Origin: Rhodoluna sp.
GTDB taxonomy: Bacteria > Actinomycetota > Actinomycetes > Actinomycetales > Microbacteriaceae
Assembly: GCF_024639375.1 (NCBI RefSeq)
Contig: NZ_JAHEIM010000005.1
Span: 1-46,751, forward strand
Reading direction: 5' to 3'
Length of the DNA stretch: 46,751 nt
The notes below the pieces were generated by a model. The model made no database searches. It saw only the letters and a program-made list of their open reading frames with translations, and was not told the origin of the DNA. Below, one piece after another: positions 1-46,751 of this stretch. The position numbers and the translations under genes are program-made. Positions within the stretch are counted from its first letter, which is position 1, and each line of letters begins with the position of its first letter.

Positions 1-18
1 CCGCTCAGCCACTCCACC
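1..18 (-). tRNA. Partial tRNA, probably tRNA-Ser (5' end only)
   Basis: Read on the minus strand, the first 18 bases give GGTGGAGTGGCTGAGCGG, which fits the acceptor strand, the U8 region and the start of the D arm of a class II tRNA of the Ser type. The gene runs off the window edge, so the anticodon is not visible and the identity is an inference from the 5' sequence. It lies 29 bases downstream of tRNA-Gly on the same strand and is probably on the same transcript. Confidence 0.55.
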
Positions 19-47
19 ATGCTTTGCGAGGCTTACGCCCTACTGCG

Positions 48-120
48 AGCGGATGACGAGATTCGAACTCGCGACCCCAACCTTGGCAAGGTTGTGCTCT
101 ACCAACTGAGCCACATCCGC
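48..120 (-). tRNA. tRNA-Gly (anticodon GCC)
   Basis: The minus strand folds into a complete cloverleaf. The acceptor stem is GCGGATG with CATCCGC, the anticodon arm is CAACC-TTGCCAA-GGTTG with anticodon GCC, and the T arm is GCGAG-TTCGAAT-CTCGT. The discriminator base (position 48) is U, usual for bacterial tRNA-Gly. The 3' CCA is not encoded and must be added after transcription. A matching promoter lies at 146-174. Confidence 0.97.
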
Positions 121-145
121 ATGTTCTGCAAAACAGAACTTGGCT

Positions 146-174
146 ACTCTAACCGAAATTATCGACCTTCGCAA
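146..174 (-). promoter_or_regulatory. Promoter of tRNA-Gly
   Basis: On the minus strand a -35 TTGCGA (169-174) and a -10 TAGAGT (146-151) are separated by 17 bases. The expected start, six bases past the -10 box, is at about 139. The 19-base leader before the mature tRNA then consists almost entirely of a perfect hairpin, GTTCTG-TTTTG-CAGAAC (123-139). Confidence 0.6.
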
Positions 175-191
175 ACTTATCCGCAGGCGCG

Positions 192-1469
192 TTATCCCTT
201 CCAACTCCAACGTGGATCAACCTCTGAGTACGCGTTCTCGCCATGCAAGGTGTTGTCGACTCCAGCAATTTCATCGGTGCTGGTCACTCTAAATCCGATG
301 GTTTTTTGAATACCCCAGCCGATGGCATAAGAGATTACGAAGGCGTAGACCAACACTGCGGTGGCACCAATTAGCTGCTTCAGTAACTGATCGCCACCAA
401 AACCAAATAGCAATCCAACGTTGTCACCAAGCAAGCCAATGTATAGCGTGCCCACAATGCCACCCACCAGGTGAATGCCAACCACGTCTAGTGAGTCATC
501 GAAGCCCCAGCGATATTTGAGTTCAATCGCCATGGCACAAACCACACCAACGATTAGGCCCAGCAGCAGCGCCCAAATCGGCTCCAAATATGCACAGGAT
601 GGCGTAATCGCCACGAGGCCTGCGATGGCTCCAGAGCCGGCGCCTACCGAGGTTGGCTTGCCGTGAACGAGCTTCTCGTAGACGACCCAACTGATCATCG
701 CGCCAACCGGAGCAGCGAGAGTGTTGATGAACGCAAGCGAGGCAATGCCATCCGCGGCAAGTTCAGAACCCGCGTTAAAGCCGAACCAACCAAACCAAAG
801 AATTGCTGCGCCAATAAGTGTGAGCGGCACATTATGTGGAGCGTGCATTCCCTTGGTAAAACCAAAGCGTTTGCCGAGCACAAGGGCCAGGGCCAAAGCA
901 GAGGCGCCAGAGGCAATTTCAACCACGGTTCCGCCAGCAAAATCGAGCACGCCAACTTCGTGAACCAACCAACCACCGGCAACAATTTTTCCATTTACAA
1001 CTTGAAAGTTAAAGACCCAACTGGCCACTGGAAAATAAACCAACGTCGCCCAAATCGCAGCAAAAATCATCCATGATCCGAAACGAGCGCGGTCTGCAAT
1101 TGCACCTGAAATCAGCGCCACGGTGATGACCGCAAAAGTTCCTTGGAATCCGGCAAAAGCGAGACCGAAGCCATCCCCAGCTTTAGCGAGTGCAACCACA
1201 TCGGTTAGGAACAACTTGTTTAGATCGATGCCAACCACGCCATCAATACCTAAGAAATTTCCTTGACCCGATGAGTGAAACGTCATGGCATAACCAAAGA
1301 CAACCCACATCATGCCAACTAGGCCGAGTGAACCGAAACTCATCATCATCATTGATACGACGCTTGACGCACGCACCAAGCCGCCATAAAAAAACGCCAA
1401 ACCCGGCGTCATAAAGAGAACTAACGCCGAGCAGATGATTAAGAACATCGTGGTGTTTTGATGAACCAT
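192..1469 (-). CDS. amt: Ammonium transporter (Amt family), paralogue with Glu at the first twin-His position
   Basis: A 425-residue Amt/Mep/Rh channel that should conduct ammonium across the cytoplasmic membrane. The ATG at 1469 is chosen over one nine codons upstream because GAAAGG lies six bases before it. Family landmarks include the N-terminal TPGLAFFYGGLVR stretch, WFGWFGFNAGSE near residues 225-236 and FDDSLDVVGIHLVGG near 323-337. The pore twin-histidine pair is altered: the first position reads GGTVVEIASG with Glu184, while His333 is retained. Glu at this site is known in fungal Mep1/Mep3. The gene follows a second amt by 74 bases and is probably co-transcribed. No glnK or glnD follows, unlike in many actinobacterial amt operons. 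Confidence 0.95.
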   Translation of the reverse strand: MVHQNTTMFLIICSALVLFMTPGLAFFYGGLVRASSVVSMMMMSFGSLGLVGMMWVVFGYAMTFHSSGQGNFLGIDGVVGIDLNKLFLTDVVALAKAGDGFGLAFAGFQGTFAVITVALISGAIADRARFGSWMIFAAIWATLVYFPVASWVFNFQVVNGKIVAGGWLVHEVGVLDFAGGTVVEIASGASALALALVLGKRFGFTKGMHAPHNVPLTLIGAAILWFGWFGFNAGSELAADGIASLAFINTLAAPVGAMISWVVYEKLVHGKPTSVGAGSGAIAGLVAITPSCAYLEPIWALLLGLIVGVVCAMAIELKYRWGFDDSLDVVGIHLVGGIVGTLYIGLLGDNVGLLFGFGGDQLLKQLIGATAVLVYAFVISYAIGWGIQKTIGFRVTSTDEIAGVDNTLHGENAYSEVDPRWSWKG

Positions 1470-1498
1470 GAATTGCCTTTCTTTTGAACGCACCAAAA

Positions 1499-1522
1499 GG
1501 AGAGGCCCTTACGGACCTCTCC
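1499..1522 (-). terminator. Hairpin between the two amt genes, possible weak terminator
   Basis: GGAGAGG (1499-1505) pairs with CCTCTCC (1516-1522) around a short loop. On the minus strand the stem is followed by only TTTTGG, so it may terminate partly, lowering expression of the second amt, or protect the mRNA 3' end. Confidence 0.35.
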
Positions 1523-1543
1523 CCTTGGCTAATACTTTTTTAG

Positions 1544-2812
1544 TTAGCCGCGGTCTGCACCGAATGCATAAGCCTCTTCACCGTGAACTACGGTGTCGAT
1601 GCCTGCAATTTCGTCTTGAGCCTTGACTCGGAATCCAATTGTCTTTTCAACAATGAAACCAATGATCAAAGCCATTACGAAGCTGTAAACCAGAACCGCA
1701 ACTGCACCAAGTGCCTGCATTGCGAATTGGTGCCAGCCGAAACCAAACGCTGCACCCACACCGTTTCCGAAGATACCGATGTAAAGGGTTCCAACGATTC
1801 CACCAACTAGGTGGATGCCAACTACGTCAAGTGAGTCATCGAAGCCAAGTGCAAACTTCAAGTCAATCGCAAGTGCACACAACATACCGGCAACAAGGCC
1901 AAGCACGATTGCCCAAACTGGATCTAGTGACGCACAGGCTGGGGTAATCGCTACCAAACCAGCTACGGCACCAGAACCGGCACCAATTGAAGTTGCCTTG
2001 CCGTGCTTGATCTTCTCAACCAGAATCCAACCGAGCATCGCTGCTGCAGGTGCGGCCAGCGTGTTGATGAACGCGATTGACGCAATGCCATCAGCTGCAA
2101 GTTCTGAACCCGCGTTGAAGCCGAACCAACCGAACCAAAGCAGTGCAACACCTAGCAAAGTAAGTGGCACGTTGTGAGGCTGGGTGATGCCCTTGCTGAA
2201 GCCGAAGCGCTTGCCAAGAACAATAGCTAGAGCTAGACCCGCGGCACCTGCGTTGATGTGAACCGCGGTTCCACCAGCGAAGTCGATAACGCCAAGGCCG
2301 TAAACGATCCAGCCGCCATCGACAACTTTGCCGTCGGCAAGGGTGAAGTTGAACACCCAGTTTGCAACCGGGAAGTAAACGATGGTTGCCCAGAGGCCTG
2401 CGAAAACCATCCAGCCGCCAAACTTGGCACGGTCTGCGATAGCACCCGAAATAAGAGCCACGGTGATGATTGCGAATGTGGCCTGGAAGGCTACGAACGC
2501 CATGGTTGGGAACGCACCGGCCGGAGCTGCTGCATCGGCCACCTGAGCCGAAAGGCCTAGGAAGGACGTATCGATACCGAACCAGCCATCGACTCCAACG
2601 AAGGTGGATGTGCCACCGTTTGAGAATGAAATGGCATAGCCGTAGAGCACCCAAAGCACTGCGATTAGACCGAGTGATCCGAAGCTGAGCATCATCATGC
2701 TGACAACGCTCTTGGCCTTAACCATTCCTCCATAGAAGAATGCAAGGCCGGGGGTCATTAGCAACACAAGGGCTGCTGAAATTAGAACAAAGGCGGTGTT
2801 TCCCTGATCCAT
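1544..2812 (-). CDS. amt: Ammonium transporter (Amt family)
   Basis: A 422-residue Amt channel for ammonium uptake in the inner membrane. It starts MDQGNTAFVLISAAL, has TPGLAFFYGGMV at residues 20-31, and keeps both pore histidines: His185 in GGTAVHINAG and His334 in VVGIHLVGG. It is therefore the canonical member of the tandem pair and closely resembles the downstream paralogue across the core. GAGAGAGG precedes the ATG. The promoter region (2813-2940) carries a GlnR-like operator, and the leader can fold so that the ribosome site is paired (2821-2872), both consistent with nitrogen control. Confidence 0.96.
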   Translation of the reverse strand: MDQGNTAFVLISAALVLLMTPGLAFFYGGMVKAKSVVSMMMLSFGSLGLIAVLWVLYGYAISFSNGGTSTFVGVDGWFGIDTSFLGLSAQVADAAAPAGAFPTMAFVAFQATFAIITVALISGAIADRAKFGGWMVFAGLWATIVYFPVANWVFNFTLADGKVVDGGWIVYGLGVIDFAGGTAVHINAGAAGLALAIVLGKRFGFSKGITQPHNVPLTLLGVALLWFGWFGFNAGSELAADGIASIAFINTLAAPAAAMLGWILVEKIKHGKATSIGAGSGAVAGLVAITPACASLDPVWAIVLGLVAGMLCALAIDLKFALGFDDSLDVVGIHLVGGIVGTLYIGIFGNGVGAAFGFGWHQFAMQALGAVAVLVYSFVMALIIGFIVEKTIGFRVKAQDEIAGIDTVVHGEEAYAFGADRG

Positions 2813-2820
2813 TTGTTTAC

Positions 2821-2872
2821 CTCTCTCTAAGAAAACAAATCGAAGCCAACCGCGTGTTGGCTATAGAGAGAG
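2821..2872 (-). promoter_or_regulatory. Leader inverted repeat covering the amt ribosome-binding site
   Basis: In the minus-strand leader, CTCTCTCTA (2864-2872) is the exact complement of TAGAGAGAG (2821-2829), which contains the Shine-Dalgarno region of the amt starting at 2812. Between them lies a second perfect hairpin, GCCAAC-ACGCG-GTTGGC (2845-2861). If the transcript includes both arms, the ribosome site would be masked. A start inferred from the GlnR-type promoter spacing could fall inside the upstream arm, so the RNA function is uncertain. Confidence 0.4.
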
Positions 2873-2886
2873 TTTGCGGTACCAAA

Positions 2887-2924
2887 GTTTCAGTTCGACA
2901 CCCGAAATGTTTCGTGTTTGTAAA
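2887..2924 (-). promoter_or_regulatory. GlnR-like nitrogen operator upstream of amt
   Basis: The minus strand reads TTTAC-n6-GAAAC-n6-GGTGT-n6-GAAAC. This matches the architecture of the actinobacterial GlnR box (GTnAC-n6-GAAAC, twice): both GAAAC half-sites are exact and exactly 22 bases apart. The GTnAC parts are weaker. A similar array, starting with the same TTTAC-n6-GAAAC, sits upstream of glnA at 36012. Ten bases downstream is CAAACT, where glnA has its TAGACT -10 box. Confidence 0.7.
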
Positions 2925-2940
2925 ACGTTAAAATTGGCCA

Positions 2941-3942
2941 CTATACAGTCATGGCGCCAAGGCGAGATACCGCACGCAGATACTTTTTTCTGAAACCGCC
3001 GCCCAGGTACTCCGGCGAGAACACGTCGGTCAGCGAGGTACCGGTGCCACGCATGTGAATTTGAGCCTCGTAGGCGCGGTCTACAAATGCCACAAAACGT
3101 AAGGCATCGACCTGGTCGTTGAGTTGGTAAACGTGCTTGAAGGCAACGCGATTGACCCCCTGAAGCAGGCGGCCATAGCGTGAAGGGTGAATGGTCGAAA
3201 GGTGCATCAAAAAACGTTCGAAATCATCCACGGTGGTATTTGATACGTCACCCTGCTGCAGCCACTCTTCGAGTTGGGCCTCAGTTAGGGGGCGACTTTC
3301 GAAATCCACTGGGCGATGGCGATAGTCCTCGCCGTCGATGCGCAACATGTCGAACCGGTCTGAAATGCCGTGAATTTCGCGCTGAAAATCCGAAGCCGCG
3401 AAACGTCCTTCACCAAGTGCGTTGGGCGGAGTGTTGGAAGTTGCGGCGAAACGCACTCCCTTGGCTTCAAGTTCGTTCAACAATCGAGACATCATCATTG
3501 TGTCGCCCGGATCATCGAGCTCAAACTCATCGATGCAAATTAGTTCGAATTTTGCCAACGCGGTAACTGCCTGAGCAAAACCCAAAGCACCAATCAAACT
3601 TGTGTAAGCGATAAAACTGCCGAAGGCTTTTGGCCCTTTGAAGGCATGCCAAATTGATGCCAGTAAGTGAGTTTTACCAACTCCGAAGCCACCGTCCAGG
3701 TAAATGCCGGCAGCAACCGGTGCAGACTTGCCGAAAAGTTTGCGCTCTGTCTTGCCGCTGGCAAATTTCTGTGCCTTGAGCATGGCCTTGGCTTGGCTAT
3801 CAAACTCAGCGTGCGGTTTATAAGTTTCAAAACTTGCTCCAACAAATTCACGAGGGGGCACTAAGTCGGCCAACAACTCAGAGACGGAACTCTTTGGGTT
3901 GTGAGCTATCAGTGAGCCGTATTTGCTGGTGTCGATGGCCAA
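2941..3942 (-). CDS. zapE: Cell division protein ZapE (AFG1-like ATPase)
   Basis: A 333-residue P-loop ATPase of the ZapE/AFG1 family. In E. coli ZapE is linked to Z-ring constriction; its role here is by homology. Walker A is GGFGVGKT (residues 84-91) and Walker B is LICIDEFEL (134-142). [13 protein letters not shown] and the following [25 protein letters not shown] region are family landmarks. The start is TTG at 3942, with AAGG six bases before it. It is divergent from sseA, with 92 bases between. Confidence 0.9.
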
Positions 3943-4034
3943 TTGTTACCTTGCGTTTGGGAATGCCTAGTGCGCGAAATAGGCTTATCAGAGATACAAG
4001 CAGTCTAATCAACCAGAAAGTGGCGACCCCGCAG

Positions 4035-4937
4035 ATGACTATCGAGTTCGATTCAAATCCGAAATTCGCTGACTACGCCCACCCAGAAGTACTAGTTTCA
4101 ACCGAATGGCTCGCTGCCAATCTTGGCCGCGAAGGCCTTGTAGTTGTTGAATCTGACGAAGATGTGCTTCTTTACGAAACCGGCCACATTGCCACTTCGG
4201 TCAAAATTGACTGGCACACCGACCTAAACGACCCAGTCACCCGCGACTATGTCTCTGACGAAGCTTTCGCCCAGCTGCTCTCAAGCAAAGGAATTTCACG
4301 AGACACCACCGTGGTGCTCTATGGCGACAAGAGCAACTGGTGGAGTTCTTATGCACTGTGGGTCTTCAAACTGTTTGGCCACGAAGATGTGCGCCTCTTG
4401 GATGGCGGCCGCGACAAGTGGATTGCCGAAGGACGCGAACTTACCAAAGAAGAGCCGACCATTACCCTTGCTGACTACCCAGTGGTAAAGCGCAATGACT
4501 CTCAATACCGCGCGTTCCGCGATGACATTTTGAAGCACTTTGGCAACCCAATGATCGATGTTCGTTCAACTGAGGAATACACCGGCGAGCGCACCCACAT
4601 GCCGGCATATCCCGACGAAGGTGCATTGCGCGGCGGGCACATCCCAAGTGCAAAATCAGTGCCGTGGTCACGCGCGGTTGGCGAAGATCACGCATTTAAA
4701 TCACGCGCCGAGCTCGAAGCCATTTATCTTGGCGAAGCCGGGCTGAAGCCTGGTGACAACGTGATTGCCTACTGCCGAATTGGTGAGCGTTCGAGCCACA
4801 CCTGGTTTGCCCTCAACTTCTTGTTGGGCTTCACCAACGTGCGCAACTACGACGGTTCATGGACCGAGTGGGGCAGCTTGGTGGGCGTTCCGATTGTGAA
4901 GGGCATCGAGCCAGGCGTGGCTCCTGCAGTGGCTTAA
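4035..4937 (+). CDS. sseA: Thiosulfate/3-mercaptopyruvate sulfurtransferase (two rhodanese domains)
   Basis: A 300-residue tandem rhodanese that moves sulfane sulfur to a thiophilic acceptor. The N-terminal inactive domain covers about residues 15-135 and the catalytic domain about 165-290. The active-site loop is [12 protein letters not shown] with the persulfide-forming Cys247. The open frame extends upstream to 3834, but similarity begins at MTIEFDSN, so the ATG at 4035 is chosen; no strong ribosome site is visible. A sufE-like gene follows two bases after the stop, an arrangement also found in mycobacteria (Rv3283-Rv3284), which suggests cooperation in sulfur transfer. Confidence 0.93.
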
Positions 4938-4939
4938 TT

Positions 4940-5371
4940 TTGAGCACAGCAAATAACTCAATCGAAGAGCTGATCGAAGATTTCAATGCAATCGGAATTA
5001 AAGATCGCTTGAGTCTTCTTCTCGAGTTTTCCGAGAAACTTCCTGAACTTCCAGAGCGCTACGCAGATCACCCTGACCTGCTTGAACGGGTCGAAGAATG
5101 CCAGTCCCCGGTGTTTCTATTTGTCGAGGTTGACGCCAGCGACAAGGTGCACCTGTTTTTCACCGCACCTGCAGAGGCACCAACTACCCGCGGGTTTGCC
5201 AGCATTTTGCAAGAAGCTTTGGATGGCCACAGCGCCGACGAGGTTCTTGGCGTAGATGATGATTTTCCTTCACGCATTGGCCTAGCCGAGGCGGTTTCAC
5301 CACTGCGCATGCGTGGAATGCGAGCCATGCTTGGCAGAATCAAACGCCAGGTGCGCGAAAAGCGAGCATAG
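4940..5371 (+). CDS. sufE: SufE family sulfur acceptor protein
   Basis: A 143-residue SufE-like protein. Members accept persulfide sulfur on a conserved cysteine and pass it on for Fe-S assembly. The site is visible in VEECQSPVFLFVEV (Cys at about residue 54), followed by the typical HLFFTAPAEAPTTRGFAS segment and the C-terminal SPLRMRGMRAMLGRIK helix. The start is taken as TTG at 4940, two bases after the sseA stop, implying translational coupling; there is no ATG or GTG before the conserved part. Its partner here is probably the upstream sulfurtransferase. Confidence 0.88.
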   Translation: MSTANNSIEELIEDFNAIGIKDRLSLLLEFSEKLPELPERYADHPDLLERVEECQSPVFLFVEVDASDKVHLFFTAPAEAPTTRGFASILQEALDGHSADEVLGVDDDFPSRIGLAEAVSPLRMRGMRAMLGRIKRQVREKRA

Positions 5372-5375
5372 CCAC

Positions 5376-5930
5376 TTGACCTCAACCCAGAGCAAATCAC
5401 CTGTGCAGTTAGCGCCCGGCTGGAACGCAATGTTTGTGACCGATTGGGCTGGCAACTACGTTGATGCCACCGGCAGCTCTGGGCAGATTTCGAACGACGC
5501 AGATCGCGAACTATTTTTGCGATTGCGAAAGTCAGCCGATGCAATCGTCACCACTGGCGCAACTGTGCGCAATGAGAAATACACCAAGGTTTCCTATGCA
5601 CCCATTTACATACTTAGTGCTTCTGGCGATGTTTCAAATACTCAACTAGGCACAGTGTTGCATTTCGCACCGCCAATCTTTGACGAACTTACCGAACGCC
5701 TCAAAATTGATGGTCATAAAATTTTCTTTTACGAGGGTGGCCCCCAGCTGTTAAAACACATCGAGCAAACCTCGCAACCAGCCACACTTTGGCTCACCAT
5801 CGTCGGCGAGGAGCCATCCGAGGCTGACCCAAAAAAGGTGCAGCAGGCTTTGGGTTTTTCAGATGCATGGCAACTCGAAGCAACAGAGCCCGTGGGCAAG
5901 AATCTGCTCACCCGCTGGCGCAAGTGCTAA
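5376..5930 (+). CDS. RibD C-terminal/DHFR-like pyrimidine reductase family protein
   Basis: About 184 residues resembling the reductase half of RibD (the DHFR fold). Visible landmarks are an N-terminal strand with FVTDWAGNYVDATGSSGQIS, the LRKSADAIVTTGATVRNEKY helix-loop that fits the NADPH-binding part, and FFYEGGPQLLKHI near the C terminus, which matches the EGGP motif of this family. No deaminase domain is present, so it is not a full RibD. The start is uncertain: TTG at 5376 (five bases after sufE) is favoured, with ATG at 5430 as alternative. The true substrate is not evident. Confidence 0.75.
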   Translation: MTSTQSKSPVQLAPGWNAMFVTDWAGNYVDATGSSGQISNDADRELFLRLRKSADAIVTTGATVRNEKYTKVSYAPIYILSASGDVSNTQLGTVLHFAPPIFDELTERLKIDGHKIFFYEGGPQLLKHIEQTSQPATLWLTIVGEEPSEADPKKVQQALGFSDAWQLEATEPVGKNLLTRWRKC

Positions 5931-5980
5931 ACGGCGTGGCAACTGGGGGCCAGACCCAGCGCCATTTAGCCTTATCTTCG

Positions 5981-6571
5981 ATGATCGAGTTTGAGAACCC
6001 AGCAAACGCATCAGCCGAATTTCGGTTGGCGCTCGATTCGCTGCGGTCGGCAACGGTTCGCGAAGAACTGCTGCTCGAGCAAATCGATGCCCCAAGCAAG
6101 CTGGCCACCCATGCAATTGCGTTCTCCGCGAATGTTGACGCCGACACAAACGATGTCGCCTCGGATGCTGGAACCGGCCGCTTTGTTTTACTGTGGGAGC
6201 CGAACGAACCTGAGGCCTGGAACTCTCGCTTTCGCGTGATTTGTTTCGCCAAGTCTCCACTTGAAACAAACATTGGCGCCGATGAGCAAATATCTGATGT
6301 TGCCTGGGCCTGGCTCACCGAGGCACTTGCAAATCGCTCGGCCTCAAACACCGCGGCTGCCGGCACCGCCACCCGAATAATCTCTTCTGGCTATGGCTCG
6401 CTGAGCGGCCAAAGCGATCACGCAGAACTTGAAATCAGAGCATCCTGGTCTCCAACCAACACCGATGCCGCCGCCCATCTTGAGGCCTGGCAAGACTTGG
6501 TTTGCATCATGTCGGGGTTCCCTAATTTGCCAGCCGGGGTAACTGCGATTGGTTTGAATCAAAACCGATGA
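5981..6571 (+). CDS. DUF3000 family protein
   Basis: A 196-residue protein of the actinobacterial DUF3000 family, recognised by composition and by its position directly before RNase D, as in mycobacteria (Rv2680-Rv2681). It begins MIEFENPANASAEFRLALDSL. Residues 65-95 contain WEPNEPEAWNSRFRVICFAK, and the C-terminal part is rich in Ala, Ser and Trp, with no membrane segment. The frame stays open upstream to 5867 but overlaps the previous gene; the ATG at 5981 is preferred. The stop overlaps the rnd start by four bases (ATGA). Function unknown; the coupling suggests a role near RNA processing. Confidence 0.82.
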   Translation: MIEFENPANASAEFRLALDSLRSATVREELLLEQIDAPSKLATHAIAFSANVDADTNDVASDAGTGRFVLLWEPNEPEAWNSRFRVICFAKSPLETNIGADEQISDVAWAWLTEALANRSASNTAAAGTATRIISSGYGSLSGQSDHAELEIRASWSPTNTDAAAHLEAWQDLVCIMSGFPNLPAGVTAIGLNQNR

Positions 6572-7803
6572 GTGAAGAAATTATCGAATTACCTCTTCTG
6601 GCAAAACCACGTGTCGAAGTTGTATTTGTAGACACCGCAGAGTCATTGGCTGACGCAGTCGCAACACTGGCAAAACTAAGTGGGCCATTTGCTCTAGACG
6701 CCGAACGTGCTTCGGGTTTCAAATATTCTCAGCGAGCATATTTGATTCAGGCCTATCGACTTGGATCACCTATTTATTTGATTGACCCAATTGCCATTTC
6801 ACCAAATCACGATGTTGCAGCGTTTGCCGAACTAGCGAATTTGCTTGCCACAGACGAGTGGATTTTGCACGCTGCCAGCCAGGACATTCCTTGTTTGCGT
6901 GAATTGGGGATCACTCCAACAAAACTTTTCGACACCGAACTTGGCTCACGTATTGCAGGATTAGCGCGCGTGGGTTTGGGTGCTGTGACCGAACAACTTA
7001 TGGGTGTAAAACTCGCGAAAGAGCACTCTGCTGTTGACTGGAGCACTCGCCCACTTCATGATGACTGGCTAACCTATGCAGCATTGGATGTTGACGTGCT
7101 CTTCGAATTGCGTGAACAAATGCTTGCATTGCTTACTGAGAAAAACAAGCTTGATTGGGCTGCCGAAGAATTTGCGGCAGTTGCCAACATGCAACCAAAG
7201 CCGCCAAAGATCGATCGCTGGCGAGGCCTCACTGGCATTCACGAAGTCAAAGACACTCGCGGCATGGCAATTGCTCGTGCACTTTGGACTGCCCGCGAAG
7301 CGCTCGCCGAAAAACTTGATGTGGCTCCAGGCCGTTTGGTGCCCGACACTTCGTTCACTCACCTTGCAAAGAACCCACCAAAAACCAAACCCGAACTTGC
7401 TTCGGATAAGGCTTTCGTTGGTCGCGCAAGCCGCAGCTACCTAGATACCTGGTGGGAAGCCCTGCAGGTGGGTTTGAAGGATCGCGACATGCCGCCGGTG
7501 AAGCTACCAATCGTTGGAATTCCAAACCACCGCATTTGGCCAAATAAGTATCCCGAGGCCGATGCTCGACTAAAGGCCGTGCGAGCGGCCCTCACCACTC
7601 AAGCAGAAGTGCTTGAACTGCCAATCGAAAATTTGATTACCCCAGATTATGTTCGTCAAATCTGCTGGTTGCCACCGGAGCCATTGACCACTGAAGAAAT
7701 TGAAAAAGCTCTGGTTGCTGCCGGCGCCAGAAATTGGCAAGCCACGTTAACTGCGCCCGTGATTTATGGGGCGCTGCAAAAATCTACCGACGAACCTCAA
7801 TAG
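6568..7803 (+). CDS. rnd: Ribonuclease D (DEDD 3'-5' exonuclease with HRDC domain)
   Basis: A 411-residue RNase D-type 3'-5' exoribonuclease, expected to trim tRNA and other structured RNA 3' ends. The DEDD catalytic motifs are visible: FALDAERASGF (Exo I), ILHAASQDIPCLRELG (Exo II) and YAALDVDVLFEL (Exo III). An HRDC nucleic-acid-binding domain follows at about residues 220-300. It starts with an ATGA overlap with DUF3000. Its last 20 bases overlap the 3' end of dxs on the other strand, the same convergent arrangement known in mycobacteria. Confidence 0.95.
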   Translation: MSEEIIELPLLAKPRVEVVFVDTAESLADAVATLAKLSGPFALDAERASGFKYSQRAYLIQAYRLGSPIYLIDPIAISPNHDVAAFAELANLLATDEWILHAASQDIPCLRELGITPTKLFDTELGSRIAGLARVGLGAVTEQLMGVKLAKEHSAVDWSTRPLHDDWLTYAALDVDVLFELREQMLALLTEKNKLDWAAEEFAAVANMQPKPPKIDRWRGLTGIHEVKDTRGMAIARALWTAREALAEKLDVAPGRLVPDTSFTHLAKNPPKTKPELASDKAFVGRASRSYLDTWWEALQVGLKDRDMPPVKLPIVGIPNHRIWPNKYPEADARLKAVRAALTTQAEVLELPIENLITPDYVRQICWLPPEPLTTEEIEKALVAAGARNWQATLTAPVIYGALQKSTDEPQ

Positions 7804-9712
7804 TTGGGTTTTCGGCCAGCGGTCTTGCGTGTGGCACTTTAGAGCCAACCACTTGCGCAACAATGTCTCGAGCAATTGTTTGAGCCGTTAGTCCAACTCG
7901 CTCAAAAATCTCATTGCGGGTAGCGTGTTCCAAGAATTCATCAGGCAAGCCGATTTCGTTCAACGCGGTATCAACCTGAGCTTCGCGCATGTCTTGACGC
8001 ACTCGAGTGCCAATGCCACCAACCTTGATGCCATCCTCGATGGTCACCACCAAGCGGTGCTGCTTGGCAAGTTCGATTACTGACTTAGGCACAGGCACAA
8101 CCCAACGCGGGTCAATCACAGTGGCGCCGATGCCCTGCGCTGCCAGCAATTCGGCAACTTGCAAACCAATTGAAGCCATTGGTCCAACGGTTAGCACCAG
8201 CACATCCTTAGCCGGTGCATCACGCAACACGTCAACACCGTCAGCGGTTCGGCGCACGGCAACAATTTCACCAGCAGCTGTTCCCTTAGAAAAACGAACC
8301 ACGGTTGGGGCGTTCTGCACGGCCACCGCTTCGTTTAATTCTTCGCGCAAGCGAGCGGCATCGCGCGGCGCACTGATGCGAATACCAGGAACAATTTGCA
8401 ACAAGCTCAAATCCCACATGCCGTGGTGACTTGCACCGTCGGGGCCGGTCACGCCGGCGCGATCAAGCACAAAAGTTACGCCAGCTTTGTGCAGTGCAAC
8501 ATCCATCAGAACCTGGTCGAATGCTCGGTTCACAAATGTTGCATACAGCGCAACTACCGGGTGCAACCCACCAAATGCCATACCCGCTGCCGAAGTGACG
8601 GCGTGCTGCTCGGCGATGCCCACGTCGAAAACACGATCAGGGTATTTATCAGCGAACTTGTCTAGACCAACTGGGCGCAACATCGCGCCAGTGATGCCAA
8701 TGATGTCTTTGCGACTATCGGCAATTTTTACAATCTCATCGCCAAAAACATCTGTCCAAGTTTGTGCTGGATTACTGTCTAGAGCCTCGCCTGTTTCTGG
8801 ATCAATCTTGCCCACGGCGTGGAACTGGTCATCTTCATTAAGAATCGCAGGGTTAAAGCCTTTGCCCTTGGTGGTGATTGCATGCACGATTACCGGGCTC
8901 GCATATTTGCGGGCCTGTTGCAAAGCTTGCTCCATTGCCACGATGTCGTGGCCATCGATTGGGCCGATGTATTTAATGTCTAGGTTTGGAAACAATCCAC
9001 GCGGTGCAAAAGTAGCCAACAAACCCTTGCCGGCGCCTCGAGCTGCAGAGTAAATCAAACGTCCAAGCAGGCCAAACTTATAGAACAACTTCTTGCTCAG
9101 TCGGTATAGGCGACGGTAGTTGTGATCGGTGCGAACGCCGTTCAAATATTTTGCGAGACCACCGATGGTTGGGGCGTACGAACGACCGTTGTCGTTGACC
9201 ACAATTACTAGTCGACGATCGTTGTCATCAGAAATGTTGTTTAGCGCTTCCCAGGTCATTCCACCGGTGAGTGCTCCGTCACCAACAACCGCAACCACGT
9301 AGCGATCGATTTGATCGGTGAGTTTGAACGCCTTTGCAATGCCGTCGGCCCAAGAAATTGAAGAAGACGCGTGCGAGCTTTCAACAATGTCGTGCACAGA
9401 TTCAGATCGCTGCGGATAACCAGCTAGACCATCCTTTTGACGAAGAGTGCTCAGGTCACTTCGGCCAGTGAGCATCTTGTGCACATAGGACTGATGACCG
9501 GTGTCAAAAATGATGGCGTCGGTTGGCGAGTGAAACACTCGGTGAATGGCTACCGTGGTTTCAACCACGCCTAGGTTCGGGCCAAGGTGTCCGCCGGTTT
9601 TTGCAACCGACCGAACCAAGGATTCGCGAATTTCACCGCAAAGGGTTTTTAGTTGCTCAGCGCTCAGCGAATCGAGGTCCCTCGGACCTTTGATTCCCTC
9701 TAGAAGAGTCAT
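7784..9712 (-). CDS. dxs: 1-deoxy-D-xylulose-5-phosphate synthase
   Basis: A 642-residue thiamine-diphosphate enzyme that condenses pyruvate and glyceraldehyde-3-phosphate to DXP, the first step of the MEP isoprenoid pathway. Landmarks include FDTGHQSYVHKMLTGR, the ThDP motif GDGALTGGMTWEALNN with a later VVNDNGRSY, and the transketolase-like GIAEQHAVTSAAG and DRAGVTGPDGASHHG stretches. Length is typical. It follows acnA on the same strand after a 38-base spacer holding a strong hairpin, and overlaps rnd tail to tail by 20 bases. There is no clear ribosome site before the ATG. Confidence 0.98.
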   Translation of the reverse strand: MTLLEGIKGPRDLDSLSAEQLKTLCGEIRESLVRSVAKTGGHLGPNLGVVETTVAIHRVFHSPTDAIIFDTGHQSYVHKMLTGRSDLSTLRQKDGLAGYPQRSESVHDIVESSHASSSISWADGIAKAFKLTDQIDRYVVAVVGDGALTGGMTWEALNNISDDNDRRLVIVVNDNGRSYAPTIGGLAKYLNGVRTDHNYRRLYRLSKKLFYKFGLLGRLIYSAARGAGKGLLATFAPRGLFPNLDIKYIGPIDGHDIVAMEQALQQARKYASPVIVHAITTKGKGFNPAILNEDDQFHAVGKIDPETGEALDSNPAQTWTDVFGDEIVKIADSRKDIIGITGAMLRPVGLDKFADKYPDRVFDVGIAEQHAVTSAAGMAFGGLHPVVALYATFVNRAFDQVLMDVALHKAGVTFVLDRAGVTGPDGASHHGMWDLSLLQIVPGIRISAPRDAARLREELNEAVAVQNAPTVVRFSKGTAAGEIVAVRRTADGVDVLRDAPAKDVLVLTVGPMASIGLQVAELLAAQGIGATVIDPRWVVPVPKSVIELAKQHRLVVTIEDGIKVGGIGTRVRQDMREAQVDTALNEIGLPDEFLEHATRNEIFERVGLTAQTIARDIVAQVVGSKVPHARPLAENPTIEVRR

Positions 9713-9724
9713 GCGATGTTGAAC

Positions 9725-9749
9725 CAGAAATACCCCGAAGGTATTTCTG
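9725..9749 (-). terminator. Strong hairpin between acnA and dxs
   Basis: CAGAAATACC (9725-9734) and GGTATTTCTG (9740-9749) form a perfect ten-base-pair stem with a five-base loop that reads TTCGG on the minus strand. It begins right after the acnA stop. No U-run follows on the minus strand, so it is more likely an mRNA-stability element or partial terminator than a full intrinsic terminator. Confidence 0.4.
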
Positions 9750-9750
9750 C

Positions 9751-12429
9751 CTAATTAACCAAACTGCGAAGCACGTACTGAAGAATTCCACCGTTGCGGT
9801 AGTAGTCGGCTTCTCCGGGGGTGTCGATGCGAACAACCGCGTCAAACTCAACCACTGGCTTGCCAGCTGCTGAGTGCGCCGAAGGCTTTGCAACTACGTG
9901 CACTGTCTTAGGTGTGGTGCCGTTGTTTAGTTCGTCAACTCCGGTGAAATCAAATTCCTCAGTGCCATCAAGGCCCAGAGAAGCAGCGTTTTGACCAGCC
10001 GGGAACTGCAAAGGCAGAACACCCATTCCAATCAAGTTGCTGCGGTGAATGCGCTCAAAGCTCTCGGTGATAACTGCGCGAACACCAAGCAAGCTGGTGC
10101 CCTTTGCAGCCCAGTCACGTGATGAACCTGAACCGTATTCCTTGCCACCAAGAATTACCAGTGGAATACCGGCAGCTTGGTAGTTGCTAGATGCGTCATA
10201 GATGAATGATTGCGGCGCATCATCCTTGGTGAAGTCGCGAGTGAAACCACCCTCTACCCCATCAAGAAGTTGGTTCTTCAAGCGAATGTTCGCAAAGGTT
10301 CCGCGAATCATTACTTCGTGGTTTCCGCGACGTGAGCCGTAGCTGTTGAAGTCAACGCGAGAGATGCCGTGTTCGGTCAAGTACTGACCTGCAGGTGAAT
10401 CTGCCTTGATTGAACCAGCTGGGCTGATGTGGTCGGTGGTAACTGAGTCACCAAGTTTGGCAAGCACGCGAGCACCGGTGATGTTGCGAACCGCATCCGG
10501 GGTCTTCTTCATGCCTTCGAAGTAAGGCGGTTTGCGCACGTAGGTTGACTTTGCATCCCACTCGAAAACGGCACCCTCGGGTGTTGGCAGTGCCTTCCAG
10601 CGCTCGTCGCCGTCGAATACCCCAGCGTACTGAGTCTTAAACATTTCTGAGTTGATTGACTCATCGATGGTCTTCTGCACTTCTTCGGCGGTTGGCCAAA
10701 TGTCGCGAAGGTAAACCGGCTCACCGTCTGAACCTTCACCAAGTGAGTCATTCTCAAAGTCGAAGTCCATGGTGCCGGCAAGTGCATATGCAATTACCAA
10801 CGGAGGTGAAGCCAAATAGTTCATCTTCACGTCTGGGCTGATGCGACCTTCGAAGTTGCGGTTACCTGAAAGCACCGCAGTTACAGCGAGATCGTTTTGG
10901 TTAATGGCTTCAGAAATTTCATCTGACAACGGGCCCGAGTTACCGATGCACGTTGCGCAACCATAACCAACCAAGTTGAAACCAAGAGCGTCAAGGTCCT
11001 TAGTCAAACCAGCCTTGTTGTAGTACTCGGTTACAACTTTTGAACCAGGTGCCAACGAAGTCTTAACCCAAGGCTTTGCATTCAAGCCCTTGGCCACTGC
11101 CTTGCGAGCAACCAAACCGGCAGCGAGCATTACAGATGGGTTTGATGTGTTGGTGCATGAGGTGATCGAAGCAATTGCAACGTGACCGTTGTCGAGCGCG
11201 AACTCCTGGCCCTTCACAGCAGTTGGCTTTGAGACCTGTGCTGAATAGCTTGGGATGATCTGCTCGAAAGCTTCTTTCGCCTTGCTCAAGACAATGCGGT
11301 CTTGCGGGCGCTTAGGTCCGGCGATTGAAGGAACAACGGTTGAAAGGTCTAGCTCAAGGTATTCGCTGAAGCGAGGCTCGATGCTTGGGTCGTGCCATAG
11401 GCCCTGGGCCTTGGTGTACGCCTCAACCAAATCGATCTGCTCCTGTGAGCGACCGGTGATACGCAAGTAATCCAAAGTGACATCGTCAATTGGGAACATT
11501 GCAGCGGTTGAACCAAACTCTGGGCTCATGTTTCCGATGGTTGCACGGTTAGCAAGTGGAACAGATGAAACACCGGCGCCATAGAACTCAACGAACTTGC
11601 CAACCACGCCGTGCTTGCGCAACATTTCGGTGATGGTCAAAACAACGTCGGTAGCGGTAACTCCAGTTGCGATTGAACCGGTTAGCTTGAAACCAACAAC
11701 TTTTGGAATCAACATTGAAACTGGCTGGCCAAGCATTGCTGCCTCGGCCTCGATGCCACCAACACCCCAACCAAGAACACCAAGACCGTTAACCATGGTG
11801 GTGTGCGAGTCGGTGCCCACGCAGCTGTCTGGGTAAGCCTGGAGTTCGCCGTTCACTTCGCGTGCCATAACAACGCGAGCTAGGTATTCGATGTTTACCT
11901 GGTGCACAATTCCGGTGCCAGGTGGAACAACCTTGAAGTCGTCAAAAGCGGTTTGGCCCCAACGCAAGAACTGGTAGCGCTCGCCGTTGCGGTTATATTC
12001 AAACTCAACGTTGCGCTCGAAGGCATCCGCAGAACCGGCAACGTCAATTTGAACAGAGTGGTCAATAACAAGTTCTGCTGGTGCAAGCGGGTTGATGCGC
12101 TTTGGGTCGCCGCCAAGTTCGGCAACTGCTTCACGCATGGTGGCAAGGTCAACGACACAAGGCACACCGGTGAAGTCCTGCATGATTACGCGAGCAGGAG
12201 TGAATTGAATTTCAACGTCTGGCTCAACGCTTGGATCCCAGTTGACCAATGCGTTGATGTGCTCTGCGGTGATGTTTGCGCCATCTTCGGTGCGAAGCAG
12301 GTTCTCCAGAAGAACCTTGAGGCTGTAAGGCAAAGTCTTTGAGTCAACCGAGTCCAGCTTGAAGATTCGGTACTCTTTCGAGCCAACCTTCAGGATGTCG
12401 GATGAAGCGAAACTGTTGACTTTAGACAT
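9751..12429 (-). CDS. acnA: Aconitate hydratase A
   Basis: An 892-residue aconitase interconverting citrate and isocitrate in the TCA cycle, with a [4Fe-4S] cluster. The cluster cysteines are in [11 protein letters not shown] and [17 protein letters not shown]. The C-terminal swivel domain shows [15 protein letters not shown] and [19 protein letters not shown]. The ATG at 12429 is preferred over 12438, because AGGA lies ten bases before the former but touches the latter. A 12-base perfect palindrome sits 22 bases upstream of the start. Confidence 0.98.
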
Positions 12430-12450
12430 GTGTCTCATTTCCTAACTGGT

Positions 12451-12462
12451 GGCAACGTTGCC
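12451..12462. promoter_or_regulatory. Perfect palindrome upstream of acnA, possible operator
   Basis: GGCAACGTTGCC is a perfect 12-base palindrome with partly matching flanks (TGGT on the left, ACCA three bases beyond the right side). It lies 22-33 bases before the acnA start in the 47-base gap behind DUF3159. It does not resemble the corynebacterial AcnR site that I know. Regulator unknown. Confidence 0.35.
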
Positions 12463-12476
12463 CTACCAAAATACCA

Positions 12477-13172
12477 CTAACGACGGGCCAGAATTATCGC
12501 TCTGGTGAGCAACCAGGTGAGCCACAGGCAAAGTGCATAGAGCGGTATTCCCATGGCGATTCTAAAAATGCCGAGCAACTCGGTTTGGTGGGAGAAATAC
12601 AGTGGCAACTGCACAACTAGTCGCGCAGCAAATAAACCCACCCAAACTCCGGTGGCAGCCTGAAAACGACGCATCTGCGCCTTATCTTTGCGCCAGCTAG
12701 AGCCCTCGCCGGTTAGAAATCCAATCAAGACACCGATAATTGGCCAGCGCACAGCCATCGAAATCAACAAAACCGAGCCGTATCCGAGGTTCGTAAAGAA
12801 GCCCTGCACAAAGTAATCGGCAGGTTGACCGCCATCACGAAGTGGCAAAAAAGCCGATATGGCAATGCCCACCGCGCCCGCAATGGCATTGGTGAGTGGT
12901 TTTTTGCGCACGATCTGCAAAATCAAGAACGCCACGGATGCCGACACCGCAACGATTACGGCGGGCACAACCTGCTTGGTGATCGACAGCACGGTTACGA
13001 ATAGTGTGGCCGGCAAAATCGACTCAATGATGCCTAGCCAACCACCTACGGCACCAAGCACCGATTGCTTGGTTAGCGAAAGATTGCCTTCATCATCGTG
13101 AATTGAAAGGCCAAGTTTTGCAGCTGCCGATTTTGCGCTTGGCTGCTTTGGGGCTGGTTCGTTTTCAGTCAC
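12477..13172 (-). CDS. DUF3159 family membrane protein
   Basis: A 231-residue integral membrane protein of the actinobacterial DUF3159 family. A charged, soluble N-terminus of about 35 residues is followed by about six hydrophobic segments (for example VVPAVIVAVSASVAFLILQIV, and the C-terminal IPLYALCLWLTWLLT). The loop GFLTGEGSSWRKDKAQMRRF before the last two segments is characteristic. Translation starts at a GTG that shares one base with the DUF3710 stop (TAGTG), so the two are coupled. Function unknown. Confidence 0.85.
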   Translation of the reverse strand: MTENEPAPKQPSAKSAAAKLGLSIHDDEGNLSLTKQSVLGAVGGWLGIIESILPATLFVTVLSITKQVVPAVIVAVSASVAFLILQIVRKKPLTNAIAGAVGIAISAFLPLRDGGQPADYFVQGFFTNLGYGSVLLISMAVRWPIIGVLIGFLTGEGSSWRKDKAQMRRFQAATGVWVGLFAARLVVQLPLYFSHQTELLGIFRIAMGIPLYALCLWLTWLLTRAIILARR

Positions 13173-13777
13173 TAGATTGACCTTGGCGGTGCCACTGTGC
13201 CACCAGGCAAAGTGAGGGTCAACAAGTCTTTTGGCGGCATTGGCACATCACCACGAACCACGATTACCGAACGGAACAAGTCGTCGATGTCAGCGCCAGC
13301 GCGGGCGTCGGTTAGAGCCGCGCCCCCTACTACTCCGCGAAGGAACCACTTTGGGCCATCCACGCCGATGAAGCGAGCCAATCTAAAACCTGATTTGTTG
13401 CCATGCTCGTCGAGCAGTGGAATCTTGGCGAGTAGCTCTGGCCCAAGCGAACCAACGCGTTCTTCGACTTCTCCACCCTGAGCCAAAATCGAATCTTTCA
13501 TCTGGCCACGCACTTCGTGCCAAACGCCATCGGTGCGCGGTGCTGCAAAGGCCTGAAGTTGCAGGGTTGAACCCTGCCAGTCGAGGCTAACTGCAATTAG
13601 ACGCTGGGTTGCTTCTTCAACTTCGAGGCGCATTTGCATGTCTTCACGAGCGGCAACGCGCAGTGCACCGAAATCGATATAAGGCGAAACGTCCGAGACT
13701 TCCGAAATGTCGAAAGGGCCGCCACTGCGACGGTCGGCCGGAGCCGACTTGGTTGCTGCATAAAGGTCATTGCTCAT
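13172..13777 (-). CDS. DUF3710 family protein
   Basis: A 201-residue soluble protein of the actinobacterial DUF3710 family. The N-terminal 20 residues are disordered in appearance. The conserved core runs from PFDISEVSDVSPYIDFGALRV through WHEVRGQMKDSILAQGG and SGFRLARFIGVDGPKWFLRGVVGG to a VVVRGDVPMPPKDLLTLTLP end. It lies two bases after dut and one base before DUF3159, a conserved actinobacterial block. No catalytic motif is evident and the function is unknown. Confidence 0.88.
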   Translation of the reverse strand: MSNDLYAATKSAPADRRSGGPFDISEVSDVSPYIDFGALRVAAREDMQMRLEVEEATQRLIAVSLDWQGSTLQLQAFAAPRTDGVWHEVRGQMKDSILAQGGEVEERVGSLGPELLAKIPLLDEHGNKSGFRLARFIGVDGPKWFLRGVVGGAALTDARAGADIDDLFRSVIVVRGDVPMPPKDLLTLTLPGGTVAPPRSI

Positions 13778-13779
13778 AA

Positions 13780-14217
13780 TTAGTTCTTTCCGGTGGAGCC
13801 AAAGCCACCCTGACCGCGATCGCTCTCTGGCAATTTTTCAACCCGGATGAAGTGTGCAACCTCAACCTTTTGAATTACCAACTGCGCAATTCGGTCACCA
13901 ACTTCAATTTTGAAGTCTTCTTTGGAGCTATTAAAGAGTGTCACGAGAATCTCGCCGCGGTAACCCGCGTCAACCGTGCCTGGCGCGTTGAGCACTGTGA
14001 TGCCGTGTTTTGCGGCCAAACCTGAACGCGGGTGAACCAATCCAACAAAACCTGCAGGCAATGCAATCGAAACTCCGGTTGGCAAAAGTTTTCTTTCACC
14101 AGCGGGCAACACTGCCGCTTCTGTTGAACGAAGGTCGGCACCGGCATCGCCCGGTTGGGCATAAAGCGGCAAAAATTCGTCATGGCAGACGATCAGCACA
14201 GGCACTTGGTTGTTCAC
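13780..14217 (-). CDS. dut: dUTP diphosphatase (dUTPase)
   Basis: A 145-residue trimeric-type dUTPase, hydrolysing dUTP to dUMP and pyrophosphate to keep uracil out of DNA. The family motifs are in order: GDAGADLRS (I), PRSGLAAKHGI (III), GTVDAGYRGEI and the glycine-rich SDRGQGGFGSTG tail (V). The frame is open further upstream, but the GTG at 14217 fits the family length and sits exactly six bases after a TACGCT -10 box, indicating a leaderless mRNA. It heads the dut-DUF3710-DUF3159 run. Confidence 0.95.
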   Translation of the reverse strand: MNNQVPVLIVCHDEFLPLYAQPGDAGADLRSTEAAVLPAGERKLLPTGVSIALPAGFVGLVHPRSGLAAKHGITVLNAPGTVDAGYRGEILVTLFNSSKEDFKIEVGDRIAQLVIQKVEVAHFIRVEKLPESDRGQGGFGSTGKN

Positions 14218-14233
14218 GGTAAGAGCGTAATCT
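14206..14233 (+). promoter_or_regulatory. Leaderless promoter of the DUF3093 gene
   Basis: A possible -35 TTGGTT (14206-14211), 16 bases, then -10 TAATCT (14228-14233), six bases (AGAACG) and the GTG start at 14240. The transcript would begin at the start codon. Confidence 0.6.
14224..14229 (-). promoter_or_regulatory. Leaderless -10 box of dut
   Basis: Minus-strand TACGCT, six bases (CTTACC), then the GTG start at 14217. It overlaps the oppositely oriented -10 box of DUF3093 by two bases. Confidence 0.6.
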
Positions 14234-14239
14234 AGAACG

Positions 14240-14698
14240 GTGAGCCCAGAGACTAAGAGCACCACCTACCACGAGCGGGTTTTGCCCAGTTTCGCCAGCT
14301 TTTTGCCCCTGCTGTTATTGCCACCAACTGGCTGGCTCACCCTGGCAATGATCAATCAAACCCTCGGATTAGTGATTGGTTCCCTGCTGGCAATTGGTGC
14401 CGGCACCGCGATGGTGGTCAACTCCCCCGTGATTGACCTGGATGCCCAGCAATTACGTGTTGGCAAGGCTCATATTCCCTTGAAGCAGCTGGGAAAAGCT
14501 GAATTTATCGCCAAGCGTGAGGCTTTCGCTGAACGCGGGCCGAAATTAGATATCCGGGCGTTTATTAGATTTCAAATGGGCGTATCAACCATGGTGAAAG
14601 TTGCCGTCAAAGATAAAAATGACCCGACGCCATACTGGTTGTTCTCAAGCCATCAGGCCGAATATGTAGCTGCCCTGCTAAATAAGCGGGCCAAATAA
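14240..14698 (+). CDS. DUF3093 family membrane protein
   Basis: A 152-residue protein of the actinobacterial DUF3093 family. After about 15 residues (TTYHERVLPS) come two adjacent membrane segments (about residues 17-33 and 40-60), then a soluble domain with VIDLDAQQLRVGKAHIPLKQLG and a C-terminal TPYWLFSSHQAEYVAALL. The start is a GTG directly downstream of a leaderless promoter. It is divergent from dut with only 22 bases between, a conserved neighbourhood in actinobacteria. Function unknown. Confidence 0.88.
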   Translation: MSPETKSTTYHERVLPSFASFLPLLLLPPTGWLTLAMINQTLGLVIGSLLAIGAGTAMVVNSPVIDLDAQQLRVGKAHIPLKQLGKAEFIAKREAFAERGPKLDIRAFIRFQMGVSTMVKVAVKDKNDPTPYWLFSSHQAEYVAALLNKRAK

Positions 14699-14713
14699 AC
14701 CTTTTTTAGAGGT

Positions 14714-15001
14714 TTAGCTGTCGCACTCGATGCAAACTTTGCCGTGCTTGCCTTTGCGCGGAGACAGCAAAGAGTGGTGCTTCACGATGAAGCATTCAGA
14801 ACAGGTGAATTCGTCGTCTTGCGGCGGCAAAACCAAAACATCTAGGTCTTCAGAAACTACGTCTGGAATAGCAAAGCCTTCGCCGTGCTCTTCGTCTACG
14901 TCGACAACACCAGATAGCTTGTCAGGAATTCGCTCCTTGATTGCCTCGATCGATTCTGAATCGTCGTCAGACTTTCTAGGTGCGTCGTAGTCGGTGGCCA
15001 T
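14714..15001 (-). CDS. DUF4193 family small zinc-ribbon protein
   Basis: A 95-residue acidic protein of the actinobacterial DUF4193 family. The first 65 residues are rich in Asp and Glu. The C-terminus carries two cysteine pairs, CSEC (67-70) and CIEC (90-93), which should bind one zinc ion. GAGAGGG is seven bases before the ATG. It is divergent from sepH, with a palindromic -10 region between them. Conserved in actinobacteria next to dut and sepH; role unknown. Confidence 0.9.
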   Translation of the reverse strand: MATDYDAPRKSDDDSESIEAIKERIPDKLSGVVDVDEEHGEGFAIPDVVSEDLDVLVLPPQDDEFTCSECFIVKHHSLLSPRKGKHGKVCIECDS

Positions 15002-15078
15002 GTGGCTGCCCTCTCGCTTTGTTCAATAGGCGTGCATAGTGTGCAACAAAATCTGCCTAATAGCAAACCTGCAACGCC

Positions 15079-15088
15079 GATTATAATC
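15079..15088. promoter_or_regulatory. Palindromic shared -10 region between DUF4193 and sepH
   Basis: GATTATAATC is a perfect palindrome, so TATAAT reads on both strands (15082-15087 on plus). Starts on either side would give leaders of roughly 75-90 bases for DUF4193 (minus) and sepH (plus), both of which have good ribosome sites. No strong -35 is seen on either side. This may be a symmetric bidirectional promoter. Confidence 0.5.
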
Positions 15089-15180
15089 AGAAATCTTTTC
15101 CAGATCACAAACGGCACGCCTTGGGTCTAAACGAACATTTCGTGAACTGAATGGCAAACTTCTCTCAAAGGGAGGTTGGC

Positions 15181-16227
15181 ATGGACGACATTCGATTGAT
15201 TGAAACCGACGGCGACTATTTGGTGGTCGAAGCCAACGGCGGTCAAAAGTTTCGTCTGTTGATTGACGATTCTGTTCGCTCGGCGGTAAAGCGCGAAGCC
15301 CCTCAAGCCTTAGACGACCTCACTATGACCCCGCGTCAAATTCAAGATGCTGTGCGAGTGGGAACCACCATAGATGAACTAGTCAAACTTTCTGGCGCCA
15401 CCTGGGCTTTCGTAGAGAAATTTGCTGCGCCGGTTATTGCCGAACTTGAACACATTATTGAAAGTGCCCTCTCGGTTCGAGTGACCACCGCCGGTGACCG
15501 CTACACCGCAACTCACCAAATTGAATTTGGCGAACTCGTTGCCAACCGCTTGGCTGCGAGTGGTGCCAGTGACATCACTTGGATTGCCCGCCGCAGCGAA
15601 ACTGGTGGGTGGCATGTATCCGTGGCATACAAAATAAATGGCACCGAGGCAGTTGCTACTTGGGCTTTTGATCAACGCGCTTTGGCTTTGTCGCCAGAGA
15701 ACGAAGCTGCAATTTCATTGTCAGCACATGAAGAAATTGGCTCAATTCCAATTCCGAAGCTTCGCCCGGTAGACGCAAGTACGAGTGAAGCGGTAACCGA
15801 AGTTATTCCGTCTACGCCAGCAGCATTCGCACACTTGGTGCCAAAAGTTGAAGAGCCGGCTGCCCAAGTTGAGGTTGAGGCGCCAATCGCTCCAGTTGTA
15901 AGCATCACTCCGATTGTTCAACCTGCACCTGTGGCAGCTGCAAAGCCGGTTGCCGACGTGACTCCGAGTGAACCGTTGAGCGCCACAGCCGATTTGCTTG
16001 AAGCACTCCGCCGCAAGCGCACCGAACGTGAAGAATCCGAAGCAAAGGTTGCAGTCGAAGATACTCAGGTGATCGAACCTGTGAAGGCTGCAGAACCCGC
16101 ACCTGTGGTTAGCGAGCCGGTTGCCGAAACTCCTGCCGAAGCGCCAGCATCTGCGCCGGCTAAAAAGGGTCGAGCAAGCATGCCTAGTTGGGATGAAATC
16201 GTCTTTGGCACCAAAGCCGACGACTAA
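15181..16227 (+). CDS. sepH: Septation protein SepH
   Basis: A 348-residue SepH (DUF3071) homologue. In Streptomyces SepH binds FtsZ and stimulates its assembly. The conserved N-terminal domain (about 1-190) contains MTPRQIQDAVRVGTT, a helix-turn-helix-like segment, and WIARRSETGGWHVSVAYK. A Pro/Ala/Val/Glu-rich linker (about 195-330) leads to the conserved C-terminal GRASMPSWDEIVFGTK motif. The ATG at 15181 is chosen over one ten codons upstream because GGGAGG lies five bases before it. It converges with the next gene, overlapping it by four bases. Confidence 0.92.
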   Translation: MDDIRLIETDGDYLVVEANGGQKFRLLIDDSVRSAVKREAPQALDDLTMTPRQIQDAVRVGTTIDELVKLSGATWAFVEKFAAPVIAELEHIIESALSVRVTTAGDRYTATHQIEFGELVANRLAASGASDITWIARRSETGGWHVSVAYKINGTEAVATWAFDQRALALSPENEAAISLSAHEEIGSIPIPKLRPVDASTSEAVTEVIPSTPAAFAHLVPKVEEPAAQVEVEAPIAPVVSITPIVQPAPVAAAKPVADVTPSEPLSATADLLEALRRKRTEREESEAKVAVEDTQVIEPVKAAEPAPVVSEPVAETPAEAPASAPAKKGRASMPSWDEIVFGTKADD

Positions 16228-17354
16228 GCAAACGCTGCGAATCGCAACAGCGGAATAGTTAATTCCTCTGTCGAAAGCGCCCCGTGCTGCCCAATCATTT
16301 GCATGCTTTTGGTCTTTGCAAAATCACGGTGATAAAGCGCAGCCTCACCGTTGGCAATCAGAAATACATCCGGCAATCGCGTCGCATTCGTCTCGGTGAT
16401 TTCTCCGTACCAGCCAGCGTCAATTACTCGCTGCTTGGCAGCCACAATCACTCGAGAGCCAAGCGCGGTTTGCAACTGCTCGAGCTGGTTTTCAGTTGGC
16501 ACCGATTCGAAGTAAAGAAACAACACTCGAGGGTCTCCGCCAACAGAGATCAAACCTGGCAATAGGTCGCGATGCTCATCTAAATAAATCTGTCGGTCGT
16601 GGCGCACATCAATGATTCCGTGATCGGCGGTGAGCAAAACACCAGCATCTTTTGGTAACTCGGCAGTCAACTGTTTCACTGCGGCGTCAAGATCTTCGAG
16701 TTTTTCTAACCACTCAACAGACTTACTGCCGAAAGCGTGGGCTCGTTGATCGAGCTCTGGAAAATATAAGTAGACCAAGGCAGTGGAATTCGTACGCAGC
16801 AATTTTTGCGTGGCCGAAACACGCTCGTCAAAACTTTTTGCCCCGATATAGGTTGCCGAAGGCATAGTGGCCTCACTGAATGGCGACCCTTCATATTCTG
16901 GCGGGCCAACAACAAAAACCGGCACACCAGCTTCGATTGCAGCCTCTGTGACGGTTGACTGACTCTGCCAAGTGCGAGCTGGCTGATCGCCACCCAGTCC
17001 GGTCAAAAGGTTCAGTGGTTTCTGGCTATGGCGATCAAATACCTGATAGCCCACCATGCCATGCAAACCTGCGGCTGCCCCGGTTGCGAAACTTGAAATG
17101 CTCGTTGCTGTGGTTGAAGGAAATCCGCAGTGAATTGATTGGCCTTGTTTAAGGGCGTTGATCAGATGCGGTGCATGCCCGGCACGAAATTCAAGATTTT
17201 TAGTGCCCAAGCCATCAACCAAAATTACACAGGCGCGCTTGACTCGCTTTAGTTTGAGACGGTTGTCGACCCCAGTGATGGCCCCGAGTGCAGAGACGAA
17301 CACATCGGATAGCCTCCCGAGAGATTTTGGAACCGAAGGTAGCATCGTAGGCAT
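16224..17354 (-). CDS. Alkaline phosphatase superfamily phosphodiesterase/nucleotide pyrophosphatase
   Basis: A 376-residue member of the type I phosphodiesterase/nucleotide pyrophosphatase branch of the alkaline phosphatase superfamily. The metal-binding and nucleophile motifs are visible: [11 protein letters not shown] with the first Asp, [10 protein letters not shown] with the probable Thr nucleophile, [11 protein letters not shown] and TADHGIIDV. No signal peptide is evident, so it is probably cytoplasmic. A second ATG three codons in is an alternative start. Its substrate is unknown. It is divergent from parC, 44 bases away, and overlaps the sepH 3' end by four bases. Confidence 0.88.
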
Positions 17355-17398
17355 CAGAGCAAGTCTGCCACACTGGCATCCAAGCGCCTAGAGAGCTA

Positions 17399-19828
17399 AT
17401 GAGTAAAGAAATTTCGAGCGAAGAACGCATCGTCGATATCGATGTTTCTACGGAGATGCAGGATTCATTCCTCGAATACTCCTACTCGGTTATTTATGCT
17501 CGCGCATTGCCTGACGCCCGCGATGGCCTAAAGCCGGTTCACCGTCGCATTGTTTATCAAATGGGTGAAATGGGCCTTCGCCCAGATCGCGGTCACGTTA
17601 AATCTGCACGTGTTGTTGGCGATGTAATGGGCAAGCTGCACCCCCACGGCGACAGCGCAATTTATGACGCCTTGGTGCGCATGGCGCAACCGTTTTCACT
17701 TCGTGTTCCACTGATAGACGGCCACGGAAACTTTGGAAGCCTAGACGATGGCCCGGCAGCGGCTCGATACACCGAGGCGCGTTTGTCACAGGCATCGATG
17801 TTGATGAATGAAGGTCTTGATGAAGACGTTATTGATTTCAAGCCCAATTACGACGCCCAGCTAACCGAACCAGAAGTTTTGCCAGCAGCATTTCCGAATC
17901 TGCTAGTGAATGGTGCCTCTGGCATTGCAGTCGGTATGGCAACCAACATGCCCCCGCACAATATGCGCGAAGTAATTGCCGGCGCTCGCTTCTTGTTGGC
18001 AAACCCAGATGCCACCACCAAGCAATTGATGAAGTACGTTCCGGGTCCAGACCTGCCAACCGGCGGCATAATCATGGGCCTAGATGGAATCATTGAGGCC
18101 TACGACACTGGTCGCGGTGTATTTAAGACTCGTGCCCGAGTATCGGTGGAGAGTGTTTCACCTCGCAAACTCGGCATCGTGGTTACCGAATTGCCTTATT
18201 TGGTTGGCCCAGAAAAAGTCATCGAAAAAATTAAAGATGGCGTCAACAATAAAAAACTTCAGGGCATCTCAGACGTAACCGATCTGACCGACCGCGCCAA
18301 CGGCTTGCGATTGGTAATTGAAATCAAGACCGGCTTTGATCCACAAGCAGTGCTTGATCTTCTCTACCGCTTCACCCCGATGGAAGATTCGTTCGGAATC
18401 AACAACGTTGCACTTGTTGACGGCCGCCCGCAAACCTTGGGCTTGCGCGACATGTTGGGGGTCTATCTAGCGCACCGAATTACCGTCACCAAGCGCCGCA
18501 GTGAAAACCGTTTGGGCAAGCGTCAGGCTCGTTTGCACCTGGTTGAGGGTTTGCTAATTGCAATTCTCTCGATCGACGAAGTTATTCAAGTTATTCGAGC
18601 CAGCGACGAAGTAGATGAAGCGCGAACCAAATTGATGAAGGTCTTTGACCTTTCAGAGATTCAGGCCGAATACATTCTTGAATTGCGTTTGCGTCGCCTA
18701 ACCAAGTTCTCAAAGATTGAACTTGAAAACGAGAAGTCGACTCTGCTGGCCGAAATCAAAGCTTTAAAGGCAATCCTTTCTTCAGATCAGGCACTTCGTG
18801 ATTTGGTATCCAGCGAACTTGAAGAAGTTGCCAAGAAATACGGCGATGACCGCCGCACCAGCTTGGTTAGCAACTTTGAAGAAGTGAAACCGATCACTTC
18901 AGCGAAAGCCGCAGCAATGAGCGCCGAGTTGGCGGACACCCCTTGTGTGGTTATTTTGACCAGCTCAGGTCTAGTTGCTCGCACCAATCTGAGCGAAACC
19001 ATCGCCCAACCTGCCGCCAAGCGCAAGAAGCATGATGCAATCAAGAAAGTCATCGTCACCACTACTCGATCTGACCTTGGATTCATCACCAGCAACGGCG
19101 TGATGCACCGCATTCACGTAGGTGATGTGCCAAACATCGGCGACACCTTTGATGCTGGAGCAGCGGTTGCAACTCGTGAAATTCTTGGCCTGCCAAAATC
19201 TGAGCAGGTGCTAAATGTGTTTGAACTCAACGACACCGACACCATTGCCATTGGCACTGCACAGGGAACCGTCAAGCGCCTTGCTCCTGACTACGCGCCT
19301 AAGGCCGAGTTTGAAGTGATTGCACTAAAGACCGGCGACAAGGTGATTGGCGCAGAGGTTGTCACCGACGATGACGAGATGATTTTTGTAACCAACGACG
19401 CACAACTGCTTCGCTTCGCCGCAAAGCCAGTGCGTGCCCAAGGTCGCGGCGCTGCCGGTGTAGCAGGCATCAACCTTTCTGACGGAGCTGAAGTAATTAC
19501 CTTTGCTGTGGCTAAGGCCGGTGAAGAAACCTTTGTGCTAACCGCCGCAAATAGCTCAGCAGCACTTGCCGGCACCGATGCTGGTTCGATGAAGCTTTCG
19601 GCGCTTAGCGAGTTCCCACCAAAGGGCCGCGCTACTGGCGGTGTTCGTGCGCAAAAATTCACCCGAAGTGAAGATCAGCTTTATTTCGCTGGCATCGGCT
19701 CAGAAAAGATCATAGGTCTCGCTGCTGATGGTAAGCCGGTTGAAATTCCAAGCGAGCTGTCTAAACGTGATGCCTCGGGTTCAAAAGCCAGCGGAGCAAT
19801 TGGCTCACTAGGCAACGTTCTAGATTAA
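17399..19828 (+). CDS. parC: DNA topoisomerase IV subunit A
   Basis: An 809-residue type IIA topoisomerase A subunit that breaks and rejoins DNA to decatenate chromosomes and relax supercoils. The catalytic tyrosine is Tyr124 in [10 protein letters not shown]. The quinolone-determining stretch [19 protein letters not shown] has the usual Ser86. The C-terminal half forms the beta-pinwheel domain. Identification as ParC rather than GyrA rests on the convergent partner parE and the short, divergent C-terminal domain without a clear GyrA box. AGAGAG lies just before the ATG. Confidence 0.93.
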
Positions 19829-19844
19829 AAATCTCGAAAACGAG

Positions 19845-21926
19845 TTAAGCGTCGATTCGATCGCGCTCAAGGCCATCGGCCGAATCAATGATGAAGTCAC
19901 GGCGCGGAGCAACTTCGTTGCCCATCAAAAGTTCAAACACTGCCTCTGCCGCAGCGGCATCTTCAACTCGCACACGACGCAGCGTGCGGTGGCTGCGATC
20001 CATAGTGGTTTCTGCCAACTGATCGGCATCCATCTCACCAAGACCCTTGTAACGCTGAATTGGCTCTTTATAACGCTTGCCGGCTTTTTCAAGTTTCTTC
20101 AACAGCTCTTCGAGTTCAGCTTGGCTATAGGTATAAATCACTTCATTTGCCTTGCTGCCGGCATTGATAACTTCAACGCGGTGTAGCGGTGGAACGGCAG
20201 CGAAAACTCGGCCAGCCTCAACCAGAGGGCGCATGTACCTGAAGAACAGGGTTAGCAGCAGAGTTCGAATGTGTGCGCCATCAACATCGGCATCGCTCAT
20301 CAAAATCACTTTGCCATAGCGAGCAGATTCGAGATCAAAAGATCTTCCCGAACCGGCACCAAGAACCTGAATGATTGACGCACATTCAGAGTTAGAAAGC
20401 ATGTCGCTGACCGAAGCCTTCTGCACGTTTAAGATTTTTCCGCGGATAGGCAACAGCGCCTGGAACTCTGAGTTGCGAGCAAGTTTTGCAGTGCCCAGCG
20501 CAGAGTCACCCTCAACAATAAAGAGCTCTGAGCTGGCGGTATCTTGAGTTCGACAGTCAACCAACTTGGTTGGCAGTGAACTGCTTTCGAGCGCATTCTT
20601 GCGACGCTGAGTTTCTTTGTGAGCTCGCGCAGAAACACGAGATTTCATTTCGGCAACTACTTTTTCAAGAAGTAGCGAAGCTTGAGTCTTGTCATCACGC
20701 TTTGTGCTGCCGAAGCGATCGTTTAGAGCCTTGGTGACAACGTTGGCAACAATATTGCGAACTGCTGGGGTGCCAAGAATCTCCTTGGTCTGACCTTCAA
20801 ACTGAGGTTCGGCTAGACGAACTGTTACAATCGCCGTCAAGCCAGCAAGAATGTCTTCTTTTTCAATCTTGTCGTTGCCAAGTTTGAGTTTGCGGGCCTG
20901 GGCATCTACCTGTGCGCGAATGGTTTTCAACAATGCTTGTTCGAAGCCTGAGATGTGGGTTCCACCCTTAGGCGTTGCAATGATGTTCACAAAAGACTTG
21001 ATCTCGGTGTCATAGCCGGTGCCCCAGCGAACGGCAATTTCAACTTCGCAATTGCGTTCAACTTCTTTAGAAACCATGTTGCCCGACTCATCGAGCACTG
21101 GCACGGTCTCTAGAAAGTTAGCCGAACCAGCAAGACGCCAAGTTGAAGTGAGCGCAGAATCTTTTGCCAAGAAGTTTGCAAACTCAACAATGCCACCATC
21201 AAATTTGAATTCTTGTTTAACCGGCTGCTTTTCACGCAGATCACTAATTGAAAGCGCCAGGCCCGGCACCAAGAAAGCAGTTTGTCGTGCACGAGCAACA
21301 AGTTCATCAAGAGAGAAAACTGCATCCTTGATGAAAATCTGAGGGTCGGCCCAGTAGCGCACTCGAGTGCCCGATGCATTCTTGGCTACCTTGCCAATTT
21401 CTCGAAGCACCGACGCATCTTCAAAAGGCTTAAACGGGTTGTTTGGTGCAATACCTTTTTTGTCATCGAACACACCAGGCTCACCGCGTCTGAACGACAT
21501 TGCATAGGTCTTGCCGTTGCGATCAACTTCAACATCTAGGCGTTCTGAAAGAGCATTCACCACGGATGCGCCAACGCCGTGCAAACCACCCGAAGCTGCA
21601 TATGAACCCGAACCAAACTTTCCACCGGCGTGCAACTTGGTGAAAACCACTTCAACGCCTGATAGGCCCGTTTTAGGCTCAATGTCCACTGGAATTCCGC
21701 GAGCCTTGTCGGCTACGGAAACGCTGCCATCTTGGTACAGCTCAATTTCAATGCGATTTCCGTGTCCGGCCAAAGCTTCATCCACCGAGTTATCGATGAT
21801 TTCCCAAAGGCAGTGCATCAATCCGCGGCTATCGGTTGAACCGATATACATGCCCGGGCGCTTGCGAACAGCCTCGAGCCCCTCTAGAACAGAGAGATGG
21901 CGGGCGGAGTATTCAGACTGGGACAC
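19845..21926 (-). CDS. parE: DNA topoisomerase IV subunit B
   Basis: A 693-residue ATPase subunit of topoisomerase IV, partner of ParC. The GHKL ATPase motifs are EIIDNSVDEALAG and GGLHGVGASVVNALS, and the TOPRIM motifs are FIVEGDSALGTAK and SDADVDGAHI. Also visible is QRYKGLGEMDADQLAETTMD near the C-terminus. Translation starts with GTG at 21926, exactly six bases after a TAGCAT -10 box, so the mRNA is probably leaderless. It faces parC tail to tail with 16 bases between, so the two subunits are made from separate promoters. Confidence 0.95.
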   Translation of the reverse strand: MSQSEYSARHLSVLEGLEAVRKRPGMYIGSTDSRGLMHCLWEIIDNSVDEALAGHGNRIEIELYQDGSVSVADKARGIPVDIEPKTGLSGVEVVFTKLHAGGKFGSGSYAASGGLHGVGASVVNALSERLDVEVDRNGKTYAMSFRRGEPGVFDDKKGIAPNNPFKPFEDASVLREIGKVAKNASGTRVRYWADPQIFIKDAVFSLDELVARARQTAFLVPGLALSISDLREKQPVKQEFKFDGGIVEFANFLAKDSALTSTWRLAGSANFLETVPVLDESGNMVSKEVERNCEVEIAVRWGTGYDTEIKSFVNIIATPKGGTHISGFEQALLKTIRAQVDAQARKLKLGNDKIEKEDILAGLTAIVTVRLAEPQFEGQTKEILGTPAVRNIVANVVTKALNDRFGSTKRDDKTQASLLLEKVVAEMKSRVSARAHKETQRRKNALESSSLPTKLVDCRTQDTASSELFIVEGDSALGTAKLARNSEFQALLPIRGKILNVQKASVSDMLSNSECASIIQVLGAGSGRSFDLESARYGKVILMSDADVDGAHIRTLLLTLFFRYMRPLVEAGRVFAAVPPLHRVEVINAGSKANEVIYTYSQAELEELLKKLEKAGKRYKEPIQRYKGLGEMDADQLAETTMDRSHRTLRRVRVEDAAAAEAVFELLMGNEVAPRRDFIIDSADGLERDRIDA

Positions 21927-21932
21927 CTTGAA

Positions 21933-21938
21933 ATGCTA
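21933..21938 (-). promoter_or_regulatory. Leaderless -10 box of parE
   Basis: Minus-strand TAGCAT, six bases (TTCAAG), then the GTG start at 21926. No good -35 is visible at 17 bases. Confidence 0.6.
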
Positions 21939-21993
21939 ACCGCCAGGTGCCCGTGGGCTGGTTCTGACACTCCAACCCCCAAGAAACGAACTA

Positions 21994-22008
21994 TTCGCAG
22001 TTAGCGAA
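21994..22008. repeat. Short perfect dyad in the parE/DUF7455 intergenic region
   Basis: TTCGC-AGTTA-GCGAA forms a perfect five-base-pair dyad about midway between the divergent parE and the small zinc protein gene. It could be an operator or a small RNA hairpin; nothing ties it to a known regulator. Otherwise this 149-base gap shows only TTGGGA (about 22023) as a loose -35 candidate for the downstream gene. Confidence 0.3.
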
Positions 22009-22075
22009 ATGCGGGTGAACTTGGGACTTTTTTGCAGATTCGTGTGTTGATATGGAGCGAACGAAAGGTAGACCC

Positions 22076-22300
22076 ATGCAACCACTAGAAGAAACCACCA
22101 CAGAGAACGAAATCACTGAGGTTGGCGCACTCAAGGCAACTGACCGTTGCGACGTTTGCGGTGCACAGGCCTACATTCGCGTTGAGTTGGCAACCGGTGA
22201 ATTGATTTTCTGTTCACACCACGGCAACGAGAAGCGCGCCAAGCTTGAGCCAATTGCAATCTCTTGGCACGACGAGAGCGACAAACTACTCGCTCGCTAG
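22076..22300 (+). CDS. DUF7455 family small zinc-binding protein
   Basis: A 74-residue protein conserved in actinobacteria near sigA and parE. It has a CDVC pair (residues 25-28) and CSHH (46-49), consistent with a single zinc site, and a basic C-terminal segment. The ATG at 22076 is preferred to an in-frame ATG eight codons earlier because GAAAGG lies seven bases before it. The last 15 bases overlap the 3' end of gatD on the other strand. Its terminator lies inside gatD. Function unknown. Confidence 0.88.
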   Translation: MQPLEETTTENEITEVGALKATDRCDVCGAQAYIRVELATGELIFCSHHGNEKRAKLEPIAISWHDESDKLLAR

Positions 22301-22930
22301 ATCTTTCTCTAGCTTCCAAACTTCAGCAACTAAGCCGTCTGCGTAGGCGGCTTTTTTGTTGCTCAAAATCTCGGCATTCATGCCGTGCGCCTGCAATAAA
22401 TCACTCAGGATAGCGTCTGCCAGCTGTGAGTTTTTGGCAAGCACTGGCCCGTGCAGATTGATCGCCAAAATCGAACCGTGGCGAGCAACTACCGGCAGGT
22501 CAGCTTCAGAGTTGAGATAGCCAAGCAATTCGTGGCCTTCAAACTCAACCACTTCAAATTTAGAAACTCGATCTAGCAAATCAAGTTCACCCGAAAGCAA
22601 GCCAACGCCAGCTTCACCGACAGCGGTTTGTTCAAATAGCATTTCGTAGCCGGTTGCAATTGCAAGAAGCTTCACGCCTCGACTAATGAATGATTCCAAC
22701 TCACTTTTACGCGCAATCAAATCAGCACGAATTGCGTTCCAAGCGGCAATCGAACCGTGGCCGATGATTATGAAATCGGCATCGGCATCAATTGGTTGAC
22801 CGGCTTCTACAACCTGAATGCTCGAAGGAACACCTGCCCAATCGAGGCGACGACGCAACACCTTGATGTTGGCGAGATCACCATTTAGATTCAGGTGGCC
22901 AGGGTAAAGGACTGCAAATTTAATGCTCAT
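22286..22930 (-). CDS. gatD: GatD-like type 1 amidotransferase homologue lacking the catalytic cysteine
   Basis: A 214-residue protein of the CobB/CobQ-like glutamine amidotransferase family (GatD). Classical GatD hydrolyses glutamine and feeds ammonia to MurT for amidation of D-Glu in lipid II. The family frame is clear: FAVLYPGHLNLNGDLANI at the N-terminus and LHGPVLAKN with His160. However, the nucleophile loop reads LLAIATGYEML, where families have AICGGY, so the Cys is Ala92, and the whole protein contains no cysteine. The usual GGGQD-type turn is GHGSIAAW. Glutaminase activity is therefore not expected. The start overlaps the murT stop (ATGA). It may have become a structural partner of MurT. 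Confidence 0.85.
   Translation of the reverse strand: MSIKFAVLYPGHLNLNGDLANIKVLRRRLDWAGVPSSIQVVEAGQPIDADADFIIIGHGSIAAWNAIRADLIARKSELESFISRGVKLLAIATGYEMLFEQTAVGEAGVGLLSGELDLLDRVSKFEVVEFEGHELLGYLNSEADLPVVARHGSILAINLHGPVLAKNSQLADAILSDLLQAHGMNAEILSNKKAAYADGLVAEVWKLEKDLASE
22333..22357 (+). terminator. Intrinsic terminator of the DUF7455 gene, inside gatD
   Basis: AGCCGTCT-GCGT-AGGCGGCT forms an eight-base-pair stem (one G-U) followed directly by a run of six T. Flanking GCAAC and GTTGC can extend the pairing. It lies 33 bases after the DUF7455 stop and within the coding sequence of the convergent gatD. Confidence 0.8.
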
Positions 22931-24195
22931 CGCTCTACCGCCTCTGGGTCAGTGAAGCCAAGCATTCTTCGAGTGCGGCGCATGGCATCCGCAGAAAAAA
23001 TCACAGTTCTAATTGAATTGGTTGGCGCCGGCAGAGCAAAGAATTTATCTAGTGCGGTCTGCAAATCTTCTTCAATGTCATCCATCGGAATATTGTCGTA
23101 AGCCAGTCGCAAAGCAATCTCGGCAAAGTTATAACCGGCTACCACATCCACGCGCTTGATCGCCGACATGTCAACTGTCCACAGCCATGAAGGATCGTGT
23201 ACATCGCGGCCAATTGCAACCATCAGCCGTTCTGGCTGACCAACTAGGTTGTCTAGGTTCAACTGCATGCTCATTGGGTTTTGCACCAAGATGAATTCAA
23301 CGTCTTCGCCATTTACCTTGGCAATCTCGCCTCGGGCAAAAACGGGTGGCAACTCATCCAAAGTCTTTGCGGCAAGTTGAGCGTCGAACATATCGCCCAA
23401 ATAACGCCTTGCGCTTTCGAGTGCAGCTGAGGCATCTAATGCAAAGTGCACTCCGCGGTTTGGCAGCGCAAAATTCACCGGATAGTTGCCAACTCGACCA
23501 CTCGCCTGCTTGCCATTCAAGCGATCAATTTGAGTGTCTGCTTGAGGGCGAGGCAACACGGCCTGATAAGTAGGTGCATTGCCAAGGCCATGCTTTGAAG
23601 CTGAGATGAGCGCGCCTTCTAAACCAAACCAAGAAGTTTTAGAGCTTTGCACTTCTTTGTTGATAAGCAGAATGTTTTGGTCGTCGGCATTCAAGATCAA
23701 AGCGCCGGTGCAGCGCTGCGCAACATCACGAAGTTTTTCACGCACCACAGCTGGGTCAATGAATCGATCGAGTTGATCTTCAAGCACATTCAGAATGGTC
23801 ACCTGTCGTGGTGAAACTCGCTTAGTGATTTCGGCGGCGTGCCCTTCGTCCATTTCAAGAATCGCTACATCGCCCTTCAGATTTCCGAAGGCATCCGAGC
23901 TCTGAATTATCGAGGAGAAAAAACCTTGTTCGATGTTTGCAGTAGAAGGGTTGGTGAAAACCTCTTTGCCATGTGCGCGCGCAATGGCAACCAGCATCTT
24001 GGTGGTGGTTGACTTGCCAGCCGAGCCGGTGACGATTACTAAACCATCGGCAAAATGTGCCAAGGTTTTTGCCAGCAAGCCTGGCGCAATCTTTGACAAC
24101 ACCAAACCTGGCAAGGCAGAGCCTCCACCGGGCCTAACCACTCGAACCAGCTTGCGAACAATTCGGCCAATAAGAATGGCTGGCAGATAGAACAT
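22927..24195 (-). CDS. murT: MurT-like Mur ligase family protein without the zinc ribbon
   Basis: A 422-residue Mur ligase homologue of the MurT type. MurT activates the alpha-carboxyl of D-Glu in the peptidoglycan stem with ATP, and GatD supplies ammonia. Visible are an N-terminal hydrophobic stretch, the P-loop IVTGSAGKSTTTKML (about 53-67), ILEMDEGH, ILNVLEDQLDRF, NADDQN and the C-terminal DUF1727-like domain with PSWLWTVDMSAIKRVDVVAGY. Characterised MurT proteins carry a four-cysteine ribbon in the middle domain; here the corresponding region (about 195-235) has no Cys, and the protein has only one. The gene starts three bases after the sigA stop and overlaps gatD. Confidence 0.87.
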   Translation of the reverse strand: MFYLPAILIGRIVRKLVRVVRPGGGSALPGLVLSKIAPGLLAKTLAHFADGLVIVTGSAGKSTTTKMLVAIARAHGKEVFTNPSTANIEQGFFSSIIQSSDAFGNLKGDVAILEMDEGHAAEITKRVSPRQVTILNVLEDQLDRFIDPAVVREKLRDVAQRCTGALILNADDQNILLINKEVQSSKTSWFGLEGALISASKHGLGNAPTYQAVLPRPQADTQIDRLNGKQASGRVGNYPVNFALPNRGVHFALDASAALESARRYLGDMFDAQLAAKTLDELPPVFARGEIAKVNGEDVEFILVQNPMSMQLNLDNLVGQPERLMVAIGRDVHDPSWLWTVDMSAIKRVDVVAGYNFAEIALRLAYDNIPMDDIEEDLQTALDKFFALPAPTNSIRTVIFSADAMRRTRRMLGFTDPEAVER

Positions 24196-24198
24196 GAA

Positions 24199-25926
24199 CT
24201 AGTTCTCTAGATAGTCGCGCAGCATCTGTGAACGTGAAGGGTGACGAAGCTTTGACATGGTCTTTGATTCGATCTGTCGAATGCGCTCGCGGGTCACGCC
24301 AAACTCTTCTCCAATTTGGTCGAGAGTCTTTTGCACGCCGTCACCCAAACCAAAGCGGCTGCGAATAACGCCAGCTTCGCGTGGGTGCAATGAATCTAGG
24401 ATGCGCTCAAGCTCACGCTGCAGCATGGTGAAACCAACTGCGTCAGCAGGAACAACTGCTTCGGTGTCTTCAATCAAGTCACCGAACTCGCTGTCGCCAT
24501 CTTCACCAAGCGGTGTTGAAAGTGAGATTGGTTCGCGGCCGTACTTCTGAACTTCAACAACCTTTTCAGGTGTCATGTCTAGTTCACGAGCAAGCTCTTC
24601 TGGGGTCGGTTCGCGACCAAGATCTTGAAGCAACTGACGCTGCACACGAGCGAGTTTGTTAATAACTTCAACCATGTGAACGGGAATACGGATGGTACGA
24701 GCCTGGTCTGCCATTGCGCGGGTAATTGCCTGGCGAATCCACCAGGTTGCATAAGTCGAGAACTTGTAGCCCTTGGTGTAGTCGAACTTTTCAACCGCAC
24801 GAATTAGACCAAGGTTTCCCTCTTGAATCAAGTCAAGAAACTGCATTCCGCGACCGGTGTAGCGCTTTGCCAACGAAACAACCAAACGAAGGTTGGCTTC
24901 TAGCAAGTGACTCTTGGCGCGCTGGCCGTCTTTTACAACCCACTTCAGGTCGCGTTCCATTTCTTTTGAAATGCGCTTGTCGGTGGCAAGTTTTTCTTCA
25001 GCAAATAGACCAGCTTCGATGCGCTTTGCCAACTCAACTTCGAGCTCTGCGTTTAGCAACGCAACCTTACCGATTTGCTTTAGGTAGTCCTTAACCGGGT
25101 CAGCGGTTGCACCGGTGATGGTGGTTGACTGCGCCGGGATGTCCTCTTCTTCACGGTTTGACAAAACCAAGGCGCCTTCAGGCACAACAATTTTGTCTCC
25201 GTCTTCAGGCTCTTCTTCAGGAAGTTCTTCTTCAACAGCTGTGATGTCAACCAGGGCCGCTGCCTCAGCAACGATCTCTTCTGGCGATTCAAGCTCTAGT
25301 TCTTCATCGTCTTCGTCATCTGCCAAACCCTTTGGCAACTTTGAAGCCTTCTCTGGCTTGGCTTTTGCAGCCGGGCCGGCAGACTTTGCTGCAGCTTTGG
25401 TTGCAGTCTTGGTGGCTGGTTTGGCCGCAGCCTTGGCAACTGGCTTAGCCGCAGCCTTCGCGGCCGGTTTTGCATCAGCCTTAGCAACAGGTTTAGCTGC
25501 CGCTTTGGCGGCAGGCTTAGCGGCTGGTTTGGCCGCAGCCTTGGCAACTGGCTTAGCCGCAGCCTTGGCAACTGGCTTAGCCGCAACCTTAGCCGGAGCC
25601 TTTGCAACTGGCTTGGCTAGGGTCTTGGTGGCTGGCTTCGCAGCCGGCTTTGCGGCAGGTTTAGCCGCAGCCTTGGCAACAGGCTTAGCTGCAGGCTTTG
25701 ACGCGGCCTTCACTGCTGTCTTGGCAACAGGCTTGGCGGCAGCTTTTGCAGGGGCTTTTGCCACTGGCTTTGAAATTTTAGGGGCTGGGGCAGCCGATTT
25801 TGCTGGTGTTGAAATTTTCTTGGGTTCCTTACTTGCTTTAGTTTTGTCCCCCGAAGACTTTTCATTAGAGCGCAACAGTGCACCCAAGAAGCCACGCTTC
25901 TTGCCGGTTGCCTGTTCTTTAGCCAT
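24199..25926 (-). CDS. sigA: Principal RNA polymerase sigma factor SigA (RpoD/HrdB)
   Basis: A 575-residue housekeeping sigma factor. Region 1.2 starts near [11 protein letters not shown] (about 276). Region 2 contains [17 protein letters not shown] and [18 protein letters not shown]. Region 4 has [20 protein letters not shown] and the C-terminal [14 protein letters not shown]. Before these lies a basic Lys-Pro-Ala repeat tail (about 41-190), like a histone H1 tail, and an acidic stretch (202-262). Actinobacterial SigA often has an extended N-terminus, but this one is long and highly repetitive. AGAGGA lies four bases before the ATG. It heads the sigA-murT-gatD run. Confidence 0.98.
25357..25776 (-). 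repeat. Degenerate tandem repeat encoding the SigA Lys/Pro/Ala tail
   Basis: Short units encoding variants of KPVAK and KPAAK recur over about 420 bases. The DNA copies (GGCTTAGCCGCAGCCTTGG and relatives on the plus strand) are nearly identical in places, so slippage or recombination could change the length. It is coding sequence, not a CRISPR array. Confidence 0.8.
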
Positions 25927-25970
25927 GTTTTCCTCTTGACTCCCCCGCCAAGCGATGTGTCGCTCAGCCC

Positions 25971-26042
25971 ATTTCGGGCATTACTAAGACCCATGTCAAG
26001 TCGGAAAATTCTCCGAATGACTGGGTCTTGTTGGCAATTATA
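25971..26042 (-). promoter_or_regulatory. Two candidate sigA promoters and a long leader stem-loop
   Basis: Minus-strand TATAAT (26037-26042) is a perfect -10 box. A second promoter reads TTGACA (25994-25999), 17 bases, CGAAAT (25971-25976). Between them, 25987-26028 forms a long interrupted stem: AGACCCA, GTCA and TCGGA pair with their complements around an AT-rich loop, and the TTGACA lies inside it. A transcript from the first promoter would carry this structure in its leader. Confidence 0.5.
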
Positions 26043-26065
26043 GCCTGCGTTCGGCTCTAAAAAGG

Positions 26066-27397
26066 CTATTTAGGGCGTTTTGCATATAATCGTTCTCTAG
26101 CCACAACATGCAATGGCCTAAGGATTATTCCCTGCTCTTCTTCTTTTTTCTTGCGAGTCTTGCGGCGTTCGATGCTGAAAAAGGTGATGCCAATCGCCAG
26201 GGCGACAAACTCAACACTCATGGCCCAGCGAAATCCCTCGAGACTGTAAAGCGAGACCTGATTTCCAATCGAAGCCTGATAGCTCTTGTAAACGTCAAGA
26301 ATCATTCCGGCAAAAAACATCATGATGAAAGTTGCGCTGAAACCGCCAACGTTGATGAATCCATTCGCTGTGCCAAGGCGGTTCTTATCAACAAACGATT
26401 TCGAATAATCAAAAGCGATCATCGAAGCTGGCCCGCTTGCGGCCAACACAACGACCAAGAGAATAATCATCCAGAACGGTGCGCGTCCAGGCATCGCCAC
26501 TATCAGACCCCAAGCCAATGCAATTAGCGAGATGAATAGGTACACCAAATTCGATCGACGGTGCGGATGAGAGTGGGCAAACTTTGCAATCTGGGGGCTG
26601 ACAAAAAAGCCGATCACGGTAAAGAGGCTTAGCAAGAGTGAAGCGTTGGCCGGGCTGATTCCTTGGCCCTGCACCAAAAACGGATATCCCCAAAGGAGCA
26701 AGAAAACCGACGGTGCTGATTGCAAACAGAAGTGAGTCCAAAACGCTAAACGCACACCGGGGTGTCGAATGTTTTCGCCCAACAATTTGAATGCGTGCCG
26801 AAGTGTTTCAGGTCGCGCCCCAGCATGACTACCCTCACGGTCGTCAACCACGAGAGCGAAACTCACGAACACCAAAATCAGAGTGATTACTGCCAGCCAC
26901 ATAAACGAAAGGTTCCATCCGAGGTGAACCAAAACAAATGCGAATGGAATTGCAGAAACAGCTTGGCCCAATTGCCCAACGTTGGTTAGTAGCCCCTGCA
27001 TGCGCGTTGCCTGCTTACCCACGTACCAACCGTTGACCAAACGAATCATCGAAATAAAGACAAAAGCATCGCCCGCGCCAACCAGCAGGCGGCCAATCAC
27101 AGCGGGAGTAATTGACTCAGAAAATGCCACGATAAGTTGCCCGATGCTCATCAACACTGCACCAGAAATCAAAAGTTTTTTAGCACCGAATCGATCCAAC
27201 AAAATTCCCACTGGAATTTGCATCACGGCATAGGCAATCAATTGCACCACCGCAAGGGTTGAAAGTGCAGCGGCGGTTACGTCAAAACGTTCGGTTGCAG
27301 CAAGTGATGCAATACCCATGCTGCTGCGGTTTGTTACCGCAACCAGATACGCGAATGCTCCGGCAATCATTACAAGTGTTGCGGAGCGATTCTTCAC
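26066..27397 (-). CDS. MFS transporter
   Basis: A 443-residue major facilitator with about twelve membrane segments. The first half shows the signature region MQIPVGILLDRFGAKKLL (loop 2-3), and the second half contains GTANGFINVGGFSATFIMMFF. The C-terminal tail is charged (RRKTRKKKEEEQ). The substrate cannot be told. The start is GTG at 27397, two bases after the stop of the PAC2 gene, so the two are translationally coupled. Confidence 0.9.
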   Translation of the reverse strand: MKNRSATLVMIAGAFAYLVAVTNRSSMGIASLAATERFDVTAAALSTLAVVQLIAYAVMQIPVGILLDRFGAKKLLISGAVLMSIGQLIVAFSESITPAVIGRLLVGAGDAFVFISMIRLVNGWYVGKQATRMQGLLTNVGQLGQAVSAIPFAFVLVHLGWNLSFMWLAVITLILVFVSFALVVDDREGSHAGARPETLRHAFKLLGENIRHPGVRLAFWTHFCLQSAPSVFLLLWGYPFLVQGQGISPANASLLLSLFTVIGFFVSPQIAKFAHSHPHRRSNLVYLFISLIALAWGLIVAMPGRAPFWMIILLVVVLAASGPASMIAFDYSKSFVDKNRLGTANGFINVGGFSATFIMMFFAGMILDVYKSYQASIGNQVSLYSLEGFRWAMSVEFVALAIGITFFSIERRKTRKKKEEEQGIILRPLHVVARERLYAKRPK

Positions 27398-27399
27398 GA

Positions 27400-28311
27400 T
27401 TATTGTTCGTCGGCTTCGTTGCGGCGACGGTTCGCCAAATAGCTTTCAAGTTCTTCAGCAATTTCTTCGGCCGATGGCATCTTTGAACGCGGCTTGCTAA
27501 TTGGGGCGAGCATCATGTTTGAGCGCGAGTTGGCATAGCCCTGCTCAAGCGAGGTAACCACCTTGGCTAGTTCTTCGTTCTTCTCGATTTGCTCGTTGAG
27601 TTTGGTCAAGAAAACCACCCCCTCATCGCGAAGCGAATCGGTCTCAAAAACCAAACCGGTTGCAGCCGAAACTTGCTCAAGTGCCGCAACTGCAGCCTGA
27701 GGGAATTCGCTGTCGCTCAGATAGTGCGGAACCAACATGACGAAACCGACGGTGTTGATTCCGGCTCGGGTGAGGTTGTATTCAATCAAGTGCAAAATGT
27801 TGCCCGGCACTTGGGTCTGTGGCTTCCACTCCGAAACAGCTTCGATGATGTCTTGGCGATTTCCAGAAACTGTGATGCCAACCGGGCGTGAGTGTGGAAT
27901 TGGAAAAGGAATTGCGTGAACCCAAGTGAGGTCACGAACTTCTAGCACTTCAAAAATCTCAGCAAAGGCCTCTGCAAATGCTTCCCATTTGAAATCAGGT
28001 TCGTAGCCGTGCAAGTACAGAAAAGGTTGATTGGCTTCGTCGTGAACCAAGTAGATTCCGAGCACGGCAGGTTCGTAGTGTTCAATGTGGTCGCGCTCAA
28101 AGAAGAACACTGGGCGACGAGAACGGTAATCAAGCAACTCATCGTTGCTGAACTGAACAATCAACTCATGCTCAAAGTTGGCAAAAATGTTGTCAGCAAT
28201 TTGACTGTGGGTTCCGCCGGCATCGGTGAAGCCGCTCAAACCAGCAAGCATGTGCAAACCGCGTGGTGCAGTGTCGAAACCATCTAGGTATTCAAACAAC
28301 TCATCCGACAT
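27400..28311 (-). CDS. PAC2 family protein
   Basis: A 303-residue PAC2 (proteasome assembly chaperone 2-like) family protein, common in actinobacteria, function unproven. Typical parts are LHMLAGLSGFTDAGGTHSQIADNI near the N-terminus, VHAIPFPIPHSRPVGITVSGN in the middle, and a charged helical C-terminus with MPSAEEIAEELESYLANRR. The second ATG (28311) is chosen: it lies exactly six bases after a TAGGAT box, the same leaderless layout as the neighbouring pepA. That box also looks like an AGGA ribosome site, which would favour the same start. The MFS gene follows after two bases. Confidence 0.88.
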   Translation of the reverse strand: MSDELFEYLDGFDTAPRGLHMLAGLSGFTDAGGTHSQIADNIFANFEHELIVQFSNDELLDYRSRRPVFFFERDHIEHYEPAVLGIYLVHDEANQPFLYLHGYEPDFKWEAFAEAFAEIFEVLEVRDLTWVHAIPFPIPHSRPVGITVSGNRQDIIEAVSEWKPQTQVPGNILHLIEYNLTRAGINTVGFVMLVPHYLSDSEFPQAAVAALEQVSAATGLVFETDSLRDEGVVFLTKLNEQIEKNEELAKVVTSLEQGYANSRSNMMLAPISKPRSKMPSAEEIAEELESYLANRRRNEADEQ

Positions 28312-28317
28312 AGCCAT

Positions 28318-28323
28318 ATCCTA
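28318..28323 (-). promoter_or_regulatory. Probable leaderless -10 box of the PAC2 gene
   Basis: Minus-strand TAGGAT, six bases (ATGGCT), then the ATG at 28311. The AGGA within it could instead act as a ribosome site on a longer transcript. Confidence 0.45.
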
Positions 28324-28335
28324 ACTTCCGCCGAT

Positions 28336-28341
28336 TACGAT
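28336..28341 (+). promoter_or_regulatory. Leaderless -10 box of pepA
   Basis: TACGAT, six bases (TGGCTC), then the ATG at 28348. No ribosome site precedes the start. Confidence 0.6.
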
Positions 28342-28347
28342 TGGCTC

Positions 28348-29826
28348 ATGATCAAGCTCACTGCAACCGCAAAAGTCGCCGCATTCACAAAAAACCAAGC
28401 CATCGTTATCGGTGTCAAATCTGTTTCTAAGAAACTTCAACTTGTTGAACACACAATTGATTCCGCTTGGTTGAGCGAACTAAACCTCGAAGCACTCGGT
28501 GCCAGTGCAAAGGCCGAATCAATCATCCGAGTTTCAGCTCCAAACGGATCAGTGGTGGCCTTGATCGGGGTCGGCAACGACGAACTTGACGAAGACAACC
28601 TGCGCGAACTTGCCGGTGCCGCAGCTCGAGCCCTTGGCTCAATTGAAAACATCGTTTTTGATCTACCTACCTCGGATGCGCGCGACGCAGCCGCAATCCT
28701 TGAAGGAGCAGCCTTAGGTCAGTATGAATTGACCACATATAAAGGAACAGATTCAACCGGCTCAATAAAGACCAAATCGGTGACTGTGGTTTCTGCCCAC
28801 AAGGTTTCGGCTGCTGCCATTGCCAAGGTCAACATCGTGGTTGAAAGCATCCGAGCCACTCGTGACTTGGTAAACACCCCGCCAAATGTTCTATTTCCGG
28901 CAGCCTTTGCCAACATTGTTGCCAAGCGCGTGAAGCCGCTCAACCTTGAAGTTCAGGTTTGGGATGAAAAGGCTTTGGCAAAAGACGGCTTCGGCGGAAT
29001 TCTTGCCGTGGGTGGCGGATCTTCTCGCCCACCTCGCCTAGTGAAGATCGATTACCGACCAAAGGGCGCCAAAAAGCACCTGGCCCTAGTTGGCAAAGGC
29101 ATCACCTTTGATTCGGGAGGCCTCTCCCTTAAGCCAGCCGAAGGCATGGTTGGTATGAAGTACGACATGACCGGTGCTGCCACGGTTTTCGAAGCTTTAG
29201 TCACGATCGCAAAGCTTGCCTTGCCGGTGCATGTCACAGCTTGGCTTTGCCTAGCCGAAAACATGCCTTCGGGCACCGCCCAGCGACCAAACGACATCAT
29301 CAAGGTTCGCAATGGCAAAACCATTGAAGTGCTCAACACTGATGCCGAGGGTCGCCTAGTTCTTGCCGACGGCCTTTCAGCTGCCAGCGAAGAGAAGCCA
29401 GACCTAATCATCGACGTGGCAACTCTTACCGGCGCCGCCACCATCGCACTGGGCAACCGATACGCCGGGCTGATGGGCACATCCGAAGCAATTTCGGCAG
29501 TTGAGGCTGCCGCATTCGACACCGGCGAGCTAGTTTGGCACATGCCACTGCCTGCCGAACTGCGCAGTCTGCTCAACTCAGACCTAGCCGACATTGCCAA
29601 CGTGAAGATTGGCAATCGCGCTGGTGGCATGCTGATTGCGGGTCTTTTCTTGCGTGAATTCATTGGCTTCGCCGACAAGCGCAACGAGAAGAAAATCGAG
29701 TGGGCACACCTGGATATTGCCGGCCCGGCCAACAACGACGCTGCCCCTTATGGCCACACCACGAAGGGTGGCACGGGCGTGATGTTGCGCACACTTGTGT
29801 CGGTTGCCGAGGGCATGGCTCGCTAA
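28348..29826 (+). CDS. pepA: Leucyl aminopeptidase (M17)
   Basis: A 492-residue cytosolic M17 metallo-aminopeptidase, removing N-terminal residues from peptides with two metal ions. The catalytic domain (about 165-490) contains the VGKGITFDSGGLSLKP loop, the GAATVFEAL region, the NTDAEGRLVLADGL signature and DVATLTGA. It starts with ATG at 28348 under a leaderless promoter, divergent from the PAC2 gene, whose start is 36 bases away. lpd follows after 62 bases. Confidence 0.97.
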   Translation: MIKLTATAKVAAFTKNQAIVIGVKSVSKKLQLVEHTIDSAWLSELNLEALGASAKAESIIRVSAPNGSVVALIGVGNDELDEDNLRELAGAAARALGSIENIVFDLPTSDARDAAAILEGAALGQYELTTYKGTDSTGSIKTKSVTVVSAHKVSAAAIAKVNIVVESIRATRDLVNTPPNVLFPAAFANIVAKRVKPLNLEVQVWDEKALAKDGFGGILAVGGGSSRPPRLVKIDYRPKGAKKHLALVGKGITFDSGGLSLKPAEGMVGMKYDMTGAATVFEALVTIAKLALPVHVTAWLCLAENMPSGTAQRPNDIIKVRNGKTIEVLNTDAEGRLVLADGLSAASEEKPDLIIDVATLTGAATIALGNRYAGLMGTSEAISAVEAAAFDTGELVWHMPLPAELRSLLNSDLADIANVKIGNRAGGMLIAGLFLREFIGFADKRNEKKIEWAHLDIAGPANNDAAPYGHTTKGGTGVMLRTLVSVAEGMAR

Positions 29827-29888
29827 ATCTGGCTTCAGAGAGTAGTAAAGTTTGAAGTGATTGCGAACCTCTAACGAAAGAAAAATAA

Positions 29889-31265
29889 GTGGCTGACCAC
29901 AACTTTGACGTTGTAATTCTCGGAGGCGGAAGTGGCGGCTATGCAGCAGCACTTCGCTCAGCACAGCTTGGTAAGAGCGTTGCTCTTATCGAAAAATACA
30001 AACTTGGTGGCACCTGCTTGCACCGCGGATGTATTCCAACCAAGGCGCTGCTTCACTCAGCAGAAGTAGCAGACAGCGTTAAAGATGCTGGCCACTATGG
30101 CGTAAACGCCACCTTTGGTTCAATCGACATGCCAGCGGTCAACCAATACCGCGATTCAATCGTTGACCGACTATTCAAAGGCCTAACCGGCCTAGTTGGT
30201 TCAAAGAACATCACCGTGGTTCAGGGCGAAGGCCGTTTGGCTGGCCCAAAGACCGTCCAGGTTGGCGGCGACTACTACAACGGCCAAAACCTAGTGCTTG
30301 CATCTGGTTCATACAGCCGCTCACTACCAGGCCTAGAAATCGGTGGCCGCGTAATTACTTCTGAGCACGCACTGCAGCTTAACTTTGTGCCTAACAAAGT
30401 CATCGTTCTTGGCGGCGGTGTTATCGGTGTTGAGTTCGCTTCTATCTGGCGTTCATTCGGCGCCGAGGTAACCATCGTTGAAGGCCTACCAAGCTTGGTG
30501 CCAAACGAAGACCCAGCGGTTAGCAAGGCTCTTGAGCGCGCGTTCCGCAAGCGCGGCATTGACTTTAAGACAGGCGTTCGTTTCTCTGGCGTGCAGCAAC
30601 ATGAAAACGGTGTTGTGGTCAGTCTTGAAACTGGCGAAACCCTAGAAGCTGAATTGATGCTTGTTGCTGTTGGTCGCGGCCCAAACACAGCTGGTCTTGG
30701 CTACGAAGAACAAGGCATCACCATGGATCGCGGTTACGTTCTAACCAACGACCGTTTGCAAACCAACATCCCGGGTGTTTATGCAGCTGGCGACATCGTG
30801 CCTGGTTTGCAGTTGGCTCACCGAGGATTCCAGCAGGGCATTTTCATTGCCGAAGAAATCGCTGGACTAAAGCCTGCGGTTATCGACGAAAACGGAATTC
30901 CTAAGGTGACTTACTGCGAGCCTGAAATTGCATCGGTTGGTTTGACCGAAGCAAAGGCCAAAGAGCAATACGGCGCCGACAACGTTTCAACTTATGAATA
31001 CAACCTTGGCGGCAACGGCAAGAGCCAAATTCTTGGCACTGCTGGTTTCATCAAGTTGGTTCGCAAGAACAACGGCCCAGTTCTTGGTGTTCACATGATC
31101 GGTTCTCGCGTTGGCGAGCAGATTGGTGAAGCACAGCTAATCGTTAACTGGGAAGCCTACCCAGAAGATGTTGCAACACTTATTCACGCACACCCAACCA
31201 TGAACGAAGCTATCGGCGAAGCACACCTAGCACTTGCCGGCAAGCCACTTCACGCACACGCATAA
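29889..31265 (+). CDS. lpd: Dihydrolipoyl dehydrogenase (E3)
   Basis: A 458-residue flavoprotein that re-oxidises dihydrolipoamide of 2-oxoacid dehydrogenases with NAD+. The FAD motif is [15 protein letters not shown] and the redox disulfide is [13 protein letters not shown] (Cys43, Cys48). The NAD motif is [15 protein letters not shown], and the C-terminal [12 protein letters not shown] holds the catalytic His-Glu. The start is GTG with GAAAG upstream. The E2 gene follows after 22 bases, and lipB/lipA lie 2 kb further on, so E3, E2 and lipoylation are grouped. Confidence 0.97.
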
Positions 31266-31287
31266 TTCCCACAAGGAGCAAATACAA

Positions 31288-32622
31288 ATGAGCGAATCAG
31301 TAGTTCTTCCAGCGCTAGGCGAAAGCGTAACCGAAGGCACAGTAACCCGTTGGCTAAAAAAAGTTGGCGACACTGTTGCCGTCGACGAGCCACTAGTTGA
31401 GGTTTCAACCGACAAGGTTGACACCGAGATTCCTTCACCGATTGCCGGTGTTATCGAACAAATTTTGGTTCAAGAAGACGAGACCGTTCAGGTTGGCGCA
31501 GTGCTTGCAATCGTTGGTTCAGGTTCTGGCGCTGCTGCTCCAGCAGCTGCACCGGTTGCCGCACCAGTAGTTGAGGCTCCTGCCCCAGTTGCCGCCCCTG
31601 TGGCTCCACCGGCTCCAGTTGCAGCGCCAGTGGTTGCCGCACCGGTTGCTCCAGTGGTTGCCGCACCAGTTCAGACTTCAACTCCAGCAGGCACCGTTGA
31701 TGCAGGTTATGTCACTCCTTTGGTTCGCAAGCTTGCTCAAGAAGCTGGCATCGACCTAACTCAGGTGCTTGGCACCGGTGTTGGTGGCCGCATTCGCAAG
31801 GATGACGTTTTGGCAGCAAACTCTGCCCCAGCTCAAACTTTTGCGTCAGCACCTGCCGCTGCCAAGCCAGCTGCTGCTCCATTTGTTCCAGGCGCTGCAT
31901 CACCACTTCGCGGCACTACCGAGCCAATGTCACGTTTGCGCAAGGTTCTTGCCGAGCGTGCCGTTGCTTCGATGGTCTCAACTGCACAGTTGACCACCGT
32001 GGTTGAAGTTGACGTCACCAAGATTGCCCAGCTTCGTCAGCGCGTTCAGCAGCAGTTTGTTGCCAAGACCGGCGGCAAGTTGAACTTCATGCCGTTCTTT
32101 GCACTTGCTGCAGCCGAGGCACTTCGCGTGCACCCAAAGCTAAACGCAACCATCGATGGCGAGAACATTGTTTACCACGGCACCGAGAACATCTCGTTTG
32201 CAGTTGACACCGAAAAGGGTCTGCTAACTCCGGTTATTCGCGATGCTTCGACTTTGAACATTGCGCAGATTGCACAGCAGATTGCAGATCTTGCAGCTCG
32301 CACTCGCGCCAACCAGTTGAAGCCAGACGAGCTTGGTGGTGGCACATTCACTTTGACCAACACTGGTTCACGTGGTGCGCTATTTGACACCCCAGTGGTG
32401 TTCTTGCCACAGGTTGCAATTCTTGGAACCGGAATCGTGAGCAAGCGCCCAGTAGTTGTGACCGACGCTGATGGACAAGAGTCAATCGCGATTCGCAGCA
32501 TGGTTTACCTAGCATTGTCTTATGACCACCGCTTGGTAGACGGCGCTGACGCAAGTCGCTTCTTGGTTGACGTCAAGTCACGCCTAGAAGATGCAAACTT
32601 TGATTCAGTTCTAGGTCTATAA
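31288..32622 (+). CDS. sucB: 2-oxoacid dehydrogenase E2 (dihydrolipoamide acyltransferase)
   Basis: A 444-residue E2 with one lipoyl domain (residues 1-76, lipoyl-lysine in [14 protein letters not shown]), an Ala/Pro/Val-rich swinging linker (about 78-130), an E1/E3-binding domain (about 138-172) and the catalytic core ending in [22 protein letters not shown] lies nine bases before the ATG. In actinobacteria such an E2 often serves pyruvate and 2-oxoglutarate dehydrogenase together, so succinyl versus acetyl specificity cannot be told here. A strong terminator follows. Confidence 0.92.
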
Positions 32623-32634
32623 AGTTTCAAAAGA

Positions 32635-32671
32635 TTGACCCGGTTAGTTTTCTAACCGGGTCAATTTCTTT
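32635..32671 (+). terminator. Intrinsic terminator of the lpd-sucB transcript
   Basis: TTGACCCGGTTAG and CTAACCGGGTCAA pair perfectly over 13 bases around a TTTT loop, followed by TTTCTTT. The hairpin contains the stop codon and last codons of the convergent gene ending at 32644. Confidence 0.88.
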
Positions 32672-33111
32672 AAGTTCCACTTTTTGTCGGCCAGATATTC
32701 CGTTGCCGTGAATGCAAAAATCTGATTTTCACATTCAACTGTTATCGAGCGATTTCGAAAGCCGCCCAGTTGTTGCGTTGAATTCACATTGACACTCATT
32801 GAACCAGGCAAAGCTTGATTCGCCATAAGTCGAGCTTCAATTGCCGCGGCGCTGCAACCTGGCGCAAGGGCATCCGAGGTGAATTTGACCGAGCTCTTTG
32901 ATGGTTCAACGGCTTTTGAGCTGGGCCAAAATGCCAGGGCTAGCAACACCAAAACCGCCGGTACAAAAAACGCATATAGCGGCATTTTTTTGCGCTCGCG
33001 CATTTGCAAACCGGCTATTACCCGGTAGCGACTGCCACCGAATTTTGCGATGCTGGGCTCAAGCCCGGCGGCCTGCATGCGGCGATAGCGCACCGGCCAA
33101 CTCTGCATCAT
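32644..33111 (-). CDS. Hypothetical small protein with one membrane segment
   Basis: A 155-residue frame that I do not recognise. It has a basic N-terminal part (about 1-42), one clear membrane helix (about 44-62, MPLYAFFVPAVLVLLALAFW), then an outside or cytoplasmic domain of about 90 residues with two Cys (ALAPGCSAA and TVECENQ). The start is uncertain: ATGs at 33111, 33108, 33078, 33003 and 32985 are all in frame, and the last would make the helix N-terminal, like a signal anchor. Its final residues are encoded in the sucB terminator stem. It fills the gap between sucB and lipB, and no better frame exists there. Confidence 0.55.
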   Translation of the reverse strand: MMQSWPVRYRRMQAAGLEPSIAKFGGSRYRVIAGLQMRERKKMPLYAFFVPAVLVLLALAFWPSSKAVEPSKSSVKFTSDALAPGCSAAAIEARLMANQALPGSMSVNVNSTQQLGGFRNRSITVECENQIFAFTATEYLADKKWNLKKLTRLEN

Positions 33112-33201
33112 TGGCTAATCCAACCAATCTGAGTTGCCGGAAATAACGTCGGCCAGCTTTGTGTTGATAACTCAGTTCGAACCATTAGCAAAGCGATTGT
33201 T

Positions 33202-33207
33202 TAGACT
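33202..33207 (+). promoter_or_regulatory. Leaderless -10 box of lipB
   Basis: TAGACT, six bases (TAACCA), then the ATG at 33214. No ribosome site is present. Confidence 0.6.
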
Positions 33208-33213
33208 TAACCA

Positions 33214-33849
33214 ATGCCTGAATTCCTAATCAAGGGCCTGGCGCCGAATTTCATCGGCTACGAGGCCGCCTGGGATTTTCAGCGCACCATTCACGCCGAG
33301 GTAGCTGCCGGCACTCGCCCAGACACCGTGATTCTGCTGGAGCACGAGAGCGTCTTCACGGCTGGCAAGCGCACCGAAGACAGCGAGCGACCAACCGACG
33401 GCACCCCCGTAATCGATGTTGACCGCGGCGGCAAAATCACTTGGCACGGCCCGGGTCAGCTGGTGGGCTACCCAATCATGAAGCTTCCCCAGCCAATTGA
33501 TGTGGTTGGTTACGTGCGCTGGCTAGAACAAGTGCTAATCGATTCGATCGCCGAATTTGGTCTAAAAACTGAGCGCGTTGAAGGCCGCAGCGGAGTTTGG
33601 GCGCCAATTGGCGACACCCACGTGAAAGTAGCCGCCATTGGAATTCGAGTGGCCGACCACACCACGATGCATGGCTTTGCACTCAACTGCAACAACTCGC
33701 TAGACCCGTATGACACGATTATCGCCTGCGGCATTCGCGATGCTAAAACCAGCACACTCAGCGAACTGCTGGGCAAAGAAATCACTCCGCAAATGGCCGC
33801 GGTTGTTATTCAGAAACACCTAAAAGAGATTGGCAAGGTTCAACTGTGA
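33214..33849 (+). CDS. lipB: Lipoyl(octanoyl) transferase
   Basis: A 211-residue LipB, which moves octanoyl from acyl carrier protein to lipoyl domains. The signature [17 protein letters not shown] (71-87) is intact. The catalytic pair is Lys138 in [11 protein letters not shown] and Cys172 in [12 protein letters not shown]. The ATG directly follows a leaderless promoter. The stop overlaps the lipA start by four bases (GTGA). Confidence 0.97.
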
Positions 33850-34841
33850 CCGAACAGAAACCAGAGCGCAAACTGCTTCGCATCGAGGCGCGAAACACCG
33901 CGGTGCCAATCGAAAAGAAACCTGAGTGGATCAAAACCACCGCCAAGATGGGCCCTGAGTACCAGGCGCTACAAACTTTGGTCAAGGGTGAAAACCTGCA
34001 CACCGTTTGCCAAGAGGCCGGCTGCCCAAACATTTTTGAATGCTGGGAAGACCGCGAAGCTACATTCTTGATTGGTGGCTCACAGTGCACCCGTCGCTGT
34101 GACTTCTGCCAAATTGACACCGGTAAACCAGACGACTTTGATGCCGATGAACCGCGCCGCGTGGGCGACTCAGTGAAGCGCATGAACCTGCGCTACGCAA
34201 CGGTCACCGGAGTAGCCCGTGATGATTTGCCTGACGAAGGCGCCTGGCTTTACGCCGAGACTATCCGCCAGATTCACCAGCAATCAACTGGCACCGGCGT
34301 TGAAATCTTGGTGCCTGACTTTTCTGGCAACCCAGATTTGCTGCGCCTGGTCTTCGATGCCAAGCCCGAAGTCTTTGCCCACAACGTTGAAACCGTGCCT
34401 CGCATTTTCAAAGAGATTCGCCCAGCATTCCGGTATGACCGCTCTTTGGATGTCATCACCCAAGCTCGCGACTATGGCTTGGTCACCAAGAGCAATTTGA
34501 TTCTTGGCATGGGCGAAACCCACGAAGAAATTTCGCAGGCGCTGCAAGATTTGCACGATGCCGGCACCGATATCATCACCATCACCCAGTACCTTCGCCC
34601 AACCCCGAAGCACCACCCGGTTTCGCGCTGGGTGAAGCCTCAAGAGTTTGTTGAGATGAAAGAAGAAGCCGAGGAGATTGGCTTCTTGGGTGTGCTTTCT
34701 GGTCCGTTGGTTCGCAGTTCATACCGAGCCGGTCGTCTTTGGGCGCAGTCTATGCAGAAGAAGGGGTTGGAGATTCCGAGTCAACTTCAGCACCTTGCCG
34801 ATGCTGCCGCCGCGCAGGGCTTTGGCCAAGCGGTTCACTAA
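33846..34841 (+). CDS. lipA: Lipoyl synthase
   Basis: A 331-residue radical SAM enzyme that inserts two sulfur atoms into the octanoyl chain on lipoyl domains. The auxiliary cluster ligands are Cys55, Cys60 and Cys66 in [12 protein letters not shown], and the radical SAM cluster is CTRRCDFC (81-88). The C-terminal RSSYRAG holds the Ser that ligates the auxiliary cluster. It starts with GTG overlapping lipB. It makes the cofactor used by the E2 encoded upstream. Confidence 0.98.
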
Positions 34842-34864
34842 GGTTTAGAGCTCTTTCCAAGCGA

Positions 34865-34870
34865 TAAACT
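34865..34870 (+). promoter_or_regulatory. Leaderless -10 box of the DUF4191 gene
   Basis: TAAACT, six bases (CTTCCA), then the ATG at 34877. The gene can thus be transcribed separately from lipB-lipA. Confidence 0.6.
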
Positions 34871-34876
34871 CTTCCA

Positions 34877-35581
34877 ATGGCAAAAAACGACGCAAAACCA
34901 AAAACCCAAAAAGCTCCTGGCCAGTTTCGCCAACTTTGGAGCATGTACAAGCTGACAGCTAAGAGCGACCGCACCTCGGTTGTCTACGCAGCGGTTGCGT
35001 TGGTTATTCCAGTAATTATTGGCCTGGCGCTAAGTTTCATCACCGCCCCGGGCAACGTTCTAAACCTCGTCATAACCCTCATCACCAGCCTCATGCTGGG
35101 TGTTTTGTTGGCAATGGTGGTCATGTCTCGTCGCGCCGAGCGCGCCGCCTATACCCGCATTGAGGGTCAGGCCGGTGCCGTTGGCGCTGTGCTTTCTTCT
35201 GGCCTGCGCCGCAACTGGCGCGGTGCCGAAATGCCGGTGGCATTCAACCCACGCACCCGTGAAGCCGTTTATCGCGCAATTGGCCCTGGTGGCGTTGTGT
35301 TGATTGGTGAGGGCACCCGCAAGGGGCTGACTACCCTGCTTGAAGACGAAAAAAAGAAGATCGGCCGAGTTTTGCCAGGCGTGAACATTGAGGTTCTGCT
35401 GGTCAACACTGAACCGGGTGGCGTGCGCATTTTTGAACTAACCAGGACTCTTTACAAGCTCAAGAAGGTATTGAACCGCAGCGAGGTTTCTCTGATCTCC
35501 AAGCGCCTTGCCGCACTGGGCATCAACATTCCAGTTCCTAAGGGAATTGACCCAACCAAGGTGCGCATGCAGCGCCGCTAG
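34877..35581 (+). CDS. DUF4191 family membrane protein
   Basis: A 234-residue actinobacterial DUF4191 protein. A basic N-terminus with QFRQLWSMYKLTAKSD is followed by two membrane helices (about 38-55 and 62-84), then a cytoplasmic domain with GAVLSSGLRRNWRGAEMPVAFN and YRAIGPGGVVLIGEG, ending in KGIDPTKVRMQRR. Position between lipA and an RDD gene matches mycobacteria (Rv2218-Rv2219-Rv2219A). Function unknown. Confidence 0.92.
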   Translation: MAKNDAKPKTQKAPGQFRQLWSMYKLTAKSDRTSVVYAAVALVIPVIIGLALSFITAPGNVLNLVITLITSLMLGVLLAMVVMSRRAERAAYTRIEGQAGAVGAVLSSGLRRNWRGAEMPVAFNPRTREAVYRAIGPGGVVLIGEGTRKGLTTLLEDEKKKIGRVLPGVNIEVLLVNTEPGGVRIFELTRTLYKLKKVLNRSEVSLISKRLAALGINIPVPKGIDPTKVRMQRR

Positions 35582-35588
35582 GCAAAAA

Positions 35589-35990
35589 CTAGCGCAACAC
35601 CAGAACCGTGCCGGCAGCCTTGTCGTGCAAACCACGATTGTCGTTATCCCAAACCACGGCTGGAATAACCAGCAAAATCAAGGCAATCCGCAGCAGCGAA
35701 CGCCATGGGCCAACCCACTTGCCGTCAAGCCTTGCTACCCGCAGGCGCATTACGGTATGGCCAATGCCGGCACCAAGAGTCGCCACCAAAATCCACTGCT
35801 GCAGCCCATAAATCAGCAGCGTTGCGGTTGGGTCACCACCAAAAAATGCTTGGGATACCAGCATCGACAGACCCCAATCAATCAAGATGGCCAGTGTGCG
35901 CTTGCCCATCTTGGCCAGGCTGCCGGGGCCCGATTCGGGCAATCCGAGGCGTTTGCCAGCCCAGTTGGAAGCGGGTTTTGAAGAAGTCAT
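35589..35990 (-). CDS. RDD family membrane protein
   Basis: A 133-residue RDD-type protein with about three hydrophobic segments. The family pattern is seen in [13 protein letters not shown] (the Asp of the first segment), [14 protein letters not shown] and the C-terminal [18 protein letters not shown]. The ATG at 35990 lies six bases after a TAGGCT -10 box. It converges on DUF4191 (seven bases apart) and is divergent from glnA. The GlnR-like box of glnA falls over its expected -35 region. Role unknown. Confidence 0.9.
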
Positions 35991-35996
35991 TTTGCC

Positions 35997-36002
35997 AGCC
36001 TA
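35997..36002 (-). promoter_or_regulatory. Leaderless -10 box of the RDD gene
   Basis: Minus-strand TAGGCT, six bases (GGCAAA), then the ATG at 35990. Its -35 position (about 36020-36025) is within the GlnR-like box. Confidence 0.6.
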
Positions 36003-36011
36003 GGCGAAAGA

Positions 36012-36065
36012 TTTACATCGCCGAAACATTGCGTGAACACCAGGGCAACCAAGGCTGGATAGACT
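36012..36065 (+). promoter_or_regulatory. glnA promoter with GlnR-like operator
   Basis: TTTAC-n6-GAAAC-n6-TGAAC-n6-GCAAC (36012-36049) follows the two-repeat GlnR box of actinobacteria, with one exact GAAAC and one with a single mismatch at 22-base spacing. Ten bases after it is TAGACT (36060-36065), a good -10 box with no -35, as expected for an activated promoter. The leader before the ATG would be about 56 bases. Confidence 0.7.
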
Positions 36066-36127
36066 TTGTTGGATGGCCTAAAGACGCGCCAGTCTCCTTA
36101 TTTCCGAAATTTGAAGGGATCCCCCCT

Positions 36128-37552
36128 ATGTTCAAATCTGCCTCCGAGGTAGTGAAGTACATCAAGGACAACAACGTTGAATTCCTTGACGTACGTTTCA
36201 CCGACCTACCAGGTGTACAGCAGCACTTCAACCTTCCAGCTCAGCAGATCGACGAGCAGTTCTTCGTTGACGGCCAGCTGTTCGATGGCTCATCAATCCG
36301 CGGTTTCGCATCGATCAACGAATCAGACATGCAGTTGATTCCAGATGTGACCACTGCTTACATCGACGCATTCCGCGTTCGCAAGACTCTTTGCATGGTG
36401 TTTGACGTTTACAACCCACGTAATGGCGAGATCTACGGTCGTGACCCACGTCAGACCGCTAAGAAGGCTCAGGCTTACCTAGCCACCACCGGCATTGCCG
36501 ACACCGCATTCTTTGCTCCAGAAGCTGAATTCTTCATCTTCGATGACGTTCGCTACGAATACAAGCAGAACGGCTCAATGCACTTCATCGACTCAGACGA
36601 AGCTGCTTGGAACTCAGGCCGCGAAGAAATGGGCGGAAACCTAGCAAACAAGACCCCTTACAAGGGTGGCTACTTCCCGGTTTCACCAACCGACAAGCAC
36701 GCTGACATGCGCGACGACATCGTTGCCGAGTTGCTAGCTGTTGGCCTAGAGGTTGAGCGCAGCCACCACGAAGTGGGTACTGCTGGCCAGGGCGAGATCA
36801 ACTACAAGTTCGACACCCTGCTTTCATCAGCAGACGACATCCTGAAGTTCAAGTACATCGTTAAGAACGTGGCAGAGCGTTGGGGCAAGACCGCAACCTT
36901 CATGCCAAAGCCCCTTTTCGGCGACAACGGTTCAGGCATGCACGTTCACATGTCATTGTGGAAGGAAGGCAAGCCTTTGTTCTACGACGAGTCAGGCTAC
37001 GGCGGTCTTTCAGACATCGCTCGTTGGTACATCGGTGGAATCTTGAAGCACGCTCCATCGCTTCTAGCATTCACCAACCCAACCGTAAACAGCTACCACC
37101 GTCTAGTTCCAGGCTTCGAAGCTCCAGTAAACCTTGTTTACTCAGCTGGTAACCGTTCGGCTGCTATCCGCATCCCAATGACTGGAACCAACCCGAAGGC
37201 AAAGCGCATTGAGTTCCGTGCGCCAGATGCCTCTGCAAATCCATACCTAGCCTTCGCAGCAATGCTTATGGCTGGTCTTGACGGAATCAAGAACCGCATC
37301 GAGCCACACGCTCCGGTTGACAAGGACCTATACGAGTTGCCACCAGAGGAAGCAAAGCTTATTCCTCAGGTTCCTGGCAACCTAGAGGACTGCCTAAAGG
37401 CTCTTGAGGCCGACCACGACTACCTATTGCAGGGCGACGTGTTCACCAAGGACCTAATCGAGAACTGGATCGACTACAAGCGTGAGAAGGAAATCAAGCC
37501 TCTGGCTCTTCGTCCTCACCCTTACGAGTTCGAGCTTTACTACGGCGTGTAA
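36128..37552 (+). CDS. glnA: Glutamine synthetase type I
   Basis: A 474-residue GSI-beta glutamine synthetase, making glutamine from glutamate, ammonia and ATP. Landmarks are [40 protein letters not shown], the ATP-binding [18 protein letters not shown] and the catalytic [17 protein letters not shown]. The adenylylation tyrosine lies in [13 protein letters not shown], so GlnE control is possible. The frame is open upstream to 35705, but that part overlaps the RDD gene; the ATG at 36128 fits the family start, with AAGGGA nine bases before. Two terminators follow. Confidence 0.98.
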
Positions 37553-37568
37553 TACAGGCTGTAATTGC

Positions 37569-37600
37569 AAAGGGGTCGGCGAAAGCCGGCCCCTTTCTTT
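37569..37600 (+). terminator. Intrinsic terminator of glnA
   Basis: AAAGGGGTCGGC-GAAA-GCCGGCCCCTTT: a 12-base-pair stem with one G-U pair and a GNRA-type loop, followed by CTTT. Confidence 0.85.
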
Positions 37601-37641
37601 ATACCCGGTTTCAGACTTGTCAATCGATTCCGCGGGTAAGG

Positions 37642-37670
37642 AAAAACCCACCATCGCTGGTGGGTTTTTT
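37642..37670. terminator. Bidirectional terminator between glnA and ctaF
   Basis: AAAAACCCACCA-TCGC-TGGTGGGTTTTT is a perfect 12-base-pair stem with T-rich sides on both strands. It can end the ctaC-D-F transcript (minus) and back up the glnA terminator (plus). Confidence 0.85.
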
Positions 37671-37681
37671 ATTTAGATCTT

Positions 37682-38101
37682 TTAGTGAGCGTATTGGCCA
37701 CGGTGGTGTTCGAATACGAAACCAATTAGCGCAACCAATGCAAGTGGAAGGGCAATGAAGAACATCCACCAGCCAACAGCAAGCGATGCAAAAGTCATGG
37801 CACCGAATAGACCCAAGAAGAATGGCCACCAGCTCCATGGAGCGAAGAAACCGATCTCTGAGTCACCATCTTCGATGTTGGCATCGAAACGGTCTTCAGG
37901 CAGCTGACCTTGGTGCTTGGCGGTGTTCTGCATGAAGAAGCCGAGGAAAATCGACATCAAAGAAAGCATCGAGATGGCTGCTGTGCCAATTGGCTCAACA
38001 GTCTCCCAGTTGTTGGTTAGACCAAACCACACGGCATAACCCACAGCGTCAACGCCGTAGAAAACACTTAGCCACCAAAAAAATGCAGCATTGAACTTCA
38101 T
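37682..38101 (-). CDS. ctaF: Cytochrome c oxidase subunit IV (actinobacterial CtaF)
   Basis: A 139-residue actinobacterial aa3 oxidase subunit with four hydrophobic segments. The N-terminal FFWWLSVFYGVDAVGYAVW, the loop with QLPEDRFDANIEDGDSEIGFFAP, and the last pair of helices (WWMFFIALPLALVALIGFVF) are typical. It starts four bases after ctaD, so the oxidase subunits are translated as one unit. It is a small structural subunit without metal ligands. Confidence 0.93.
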   Translation of the reverse strand: MKFNAAFFWWLSVFYGVDAVGYAVWFGLTNNWETVEPIGTAAISMLSLMSIFLGFFMQNTAKHQGQLPEDRFDANIEDGDSEIGFFAPWSWWPFFLGLFGAMTFASLAVGWWMFFIALPLALVALIGFVFEHHRGQYAH

Positions 38102-38105
38102 GTGA

Positions 38106-39773
38106 CTAGCCCTTCTTGCTTACTTTTGCCTTTGCAGGAGCAACAACCTGAAGCTCCTCGTGGGCAAAGTCTGGGTGGTGCAGATCAAAGGCCGGAGACT
38201 CTGAACGAACGCGTGGAATAGAGGTGAAGTTGTGACGAGGGAACGGTGTTGCAGTTGCCCACTCGAGTGAACGACCGTAACCCCATGGGTCATCAAGGGT
38301 GGTCTTTTCGCCCTTGCGAGCTGTGATGTAGATGTTCCACAAGAAAGGAATCATCGACAACGCCAGCAATACTGCACCAGCGGTAGAAACGCCGTTCATC
38401 CAAGTAAAGCCATCTTCAGGCAGGTAGGTTGCGTAACGACGTGGCATGCCGATGACACCCAACCAGTGCTGAATTAGGAAGGTCATGTGGAAGCCAAGGA
38501 ACAACAACCAGAACTGAATCTTGCCAAGACGCTCGTTTAGCATCTTGCCTGTCATCTTTGGGTACCAGAAGTAGATTCCGGCAAACATTGCGAACACAAC
38601 GGTTCCGAACACCACGTAGTGGAAGTGAGCAACCACAAAGTAGCTGTCTGACAGCTGGAAGTCGAGAACTGGAGAAGCCAAGATCACACCGGTTAGACCG
38701 CCGAAGATGAATGTGGTCAAGAAACCTAGTGAGTAAAGCATTGGGGTCTCAAAAGTTACAGAGCCCTTCCACATGGTTCCAATCCAGTTGAAGATCTTCA
38801 CACCGGTAGGCACTGCAATCAACATGGTGGTGAACGCGAAGAACGGCAACAGAACCGAACCGGTGACGTACATGTGGTGAGCCCACACGGTCATCGAAAG
38901 CGCAGCAATTGCGATGGTTGCATAAATCAAAGTCTTGTAACCAAAGATTGGCTTGCGGCTAAACACCGGGAAGATTTCTGAAACGATGCCAAAGAATGGC
39001 AAGGCCAAAATGTAAACCTCTGGGTGACCGAAGAACCAGAACAGGTGCTGCCAAAGCATTGGGCCACCGTTGGCTGGGTCAAAGATGTGAGCATCGAAAC
39101 GACGGTCTGCACCAAGTGCGAACAGCGCTGCTGCAAGTGGCGGGAAACACATGATTACCAAGATTGAGGTAACCAAGGTGTTCCAAGTGAAGATCGGCAT
39201 GCGGAACATAGTCATACCAGGCGCACGCATAGTGATGATTGTGGTGATGAAGTTCACACCACCCATGATGGTTCCGAAACCGCTGAGTGCCAGACCGAAG
39301 ACCCACAGGTCTCCACCGAGCCCTGGCGAGAATGTGCTGTTAGAAAGTGGCGCATAAGCGAACCAACCGAAGCTTGCTGCACCCTGAGGAGTGAAGAAAC
39401 CGGCTACCGCAACGAATGAACCGAAGAAGTAGAACCAGTAGGCAATTGCGTTTAGACGCGGGAACGCCACATCTGGGGCACCAATTTGAACTGGCATCAA
39501 GATGTTTGCGAACGCAGCGAACAACGGGGTTGCGAACATCAGCAACATGATTGTGCCGTGCATGGTGAACAACTGGTTGTACTGCTCTTTGGTTTCAACA
39601 ATGTTCAACCCAGGTGCTGCCAGCTGTGCGCGGATGACCAATGCCATTACTCCACCAATTAGGAAGTAAAGGAATGAGGTAATGAGGTAAAGGTAACCGA
39701 TCTTTTTGTGGTCGGTTGTGGTGAGCCAGTCGACCAGAATCTGGCCCTTGGTTTTCTTAACAGCGGTAGCCAT
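38106..39773 (-). CDS. ctaD: Cytochrome c oxidase subunit I (aa3 type)
   Basis: A 555-residue haem-copper oxidase subunit I, the site of oxygen reduction and proton pumping, with about twelve membrane helices. Visible are [13 protein letters not shown] (low-spin haem ligand region), [19 protein letters not shown] with the Cu-B His and cross-linked Tyr, [10 protein letters not shown] (Cu-B His pair) and [14 protein letters not shown] (haem a3 ligands). The ATG at 39773 is chosen because AGAGGA, lying over the ctaC stop, is seven bases before it. ctaC lies directly upstream. Confidence 0.97.
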
Positions 39774-39777
39774 TTGC

Positions 39778-40632
39778 TTATCCTCTGATCTCTGGGTTGT
39801 CGCCAGGAAGGTTCTGGTTGCGGTCATAGTTGCTGTCTAGCTGACCCTGGTTGCCGGCTGCTGCTAGCTCTGCCATGTGGGCATCGTATTCAGCCTGAGG
39901 TACGACCTTGACGTTGAACAACATCATTGAGTGGAACTCTCCACAAAGCTCGGCACACTTGCCCTTGTAGGTGCCAACAACCTGTGGAGTGAAGTACATG
40001 TGGTTCACGCGACCAGGGAACATATCCTTCTTGTACAAGAAGTCGATTACCCAGAATGAGTGAATTACGTCGCGTGAGGTCAGGTCTACGGTTACGCTCT
40101 TGCCAACTGGCAAGTAAAGCACTGGCAAAGTGGCTTCGCTGCCTTCTTGGCCTTCGAACTGTGACTGAATTCCGCTGTCATAAACGTTGTTGTTTACGTA
40201 GTTGAAGTCCCAGCTCCACTGCTTTCCAATAACTTGGATGGTGTAATCGCTAGCAACCGGCTTTTCGATTTCTGCTATGTCGCGCGCGGTGAAAGCAAAG
40301 AAGCCCACCACAAGAATTAGTGGAACCACGGTGAACATGGTTTCGATTGGGTTGTTGTAACGAAGTTGAGGCGGCGTGTGTGTGTCGCCCTTGCGACGGC
40401 GGTAAACAATGATTGCGTAAATCATTAGACCCCAGGCAATGATGCCAACGCCCCAAAGAACGATCCAAGAGGTGGTCCAAAGACCAACAATTCGATCGGT
40501 GTGGTTGGTTACCCCAGGAACACCTGGCTCAAGACCTCGTTGGAACTCCTGCGGGGTACATCCGCTTAGGACCAGCATCAGTGAAGCTAACGCCGGAATG
40601 GCTGCCCACTTTAAAACACGCATTTTATGCAC
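39778..40632 (-). CDS. ctaC: Cytochrome c oxidase subunit II (lipoprotein)
   Basis: A 284-residue subunit II that receives electrons at Cu-A. The N-terminal signal ends in a lipobox LSGC (Cys25), so it should be a lipid-anchored protein. Two membrane helices follow (about 48-72 and 95-112), then the outer cupredoxin domain with [13 protein letters not shown] and the Cu-A site [14 protein letters not shown]. The start is GTG at 40632, with GAAGGG six bases before it; an ATG three codons later is the alternative. The 3' end overlaps the ctaD ribosome site. Confidence 0.96.
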
Positions 40633-40730
40633 AATCGACCCTTCAAATATCGAATCGTTACGGCTCCTATCCTATGCGCTGTGAATCGCCTGAGATGCCA
40701 TAAAACGCGGGGTTGGCGCTGTTTTAAATC

Positions 40731-40763
40731 AAAAAAATCCCGCCGACCACTCGGTCGACGGGA
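40731..40763 (-). terminator. Intrinsic terminator of erpA
   Basis: On the minus strand, TCCCGTCGACC-GAGT-GGTCGGCGGGA (one mismatch) is followed by a run of seven T. It lies 19 bases after the erpA stop. Confidence 0.8.
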
Positions 40764-40781
40764 CTATTTGTAAAAAGATTT

Positions 40782-41123
40782 TTAGTTGAATGAATCGCCA
40801 CAGGCACATGAGCCAGCAGCGTTTGGGTTGTCGATAACGAAACCCTGCTTCTGAATGGTGTCTTCGAAGTCGATGGTTGCGCCATCTAGGTAAGGCACGC
40901 TCATCTTGTCGACAACCACTTCAACCCCGTTGAACTCGGTAACCTTGTCGGTCTCCTGCAAGGTCTCGTCGAAGAACAACTGGTAGATCAATCCTGAGCA
41001 GCCGCCCGGCTCAACAGCCACGCGCAGGCGCAGGTCATCGCGACCTTCGGCTTCAATCAGGGTGCGAACCTTTACCTGAGCTTGCTCGGTAAGTGAGATT
41101 CCAGATTCGATTGTTTGAGTCAT
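40782..41123 (-). CDS. erpA: A-type iron-sulfur carrier ErpA
   Basis: A 113-residue HesB/IscA-type protein that delivers Fe-S clusters to target enzymes. The three ligand cysteines are Cys42 (PGGCSGLIYQL) and Cys106/Cys108 (GSCACGDSF). AAAAAGG lies seven bases before the ATG. Likely clients encoded in this window are aconitase and lipoyl synthase. In mycobacteria a homologue lies near the oxidase genes too. Confidence 0.95.
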   Translation of the reverse strand: MTQTIESGISLTEQAQVKVRTLIEAEGRDDLRLRVAVEPGGCSGLIYQLFFDETLQETDKVTEFNGVEVVVDKMSVPYLDGATIDFEDTIQKQGFVIDNPNAAGSCACGDSFN

Positions 41124-41167
41124 TTTCAGGCCTTTTTTATAGACGGGCTGGTGTTGTCAATGATAAC

Positions 41168-42574
41168 TCAGGGCAGCCTTTTAACATTCCCACCGAGCAA
41201 CAAAAGAGTCTCGGCAATCATGGCGCGTTTGAGCGATTCAAGGTGCACCGACTCGTTTGGGCTATGCGCACGGCTGTCTGGGTCCTCGACTCCGGTTACC
41301 AGAATCTGGGCCTCGGTGAAAACCTCGGTTAGGTCGGCAATAAAGGGAATCGAGCCGCCGATGCCGATATTCACCGATTCGGCCTTCCAAGCCGCGGCCA
41401 ATGCCCGACCGGCCAGTTGACTCGCCCATTTTGAAAGGTCGGCCTCAAATGGCTTGCCCAATTCCACCTCGCCAAAGCTGATTTTCGCTCCAAATGGCAC
41501 ATTTTGCGCCAAATGCTGCTGCAGCAGGTGCAATGCCTCGGATGGGTCTTGACCCGGTGCGATTCTTAGGCTGATTTTGGCTTTCGCTGTTGGTAGCAGG
41601 GTGTTTGAAGACAGGGCCACGGATTGGCCGTCAATGCCAATTACGGTGATAGCCGGCTTAGTCCAGATGCGATCCAGGATCGCTCCCTCGCCAATTTGGT
41701 CAACCCCGTCCAAAAGGCCCGAATCCTTGCGCAAATCGGCCTCTGAATAGTCAATTGGGGCGGCCTGGCCCGAAATCAGGCCTTTCACAGCCACATTGCC
41801 GCGGTCATCGTGCAAGCTGGCCAGCAGTTGCACCAGCGCGAGCATCGCGTCGGGCACTGCTCCCCCATACATGCCCGAGTGCAGCGCGTGGTCAAGGGTT
41901 TGCACCTCGACGACCAATGAAACTAGGCCACGCAAGGTGGTGGTTAGCGACGGAGTCTCGGTGGTGAGGTTGCCTGAGTCGGCCACCACGATCACATCTG
42001 CGGCCAGATCGGCGCGGTTCTCTTCGAGAAAATTGCGGAAGGTGGGCGAACCGGCTTCTTCTTCGCCCTCGATGAACATGGTGATGCCAAGGTCAAAGTC
42101 GTCGTTCAGCAAAGTTTTCAACGCACGGATAGCCGCGAGGTGCACGACGATGCCAGCTTTGTCGTCGGCAGCCCCGCGACCGAATAGTCGACCAGCTTTT
42201 TGCACCGGCTCGAACGGCGGGGTCTGCCACTGATTGGCATCGCCGGGTGGTTGCACATCGTGGTGGGCGTAAAGCAAAAAGGTTGGCTTGCCATTTTTGG
42301 CAGCGCGTTTGGCCAACACTGCGGGTGCGCCGTCTTTTCCGTTGACTGCCGAGCGACGAACGTCGACAAAATCAAAGACACCGGTGGCCTCAAAAAGTCT
42401 GGCCACGGCTTGAGCGCTTAATTCAAGGTTGTTGGCGTCGAAAGCATCCCAAGCAATGCCTTCGATTTTTACCAGCTCAATTAATTCGGCGAGTGTGCCG
42501 TCAAAACTTTGAGCAATAAGTTGCTCGACGTTGGGAGTTTGATCGGCGATGACTTGGAATTCAGTTTGGGTCAT
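41168..42574 (-). CDS. M20 family dipeptidase
   Basis: A 468-residue M20/M25/M40 metallopeptidase, probably a cytosolic dipeptidase. The di-metal motifs are LLYAHHDVQPPGD, GRGAADDKAG and FIEGEEEAGSP (with the catalytic Glu). A dimerisation lid domain (about 210-350) is inserted, with HALHSGMYGG. The C-terminal HSPNESVHLESLKRA supplies the last metal-ligand His. The ATG lies six bases after TAGATT, so the mRNA is leaderless. It is divergent from DUF3043 and shares the promoter core with it. Confidence 0.93.
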   Translation of the reverse strand: MTQTEFQVIADQTPNVEQLIAQSFDGTLAELIELVKIEGIAWDAFDANNLELSAQAVARLFEATGVFDFVDVRRSAVNGKDGAPAVLAKRAAKNGKPTFLLYAHHDVQPPGDANQWQTPPFEPVQKAGRLFGRGAADDKAGIVVHLAAIRALKTLLNDDFDLGITMFIEGEEEAGSPTFRNFLEENRADLAADVIVVADSGNLTTETPSLTTTLRGLVSLVVEVQTLDHALHSGMYGGAVPDAMLALVQLLASLHDDRGNVAVKGLISGQAAPIDYSEADLRKDSGLLDGVDQIGEGAILDRIWTKPAITVIGIDGQSVALSSNTLLPTAKAKISLRIAPGQDPSEALHLLQQHLAQNVPFGAKISFGEVELGKPFEADLSKWASQLAGRALAAAWKAESVNIGIGGSIPFIADLTEVFTEAQILVTGVEDPDSRAHSPNESVHLESLKRAMIAETLLLLGGNVKRLP

Positions 42575-42579
42575 GAGAG

Positions 42580-42586
42580 TAATCTA
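42580..42586. promoter_or_regulatory. Overlapping divergent -10 boxes (dipeptidase and DUF3043)
   Basis: The seven bases TAATCTA hold TAATCT on plus (42580-42585) and TAGATT on minus (42581-42586). The minus box gives a leaderless dipeptidase mRNA (ATG at 42574). The plus box gives an approximately 18-base leader for DUF3043 with its own ribosome site. Confidence 0.55.
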
Positions 42587-42609
42587 TAAGTCAAACGTAA
42601 AGGACCCAC

Positions 42610-43152
42610 ATGTCAGAGCAAGAAACTTCAGGCAAGGCAAGCGGCAAAGGCCGCCCAACTCCATCTCGCAAGCAACAAGAAGCCGCACACAAGCGTCCTC
42701 TGATTGGCGAGCGAACTCCTGAGGCCCGAAAGGCTGCGAAGGCGGCGGCGGCAGAAGAACGTCGCAAGGCTCGAGTTGGCATGGCATCTGGTGAAGAAAA
42801 GTACCTGCCGATGCGCGACCGTGGTGCCCAAAAGAAGTTTGTTCGCGACTTCATCGATTCACGTTTCACCATTGGTGAAATTGTTTTGCCATTTATGTTC
42901 TTGGTGATTTTGATTTCTGGACTCAACGACAAAATTGTTCAGTTAGCCGTTTTGGTCTCAATGTGGGTCGTTATGTTTGCAGTGGCAATCAACGCTTTTA
43001 TTCTTGGCCGCATGGTTTCAAAGCGCCTAGCCGAAAAATATGGCGAAGAAAAAGTTGAAGCAGGCGTCAAGTGGTACGCGGCAATGCGCTCGATTCAGAT
43101 GCGCCCAATGCGCATGCCAAAGCCGCAGGTTAAGCGCGGCTTCAAACTCTAA
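42610..43152 (+). CDS. DUF3043 family membrane protein
   Basis: A 180-residue actinobacterial DUF3043 protein. The first 85 residues are basic and Ala-rich (KGRPTPSRKQQEAAHKRPL is the typical start), followed by RDRGAQKKFVRDFIDSRFTIGE, two membrane helices (about 92-106 and 113-134) and a basic tail. AAAGGA is five bases before the ATG. It converges on pyrD with a four-base overlap. Function unknown. Confidence 0.92.
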   Translation: MSEQETSGKASGKGRPTPSRKQQEAAHKRPLIGERTPEARKAAKAAAAEERRKARVGMASGEEKYLPMRDRGAQKKFVRDFIDSRFTIGEIVLPFMFLVILISGLNDKIVQLAVLVSMWVVMFAVAINAFILGRMVSKRLAEKYGEEKVEAGVKWYAAMRSIQMRPMRMPKPQVKRGFKL

Positions 43153-44171
43153 CGGCTAAGGGTTCGGTTGATTTTTCTAGCCCAACCCGGCCCTTGATAA
43201 ATAAACCCGGTGTAGCCCTGCACCAAAGTTGCGCCGTTTAGCAATCGTTCGCGAACTTCATCCGCAGTTTCAACTCCACCAACCGAAATAATCGCAACGC
43301 GGCCATTTAGTCGGGCGTGCAGAATTCGCAACACTTCAAGCGACCTAGCCTTTAGCGGCGCGCCAGAAAGCCCGCCGGCACCAGCGGCTTCAACCGCAGC
43401 TTTTGAAGTCTTTAGATCTTCGCGCGAGATTGTGGTGTTGGTTGCAATCACGCCGGCGAGGTTTATTTCGCGGGCCAAGTCGGCAACTGCCAAGATGTCT
43501 TCGTCGGCCAGGTCTGGCGCGATTTTTACCAGCACAGGCTTGCCGAGTGCCTCATCGAGCACGGCATTCAAAATTGGGCGCAGTGCATCTACATCTTGCA
43601 GTGAACGCAAGCCCGGAGTGTTTGGTGACGAGACGTTCACCGCGATGTAATCGGCAACCGGTGCCAGAAGTCTCGCGCTAGCACGGTAATCGGCCTCGGC
43701 TTCTTCAACTGCGACGGCACGACTCTTGCCGATGTTTACGCCAATTACTGGCAAACGATTTGGGTGGTTTGAGCGAAGTGTCTCGAGGCGCTTGGCAACT
43801 AACTGGGCACCATCGTTATTGAACCCCATGCGGTTAATCAGTGCACGATCTGGAATCAAACGAAAGAGTCTTGGCTTTTCGTTGCCGGGTTGCGGCAGTG
43901 CAGTGACCGTGCCCACTTCAATGTGAGAAAAACCTAGTTCACCCAGAGCCCTAATTGCCACGGCGTTTTTATCGAACCCAGCAGCCAAACCAAACGGAGC
44001 ATCAAAGTGCAAACCGAAAGCTTGCACCGCTCCTTTGCCACTCGGCTTTAATTTTGCAAATTTAGTGATTCCCAATGCGCCTGCGAGGCGAATGGCAAAC
44101 ATACCCAGGTGGTGTGCCGCTTCCGCATCCACGCGGGTGAAAAATAATTTGAAAATCAAACGATAAAGCAT
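43149..44171 (-). CDS. pyrD: Dihydroorotate dehydrogenase (quinone, class 2)
   Basis: A 340-residue class 2 enzyme oxidising dihydroorotate to orotate with quinone, in pyrimidine synthesis at the membrane. The N-terminal helix pair that binds the membrane (about 1-40) is present. FMN-site landmarks are DAPFGLAAGFDKN, the GFSHIEVGTVTALPQPGNEKPR segment (residues 79-100), YIAVNVSSPNTPGLRSLQ with the catalytic Ser and GVIATNTTISR. The ATG lies six bases after TAACCT, so the mRNA is leaderless. Confidence 0.97.
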   Translation of the reverse strand: MLYRLIFKLFFTRVDAEAAHHLGMFAIRLAGALGITKFAKLKPSGKGAVQAFGLHFDAPFGLAAGFDKNAVAIRALGELGFSHIEVGTVTALPQPGNEKPRLFRLIPDRALINRMGFNNDGAQLVAKRLETLRSNHPNRLPVIGVNIGKSRAVAVEEAEADYRASARLLAPVADYIAVNVSSPNTPGLRSLQDVDALRPILNAVLDEALGKPVLVKIAPDLADEDILAVADLAREINLAGVIATNTTISREDLKTSKAAVEAAGAGGLSGAPLKARSLEVLRILHARLNGRVAIISVGGVETADEVRERLLNGATLVQGYTGFIYQGPGWARKINRTLSR

Positions 44172-44177
44172 TGTTCA

Positions 44178-44183
44178 AGGTTA
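44178..44183 (-). promoter_or_regulatory. Leaderless -10 box of pyrD
   Basis: Minus-strand TAACCT, six bases (TGAACA), then the ATG at 44171. Confidence 0.55.
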
Positions 44184-44216
44184 CCCTTCTGGTTGCGAGT
44201 GGAGCCTTTAAAGCCC

Positions 44217-44245
44217 AAAAGGGCCAGCGCCTAAGCAGCTGGCCC
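44217..44245 (-). terminator. Intrinsic terminator of nrdJ
   Basis: On the minus strand, GGGCCAGC and GCTGGCCC pair over eight bases around a nine-base loop, followed by TTTT. It lies 28 bases after the nrdJ stop and upstream of pyrD. Confidence 0.75.
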
Positions 44246-44272
44246 CTCCGGAGCTAGTGTTGCGTTTGCGAT

Positions 44273-46751
44273 TTAGCTGCAACCGCTAGTTGATCCACAG
44301 CCTTCACACACGTGGCATGAACCCGATGGGCGCATCTTGATTCCACAGCTGAAGCAAAGTGGTGCGTCTGACTCGGTGCCCTGCAGCATTTCAAAAAGTT
44401 CTGCTGATGAGTGAACTTCTTTCTTGCTGGTGATTTCAACTGACTGAACAGTTGTAGCCGCTGCTACTGGTGCAACCGGTGCAACTGGAGCTGATGTTGC
44501 CTCAACAACATCGGCTGCCGCTACTGCGGTTGCCGGTGCAGCAACAACTGCATCAACTGAACCGTATGAACCAGATGCATCCAACGCTGCTGAACGCTCA
44601 GCTGCGGTGTAGATGCCAAGGTAGCTGCGGGTTTCTGCAGGCAGGTGGTCAAGGGCAATACGACGGAAGATGTAGTCCATCAATGACTTAGCCATGCGGA
44701 TGTCTGCGTCATCGGTTAGACCAGACGGCTCGAATGTCGAGTTGGTGAACTTCTGCACGAATGTCTCTAGTGGAACACCGTACTGAAGGCCAATCGAAAC
44801 TGAGATTGAGAATGCATCCATAACACCGGCAAGAGTTGAACCCTGCTTGCCTAGCTTGATGAACACTTCGCCAACGCCACCATCTGGGTATGAACCAACG
44901 GTTAGGTAACCTTCAGCGCCACCAACGGTGAACGAAGTGGTTGATGAAGGGCGTGACTTTGGCAGACGCTTGCGCACTGGGTGAGACATTGGCACAGCAG
45001 CAGCTGGAGCTTCTGCAGTCTTGGTCTTGGTCTCAGTCTTTGCCTTTGCATCTGAAAGTGGCTGGCCAACCTTGCAGTTGTCGCGGTAGATAGCCAAGGC
45101 CTTCAGGCCCATCTTCCAACCCTGGAAGTAAACGTCGGCAATCTCTTCACGAGTTGCAGTTTCTGGCATGTTCACTGTCTTAGAAATTGCACCAGACAAG
45201 AACGGCTGAACTGCAGCCATCATGCGCACGTGACCCATTGGCTCAATTGCGCGGATGCCCACTGCTGTGTCGAAGATTGCGTAGTGCTCGGTCTTTAGAC
45301 CAGGTGCGTCAACGATGTGACCGTGGGTGCTGATGTGATCGATGATCGCTTCGATGGTCTCTTGTGAGTAACCAAGACGGTGCAAAGCAAACGGAATGGT
45401 CTGGTTCACGATCTGCATCGAACCACCGGTTGACAACTTCTTGTACTTAACCAATGAGAAGTCAGGCTCGATACCGGTGGTGTCACAGTCCATCATGAAA
45501 CCGATGGTGCCGGTAGGTGCAAGCAATGATGCTTGCGAGTTGCGCCAACCGTTGCGTGAACCAATTTCGGTGTTCAGTGCCCACTGCTGCTGAGCAGCTG
45601 CGTTTACCTGACGGTCAATATCAGACACTGCACGAACCTGGTGCGCAGCAGTTTCGTGCTTTGCCATTACGCGGTCGTGACCGGCCTTGTTCTTTGCATA
45701 ACCTGCGTATTGACCAACAACACCGGCGAGCTCTGCTGAACGACGGTATGCGCTAGCGGTCATCAGTGAGGTGATGCCAGCTGCAAGAGCAAAGCCCTCT
45801 TCGCTGTCATAAGGAACACCGATTGCCATTAGCAATGCGCCAAGGTTTGCATAACCAATGCCTAGCTGACGGAATGCGCGGGTGGTCTCACCAATCGCTT
45901 CGGTTGGGAAGTCTGCGAAACAGATTGAGATATCCATCGCGGTGAAGATCAACTCGTTTGCCTTGATGAAGGTCTCGGTGTCAAATGAACCGTCAGGAAG
46001 CAAGAACTTCAAAAGGTTTAGCGAAGCCAAGTTACAGCTTGAGTTGTCAAGGTGCATGTACTCAGAGCAAGGGTTTGAACCAGTGATGCGACCTGACTCT
46101 GGGCTGGTGTGCCAGTCGTTGATGATGTCGTCATACTGGATGCCTGGGTCGGCACACTGCCAAGCAGCGTCTGCAATCTTGCCCCATAGCTCGCGAGCGT
46201 CAACTTCTTCAATAACTTCACCGGTGGTGCGCGCACGCAAACCGAATGAAGTGCCGTGCTCAACAGCCTGCATGAACTCTGCGTTTACACGAACTGAGTT
46301 GTTGGCGTTCTGGTACTGAACAGAGTTGATGTCCTTGCCACCAAGCTCCATGTTGTAGCCAGCGTCGCGCAGAACGCGAATCTTGTCTTCTTCGCGAGCC
46401 TTGGTCTCGATGAATTCTTCGATGTCTGGGTGGTCAACATCAAGCACAACCATCTTTGCTGCGCGGCGGGTTGCGCCACCTGACTTGATGGTTCCTGCAG
46501 ATGCATCGGCACCACGCATGAATGAAACCGGGCCAGAAGCTGAACCGCCTGAGCTTTTTAGAAGCTCCTTTGAAGAGCGGATGCGTGAAAGGTTTAGACC
46601 TGCACCTGAACCGCCCTTGAAGATCATTCCTTCTTCGCGATACCAGTTAAGGATTGAATCCATTGTGTCGTCAACTGACAGGATGAAACATGCCGACACT
46701 TGCTGAGGACTCTTGGTTCCAACGTTGAACCAAACTGGAGAGTTGAAGCTG
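44273..46751 (-). CDS. nrdJ: Adenosylcobalamin-dependent ribonucleotide reductase (partial, N-terminus missing)
   Basis: The C-terminal 825 residues of a class II ribonucleotide reductase, which makes deoxyribonucleotides using coenzyme B12. The frame runs off the window edge through NSPVWFNVG and QQVSACFILSVDDTMDSI. Family landmarks are GGSGAGLNLSRIRSS, the active-site NPCSEYMHLDNSSCNLASLNL, the LLAPTGTIGFMMDCDTTGIEP loop and the C-terminal TSCPD domain (GGVGEVFIKLGKQGSTLAGVMDAF). A long Ala/Val-rich linker then leads to a Cys-rich tail (CFSCGIKMR, CHVCEGCG, GCS) expected to reduce the active site or bind zinc. The promoter is outside the window; it is often under a B12 riboswitch. Confidence 0.96.
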   Translation of the reverse strand, partial: SFNSPVWFNVGTKSPQQVSACFILSVDDTMDSILNWYREEGMIFKGGSGAGLNLSRIRSSKELLKSSGGSASGPVSFMRGADASAGTIKSGGATRRAAKMVVLDVDHPDIEEFIETKAREEDKIRVLRDAGYNMELGGKDINSVQYQNANNSVRVNAEFMQAVEHGTSFGLRARTTGEVIEEVDARELWGKIADAAWQCADPGIQYDDIINDWHTSPESGRITGSNPCSEYMHLDNSSCNLASLNLLKFLLPDGSFDTETFIKANELIFTAMDISICFADFPTEAIGETTRAFRQLGIGYANLGALLMAIGVPYDSEEGFALAAGITSLMTASAYRRSAELAGVVGQYAGYAKNKAGHDRVMAKHETAAHQVRAVSDIDRQVNAAAQQQWALNTEIGSRNGWRNSQASLLAPTGTIGFMMDCDTTGIEPDFSLVKYKKLSTGGSMQIVNQTIPFALHRLGYSQETIEAIIDHISTHGHIVDAPGLKTEHYAIFDTAVGIRAIEPMGHVRMMAAVQPFLSGAISKTVNMPETATREEIADVYFQGWKMGLKALAIYRDNCKVGQPLSDAKAKTETKTKTAEAPAAAVPMSHPVRKRLPKSRPSSTTSFTVGGAEGYLTVGSYPDGGVGEVFIKLGKQGSTLAGVMDAFSISVSIGLQYGVPLETFVQKFTNSTFEPSGLTDDADIRMAKSLMDYIFRRIALDHLPAETRSYLGIYTAAERSAALDASGSYGSVDAVVAAPATAVAAADVVEATSAPVAPVAPVAAATTVQSVEITSKKEVHSSAELFEMLQGTESDAPLCFSCGIKMRPSGSCHVCEGCGSTSGCS

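Follow-up and report, generated by a model that had tools for sequence, protein, structure and literature searches.

A Cys-less GatD homologue behind sigA in Microbacteriaceae and its putative role, with MurT, in amino-acid ligation to D-Glu

In a Rhodoluna sp. genome, a 46,751-nucleotide stretch of DNA (the window) bears, behind sigA, a murT gene followed by an intact gatD-like gene whose product, termed PsiGatD, lacks the catalytic Cys of GatD. Judging from sequence comparisons, this gene is a conserved member of a Cys-less MurT-GatD lineage found across Microbacteriaceae. The loss of the Cys in many members of this family, together with the retention of the protein beside a ligase, suggests that the pair attaches an amino acid instead of ammonia. 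Our reading, to which we assign a probability of about 0.6, is that MurT-PsiGatD forms an amide bond between the alpha-carboxyl of D-Glu and an amino acid, which is probably the D-diamino acid found in group B cross-bridges. The traits pointing this way are the disappearance of the nucleophile together with residues of the ammonia passage, the conservation of the ligase residues, purifying selection where it could be measured, the fixed place of the pair, and its alternation with a gene whose product resembles CofE (coenzyme F420-0:gamma-glutamyl ligase).

The gatD-like gene of the window and its surroundings

The gatD-like gene (positions 22286–22930, minus strand) begins with an ATG and encodes a 214-residue protein that is free of Cys. 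The nucleophile loop reads LLAIATGYE (AIATGY), and both the sequence and the alignments place Ala92 (codon at 22655–22657, minus strand) at the site of the catalytic Cys, which is C94 in S. aureus and C107 in S. pneumoniae; the roles of the residues at this site have been described for both proteins (PMC6085368, PMC6113224). A GHGSIAAW turn (22739–22762, minus strand) is found where the alignments lead one to expect GGGQDSGQ, and the His loop, LHGPVLAKN, retains its His (His160, codon at 22451–22453, minus strand). At the sites known in S. pneumoniae as plug Tyr30 of GatD and gate Arg135 of MurT, the window proteins have Asn and Glu, respectively. The ligase residues of MurT, namely Asn85, Asp112, Glu113, the P-loop Lys and the triad Asp, are all present. 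An AlphaFold model of the window GatD had a mean pLDDT of 91.7 (18 sequences), and its best structural matches in Foldseek searches were the GatDs of S. aureus (6gs2, 5n9m), S. pyogenes and S. pneumoniae. The family profiles were less generous: in Pfam, GATase_3 fell just under its cut-off (25.6 of 27 bits), and the NCBIfam equivalogs NF045636, NF052463, NF045635 and NF052464 scored 40.3 of 400, 51.6 of 450, 85.2 of 800 and 84.9 of 800 bits, none reaching its cut-off. For MurT, the Pfam domains Mur_ligase_M and MurT_C were both above theirs.

The murT gene (22927–24195, minus strand) encodes a Mur ligase of 422 residues without Zn-ribbon cysteines, whose ATP-binding loop, GSAGKSTTT, is specified at 24001–24027 (minus strand). 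Its stop overlaps the gatD start by 4 bases, and 3 bases separate it from sigA (24199–25926), the three genes all lying on the minus strand. According to the locus annotation, the far side of the place occupied by the pair (hereafter the slot) is marked by a gyrB/parE-type topoisomerase gene (19845–21926, minus strand); it is behind sigA that the pair, or a CofE-like replacement of it, is placed in Microbacteriaceae. Other features of the window were a long N-terminal tail of SigA, rich in Lys-Ala-Pro repeats, two tandem ammonium transporter genes (192–2812, minus strand), and a plus-strand frame of 74 residues (22076–22300) with a CDVCG motif, which overlaps the 3′-end of gatD by 15 bases from the opposite side.

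The genome from which the window comes (1.29 Mb, 93.85% complete) gave a single MurT_C match and four GATase_3 matches, the other three having no blastp match to the window GatD. A second, canonical MurT-GatD pair, which would have spoken against the original prediction of a repurposed pair, was looked for in this 93.85% complete genome and not found. Profile searches of the same genome returned no CofE-like protein. As candidates for a source of D-amino acids it showed one Ala_racemase_C protein and two DAP-epimerase half-matches within one open frame, which weighs somewhat against a D-amino acid as donor.

Loss of the nucleophile and of ammonia-passage residues

GatD profile matches were obtained in 313 of 398 Microbacteriaceae genomes, representing 75 of 85 genera, and part of these were read residue by residue. 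The family was taken to be Microbacteriaceae, two of the stretches retrieved from it having DNA in common with records named Pseudolysinimonas yzui and Microbacteriaceae bacterium. The comparison comprised 178 distinct MurT-GatD pairs, mostly from Microbacteriaceae (208 before 30 identical ones were dropped). The nucleophile Cys was missing in all 124 pairs located behind sigA, so that the Cys-less intact GatD noted in the window was confirmed and proved to be a trait wider than the window. None of the 43 Cys-bearing pairs was seen behind sigA (25 were not linked to it, and in 18 the linkage was not visible). The remaining Cys-less pairs were three with no sigA upstream even where the locus reached that far (L110, L155 and L308) and eight in which the linkage was not visible. 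Outside the family, the Cys of GatD was retained in 47 of 47 sequences read from nine other families of the order (loci L332–L377 and L379; L358 was read by eye). Within the genus of the window, the Cys column was without Cys in all 29 loci compared (L007–L035). A Cys occurred elsewhere in the nucleophile loop in 5 of the 135 Cys-less pairs (e.g. AVGSCYE in L030).

It had been anticipated that a Cys-bearing GatD in close relatives with the same wall type would count against a repurposed pair. This was encountered in part: some Microbacteriaceae do own one, either with an empty sigA slot, as in Leucobacter, or alongside a Cys-less copy, but in none of those read was it seen behind sigA. Several loci depart from the common arrangement. 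In L308 and L110 no sigA was found near the Cys-less pair, L308 being in Amnibacterium setariae a second copy besides the sigA-linked L316; in Naasia lichenicola (L211), murT lies behind sigA and the Cys-less gatD about 7 kb further down. One genus (g106) has members both with and without a GatD match. The Naasia arrangement and the uneven presence in g106 count against our reading.

The recurrence of the loss in the 124 sigA-linked pairs rules out a sequencing error as the cause of the missing Cys. Gene decay is not favoured either, as the original prediction had held: in comparisons of close Cys-less relatives the dN/dS of GatD was 0.02–0.29 in 9 of 20 cases (the other 11 gave no value), the absence of the Cys recurs across loci, and, among the loci read, the frames were intact apart from a single broken copy. 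The latter (L380, genome G371) has gatD split into two frames behind an intact murT, through either mutation or sequencing error. Another reading is that PsiGatD is a relic, MurT working alone or on another substrate and PsiGatD persisting only by its coupling to MurT folding. The lower identity to the window proteins of GatD (29–46%) than of MurT (52–74%) across L007–L035 would fit this, as would the absence of the catalytic His from part of the Cys-less GatDs and the disrupted gatD of G371. However, dN/dS values well below 1 in the nine comparisons that gave one, the high confidence of the predicted fold, and the conservation of a Gly after the His site in 135 of 135 Cys-less GatDs and of an Asn in 134 of 135 make a relic improbable.

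The pairs fall into three classes: Cys pairs (n = 43), Cys-less pairs whose MurT is Zn-less (n = 123), and Cys-less pairs with a Zn-type MurT, i.e. one with CxxC (n = 12). The nucleophile column of the Zn-less class contained Gly (73), Ala (28), Ser (16), Asn (4) or Thr (2), and that of the Zn-type class (loci L149–L158, L187 and L217) His (9, e.g. FLFTHNALE), Gly (2) or Gln (1). The plug Tyr30 of GatD, which in S. pneumoniae closes the ammonia passage (PMC6085368), was Tyr in 43/43 Cys pairs, 0/123 Zn-less pairs (Asn in 102) and 0/12 Zn-type pairs. The catalytic His was found in 43/43, 89/123 and 0/12 of these classes, respectively; the claim that the His loop is kept thus stands for the window and fails for 34 of the 123 Zn-less and all 12 Zn-type pairs. 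The gate Arg135 of MurT was present in 43/43 Cys pairs, 1/120 readable Zn-less pairs and 10/12 Zn-type pairs. The equivalent of MurT Asp349, the triad Asp, was present in 123/123 Zn-less pairs and gone from 12/12 Zn-type pairs. On the ligase side, MurT Asn85, the P-loop Lys and the hinge Arg were retained in all readable rows, Glu113 in 119/119 Zn-less and 12/12 Zn-type rows, and Asp112-Glu113 in all but two rows (both Zn-type, with Ala at Asp112). The glutamine-hydrolysis centre and parts of the ammonia passage thus decayed, by different routes in the two Cys-less classes, and the apparatus for carboxyl activation stayed. Parts of the old machinery are still constrained, which counts against the ligase reading, since the triad Asp, the GatD His (89/123) and the Zn-type gate Arg (10/12) persist.

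Whether the Cys was lost once or twice was approached with MurT trees of 102 and 65 rows, which drew on part of the 178 pairs. A quick tree split the Cys-less pairs into two clades in different halves, one Zn-less (47 rows) and one Zn-type (12 rows), but gave a long-branch warning, and an AU test on a reduced set did not reject a single Cys-less clade (P = 0.27). Two independent losses were therefore dropped as a firm claim, and we speak of one or two origins.

Loss of the nucleophile need not abolish amidation. In S. aureus, the GatD variants C94S and C94G were reported to lose glutamine-dependent amidation (PMC6113224, PMC3266927); with C94G, ammonia-dependent amidation at pH 8.5 was unaffected, and GatD was still required for amidation with ammonia (PMC3266927, PMC6085368). 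These observations are the strongest precedent for a pair that still amidates, using free ammonia or that released by another glutaminase, with PsiGatD only stabilising MurT. The amidated D-Glu reported in Clavibacter muropeptides (PMC9603630) and the tandem ammonium transporter genes of the window would also agree with it; amidated D-Glu had been named beforehand as a result that would tell against a repurposed pair. Nevertheless, the S. aureus enzyme was reported not to use ammonia at neutral pH (PMC3266927), the plug Tyr is gone from 135/135 Cys-less pairs and the gate Arg from 119/120 readable Zn-less ones, the alpha-carboxyl that would be amidated carries the bridge in group B walls, and a recurrent swap with a CofE-like ligase (see below) ill suits an amidating enzyme. 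We consider continued amidation unlikely, if less so than a relic.

Exchange of the pair with a CofE-like ligase

The content of the slot was recorded for 126 distinct loci of Microbacteriaceae type (129 before duplicate removal), a locus being counted as holding the pair if it had a MurT or GatD match. Of these, 78 held MurT or PsiGatD, 26 a CofE-like gene, one both, 20 neither, and one was unreadable; part of the loci had been chosen for being without the pair (L161–L192 were picked because their genomes had no GatD or MurT match, or only a Cys copy), and such inclusive counts are not prevalences. A sample unbiased with respect to the pair was provided by 80 named loci retrieved with SigA alone as the query (the best 80 of 576 matches). 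Forty-seven were counted as family-type, including three (L233, L234 and L243) whose titles say otherwise or less; 27 of them held MurT or PsiGatD, 17 the CofE-like gene, three neither and none both. The other 33 of these best 80 had neither pair nor CofE-like gene in the stretch covered. The pair was found in Amnibacterium, Naasia, Rathayibacter, Cryobacterium, Leifsonia, Glaciihabitans, Herbiconiux, Agreia, Pseudoclavibacter, Okibacterium, Microcella putealis, Pontimonas, Agromyces, Curtobacterium, Ruicaihuangia, Gulosibacter and some less well named records; the CofE-like gene in 12 of 12 named Microbacterium loci, Salinibacterium, Pseudolysinimonas, Microcella alkaliphila, a record labelled Stenotrophomonas and one MAG; and neither in Leucobacter (two of two named loci) and one MAG. 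The record labelled Stenotrophomonas (L233, titled Stenotrophomonas maltophilia P13) has a sigA region of Microbacteriaceae type and is either mislabelled or mixed.

Eleven of the 12 named Microbacterium were searched as whole genomes and gave no GatD profile match, which tempers the published description of murT-gatD as universal in Actinobacteria (PMC6085368). The CofE-like profile matched 12 of 80 genomes (one per genus); the Rhodoluna genome of the window was among the 80 and gave no match. In fifteen of the one-per-genus genomes the slot was empty and the CofE-like profile found nothing: nine of them carried a canonical Cys pair elsewhere, and a tenth (G116) had a match, the GatD of its genus-mate G392 having the Cys. 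One genus (loci L153, L155 and L330) bears a CofE-like gene together with a Zn-type MurT and a Cys-less GatD; no other such case was encountered, and this one speaks against a strict alternation.

On a quick tree of the adjoining topoisomerase (96 rows), the state of the slot, pair or CofE-like, changed at least 11 times by parsimony, and strongly supported branches alone forced seven changes of the CofE label. Microcella putealis (pair) and M. alkaliphila (CofE-like) adjoin on this tree with opposite states. Functional equivalents would be expected to replace each other repeatedly at a single site and to keep their partners, which is the pattern seen.

The CofE-like slot protein matched PF01996 (2.6e-12). 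Its model (pLDDT 80.4, 12 sequences) had as its best Foldseek match 2phn, an amide-bond-forming F420 ligase (E 2.6e-8, probability 1.00, query TM 0.60), and all five PDB matches with E < 0.001 were CofE. With the CofE equivalog TIGR01916 the Microbacterium protein reached 29.4 bits, short of the cut-off of 180.65, and going by this profile it is not an F420 enzyme. Since CofE couples an amino acid to a carboxylate, a reaction common to the two occupants of the slot would more likely be amino-acid ligation than amidation.

The pair and the CofE-like gene have optional neighbours in common: two genes of alanine-racemase type (PF01168, PF00842) and an ATP-grasp gene (ATPgrasp_ST, PF14397). These show association, not function. 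The split alanine-racemase-like pair was seen in the slot in L232 (11935–13763), L216 (12158–13944) and 41 other loci. By regular expression, the PLP Lys motif was detected in 36 of 43 copies of one protein, seven giving no motif match, and SYGxxY in none of the 43. In the second protein Lys never stood at that motif (0 of 41; 12 gave no motif match), and SYGxxY occurred in 29 of 41. From these motifs, the two proteins look as if they formed one active site. In L230 (10895–12487) and L186, a gene for the lipid II flippase MurJ lies inside the slot, in both cases with CofE-like and ATP-grasp genes.

Wall types, the proposed reaction and known systems

Group B peptidoglycan is cross-linked through D-Glu, with the bridge on its alpha-carboxyl. 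Glycine is present in many group B walls, and the cross-bridges of Microbacterium contain it; Leucobacter also has a group B wall. The wall reported for Rhodoluna lacicola, a Microbacteriaceae member with a small genome, is of type B2beta/B10 and yielded D-Ala-D-Dab and Gly-D-Glu fragments (PMC4156110); for Clavibacter, a D-diaminobutyrate bridge with glycine at stem position 1 has been described (PMC9603630). A table of wall types gives diaminobutyrate and B2gamma for Cryobacterium, diaminobutyrate and B10 for Glaciihabitans, and Lys/Orn and B for Salinibacterium (PMC7033078). Loci named Cryobacterium or Glaciihabitans (L213, L226, L217 and L225) carry the pair. In the few genera compared, the presence of the pair fits group B walls in Cryobacterium and Glaciihabitans (genus-level data) and, by analogy, in Rhodoluna; the slot of Leucobacter is empty. 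The pair cannot be the sole solution for group B walls, because in Leucobacter and some further genera nothing occupies the slot, and either a canonical Cys pair lies elsewhere or none was found; if the walls of the genera with an empty slot and a Cys pair are of group B, another solution must exist in them.

The original prediction had MurT ligating an amino acid, for example glycine, to the alpha-carboxyl. The idea of an amino-acid ligase gains from the absence of a glutaminase centre, the selection seen where measurable, the intact ligase site of MurT, and the alternation with a CofE-like gene beside racemase and ATP-grasp genes; the choice of glycine as the donor fared badly. If glycine were what the pair adds, at the start of a bridge that contains it, the chemistry would be identical to that proposed here, and the occurrence of glycine in many group B walls would suit it. 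However, Microbacterium, with its glycine bridge, holds the CofE-like gene in all 12 named loci and gave no GatD match in the 11 genomes searched whole. In Rhodoluna and Clavibacter, near which the pair-bearing lineages lie, the reported bridge contains D-diaminobutyrate, and glycine is at stem position 1 (PMC4156110, PMC9603630). Glycine as the donor is thus a poor candidate, and a D-diamino acid the more likely one.

Under amino-acid ligation by the pair, MurT and the Cys-less GatD would form a heterodimeric amide ligase. MurT would use ATP to activate the D-Glu alpha-carboxyl of the wall precursor, as it does when lipid II is amidated. The acceptor amine is predicted to be that of an amino acid and not ammonia; the bridge's own D-diamino acid in group B walls (e.g. 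D-diaminobutyrate) is the most likely candidate. PsiGatD would no longer hydrolyse glutamine; its putative role is that of a subunit completing MurT, perhaps binding or guiding the amino acid. In a simple model, the pair or the CofE-like protein would load the first bridge residue in the predicted product, the split racemase would supply its D form, and the ATP-grasp protein would add a second residue to bridges that have one. It is an even bet whether the sigA slot as a whole is a group B cross-bridge locus of this kind, in which unrelated ligases (MurT-PsiGatD, of one or two origins, and the CofE-like protein) were repeatedly swapped, with split racemase and ATP-grasp modules for the first and second bridge residues, and in which a glutamine amidotransferase became an amino-acid ligase by losing its glutaminase centre. 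A literature search (titles and abstract openings; open-licence papers) found no assignment for the enzyme that loads D-Glu in group B walls. Should the reading be correct, two unrelated candidate enzymes could be named for this step, which would become testable, and an example would be at hand of a glutamine amidotransferase turned amino-acid ligase.

Three known systems invite comparison. With the MurT-GatD lipid II isoglutaminyl synthase of S. aureus and S. pneumoniae, the window pair shares the arrangement of two adjacent genes, the ATP site of a Mur ligase, the GatD fold and the HGP loop, and the best PDB matches of the window GatD are 6gs2, 5n9m, 6h5e, 9sq9/9sqj and 6fqb. Unlike that synthase, it has no nucleophile Cys and no Zn-ribbon cysteines, Asn replaces the plug Tyr, Glu the gate Arg and GHGS the GGGQD turn, and its GatD stays far under the NCBIfam cut-offs. 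CofE differs in fold from MurT-GatD, yet in other genera the place behind sigA is taken by one of its relatives, accompanied by the same partner genes. The ligases MurC-F, which belong to the same superfamily as MurT, form an ATP-dependent amide bond to an amino acid, the reaction proposed here; unlike them, MurT is truncated in its N-terminal part (PMC6113224) and works with a GatD subunit.
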